The translations under genes were made by a program, and so were the position numbers. A DNA stretch of 19,757 nucleotides from assembly GCA_013360215.1 (NCBI GenBank), contig JABWCP010000038.1:1-19757 (forward strand). Reading direction: 5' to 3'. The notes below the pieces were generated by a model that saw only the letters and a program-made list of their open reading frames with translations, made no database searches and had not been told where the DNA came from. Each line of letters opens with the position of its first letter. Within the stretch, counting starts at the first letter, position 1. Positions 1-19,757 of the stretch are shown piece after piece. The stretch comes from a bacterium (lineage in GTDB: Bacteria > CLD3 > SB21).

Positions 1-97
1 TGATCGCTGCCGTCAATGTCGTCTTACCGTGATCCACGTGGCCTATCGTGCCCACATTCACGTGCGGCTTTGAACGGTTAAATTTCTCTTTTGCCAT
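1..97 (-). CDS. tuf: Elongation factor Tu, N-terminal fragment (runs off the window)
   Basis: EF-Tu is the GTPase that delivers aminoacyl-tRNA to the ribosomal A site. Only the first 32 codons are present. They read as the canonical EF-Tu N-terminus, starting [19 protein letters not shown] and followed by the P-loop GHVDHGKT at residues 19-26. The start at 97 is an ATG with AGGAG (103-107) five bases upstream. The gene lies 45 bases after tRNA-Thr, so it is probably the last part of a tRNA-Gly/tRNA-Thr/tuf transcript, comparable to the tRNA-tufB operon of E. coli. The rest of the protein lies beyond the left edge. Identity is very secure; only completeness is unknown. Confidence 0.97.
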
Positions 98-142
98 GGC
101 ATCTCCTCGTATTGAGTGTCAAGAGTAAGTTGATGTTGTTCG

Positions 143-219
143 TGGAGCCTGAGATCGGAATTGAACCGATGACCTCGTCCTTACCAAGGACGCGCTCTAA
201 CCATCTGAGCTACACAGGC
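143..219 (-). tRNA. tRNA-Thr (anticodon GGU)
   Basis: The minus strand folds as a complete cloverleaf: acceptor GCCTGTG, D-stem GCTC/GAGC, anticodon stem CGTCC/GGACG around the loop TTGGTAA (anticodon GGT), and T-stem ATCGG/CCGAT with loop TTCAATT. The 3' end CCA is encoded in the DNA. The acceptor stem appears to carry one mismatch (U6-U67). It reads ACC and ACU threonine codons. It lies 21 bases downstream of tRNA-Gly and just upstream of tuf, so it is very likely released from a shared transcript. Confidence 0.96.
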
Positions 220-240
220 TTTGCAATACTGCATTTATCG

Positions 241-313
241 AGCGGGAGACGAGACTCGAACTCGCGACATCTTGCTTGGAAGGCAAGAACTCTACCAACT
301 GAGTTACTCCCGC
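241..313 (-). tRNA. tRNA-Gly (anticodon UCC)
   Basis: The minus strand forms a full cloverleaf: acceptor GCGGGAG pairing with CTCCCGC, anticodon stem CTTGC/GCAAG around loop CTTCCAA (anticodon TCC), T-stem TCGCG... with the standard GTTCGAGTC T-loop region, and a U discriminator at 241. The bases after the discriminator read CGA, so CCA is not encoded and must be added by CCA-adding enzyme, unlike the neighbouring tRNA-Thr. It reads GGA and GGG codons. It is the first gene of the tRNA-tuf transcript. Confidence 0.95.
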
Positions 314-336
314 AATTACATACAAAATAATTTTTT

Positions 337-345
337 TTAAAGAGC
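337..345 (-). promoter_or_regulatory. boxA-like antitermination motif ahead of the tRNA-tuf operon
   Basis: The minus strand reads GCTCTTTAA, matching the core of the boxA element of bacterial rRNA leaders. It sits between the predicted promoter and tRNA-Gly, 23 bases before the tRNA 5' end, where a NusB/S10/NusA-type complex would load on nascent RNA. This rests on a 9-base match in AT-rich DNA, so chance is possible. Confidence 0.4.
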
Positions 346-442
346 TTTTTTCGTTGGACAAGTAGCCTTTTCTAAGTTCAACACATGCTACACTTAAGAG
401 CGAAAAGCTAATAAAAATATATAGTTATCCAAACGAGGTGCA

Positions 443-471
443 AATATATACAAAAAGCCCTCGCATGTCAA
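443..471 (-). promoter_or_regulatory. Sigma-70-type promoter of the tRNA-Gly/tRNA-Thr/tuf operon
   Basis: A perfect TTGACA -35 box (466-471) is followed by 17 bases and a TATATT -10 box (443-448) on the minus strand. Transcription would start near 436 and run through a leader of roughly 120 bases before tRNA-Gly. No other convincing promoter was seen upstream of the tRNAs. Confidence 0.7.
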
Positions 472-689
472 GCATTTTCTTGTTTTTGTTGCTTTTAATG
501 GATGTTTAAAACGGTAGGAAATGAAAAATGTGTCAAGACCTGAAAAAATAGAAAGATTGCCTCAAAAGCTTAATTCGAACGTATAGAATGTGAAATTTAT
601 TTTTTTCAAAATTAAAACAAATACCACATCTGTCCGCTTTCAAAAAAGAGCTCTTAAGGCAACCTTTTATTTAGGCAAAATATCGCGAA
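472..689. other. Non-coding stretch between the secreted-protein gene and the tRNA-tuf promoter
   Basis: Together with the tRNA leader (314-471) this makes a gene-free gap of about 375 bases. It is very AT-rich and contains no credible reading frame. An imperfect inverted repeat (about 12 of 15 positions) links 556-570 with 649-663, and 648-653 is a GAGCTC palindrome next to an A-run. Either could help end transcription of the gene at 690-1868, but no clean hairpin with a U-tract was found. Confidence 0.5.
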
Positions 690-1868
690 TTACTGATTTA
701 TCTGAACAAATTCCACTTTGGCCTGTACCGTGGAACCTTCGGCGTTAAGCAATACTAAACCGACATTAGCAGTTTCAGGAAATTCGGTTTCAAATGTAGC
801 GTATTCTACCCAGTCGTCGGCGATCGTGCTGTAGTAAGCCGTCCAAGTATAGCCTTTACGCACAAGTTTGAGATAACCAAAATCCTTAAATGCTTCAATA
901 CTTTTTTCAGTGCGCGGTACTTCGATGCCGCCGGCATAACCTTCTACATACACATACGCGCCGTTATAAAACACAAACGCACGTACATTTTGATTGCCAT
1001 TGTGAGCCGTAAGTCCAAACCCGGCACTATAGTAGCGCGACCAATCCATTTTTACTTTTACTATGGCTTCAAAATCCCCTTTTACGTTGGGTAACTCAAG
1101 GCGCGGGGCGCTCTTATTCGGTTCTTGCGGATTCCAATATTCGCCGGAAGCGATAGACACTGTCATATGGCCGTCACCCAGAAAACTGTATTTGGAGTTT
1201 TGATCTTGATCTGTCCATTTATAGCTCCCAAGTGATTTGGACTTGAAATCTGTAACCCCGCTTCCACCATTGGGCGCACTGTTAACCGTCGAATTAACTG
1301 AAGTCGCTTTTGTGGACGGTGTTGTAGAAACTGGCGTTGACGTCTTTGGCGATACGACAGGTTTTTCGCTCTCTTCTGGCGTGACCGCCTCCGTGGCCGG
1401 TTCTTCACCTACCTCTTCATCTACACGCACTATTATGACATCCGGATCTTTTTTCGTTTGCGCATTGAGCATTGCTACGGCACCCATCGCGGCTGAACGA
1501 TTGCGATCCATCATTTTCTGTTTGGCATAATCTTTATCCAACGTTTCAATAGGAATAAGAGCTAAAACATAATAATATTTTGTTGCCGGATCCTGATAAT
1601 AGGCTTCAAAACGTAACGACGTCATAGCACCTTTGACGTCTTTTTTGGGATATTTGTTACGAAGCAGTTTTTCGAGAGCTGCTTTAGATTTTTTTTCGGC
1701 TTTTTCTTTGGCTTTATCAGGCCGGCTGTCTTTAGCAACGCCTACGGAAACAAAATTTTCGGCCGAATAGGAACCGGGGTTATCCACCCAAGTCGGTTTT
1801 TGTGCAAATACGGACGAAGACCCAATCAGCAACGTCCCGAGCATCAAAAAAAACAAATTTCTTTTCAT
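690..1868 (-). CDS. Secreted two-domain protein: LPP20-like N-terminus and laminin G/concanavalin-like C-terminus
   Basis: The 392-residue product has a signal peptide (residues 1-22, MKRN then a hydrophobic stretch ending VFA, cleaved before QK) with no lipobox cysteine, so it is probably periplasmic or exported. Residues 25-110 resemble the LPP20/flagellar-assembly-type lipoprotein domain: a PxWV start, an FVSVGVA strand, then an A/K-rich helix. A Ser/Thr/Pro/Val-rich linker (about 150-205) leads to a beta-rich C-terminal domain (about 225-390) reminiscent of DUF1349/LamG-like jelly rolls, with a DDWVEYATF-type strand and a GLVLLNAEG strand. The start at 1868 is preferred over an upstream ATG at 1907 because it begins the signal peptide and has GGAG upstream. 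It lies 41 bases after glmM, so it is probably co-transcribed. The function is not recognised, and both domain assignments are by eye. Confidence 0.85.
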   Translation of the reverse strand: MKRNLFFLMLGTLLIGSSSVFAQKPTWVDNPGSYSAENFVSVGVAKDSRPDKAKEKAEKKSKAALEKLLRNKYPKKDVKGAMTSLRFEAYYQDPATKYYYVLALIPIETLDKDYAKQKMMDRNRSAAMGAVAMLNAQTKKDPDVIIVRVDEEVGEEPATEAVTPEESEKPVVSPKTSTPVSTTPSTKATSVNSTVNSAPNGGSGVTDFKSKSLGSYKWTDQDQNSKYSFLGDGHMTVSIASGEYWNPQEPNKSAPRLELPNVKGDFEAIVKVKMDWSRYYSAGFGLTAHNGNQNVRAFVFYNGAYVYVEGYAGGIEVPRTEKSIEAFKDFGYLKLVRKGYTWTAYYSTIADDWVEYATFETEFPETANVGLVLLNAEGSTVQAKVEFVQINQ

Positions 1869-1909
1869 GTATGTCTCCTCTGAGTATAGTTCTGAACGGA
1901 TATACATAC

Positions 1910-3463
1910 TTAATGAAAGTATGAGGTAAACGATTGTATCATATTATCCAATCTTTCTTGCGTACGCGCTTCGGCTATTATACGCATGATCGGTTCGGTA
2001 TTGGACTTGCGAAAATGAATCCATCCGTCTTCGAAAATAATTTTAACACCATCCACCGTATCTACGCGGCCTTTTTTCTGATCCTTAAGTATTTTGGTCA
2101 TGACAGCATCGGCATCAATATCATGCAATTCGATTTTATCTTTTTTCATGATAAAATAAGGAAGCTCGGCTACACATTCTGAAAACGGTTTATTTTTTTG
2201 TAATACATACTGTAAGGCAAGAGCAATCCCGGTACATGCATCGCGGCCAAGATGAATTTCCGGTAAGATCACGCCTCCGTTACCTTCGCCGCCGATGACG
2301 GAGTCTATCTCTTCCATTTTGATGGAAACATTGATTTCACCAATACGTGTATGATGAGTTTGAACGCCGTACATGGAGGCAATTTGATCTATGCCCATAG
2401 TGGTAGATGCGTTGACGACAACCGGGCCCTTTTTGCGTGATAAAACGAGGTCCGTTGCGATCATTAAGGTCAATTCTTCACCGATGGCTTGGCCTTTTTC
2501 GTTGACCAATGCCAACCTATCAACATCAGGATCAACGGCAAAACCAATATGGGCTTGATGTTGGCGAACCGTTTCTTCGAGTGCTTTTAGATTATCAACA
2601 GATGGCTCCGGATTACGAGGAAACACGCCATGCGGTTCTTCATTGATCACCACTACGTTACACCCCAGTTCTTTGAGAAGTCTGGGCACGATCACGCCGC
2701 CTGCGCCATTCACGCAGTCCACTACAACTTTAAAGTTACGTTTTCGCAGCGCCTCCACATCGATGTATTCTAGTTCTAGAATATGATCAATATGATTTTG
2801 AATGGCGTGATCATAATAGTTGATTTTTCCGATGCGATCCCATGTTGCAAGCAAGGTGGATTTACGATCCGCTATTTCGAGTACCTCATTCATCTGACTC
2901 TGTGTCAAAAAACGCCCCCTAGGTCCGATCAGTTTCAGCGCGTTCCATTGGATGGGATTATGGCTTGCAGTGATGGCAATACCGCCGTGCGCGTTCATAT
3001 CATTGACTGTGATCTCTACCGTCGGCGTAGGTACTATACCGATGTCTACGATTTTACATCCCGCGGCAAGCAATGTACCGGTCACGAGTGTTTTGACCAT
3101 CTCGCCGGACACCCGCGAATCCCGACCGACAACAACCGTACCGCCATTACACCACGTGCCAAAAGCGGCCGCGTATTTTGTGATCACTTCCGGCGTAAGA
3201 CTTTCACCGATGATACCACGTATGCCGGAAACGCTAACCATCAGCGTTCCGGTTTCTTTTGGTGCGGTGTGTGAAGACGGTTTGACCGGTAGTGACTTGT
3301 TTCCGTTTCTGTATTTTTCAGAGAGTATCTTTGTTAGTCGGCCTTTAGATTGAATTTGAACAGTTTTTCCATCTCCCCCAGAGGCACCGTTATGTTTCTT
3401 CTTTAGAGGAAGGTCTTTGGTCGATCTTGATTTCGCTTTTTGGGGTGTTTTACTTTTTTTCAT
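1910..3463 (-). CDS. glmM: Phosphoglucosamine mutase-type phosphohexomutase with an N-terminal extension
   Basis: This is an alpha-D-phosphohexomutase. In this family GlmM interconverts glucosamine-6-P and glucosamine-1-P for UDP-GlcNAc and peptidoglycan synthesis, while close relatives act on mannose or glucose phosphates. All four active-site loops are visible: the phosphoserine loop TASHNP (Ser167), the metal loop DPDVDR (311-316), the sugar loop GGEGNGG (391-397) and the phosphate loop FRKSNTEP (484-491). The catalytic core begins near residue 75 (MVSVSGIRG). The first 74 residues are a Lys/Ser-rich, probably disordered extension not normal for the family. An internal ATG at 3241 would give the standard-length enzyme. 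The 3463 start lies 18 bases after alaS and lacks a good ribosome site, so the start is uncertain. Substrate preference is inferred. Confidence 0.9.
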   Translation of the reverse strand: MKKSKTPQKAKSRSTKDLPLKKKHNGASGGDGKTVQIQSKGRLTKILSEKYRNGNKSLPVKPSSHTAPKETGTLMVSVSGIRGIIGESLTPEVITKYAAAFGTWCNGGTVVVGRDSRVSGEMVKTLVTGTLLAAGCKIVDIGIVPTPTVEITVNDMNAHGGIAITASHNPIQWNALKLIGPRGRFLTQSQMNEVLEIADRKSTLLATWDRIGKINYYDHAIQNHIDHILELEYIDVEALRKRNFKVVVDCVNGAGGVIVPRLLKELGCNVVVINEEPHGVFPRNPEPSVDNLKALEETVRQHQAHIGFAVDPDVDRLALVNEKGQAIGEELTLMIATDLVLSRKKGPVVVNASTTMGIDQIASMYGVQTHHTRIGEINVSIKMEEIDSVIGGEGNGGVILPEIHLGRDACTGIALALQYVLQKNKPFSECVAELPYFIMKKDKIELHDIDADAVMTKILKDQKKGRVDTVDGVKIIFEDGWIHFRKSNTEPIMRIIAEARTQERLDNMIQSFTSYFH

Positions 3464-3481
3464 CGTTGAATTTCTAAAAAA

Positions 3482-6079
3482 TTACATCGACACGAGTTCG
3501 TTTACTTTTGCTAATGCAGCATCCAGTTTGGAAATATCCTTAATACCAGCCGTTGCCGAATGCGGTCTGCCCCCGCCGCTTCCTCCGGCTATTTGTGCAA
3601 TAGCTTTTACCAGATTTCCGGCGTGCAGTTTTTTATCACGGATCAGATCATCACTGACCACACAAAGGATCGTATCTTGGGTGGCGAGGACACCTACACC
3701 GGAAGTCAATTTCTCACGCAGCTGATCACCCACCGCACGCAATTCCGTTCCTGACGGCAATGTTATTTTGCGAGTAATTACTTTAAATCCGTTAACCATA
3801 ACGGCGGATGCAATCAAACCGTCTAATTGGCTAGTCACACTTTGCAGACGAAGATCCGACAGTTCTTTTTCAAGAAGTTTACGATCATTGATCAAAGATT
3901 CGATGCGTTCCGAGATTTCTTCCGGTTTACAATTGAGCGTGTGCCGTAATGATTCTTGCAATGCATATTGATTTCGGAATAATCCCTCCGCGACGGATCC
4001 GGTAATGGCTTCAATCCGGCGCACACCGGAGGCGATGCTGGATTCGGACACGATTTTGAAAAAACCGATTTTCCCCGTCGAGGGCACGTGCGTGCCGCCG
4101 CAAAATTCTTTGCTGTATTCGCCAAACTGCACCACATTGACAAATTCACCGTACTTGTCTCCGAAAAACGATAACGCGCCCATTTTTTTCGCATCGGCGA
4201 TCGGTATATTGCGATGGTGCTGCAAAGCAATGTTTTCAAATACTTTTTCCTGCACCATGGTTTCGATTTTCTTCAACTGGTCATCCGTGATTTTTTCAAA
4301 ATGCGAAAAATCAAATCGTAAACGATAAGGCTCAACTACGGAACCGGACTGATGAACGTGTTCACCGAGAACTGAACGCAGTGCCGAATGCAATAAATGC
4401 GTGGCCGAATGATTTTTGATGGTCGGCTCGCGATGATCTTTGGAAACGGAAAGCTGTGCGGATGCGGCTGACGATAATGAAAAATTCTCAAAATCATCCG
4501 CAAAATGCACGACGTCATCCCCCACACGCTGCGTATCCCAAATTTCAAATACATGGTTTCCGATCGTCACCGTACCTTTGTCACCGACCTGACCGCCGGA
4601 CTCCGCGTAGAAAGGCGTTTGATCAAATACCATTTGTATCAATTTACCATCACGGAAATATTTCAACGGTTTGGCCTGACTTTCCAAAACATCATACCCG
4701 ATAAATTTGGTTTTAACCTCGGATCCGAACGTTTCCCATTTTATCTCTTTATTGATAAATATTTTTTTTCCTTCGTCACGCGAACGTTGTTTTTGCGCCT
4801 TCATTTCTTCCGTAAACTTTTCTTCATCCACAGAAAGGCCGCGCTCGGTCGCCATCACACGCGTCATATCCGCCGGAAATCCGAACGTATCATAAAGTTT
4901 GAATACATCCGCACCCGGTATTTGTTTTATGCCTTTAGATTCCAATTTGCGTGCCATGTCTTCAAAAACTTCGATACCGCGATCAAGTGTTTTATTAAAA
5001 TTTTCTTCCTCGGTTTTGATTACGCGCTCGACAAACTCCTGTCGTGCACGGATTTCAGGAAAAGCATCACCCATCGCACCAACGACATTGGCAACAAGCT
5101 TGTAAATAAACGGTTCATGCAATTCGAGTTTACGACCATATAATGCAGCCCTCCGCAGAATGCGCCGCAAAACATAACCTCGGCCGTCGTTGCCCGGAAT
5201 AGCACCATCCGTTATAGAAAACGTCAACATGCGGATGTGGTCGGCAATGACACGAAACGGCGCCTGAATCGCGGATTCGGCGTAATTTTTTCCCGCTACT
5301 TTTTCAATTCCTGAAATAATATCAGTAAACAAATCAATATCGTAGTTCGAAGTTTTACCCTGTAAAACCCGTGCAACGCGTTCAAAACCGGCACCGGTAT
5401 CAACGTGTTTAGCCGGTAGTTCAGTCAGGCTGCGATCGGCATTTCGATTAAACTGTATGAACACCAGATTCCAGAGTTCGATCACTTCGGGTGACCCGGC
5501 ATTGACCAATTTGCCGCCATTCCCGTCCGGTGTAAGATCAATATGTATTTCTGAACACGGCCCGCACGGTCCCGTATCGCCCATTTCCCAAAAATTATCT
5601 TTTTCTCCAAATCGCAAAATATGATCCGGATTGATATCCGTAACTTTTTTCCAAGTTTCGACCGCTTCATCGTCCGTCTTGTACACGGTTGCATAAAGGC
5701 GATCTTTAGGCAACCCCCACTGCTTCGTAAAAAGTTCCCATGCCCACTGTATCGCTTCGGTCTTATAATAATCCCCAAATGACCAGTTACCCAACATTTC
5801 AAAAAATGTATGGTGGTATGTATCGTGCCCTACTTCTTCGAGATCGTTGTGTTTGCCGCTGACGCGGATACATTTTTGCGAATTGGCCGCTCGTGTATAG
5901 TCTCGTTTTTCGGTACCCAAAAAAATGGGCTTAAACTGGTTCATCCCTGCATTAGTAAAAAGTAACGTCGGATCGTCATTAGGAACAACCGGACTGGATG
6001 GTACAAAACGATGCCCGCGCTCTTCAAAAAAACGGATAAATTGACTACGAATTTCTTTCGCCGTAAGAACATGTGCCAT
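3482..6079 (-). CDS. alaS: Alanyl-tRNA synthetase
   Basis: AlaS charges tRNA-Ala in the cytoplasm and hydrolyses mischarged Ser- and Gly-tRNA. At 865 residues it has the usual full length. The N-terminal class II catalytic core runs to about residue 240 and shows the RFVPSSPVVP, FTNAGMNQFKP and GCSEIHID-type motifs; the editing domain carries the zinc/active-site set H557, H561 (HSATH), C660 and H664 (CGGTH). The C-terminal C-Ala domain ends with a GGSGGGRP glycine-rich motif (832-839). A short coiled coil (about 705-750) separates editing and C-Ala domains. It is the first gene after a predicted promoter (6121-6148), with glmM 18 bases downstream. A GGAG lies rather far (14 bases) upstream of the ATG. 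Confidence 0.98.
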   Translation of the reverse strand: MAHVLTAKEIRSQFIRFFEERGHRFVPSSPVVPNDDPTLLFTNAGMNQFKPIFLGTEKRDYTRAANSQKCIRVSGKHNDLEEVGHDTYHHTFFEMLGNWSFGDYYKTEAIQWAWELFTKQWGLPKDRLYATVYKTDDEAVETWKKVTDINPDHILRFGEKDNFWEMGDTGPCGPCSEIHIDLTPDGNGGKLVNAGSPEVIELWNLVFIQFNRNADRSLTELPAKHVDTGAGFERVARVLQGKTSNYDIDLFTDIISGIEKVAGKNYAESAIQAPFRVIADHIRMLTFSITDGAIPGNDGRGYVLRRILRRAALYGRKLELHEPFIYKLVANVVGAMGDAFPEIRARQEFVERVIKTEEENFNKTLDRGIEVFEDMARKLESKGIKQIPGADVFKLYDTFGFPADMTRVMATERGLSVDEEKFTEEMKAQKQRSRDEGKKIFINKEIKWETFGSEVKTKFIGYDVLESQAKPLKYFRDGKLIQMVFDQTPFYAESGGQVGDKGTVTIGNHVFEIWDTQRVGDDVVHFADDFENFSLSSAASAQLSVSKDHREPTIKNHSATHLLHSALRSVLGEHVHQSGSVVEPYRLRFDFSHFEKITDDQLKKIETMVQEKVFENIALQHHRNIPIADAKKMGALSFFGDKYGEFVNVVQFGEYSKEFCGGTHVPSTGKIGFFKIVSESSIASGVRRIEAITGSVAEGLFRNQYALQESLRHTLNCKPEEISERIESLINDRKLLEKELSDLRLQSVTSQLDGLIASAVMVNGFKVITRKITLPSGTELRAVGDQLREKLTSGVGVLATQDTILCVVSDDLIRDKKLHAGNLVKAIAQIAGGSGGGRPHSATAGIKDISKLDAALAKVNELVSM

Positions 6080-6120
6080 GAAATCTATTATAACTCCAAA
6101 TAATTGATTTTACAGATATA

Positions 6121-6148
6121 AATATATAAACGCTATGCGGATTATCAA
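6121..6148 (-). promoter_or_regulatory. Probable promoter for alaS-glmM
   Basis: On the minus strand a TTGATA box (6143-6148) is followed by 16 bases and TATATT (6121-6126), placing the start about 40 bases ahead of alaS. It lies in the 94-base gap between the methyltransferase stop and alaS, where a new transcript would be expected. Confidence 0.5.
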
Positions 6149-6173
6149 AACAATTTCAAATAAAATCGGCAAT

Positions 6174-6905
6174 TTAGACCTTGCGTGCGATTAGTCGCAC
6201 AAAACCTTTAGACGTTTCGGACCATGTTATTCGCAGACCGTTGGACTCCAAAACCCCTTTCATCCAATCCACCGAGAGCCTCAATTTAGGATAAACACTT
6301 ATTTTATGCTCCCATTTTTCGCTAATCCTGATATTTAAAATATCGTGCACATAAACTTTTTCGGGAGCATACTCAACAAAACACGTAAATATCTTTTCTG
6401 CATCTGATCGAACCGGAATAAACCGTGAAACACCTGAAAGTTCCACGCTGTAATCGCGAAAAGATAAAATAAAGGAACCTCCGGGAACTGTTTTTTCGGA
6501 GCATAGTCTGATAGATTTATAAATATCTTCTTTGGAACCAAAGTGTGTAATCGTATCTCCCATACAAACAATTACTTCAAATTCTTTTGTTGTAACTTCT
6601 AAAAATCTTAGAATATCCGAATTATAAACTTCAATTTTTCGATCTTTAGTACGTGCTCCCAATTCGGAGCAAAGTTTATCACTTATATCAACACTCAAAA
6701 CATCAAAACCTAAATCATTTAGTGCTAATGTTTGAAACCCGCTACCTGCTCCCAAGTCCAAAGCTGTACCTTTGCTGGATGGGATAATACCTTGTTCCTT
6801 AAAAAACTTAAGATTTTCAGAGTATTGGGCATCAAACCCGCCATACATCCAAGTATAGACATCTGCCAATAGCTGGTCGTAATGTCTTTTGACAATTTCT
6901 GACAT
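6174..6905 (-). CDS. Class I SAM-dependent methyltransferase of unknown substrate
   Basis: The 243-residue product has a Rossmann-type methyltransferase fold. Motif I is ALDLGAGSGF (48-57), the acidic motif II is SVDIS (71-75), NSDI (95-98) fits motif III and a CMGDTITHF strand (114-122) fits motif IV, followed by a PGGSFILSF post-motif strand. There is no recognisable target-recognition domain, membrane segment or NPPY-type DNA-methylase motif. Hence the substrate (small molecule, protein or RNA) cannot be told. By hand count the gene is about 37 percent G+C, against about 50 percent in stretches sampled from alaS and ald. It has no strong ribosome-binding site and sits 50 bases after merR. 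Its composition suggests later arrival by transfer. Confidence 0.9.
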   Translation of the reverse strand: MSEIVKRHYDQLLADVYTWMYGGFDAQYSENLKFFKEQGIIPSSKGTALDLGAGSGFQTLALNDLGFDVLSVDISDKLCSELGARTKDRKIEVYNSDILRFLEVTTKEFEVIVCMGDTITHFGSKEDIYKSIRLCSEKTVPGGSFILSFRDYSVELSGVSRFIPVRSDAEKIFTCFVEYAPEKVYVHDILNIRISEKWEHKISVYPKLRLSVDWMKGVLESNGLRITWSETSKGFVRLIARKV

Positions 6906-6955
6906 ATCTTTTTTTTAAAACTGTGCGAAGTAAGGCTTAAGGAGTGTTTTACGGA

Positions 6956-7309
6956 TTACAGTTGCTTTAAGAGCGTCTCTATATCCAGTCGGATATCTTC
7001 GATCAGATGATGTGCTTTTTCCCTATTATTATTGTTTTGAGGAACCGGTACAACCGGGAGTTGTTCTGTATCCCCCAACATTCTTTTTTTGGCGCCTTCG
7101 ATCGTAAACTTATCCTCGTACAGTAGTTTCTTTATTTTGAGGATATTATCTATGTCGTCTTCCGTATAAACTCTGTTACCGGAACGGTTTTTAAGCGGCT
7201 TCAGCGCATCAAATTCCGTTTCCCAATACCGAAGTACATACTGCTTCAGATCGGTTTTTTCACAAACTTCACTGATCGTATAGTATATTTTTTTGATCGG
7301 TTCGGTCAT
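6956..7309 (-). CDS. Small MerR-family transcriptional regulator
   Basis: This 117-residue protein begins with a MerR-type winged helix-turn-helix: YTISEVCEKTDLKQYVLRYW (10-29), then the wing-like NRSGNRVYTEDDI (41-53) and LLYEDKFTIEGAKKRML (62-78). A short Pro/Asn linker (85-95) joins a C-terminal amphipathic helix (100-116), probably for dimerisation. There is no cysteine cluster or large ligand domain, so it is not a metal sensor of the classic MerR type. Short proteins of this kind are widespread single-copy genes in FCB bacteria; their target is usually unknown. GGAG lies seven bases before the ATG. The gene starts 28 bases after the ald terminator, so it either relies on read-through or has a promoter I cannot see. 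Confidence 0.92.
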   Translation of the reverse strand: MTEPIKKIYYTISEVCEKTDLKQYVLRYWETEFDALKPLKNRSGNRVYTEDDIDNILKIKKLLYEDKFTIEGAKKRMLGDTEQLPVVPVPQNNNNREKAHHLIEDIRLDIETLLKQL

Positions 7310-7330
7310 AGATTCACTCCGGACTAGGCT

Positions 7331-7369
7331 TTAAAACAAGAGCGGCAACCTTTTCAGATTACCGCTCTT
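7331..7369 (-). terminator. Intrinsic terminator after ald
   Basis: The minus strand forms an 11-bp stem (7359-7369 with 7338-7348, one G-U pair, core AGAGCGG/CCGCTCT) with a 10-base loop, followed by GTTTTAA. It lies 12 bases after the ald stop codon. The U-tract is short, so some read-through into merR is plausible. Confidence 0.8.
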
Positions 7370-7380
7370 TGTATAAACGA

Positions 7381-8496
7381 TTATTTGACGACTTGTTCTA
7401 CCGGAACATAAGGAAGGTCAAACGCATCAGCGACGCCTTTATAAACGACTTTTCCATTGAGGATATTGCATCCGAGTAAAAGTTCGTGATTGTCTTTGAC
7501 GGCTTTCTCCCAGCCTTTATTGGCCAATTGTACGGCATACGGCAGTGTTGCATTGGTCAAAGCGACCGTCGACGTAAACGGAACCGCACCGGGCATATTG
7601 GCAACGCAATAGTGTACGATACCGTCTATGTTGTAGATCGGTTCTTCGTGTGTCGTAGGTTTAGTTGTTTCAACGCAACCACCCTGATCCACAGCCACAT
7701 CCACGATTACGGCACCGGGTTTCATGGTTTTTAGCATATCGCGTGTAATAAGGTGCGGGGCTTTGGCTCCGGGTATCAAAACAGCACCGATCACGAGATC
7801 GGCATGTTTGATCACTTCGGCGATATTATAGCTATTGGACATCATGGTATGTACGTTTTTGGGCATAATATCATCCAAATAACGCAAACGATACAAATCA
7901 ATATCCATCATAATGACACGCGCACCGAAACCAGCGGCTATTTTTGCAGCGTTGGTACCTACAACACCTCCACCGATCACAACGACGGTTGCGGGTTCAG
8001 TGCCGGGAACGCCGCTCAGAAGTAATCCGCGGCCTCCAAACGTTTTTTCAAGATACTTAGCACCGGCATGGACCGCCATACGTCCTGCTACTTCTGACAT
8101 CGGATCAAGCAAAGGCAACTTACGATCCGAACGTTGAACCGTTTCATAAGCGATCGCAATACACTTGGATTTGATCATCGCTTCGGTCAAAGCACGATCG
8201 GCAGCAAAGTGAAAATACGTAAATACGACCTGATTCTCGCGAATCAATTCGTATTCCGGTTTGATCGGCTCTTTGACTTTGACGATCATATCAGCACGAC
8301 CGTAAACATCTTTAGGGGTCGGTACGATTTCAGCTCCGGCTTTGACATATGCATCATTGTCGAAACCGCTGCCTACACCGGCATTATTTTCGACTATCAC
8401 AGTATGACCGTGTTTTTTGAGTTCGGCTACGCCTACGGGCAAAAGACCGACACGGTTTTCTTTGGTTTTGATTTCCTTAGGTACACCTATAATCAT
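7381..8496 (-). CDS. ald: Alanine dehydrogenase
   Basis: Ald reversibly oxidises L-alanine to pyruvate and ammonia with NAD in the cytoplasm, linking nitrogen and carbon metabolism. With the start at 8496 the protein is 371 residues and the family's key residues fall at canonical positions: R15 and K75 (pyruvate binding), H96 (catalytic) and D270. The NAD-binding Rossmann loop is VIGGGVVGTNAA (173-184). The 8496 ATG has AGGAG seven bases upstream, so I prefer it to an in-frame start at 8535 that would overlap the preceding gene. It lies 28 bases after the M16 protease gene and is followed by an intrinsic terminator, making it the last gene of a pnp-M16-ald unit. Confidence 0.97.
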   Translation of the reverse strand: MIIGVPKEIKTKENRVGLLPVGVAELKKHGHTVIVENNAGVGSGFDNDAYVKAGAEIVPTPKDVYGRADMIVKVKEPIKPEYELIRENQVVFTYFHFAADRALTEAMIKSKCIAIAYETVQRSDRKLPLLDPMSEVAGRMAVHAGAKYLEKTFGGRGLLLSGVPGTEPATVVVIGGGVVGTNAAKIAAGFGARVIMMDIDLYRLRYLDDIMPKNVHTMMSNSYNIAEVIKHADLVIGAVLIPGAKAPHLITRDMLKTMKPGAVIVDVAVDQGGCVETTKPTTHEEPIYNIDGIVHYCVANMPGAVPFTSTVALTNATLPYAVQLANKGWEKAVKDNHELLLGCNILNGKVVYKGVADAFDLPYVPVEQVVK

Positions 8497-8524
8497 GACT
8501 TCGTCTCCTAGAATTTGGTCCAGA

Positions 8525-9790
8525 TTATTGAACAATTGAAATTTGCATTTTATCTACAAGTTTTGCAAGCGTATTCCCTGTTTTTTGGATGTCTCGGATC
8601 GTAAGTCGGTCAATCAATTTAGTGATTTCACCGATATTTACTTTCTTGCCAAGATAAATTTCATTTTTTGCCAAACGTATCATGCGCGTACTGGTACTTT
8701 CAAGGCCGAAAAGAAGATTTGCTTTGATTTGCGCTTTGGCCATACGCAATTCTCCGGCTGTAATCGGTTTATCCGCAAGCTTACGTAATTCGGCTTTTAC
8801 CGTATCCACACTTTTTTGGACCTGATTTTTATCGGTGGCCCAATACACTCCAAAAATGCCCCCGTCATTTAAAAAATCAACAAAACTGTATATGGAATAC
8901 GCCAAGCCCATCTTTTCACGAATTTTTTGAAATAAACGCGAACTCATACCGCCGCCAAGCACGGTATTGAGAACTAGATATTCAAAACGATGATCATCGG
9001 TATAGGATTCATGAATCGTCACTCCCATACACACATGTGCTTGATTGATCTTCTTTTCAACTACCTCAGTTTTTGACGGAGTATTTCGTATGGCATATTT
9101 TTCGAAACCCGTCGGCCAGTAGGATGTATTACGCAAACTTTTTGGAAATACAAATTTTTTTGCAATGACCGATTGCAGTTTGGCCTCATCAAAATTACCT
9201 GCAACAGACACCACCATATTGGATGGTACGTAATATTTACGATACGTATCCACTATGCTTTTACGATCCAAAACTTTTACGCTTTGCGGTGTTCCAAGGA
9301 TATTATAACCCATCGGATGATTTCGATACACCTGACCATAAAAATAATCCTGTACAAATTCTTCGGGCGTATCTTCCGTATCACGAATTTCTTCTAGAAT
9401 CACCTGTTTTTCGCGATTTATTTCCTTGGCATCAAATCGTGCATGAATCACTAAGTCGGCCAGCACATCCACGGCTAAGGCCATATCCTCGCTGAGAATA
9501 TTCGCATAAAAACACGTATGCTCTTTACTGGTAAAAGCATTGATGCTGCCGCCGACATTTTCTAAACTTTTGGCGATTTGCAACGCGCTACGATGTTTCG
9601 TCCCTTTGAATACGCTATGTTCGATAAAGTGAAAGATCCCCATCGTATCGGCTGATTCAAACCGGCTTCCGGCTGTAATCCACACCCCGATAGATACCGA
9701 ACGCAGGTGCGGCATATGCTGAGAAACCAAGGTCAGTCCGTTATCCAGAATGACCTTGGTATAATTATTCTCGTCGTATAAAGTTTTCAT
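8525..9790 (-). CDS. M16-family zinc metalloprotease (processing-peptidase-like)
   Basis: The protein (421 residues) belongs to the pitrilysin/mitochondrial-processing-peptidase clan. Its inverted zinc motif HFIEH lies at residues 54-58, with the third ligand in the LEEIRDTED helix (about residue 134) downstream. The C-terminal half contains the conserved R/Y region GGGMSSRLFQKIREKMGLAY typical of M16B members. No signal peptide is seen, so it is probably cytoplasmic. A close gene of this type follows pnp in many bacteria. I chose the ATG at 9790 because GGAA lies six bases upstream and the protein then begins at the usual family position; a GTG at 9823 would add 11 residues. The natural substrate is unknown. 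Confidence 0.95.
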   Translation of the reverse strand: MKTLYDENNYTKVILDNGLTLVSQHMPHLRSVSIGVWITAGSRFESADTMGIFHFIEHSVFKGTKHRSALQIAKSLENVGGSINAFTSKEHTCFYANILSEDMALAVDVLADLVIHARFDAKEINREKQVILEEIRDTEDTPEEFVQDYFYGQVYRNHPMGYNILGTPQSVKVLDRKSIVDTYRKYYVPSNMVVSVAGNFDEAKLQSVIAKKFVFPKSLRNTSYWPTGFEKYAIRNTPSKTEVVEKKINQAHVCMGVTIHESYTDDHRFEYLVLNTVLGGGMSSRLFQKIREKMGLAYSIYSFVDFLNDGGIFGVYWATDKNQVQKSVDTVKAELRKLADKPITAGELRMAKAQIKANLLFGLESTSTRMIRLAKNEIYLGKKVNIGEITKLIDRLTIRDIQKTGNTLAKLVDKMQISIVQ

Positions 9791-9825
9791 TCCCGTTTCC
9801 GGGACTATGAAATTACGTGGCACGC

Positions 9826-12015
9826 TTAGTGTCTGTCCTTTTTGTGATGATGACTACTGCGGCGATGTTCGTGACCTTGCCCGCGGTTGGCATCTTTTTC
9901 AGGTTCTACATGACCTTCGGGTTTGGGCATAAGCGCTTTACGGCTCAATTCATATTTGGTTTTACCATCCCGCTGCGTCATATCTTGCAAAAGAACCTCA
10001 ACCACATCACCAAGTTTGAAGTAATCTTCTACTTTAGCAACGCGCTTGTAATCAATCTCCGATATATGCAGAAGCCCTTCTTTTCCGGGCAGGATTTCGA
10101 CAAAAGCGCCGAATTCTGTAATCTTCTTGATCGGGCCGCTATATTTTTTTCCGATTTCCGGTTCTTCGGTAAGCGCTTTGATCATGTTGATTGCGATTTC
10201 AGCATTTTCGGAATTGACTGCGCCGATTTTGACGGTACCGTCATCTTCGATATCTATCGTTGCACCGGATGCTTCTATAATGTGGCGTATCATTTTGCCG
10301 CCGGGTCCGATCACCAAACCGATAAGATCTTGTTTGATCTTAATGGTTGTGATCTTCGGCGCATACCGTGAAATATCCGGGCGAGGTTGAGCCAGCGCGG
10401 TATTCATGATACCCAGAATGTGCATACGTCCGTCTTTAGCCTGTGCCAAAGCTTCACGCATGATTTCCGTTGAGATACCACGTATTTTGATATCCATCTG
10501 ACATGCCGTGATCCCATTGGTCGTACCGGCTACTTTAAAATCCATATCTCCCAAATGATCTTCGTCACCAAGGATATCGCTGAGAATCGCATATTTTTCC
10601 GATTCTTTGATAAGTCCCATAGCGATACCGGCTACGGGCGATTTCATCGGAACGCCTGCATCCATAAGTGAAAGCGAACCGCCGCAGACCGAAGCCATAG
10701 AACTTGAGCCATTGGATTCTAAAATATCGCTCACGATACGAATCGTGTAGGGGAACTCGGCATCGGACGGCGCCATATTTTTGAGTGCGCGTTCGGCTAA
10801 GTTACCGTGTCCTATTTCACGACGACCGGGACCGCGCGAACCGCGTGCTTCGCCGACTGAAAACGGCGGAAAATTGTAATGCAACATGAATCGTTTGTAC
10901 GTTTCTACCGAATCCACACCGTCAATAATCTGTTCATCTAATTTGGTACCAAGTGTGGTAGCCACAAGCGCTTGGGTTTGGCCGCGGGTAAAAAGTGCCG
11001 ATCCGTGAACGCGAGGAAGTACGCTAGTTTGGCATACGATCTGACGAATATCGCGCGTCGTACGACCGTCTAAGCGCCGCTTTTCATCCAGGATCATCGA
11101 ACGCATATCGGCATACTGGAGATCATCAACCATTTTTTTGATTGCCGCATCCATCTCCGGATATTTTTCTGCAAACTGTTCGCAGAGTGACTTCTTCAGT
11201 TCTTTTAGTTTCTCGTTGCGCAGCGATTTATCTGCGATGCGATCGGCTTCATACACGACCGGCTTAGCGATCGCGGTAATGTCGTTGATAAAATCCTGCG
11301 GTAACGTTGCGGCGTCGAATGTTCTTTTTACGGGCGCAATATCTTTGGCTAATTCTTCCTGAAGCGCAATGACTTGTTTGATAACATCATGCGCAAAAAG
11401 AATCGCATTAAGCATATCTTCTTCGGAAATCTCGCGGGACTCCCCCTCCACCATGGCGATGGAGTCTTTGGTGCCGGAAACCACGATATCCATATCGCTG
11501 GTTTCTAATTGTTTGAATGTGGGATTGATGATCATTTGACCGTCAATTCGCCCTACACGCACAGAGGCTATCGGATTATCAAACGGAACATCGCTGACCA
11601 TAAGTGCAGCCGAAGCGCCAATACCGCCGATCACATCTGCACTGCCTTCCTGATCCGACGAAATCACATTGACATTGATGATCGTATCGTAAAAAAATCC
11701 TTCGGGAAATAACGGACGAAGCGGACGATCAATAAGACGACTTGAAAGAATTTCTTTTTCCGAGGGACGGCCTTCACGACGGAAAAAACCGCCGGGTATT
11801 TTACCGGCAGAATACGAACTCTCGCGGTAATCCACCATCAGCGGAAAATAATCAATGCCTTCTTTCATTTCTTTGGCACACACAACGGTTGCCAAAATCG
11901 TGGTATCACCATAGGTAATCCACACCGCACCATCGGCTTGACGCGCTACACGACCATGTTCGATCGTGAGCGTACGCCCGCCCAGTTCCATGGATCGGGA
12001 TTTGATTGTAAACAT
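9826..12015 (-). CDS. pnp: Polyribonucleotide nucleotidyltransferase (PNPase)
   Basis: PNPase is a trimeric phosphorolytic 3'-to-5' exoribonuclease central to mRNA decay. The 729-residue protein has two RNase PH-like domains, with [12 protein letters not shown] (77-88) in the first and the catalytic region [12 protein letters not shown] (483-494) in the second. A KH domain follows with the GPGGK loop (570-574), then an S1 domain (about 622-695) with [16 protein letters not shown]. The last 30 residues are a charged tail rich in His, Lys and Arg. The start ATG at 12015 has AAGGAG just upstream. The gene begins an operon with the M16 protease and ald, after a leader that carries a hairpin (12101-12131) and a possible promoter. 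Confidence 0.98.
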
Positions 12016-12100
12016 ACCATTTCTCCTTAATTATGAGGTATTACTATAAAAAGAAACGGTGTGATGCGTTTTGTTTGCCAATCCGCACGTCGCGTCAGCC

Positions 12101-12131
12101 TAAGCGAAAACTGTGCGTCAGGTTTCGTTTA
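12101..12131 (-). promoter_or_regulatory. Hairpin in the pnp leader
   Basis: On the minus strand, TAAACGAAA pairs with TTTCGCTTA (one mismatch) and the stem continues with CTG/CAG around an ACGCA loop. It is 85 bases ahead of pnp and has no U-tract, so it is not an intrinsic terminator. In E. coli, RNase III cuts a pnp leader stem as part of PNPase autoregulation; a similar role here is inference. Confidence 0.4.
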
Positions 12132-12145
12132 GAATGACGTTGATG

Positions 12146-12174
12146 CAGATAACAGACGAATCCCACCATTTCAA
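12146..12174 (-). promoter_or_regulatory. Possible promoter for pnp
   Basis: On the minus strand TTGAAA (12169-12174) is followed by 17 bases and TATCTG (12146-12151). The -10 box is only four of six, but the site lies immediately after the strong rpsO terminator, where pnp would need its own start. Confidence 0.35.
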
Positions 12175-12180
12175 TGAACA

Positions 12181-12266
12181 TATAAACAAAAACAGGCTGT
12201 CCCAAAAACGCACCGTGTTCAACCTAACAAAAAGAGAACAAAACGGATAGCTTTTGGGACAGCCTG
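12181..12266 (-). terminator. Long-stem terminator after rpsO
   Basis: A perfect 15-bp inverted repeat, CAGGCTGTCCCAAAA at 12193-12207 and its complement at 12252-12266, is separated by 44 bases. On the minus strand the 3' arm is followed by TTTTTGTTTATA, so the RNA would form a stable stem with a U-tract eight bases past the rpsO stop. The 44-base loop is far larger than a usual intrinsic terminator loop, so it may be a stem of mobile-element origin used as a terminator. Confidence 0.65.
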
Positions 12267-12273
12267 ATACAAA

Positions 12274-12543
12274 TTACTTACGGATACCGAGTTCTGCGAT
12301 CAATGAACGATATTTCTCAATATCTTTCTTGGTCAAATACGTGAGTAAACGTTTGCGCTGACCAACGAGTTTGAGCAACGAACGGCGCGAGCTGTGATCT
12401 TTTTTGTGCTCTTGCAGGTGCTTTGTGAGCTCGTTGATGTGTTGCGTGAGCAGCGCGATCTGGACTTCCGTGGCCCCGGTATTTGTCGCAGTTCCGCCGT
12501 GCTTTTTAATCACTTCGATTTTTTGTTCTTTGGTAACGGCCAT
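12274..12543 (-). CDS. rpsO: Small ribosomal subunit protein uS15
   Basis: S15 is a primary binder of 16S rRNA in the central domain and helps nucleate 30S assembly. The protein is 89 residues, the usual bacterial length, and shows the family's core: [22 protein letters not shown] (22-43), the [22 protein letters not shown] segment and a final [12 protein letters not shown] helix. An AAAGGAG lies 13 bases before the ATG. The gene has its own predicted promoter, a hairpin in its leader and a strong terminator, so it is probably transcribed alone between the ribF operon and pnp, an arrangement conserved in many bacteria. Confidence 0.98.
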
Positions 12544-12578
12544 GTGATTCTCTTTACTCCTTTATGTTTTTGAAATTA

Positions 12579-12599
12579 TTGGGCTTACTTTTAACCCAA
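12579..12599 (-). promoter_or_regulatory. Hairpin in the rpsO leader, possible S15 autoregulatory site
   Basis: The minus-strand RNA can pair TTGGGTT with AAGCCCAA (7 bp with one G-U) around an A-rich loop of about seven bases. It lies 36 bases before the start codon and just upstream of the Shine-Dalgarno. S15 represses its own mRNA through leader structures in several phyla; that role here is inferred from position only. Confidence 0.35.
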
Positions 12600-12608
12600 A
12601 AGCGCGTG

Positions 12609-12637
12609 AATGTATATAATGCAAATATGTAAGTCAA
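12609..12637 (-). promoter_or_regulatory. Probable promoter of rpsO
   Basis: On the minus strand TTGACT (12632-12637) is followed by 17 bases and TACATT (12609-12614), placing transcription start about 60 bases ahead of rpsO. An overlapping TATATA offers an alternative -10 at poorer spacing. It lies in the 115-base gap after ribF. Confidence 0.5.
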
Positions 12638-12658
12638 TTGTTTTTTTAATAAAAAAAT

Positions 12659-13591
12659 CTAAAAACCTTGTTCGCGCGCATGGCGGATATCCTGACGAAT
12701 TTGCCAGATCAATTCTTCGCGGGATGAAAATTTACGTTCGTCCCGAATACGATAAATAAACTCAAGACCGACAGATCGATCATACAGATCACGATCAAAA
12801 TCAAGGATATGCGCTTCGATCACGGTTTGCAAACTCGTGTCGAACGTAGGTCTCTGGCCAATATTAGTAACCGCAGGAAATGAAGAACCATCCACATTCA
12901 CACGGCATGCGTAAACGCCCGGCATCGGGATGAGTTTCTGCATATGTGTGGGTTGGATGTTTGCCGTAGGGAACCCGATCGTGCGGCCTCGCCCGGCGCC
13001 ATGCTGTACCGTGCCTTCGACGATATAACGACGGCCTAAAAGATCATTGGCTGTAGCTACATCCCCGTCTTTCAACATATTGCGAATCATCGTGCTATTA
13101 ACGACAATACGATCAAAATCAAACGCCGGCAATTTTTCGATAATAAAATTCTTTTCGACAGCCATCGGCTGTAACGACTCGAATGTGCCGCTTCGGTTTT
13201 TTCCAAAAGCATGATCGTAGCCTAACAGTAATTTTTTCAGGCCGGCTCGTTGAATCAAAAATTGGTCAACAAATTCTTGCCCTGTTTTTTCCATTAAGGA
13301 ACGGTCAAATTTTACAATAAGAAGCGCATCCACCCCCAACTTGGCAAAGACCTCTTGCTTTTCGTGCATCGTAGTCAGAATAGGTATGGATTTCGCTTTT
13401 TCAGGATTAACTACAGATTGGGGATGAGGATCAAACGTAAGAATAACCGAGCGCGCCTTCAACGCCTGCGCATCTTCGACTAATTTTTTTATAACCGCCT
13501 GATGACCGCGATGCACACCGTCAAATGTGCCCATAGTAAATACCGATGGTCTATCGGGATTTATCGCGTCAAAACCTTGTAAAATTTGCAT
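12659..13591 (-). CDS. ribF: Bifunctional riboflavin kinase / FAD synthetase
   Basis: RibF phosphorylates riboflavin to FMN and then adenylates FMN to FAD. The 310-residue protein is full length. The N-terminal nucleotidyltransferase domain carries the GTFDGVHRGH motif (21-30) and the NSTMIR motif (165-170, the ISSTxIR-like signature). The C-terminal kinase domain carries GFPTAN (206-211), PMPGVYA (222-228), NIGQRPTF (243-250) and E259 in EAHILDF, the likely catalytic base. It starts 18 bases after truB with no clear Shine-Dalgarno, so it may depend on coupling to truB. It is the last gene of the rimP-infB operon; in many bacteria ribF sits at this same place. Confidence 0.97.
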   Translation of the reverse strand: MQILQGFDAINPDRPSVFTMGTFDGVHRGHQAVIKKLVEDAQALKARSVILTFDPHPQSVVNPEKAKSIPILTTMHEKQEVFAKLGVDALLIVKFDRSLMEKTGQEFVDQFLIQRAGLKKLLLGYDHAFGKNRSGTFESLQPMAVEKNFIIEKLPAFDFDRIVVNSTMIRNMLKDGDVATANDLLGRRYIVEGTVQHGAGRGRTIGFPTANIQPTHMQKLIPMPGVYACRVNVDGSSFPAVTNIGQRPTFDTSLQTVIEAHILDFDRDLYDRSVGLEFIYRIRDERKFSSREELIWQIRQDIRHAREQGF

Positions 13592-13609
13592 AAAATTTAG
13601 AATATAAAA

Positions 13610-14365
13610 TTATGATTTATCGGCGGATGTCGCTAATGCTTGTTTTATACGCTCAGCCATATTCAGCACATCCGAACTATTTTCTACGGAATATGCCCCA
13701 ATGGATAAGCGACGCAGCGATTTGACAAAGGCTCCGCACCCTAATTCGTTTCCCAAGTCTCGTGCCAATGCACGGATATAAGTCCCTTTGGAACACTCTA
13801 TCATCACCCGCAATATGTTTTCTTTGTAAGATAAAACGTGGTATGCATGTATAGTTATCCGGCGCGGTTTGATATCTACAGTTTTTCCTTTACGAGCCAT
13901 TTTGTATGCAGGCACACCATTGATCTTGATGGCTGCAAACTGAGGAGGGATTTGTTCTATTTCGCCGATACTTTTATTGCAAATTTCCTGCAAAACCGCT
14001 TTGTTCAAATCCGGCACCGGCGCTTCACTCGTGATACGTCCTTCAATATCCAATGTATCGGTAGTTTTACCCAAAACAAATTCGGCTTCGTACACTTTAT
14101 CCAAATCGGAAAATGTATCTATTGTTTTCGTTGCTTTGCCGGTGCACAAAATGAGTAAACCGGTAGCAAAAGGATCCAACGTCCCTGCATGACCTACCCG
14201 CTTGGCTTTGCAGGCAAAACGAATTTTGTTAACTACATCAAAGGATGTCCAACCGGCCGGTTTGTCAATAAGTAGAACTTTTCCTTCGTCAAAAAAAAGA
14301 CGAAGTTCGTCGGTGTTGAAAAATTTTCCCGCCGTCAGATCGTGCGGTCCGATTACAGGAAACAC
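13610..14365 (-). CDS. truB: tRNA pseudouridine(55) synthase
   Basis: TruB makes pseudouridine 55 in the T-loop of nearly all elongator tRNAs. The 251-residue protein has the catalytic motif HAGTLDPFATG (59-69) with D64 as nucleophile, preceded by VLLIDKPAGWTSFDVV (30-45), and the later YKMARKG (154-160) and CSKGTYIRALARDLG (191-205) motifs. The start is a GTG at 14365, six bases after the rbfA stop, with AAGGGG about 11 bases upstream. There is no ATG between it and the conserved core, so the roughly 28-residue leader before the core is accepted. The C-terminal PUA domain of longer TruB forms is absent or much reduced. Confidence 0.96.
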   Translation of the reverse strand: MFPVIGPHDLTAGKFFNTDELRLFFDEGKVLLIDKPAGWTSFDVVNKIRFACKAKRVGHAGTLDPFATGLLILCTGKATKTIDTFSDLDKVYEAEFVLGKTTDTLDIEGRITSEAPVPDLNKAVLQEICNKSIGEIEQIPPQFAAIKINGVPAYKMARKGKTVDIKPRRITIHAYHVLSYKENILRVMIECSKGTYIRALARDLGNELGCGAFVKSLRRLSIGAYSVENSSDVLNMAERIKQALATSADKS

Positions 14366-14371
14366 GCGCGT

Positions 14372-14713
14372 TTATTCCCCTTTGATCTGCTTAAATATTT
14401 GTTCTAAGCGATCGGCATTGGCTAACGTGTCATCATAATAAAATTTTAATTCCGGGATGTGTTTGATTTCGATACGTTCTGCGATTTTGCTGCGCAAAAA
14501 ACCTTTGGCATGGTCCAGCGCTTTACTGATGGCTTTGATTTCATCAGGCGGCGCCATCGCGGTGAAATATACTTTCGCAAAACTCATGTCGCTGGATACA
14601 CGGACGGCCGTCACGGTGACCAATTTGGCTCGCGGATCGTGCATTTCCGTTTGTATGATAACTCCTATTTCCCGCAATATCAGTTCCTGAACGCGGTGCA
14701 TACGTTGATTCAT
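14372..14713 (-). CDS. rbfA: 30S ribosome-binding factor A
   Basis: RbfA is a cold-shock-linked assembly factor that binds the 5' region of 16S rRNA in late 30S maturation. The protein is 113 residues, typical for the family. It shows the N-terminal RVQELILREIGVIIQTEM helix, the AKLVTVTAVRVSSDMSFAKVYFT beta hairpin and the HIPELKFYYDDTLANADRLEQI segment, matching the family's conserved PxLxFxxD signature. It starts 13 bases after ylxP and ends six bases before truB, fitting tight co-transcription. Confidence 0.97.
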   Translation of the reverse strand: MNQRMHRVQELILREIGVIIQTEMHDPRAKLVTVTAVRVSSDMSFAKVYFTAMAPPDEIKAISKALDHAKGFLRSKIAERIEIKHIPELKFYYDDTLANADRLEQIFKQIKGE

Positions 14714-14726
14714 ATTAATCTCATCG

Positions 14727-15008
14727 TTAGTACATGGTCAGTTCGCGGTTTACGATTTCGCATTGGCCTTTGGCCTCGATAAAATGTATGATCGCATCCA
14801 TCGTATTACGAATTAAATGTTCTTCATTGGCGACCATACTGACACCCAATTCGGCGCGTTGCCATTTATCTAAGTGGCCGGTCTCCGCTATACTGACGTT
14901 AAATTTATGTCGAACGCCTTCTTTTATGCTTTTTACGACAAAGCGCTTCTCTTTGAGTGAAGCGCTTGCGTGTATAAATAAATCCATTTTATAGACTCCG
15001 ACGATCAT
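14727..15008 (-). CDS. ylxP: DUF503 / YlxP-like protein
   Basis: A 93-residue member of the DUF503 (YlxP) family, recognised from the MIVGVYKMDLFI strand, the SLKEKRFVVKSI helix and the FNVSIAETGHLDKWQRAELG segment. The family is small, ferredoxin-like in predicted fold, and often encoded between infB and rbfA as here. A role connected with ribosome assembly is suspected from this placement, but the biochemical activity is not settled. The ATG at 15008 lies 13 bases after infB. It has no clear Shine-Dalgarno, so translation may depend on coupling to infB. Confidence 0.95.
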   Translation of the reverse strand: MIVGVYKMDLFIHASASLKEKRFVVKSIKEGVRHKFNVSIAETGHLDKWQRAELGVSMVANEEHLIRNTMDAIIHFIEAKGQCEIVNRELTMY

Positions 15009-15021
15009 GATCGTGGGGTGC

Positions 15022-17598
15022 TCATACCGATAATGTTCGTTTGGTTTCTACGCGTTCGTAGCACTCGACGACATCACCGGATTTGATATCATTGTATCCG
15101 TCAATGGTAAGACCGCACTCAAATCCCTGCGCAACTTCGCGGGCATCGTCTTTGAAACGCTTGAGTGATGAAAGTTTACCCTCATATACAACTTCGCCGT
15201 TGCGCAGAAGACGTATGGGCTGTGTACGATTGACTTTTCCGTCCACCACATAACAACCGGCAACCGTACCCACCTTGGATATTTTGAAAATTTCACGTAT
15301 TTCGACCATACCTGTGATTTTAATTTCATAATCCGGTTCAAGCATACCTTCGAGCGCTTTGCGGATATCTTCGATACAGTCGTAAATAATGTTGTAATAG
15401 CGTATATCTATGTTTTCACGCTCGGCCAGTTTACGCGCATTGAGATTGGGGCGAACGTGGAAGCCGATGATGATCGCTCCGGAGGCCGATGCGAGTAACA
15501 CATCTGATTCGGTAATTACGCCGACGCCGCGGTGAATGATATTGACCTTCACTTCGGGTGTACTGAGGCGTTGAATCGAATCACTGAGTGCTTCGACGGA
15601 ACCATCCACGTCGCCTTTGAGTACGATCGCCAAATCCGATACTTTGCCGTCGCGCACTTGTTTAGAGATTTCATCCAGGGTAAGGAATTTGACGCGGCGA
15701 TGGTCCTGCTCGCGCTTGAGCTGATGCCGTTTTGTGGCGATGTTACGGGCAATACGTTCGTTGGAGGTAACAACCAATTTATCCCCGGCTTGGGGCAAAC
15801 CGTCAAAACCGATCAACTGCACCGGTGTTGAAGGACCGGCGGCTTTTACCGAATTACCGCGTTCATCAAACATAGCTTTCACACGACCGTAATAAATACC
15901 GCAAATAAACGGATCGCCGATGTGTAGAGTACCTGACTCGACCAGCGCTGTGGCCGTCGCTCCGCGTCCTTTGTCCAATTGTGACTCCACAATGGTACCT
16001 TTCGCGCGGCATTCTACTTTCGCTTTGAGTTCCAAAACATCCGCTTCGAGGAGAATCTTCTCCAACAATGTATCTACGTGTAAGCCTTTTTTAGCGGAGA
16101 TTTCCACGCATTGGTATTTACCGCCCCAATCTTCGACAAGAATATTTTTTTCAGAAAGTTGCGTTTTAATACGCATGGAATTGGCTTCAGGCTTATCAAT
16201 CTTGTTAATCGCAATAATGATAGGTACGCCCGCGGCTTGCGCGTGATTAAGCGCTTCCACCGTTTGAGGCATGACATTATCGTCGGCCGCGACGACGATC
16301 ACGACGATATCCGTAACCTGTGCACCGCGCGCACGCATTGCGGTAAAAGCTTCGTGACCCGGTGTATCCAAAAATGTGATTTTTCGACCTGAAGACAGCG
16401 TAACTTCGTAAGCACCGATATGTTGGGTGATCCCACCTGCTTCGCCGGCTACGACGTTCGCCTTACGTATATAGTCAAGAAGTGATGTTTTACCGTGATC
16501 AACGTGACCCATGATCGTCACGATCGGCGCACGGGTTGATTCCGGTACATCTTCCTGCTCTTCCAACTCTTCAATTTCATTTTCCTCGAACTCTTTGACT
16601 TGCTCGACATCGTATCCGAATTCACCCGCTACGAGCGTAATGGTATCCATATCCAGGCGTTGATTGATAGAAACCATCAATCCAAGCTGGAGACAGGTTT
16701 TAATAATTTCGCCTACAGCCACATCCATCATATCGGCTAATTCGTGCGCCGAAAGGTATTCATGCACACGAATCACATTACGTTCTTCTTCGGACTCTGC
16801 CGCTTCGGCTTCTCTTTCTTCGCGTTTTTGCTTACGCCGTTTTTGACGCTCTTCGCCGGCCGTGCGCGAATCATCCATCTTAGCCATCGTTTCACGGATA
16901 GCCGCTTCGACGTCTTTTTCGTCTATCTTATTTTTCTTCTTCTTTTTCTTTTTATTATTCTTACCGCCTTTTTCTTCGACCACTAAAACTTCAGGCTCCG
17001 CTTCACCTTCTTCTTTGCCACCCTTCTTCTTTTTACGACGCGGGTCAGTTTCGTCTTTCATCGCTTGTTTTTCAAGCTGTTGGCGCGCTTTTTCAAACGC
17101 AAGCTTAAATTCCTCGATGGATTTTTGCGAGGATTTCAGGTTTTCTAGCAGATCAACTTTTTTCTTTTCTGAAGGATGCGTATCCGCGTTTGTATTTTTT
17201 GCTTCAACCGAGATCGTTTCATCGGCAGGCACAGCATGCGGCTCAGCCGACACCGGTTCAGTCTGATGCACTGTTGCGGGTTCTGAAACCTCCTTAACCG
17301 TCTTTTCATCTTTTACGGATTCCGGTTCTAATTCCGGTTCCGGTTTAGGCTCGGATGACAGCTCAAAAATAGACGTTTGTTTTTCGTCTTTTTTCTCTTT
17401 TTTGTCTTTTATTCTCTGATAGGTATCGGCGTGTTTTTTCTCTTTGGAAAACTTAGCCATTACCTTCTCGATCATTTCCTCATCGAGCCCGCTCATGTGA
17501 TTTTTTACTTCTTTGAAGCCGCTCTTTTGAAGAAATGTTACGATTTCCTGATGGCTTACCAAAAGCTCTTTGGCAAGCTGAAATACTTTTTTGGACAT
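15022..17598 (-). CDS. infB: Translation initiation factor IF-2
   Basis: IF-2 is the GTPase that brings fMet-tRNA to the 30S subunit and promotes subunit joining. At 858 residues the protein is full length. Residues 1-50 contain the small IF2_N fold, and 60-275 form a long low-complexity charged linker, including a run of seven lysines at 216-222. A second IF2_N-like fold follows (about 276-335). The G domain has GHVDHGKT (364-371), GGIT (388-391), DTPGH (411-415), NKID (465-468) and SAK (501-503), followed by the beta-barrel and C-terminal tRNA-binding domains. It lies 29 bases after nusA in the conserved order. Family identity is certain; only the linker is species-specific. Confidence 0.98.
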
Positions 17599-17627
17599 AA
17601 ATCCGCTTTTATGTAGTTAAGAAATAC

Positions 17628-19010
17628 TTATTCATTGGAAGACGTTTCCGTCGCCGGTTGCAGGTTCTCAATAACTGCGGCCAACCGACTGATGGCACGT
17701 TCGGGAATTCCTTCGACGTTTTTGATCTCTTCGATGGAAGCAATATCACCAAGTTTTACGAAACCTGCTACCAGTAATTTTTCGGCTACTGCTTTGGATA
17801 CGCCTCGAACTTCGACGATCAACGAAGCTTCTGTATAAACTTCCGGCTGCGCCTCGGGTTTAGCCTCCGGGCGAACCGTCGGCTTAACAGTAGTTTCACG
17901 AATTGTTTCAGCTTCTGGAGTTTCGTTTTCGTCAACGATCTCGTCCGCTGCTTCTTCGACGTGCGCTTCGCCGCTTAATTCGCTGTATTTAATTGTTTCG
18001 ATTTGAAAGCCGGTCAGACGTGCGGCTAAGTTTATATTTTGACCGAAGCGACCGACCGCGATGGACATCTCATCGTCATTGATAACAGCCAAGGCTTTTT
18101 TGTCGGTGGTATCCACTTCGACACGCAAGGGTTTGGCCGGACTCAACGCGCGAGAAATAAAAATTTCCGCGTCAGGACTCCAACTGACAATATCAATTTT
18201 TTCGTTATTAAGCTCTTTGACAATCGCCTGAATACGTACGCCTTTCATGCCGACACAAGCACCCACCGCGTCAATACGTTTATCGTTTGAAAATACGGCG
18301 ATTTTCGTACGCTCACCCGGATCACGGGCAATAGCTTTGATTTCGATAATACCATCGTATATTTCAGGTACTTCGTTTTCAAACAAACGTTGAAGAAATT
18401 CGGGTTGTGCACGGGATACCACGATACGCGGGCCGCGCGGATCATCCACGACATCTTTGATAACGGCACGCACCGTATCACCGCGTTTGTAACGTTCATT
18501 GGAAATTTGTTCCATTTTGGGCATGATAAGTTCGGTGCGCTCAAAACTGATATAAATTTCATTTTTGTTGATCTGGCGGATCTCACCGACAACGATTTCG
18601 CCGATACGGTTTTTAAATTCGTCCATGATCAGTTTGCGCTCGATGTCTCGTATTTTCTGATTGAGTGTCTGACGTGCACTGATAATAAGACGACGACCGA
18701 AACTTGCCGGATCAATGATATGTACATAATCGTCACCGACTTTCATATCCGGATCCATTTTTTGAGCATCTTCAATGGAAATCTCGGCCACAGGATTTGT
18801 TACCGGATCGGCAACAACAACGTTTTGGTAAATTTCAATTGCCGGTTTGTCTAAGTTAACGATCACATCAAAGTTGTCCGTTGAGCCGTACTTTTTTTTG
18901 ATCATCATTTTAAAAATTTCCTCGATGACCAAATTGAGTTCATCCTTCTCAATGTTTTTTTCACGGGCAATCTGCGTAAACGCATCGACTATCATGCCAC
19001 CGTGTTCCAT
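17628..19010 (-). CDS. nusA: Transcription elongation/termination factor NusA
   Basis: NusA binds RNA polymerase and nascent RNA, modulating pausing, intrinsic termination and antitermination. The 460-residue protein has the N-terminal RNAP-binding domain (1-125), an S1 domain (about 135-200), and two KH domains (about 230-345) including VGMKGVRIQAIVKEL and AVGRFGQNINLAARLTG. An acidic/Pro-Thr linker (350-393) then leads to a C-terminal helix-hairpin-helix domain (about 395-450) with AEKLLVAGF and IASIEEIKNVEGI. The start at 19010 has GGAGG four bases upstream; a second in-frame ATG five codons on is possible. It follows rimP by 59 bases. NusA may also act on the leader terminator of this operon, as reported for B. 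subtilis, but that is inference here. Confidence 0.98.
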   Translation of the reverse strand: MEHGGMIVDAFTQIAREKNIEKDELNLVIEEIFKMMIKKKYGSTDNFDVIVNLDKPAIEIYQNVVVADPVTNPVAEISIEDAQKMDPDMKVGDDYVHIIDPASFGRRLIISARQTLNQKIRDIERKLIMDEFKNRIGEIVVGEIRQINKNEIYISFERTELIMPKMEQISNERYKRGDTVRAVIKDVVDDPRGPRIVVSRAQPEFLQRLFENEVPEIYDGIIEIKAIARDPGERTKIAVFSNDKRIDAVGACVGMKGVRIQAIVKELNNEKIDIVSWSPDAEIFISRALSPAKPLRVEVDTTDKKALAVINDDEMSIAVGRFGQNINLAARLTGFQIETIKYSELSGEAHVEEAADEIVDENETPEAETIRETTVKPTVRPEAKPEAQPEVYTEASLIVEVRGVSKAVAEKLLVAGFVKLGDIASIEEIKNVEGIPERAISRLAAVIENLQPATETSSNE

Positions 19011-19069
19011 GCTGCCTCCGATAAATGGTTCACTATATTAATTTGTTTTCTAATTTATTCTTTTTACAA

Positions 19070-19537
19070 CTACCACTTCAGTTTTATCTTAGCCTGTTTA
19101 ATCTGGCTAAGTTCAATGGTGATATCTGAAGTTTGTTTTTTTGCTAACTGGACTCGAAGCGTAACATTATTATCTCCCACGCCAACCACAGTTCCTTCCA
19201 TTGTTTTATCGCCTTGGTCCGATAAATATGTCATTATTATGGTTCTGCCCATGTTTTTGCGAAATTGCCAATCTTGTGAGATCGGACGCTCCAAACCGGG
19301 AGACGAAACTTCGAGAAGATAATTTTCACCTAAAAAATTTTCCGCATCAAGAACTGTCTCAATTTCACGGCTAAATTCACGACAGCGGTCTATTATTATC
19401 CCTTTTTCACTATCGAGAAATACACGCAACATATAACGACCGGATGTGGATTTCAAATCAATATCCACAATTTTAAATTCAGTATTTTCAATAATTTTAC
19501 TGACTATGTTTCGTATACGCGTTTGTAAATTATTCAC
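19070..19537 (-). CDS. rimP: Ribosome maturation factor RimP
   Basis: RimP assists late 30S subunit assembly. The 155-residue product contains the family signatures: YMLRVFLDSEKGI near residue 35, FSREIETVLDAENFLGENY and YLLEVSSPGLERPI near residue 75, then the C-terminal SH3-like barrel ending in IELSQIKQAKIKLKW. I place the start at GTG 19537 rather than a longer in-frame start at 19639. The longer frame crosses the promoter and the terminator hairpin and has no similarity to RimP. The GTG has no good Shine-Dalgarno, so the exact start is open by a few codons. It is the first gene of the nusA-infB operon, as in most bacteria. Confidence 0.93.
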   Translation of the reverse strand: MNNLQTRIRNIVSKIIENTEFKIVDIDLKSTSGRYMLRVFLDSEKGIIIDRCREFSREIETVLDAENFLGENYLLEVSSPGLERPISQDWQFRKNMGRTIIMTYLSDQGDKTMEGTVVGVGDNNVTLRVQLAKKQTSDITIELSQIKQAKIKLKW

Positions 19538-19550
19538 TTTTATAACTTTA

Positions 19551-19583
19551 TGAAAACAAAAAAGTGGGTCTTGCGAACCCACT
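19551..19583 (-). terminator. Intrinsic-terminator hairpin in the rimP leader (probable attenuator)
   Basis: On the minus strand AGTGGGT (19577-19583) pairs with ACCCACT (19563-19569) around a seven-base loop, followed by TTTTTGTTTTC. It lies between the operon promoter (start near 19604) and the rimP start at 19537, so it can end most transcripts about 50 bases long. That is the geometry of an attenuator rather than of an end-of-gene terminator. Confidence 0.75.
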
Positions 19584-19594
19584 CCGTAATAGGT

Positions 19595-19626
19595 AAAGAA
19601 GCTGTCCGTAAATATAAAGCTTCTTT
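19595..19626. repeat. 9-bp palindrome around the rimP promoter start site
   Basis: AAAGAAGCT at 19595-19603 is repeated as its exact complement AGCTTCTTT at 19618-19626, 14 bases apart. The arms flank the -10 box and predicted start, with half-site centres about two helical turns apart. It could be an operator for a dimeric regulator or an RNA hairpin; only the pairing is seen. Confidence 0.4.
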
Positions 19627-19639
19627 TTACGTAATGCAA
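19611..19639 (-). promoter_or_regulatory. Promoter of the rimP-nusA-infB operon
   Basis: On the minus strand TTGCAT (19634-19639) is followed by 17 bases and TATATT (19611-19616). Start is predicted near 19604, which puts the terminator hairpin about 20 bases into the RNA. No other promoter was seen between it and rimP. Confidence 0.65.
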
Positions 19640-19757
19640 GTATTTTTTGATTCAACTTTGGGAAACGGAAGCAACATCGTACCCCCCTTTGGATAGAAGG
19701 GAAAGAAGGATTGAGATTGGTGATAGAACATTGCAGGAAGTCTTGCGAGCGTAGCGA

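Follow-up and report, generated by a model that had tools for sequence, protein, structure and literature searches.

The predicted rimP-nusA-infB leader attenuator of an SB21 bacterium carries a segment complementary to the hup 3' UTR and may be controlled by RNA in trans

The window analyzed here, 19,757 nt in length, makes up contig C38 in full and comes from a 3.72-Mb bacterial genome (G000; GTDB lineage CLD3; SB21). It carries the rimP, nusA and infB genes, preceded by a promoter, a hairpin and a U-tract (Table 1). An earlier note had described a promoter followed at once by a terminator and then by rimP, and inspection of the sequence found its coordinates for these features correct. The hairpin has a folding energy of -12.9 kcal/mol; taken by itself it scores z = -4.2, and none of 200 shuffled sequences folded as well. 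It starts about 20 nt into the inferred transcript. The pattern GTGGGN(3-14)CCCACTTT occurs a single time in the 3.72-Mb genome, and that occurrence is the rimP leader hairpin. At the opposite end of the contig, positions 1-99 of the window hold the beginning of a tuf-like gene that also occurs on contig C19, which makes both ends of C38 repeat breaks.

Table 1 Features of the rimP-nusA-infB locus in the window.
Feature	Position	Strand	Basis
Right end of a multi-copy mobile element, at the contig end (last 99 bases)	19659-19757		Eight copies seen
15-bp target-site duplication AAGTTGAATCAAAAA, 4 bp from the -35	19644-19658		Pair with contig C42
Promoter: TTGCAT (-35, 19639-19634), 17-nt spacer, TATATT (-10, 19616-19611)	19611-19639	-	Sequence; same form and place in relatives
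Transcription start, inferred at ~19605, 5-8 nt past the -10	19603-19606	-	Promoter geometry only
23-nt segment TTCTTTACCTATTACGGAGTGGG, complementary to the hup 3' UTR (G000:C54:2899-2921, +)	19578-19600	-	Sequence comparison, duplex energies
Attenuator hairpin: GGAGTGGGTT (19585-19576), loop CGCAA, GACCCACTTT (19570-19561)	19561-19585	-	Sequence, fold, relatives
Attenuator U-tract TTTTTTGTTTT	19553-19563	-	Sequence; T-rich tail in 65/65 hairpin-bearing leaders
rimP, GTG start at 19537, no Shine-Dalgarno	19070-19537	-	Pfam RimP_N, DUF150_C
nusA	17628-19010	-	Pfam NusA_N, KH_5, weak S1
infB	15022-17598	-	Pfam IF-2, IF2_N, GTP_EFTU

A generic promoter scan did not list the rimP promoter because its -35 element, TTGCAT, matches TTGACA at only three of six positions. 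That this is a real promoter rests on comparison with relatives and on a mobile element found at a fixed distance from the -35 in eight places. One end of this element lies at eight contig ends and its other end at seven. Partner contigs share 14-15 bp at the junction, which represents the target-site duplication; six duplication pairs were recovered by exact match, and seven sites, the window's own included, have a partner. The same end lies upstream of a -35-like TTG in all eight copies, and the distance from the junction to the first base of the TTG is always 19 nt (chance of about 4e-12, allowing for 60 positions); the copy at C25 has a better-spaced -35 5 nt further on. The genes behind the copies include rimP and gapA-pgk, the latter read from translations. 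The element, which left the core promoter whole, supports the rimP promoter call. Its closest known counterparts are the Mutator-superfamily elements that insert upstream of sigma-A promoters (the TnGBS, ISLre2 and ISKra4 group; PMC3942029), from which it differs in its distance of 19 bp rather than 13-17 bp and its 14-15-bp duplications, and in that no transposase was seen. The interior of the element, with its own genes, is absent from the bin and was found in none of the relatives or viral contigs.

The earlier note had proposed aligning this leader in related genomes as a check on its reading of the site as a probable attenuator. The operon was fetched from relatives via NusA, and with the RimP start located by means of an iterated profile, 76 distinct rimP leaders were examined. 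A GTGG[GA]...[TC]CCAC hairpin is present in 65 of them, with 0.003 expected per leader, and every one of these 65 has at least five T residues within the eight bases after the hairpin, the T residues having formed no part of the search. Outside the leaders, the hairpin motif with a T-run occurs 11 times in 907,042 bases. Just upstream of the hairpin, 62 of the 65 relatives have a promoter-like TTGNNN-17-TAnnnT, compared with 32% in shuffled sequence, and most of these promoters read TTGC..-17-TATATT. An alignment of 62 sequences revealed an invariant TGG/CCA core and, at the pair above GGG/CCC, a compensatory change (C-G in 24 sequences, U-A in 22). Among the 29 genomes in which both nusA and a best covariance-model match were located, the match lay upstream of nusA on the same strand, at a distance of no more than 1.3 kb, in 23. 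A second match of the model in the window's genome (C6:60863) was set aside because it is an ordinary terminator located next to the end of a gene. Most leaders, largely from KSB1/Calditrichota-type genomes, place the start of the stem 9-17 nt past the -10, which puts it right at the 5' end of the RNA; in the family of the window, the distance is 26-30 nt. In the sequences 5' of rimP numbered L005-L057, the KSB1/Calditrichota-type hairpin would form from the first nucleotides of the RNA.

These features correspond to the rimP-leader described by Naville and Gautheret in 2010 (PMC2965389), which is called the most ubiquitous attenuator. Both have a G-rich 5' arm, a C-rich 3' arm and a U-stretch between the promoter and rimP, at a short distance from the gene and without a cis antiterminator. 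The general form, a hairpin in the 5' UTR of rimP-nusA-infB, is found in the window; the published GGG(c)...(g)CCC stem motif appears as GGGT...ACCC, with GGG[C/T] in relatives; and the U-tract, ending at 19553, precedes the start codon within the published range of 4-130 nt. The window's genome differs in having U-A rather than c-g next to GGG/CCC, and its family differs in having a conserved additional 5' stretch whose complement lies in the hup 3' UTR. The Rfam model RF01770 (rimP, a gammaproteobacterial double terminator) gave no match at the site and none above the gathering cut-off anywhere in the genome. Conservation across families and phyla and the fit to the published attenuator family (PMC2965389) thus strongly support the earlier reading of the site as a transcription attenuator of rimP-nusA-infB, one of the known rimP-leader kind.

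No cis antiterminator was found in the rimP leader, whose centroid folds show the terminator hairpin alone. An inverted repeat around the -10 (AAGAAGCT/AGCTTCTT) was rejected for this role, as its 5' arm precedes the transcription start and it is absent in relatives. The rimP leader likewise contains no boxA. The rRNA leaders of this genome have TGTTTTTTGAAAA- or CGTTTTTTGACAA-like boxA elements, and NusB-type antitermination was rejected because the rRNA boxA of the lineage differs from the rimP leader.

The 5' extension was examined by comparing leaders within the family and searching for its complement. The 11 nt before the stem show 93% identity among five leaders, compared with 30-41% for the promoter and for the region after the U-tract. 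A search with this leader stretch, allowing at most three mismatches, matched rimP leaders and the opposite strand of the hup 3' UTR, the latter with one mismatch in the window's genome and two in G004, a member of another genus; for the 18-mer, this pattern search covered the whole 3.72-Mb genome. In hup genes fetched from the whole phylum, the complement was found in the 3' UTR of hup, which encodes HU, in all seven family genomes, representing four genera. In each it is located downstream of the hup stop codon and upstream of the hup terminator, oriented such that the two RNAs are complementary. On the leader side, the segment spans the unpaired 5' leader together with the terminator's 5' arm; its pairing partner is a hairpin loop in the hup 3' UTR. 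The class-level relatives G007 and G008 showed no leader-hup complementarity. In every family genome, the main hup gene (G000:C54:2611-2965, L293, in the window's genome; L294-L299 in the others) has a hairpin between its stop codon and its terminator, and this hairpin has the look of a 3'-UTR small RNA.

We assessed the pairing in an ungapped alignment around TTACG/CGTAA, comprising 23 positions and 138 cells. Pairs form in 97.1% of the cells, and the proportion falls to 46-57% when the partner is slid by one to three columns. Changes on both sides occur at 6 of the 23 pairs. In G001, the leader segment GCUUGUUACG faces CGUAACAAGC in hup; the other genomes have CCUAUUACG and CGUAAUAGG at these places. 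The hup sequence facing the terminator arm GAGUGGG is CCCACUU, CCCGCUU, CUCGCUU or UUCGCUU in six of the seven genomes, and each of these variants is fully pairable; the window's own genome has one mismatch there. Among the 22 non-Watson-Crick cells, 19 are G.U, with 7.0 expected under random substitution; allowing for shared ancestry, about 8 of 11 independent changes are G.U by our own count. The complementarity stops where the terminator's 5' arm ends.

The predicted energy of the leader-hup duplex is -40.6 kcal/mol, against a best value of -30.4 among 49,996 control windows of the same genome, the control comprising 400 kb of its 3.72 Mb. In each of the other six genomes, the cognate pair was better than all of its approximately 3,500-4,000 controls. 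The seven cognate pairs have longest unbroken helices of 17-24 bp, and no unbroken helix exceeded 14 bp among 12,000 control windows. The compensatory changes represent perhaps four or five independent events, within seven genomes of one family. From these comparisons, we consider the leader-hup pairing very probably real.

The following mechanism would fit this arrangement. RNA polymerase would start at about position 19605, and the GUGGG...CCCAC hairpin, followed by U residues, would form about 20 nt later, so that part of the transcripts would end as a short RNA of about 50 nt and the rest would be read into rimP. In the family of the window, a second layer would be added by the leader's 5' extension and the terminator's 5' arm, which could pair over about 23 bp with the hup loop. 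The hup 3'-UTR RNA, whether still attached to its mRNA or freed from it as a small RNA, would bind the nascent rimP leader via its loop CGUAAUAGG; pairing extending into GAGUGGG would delay or block the terminator hairpin, with more read-through as a result. The supply of RimP, NusA and IF2 would thereby be tied to hup expression, and NusA may still act on the same terminator.

Antitermination is favored as the consequence of pairing because the duplex covers the 5' arm of the terminator, would form early and has a STAR-like layout. Folding of an RNA that ends before CCCAC pairs GUGGG with the hup RNA at a probability of 0.79-1.00 in all seven genomes. At equilibrium, the full leader folded together with the hup RNA loses the terminator in five of the seven. 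The two exceptions are the window's genome and G005, in which the terminator persists at equilibrium beside the duplex (probability 0.88 and 0.84, respectively), so that antitermination in these two would need kinetics. The very short leader would leave little time for a trans-acting RNA, which counts against antitermination. Granted that the pairing is real, we put antitermination by hup RNA at slightly short of an even chance. The explanation as a whole, an attenuator with an added layer of hup 3'-UTR RNA acting in trans, appears to us evenly balanced. The most specific form, in which the hup 3' UTR or an sRNA cut from it would be a natural transcription-activating RNA that invades the 5' arm of the attenuator, antiterminates and couples HU to the supply of NusA, IF2 and RimP, is a tentative proposal, somewhat more doubtful than plausible.

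Four other readings were weighed. The first is a plain rimP-leader with feedback by NusA as in B. subtilis, where more NusA would mean more termination, the hup complement being irrelevant. The operon encodes NusA, and a leader terminator ahead of a NusA-encoding operon is common to this locus and the B. subtilis ylxS(rimP)-nusA operon as a review describes it (PMC12288461); according to the account of Mondal et al. 2016 in that review, NusA stimulates termination in its own leader. In S. agalactiae, termination is reported to take place 31 nt after the start (PMC4448216). The leader in B. subtilis is about 180 nt long (PMC2965389), compared with an inferred length of about 68 nt here. The core of the rimP-leader hairpin is conserved in sequence, as would be expected of a protein site, and the original description detected no sensing element and did not choose between proteins as the signal (PMC2965389). 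Feedback by NusA on this attenuator, which the earlier note had considered attractive, is plausible by analogy with B. subtilis and S. agalactiae. As the complete account it seems rather unlikely, since it leaves unexplained the 23-bp hup complement and its matching changes in all seven genomes.

The chief rival to antitermination by hup RNA is the reverse direction of action, in which the terminated rimP leader of about 50 nt would be an sRNA that acts on the hup 3' UTR, altering the stability or termination of the hup mRNA, or would itself be sponged. E. coli is known to make regulatory RNAs from 5' UTRs whose transcription ends prematurely (PMC7815308), and the seed CCUAUUACG lies in the unpaired 5' stretch of the short RNA. 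However, the complementarity continues through GUGGG, and in the completed short RNA this part would be hidden inside the terminator stem; the pairing of GUGGG is kept by G.U changes on the hup side. We regard this direction as unlikely.

The third reading, which we consider improbable, is that rimP and hup carry the same DNA element, a protein site or a small inverted repeat, in opposite orientation, the complementarity being a by-product. Two inverted copies of a motif would look complementary, and G001 has changed both; an inverted element kept alike by gene conversion could mimic covariation but not the excess of G.U. RNA-RNA pairing is favored over a shared DNA site because of this tolerance of G.U, the fixed orientation in all seven genomes and the location of both copies in transcribed but untranslated RNA; the end of the match at the end of the 5' arm also argues against a DNA element. 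Finally, 5' hairpins can protect mRNA, but a stabilizer or the 3' terminator of an upstream gene is disfavored as very improbable here, given the U-rich tail directly after every one of the 65 stems, the promoter that sits between any upstream gene and the hairpin, and the lack of a co-directional upstream gene in the window's genome and in the family relatives, the upstream sequence being the mobile element and then a divergent gene in the window's genome and a divergent tRNA-Ala in relatives.

The proposed action of hup RNA on the attenuator has counterparts in two known systems. Engineered small transcription activating RNAs (STARs; PMC5435934) likewise act in trans through complementarity to the 5' half of the stem of a terminator and to the sequence flanking it upstream, but they are designed, whereas the RNA proposed here would be natural and derived from an mRNA 3' UTR, with a putative activity. 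Small RNAs derived from 3' UTRs, such as RaiZ acting on hupA (PMC5391140, PMC9438474), share the trans pairing by an RNA located next to an mRNA terminator and the link between HU and the translation machinery. The difference is that hup would here be the source, and the target would be the nascent leader of an operon for transcription and translation factors.

In this lineage, the rimP-leader has a specific RNA partner in the 3' UTR of the gene for a nucleoid protein, which is new for the rimP-leader, and the accompanying covariation renders the proposal testable. Antitermination by this RNA, if it occurs, would represent a natural equivalent of an engineered class of regulators, and would provide a direct RNA link from chromosome packing to the core transcription and translation machinery.
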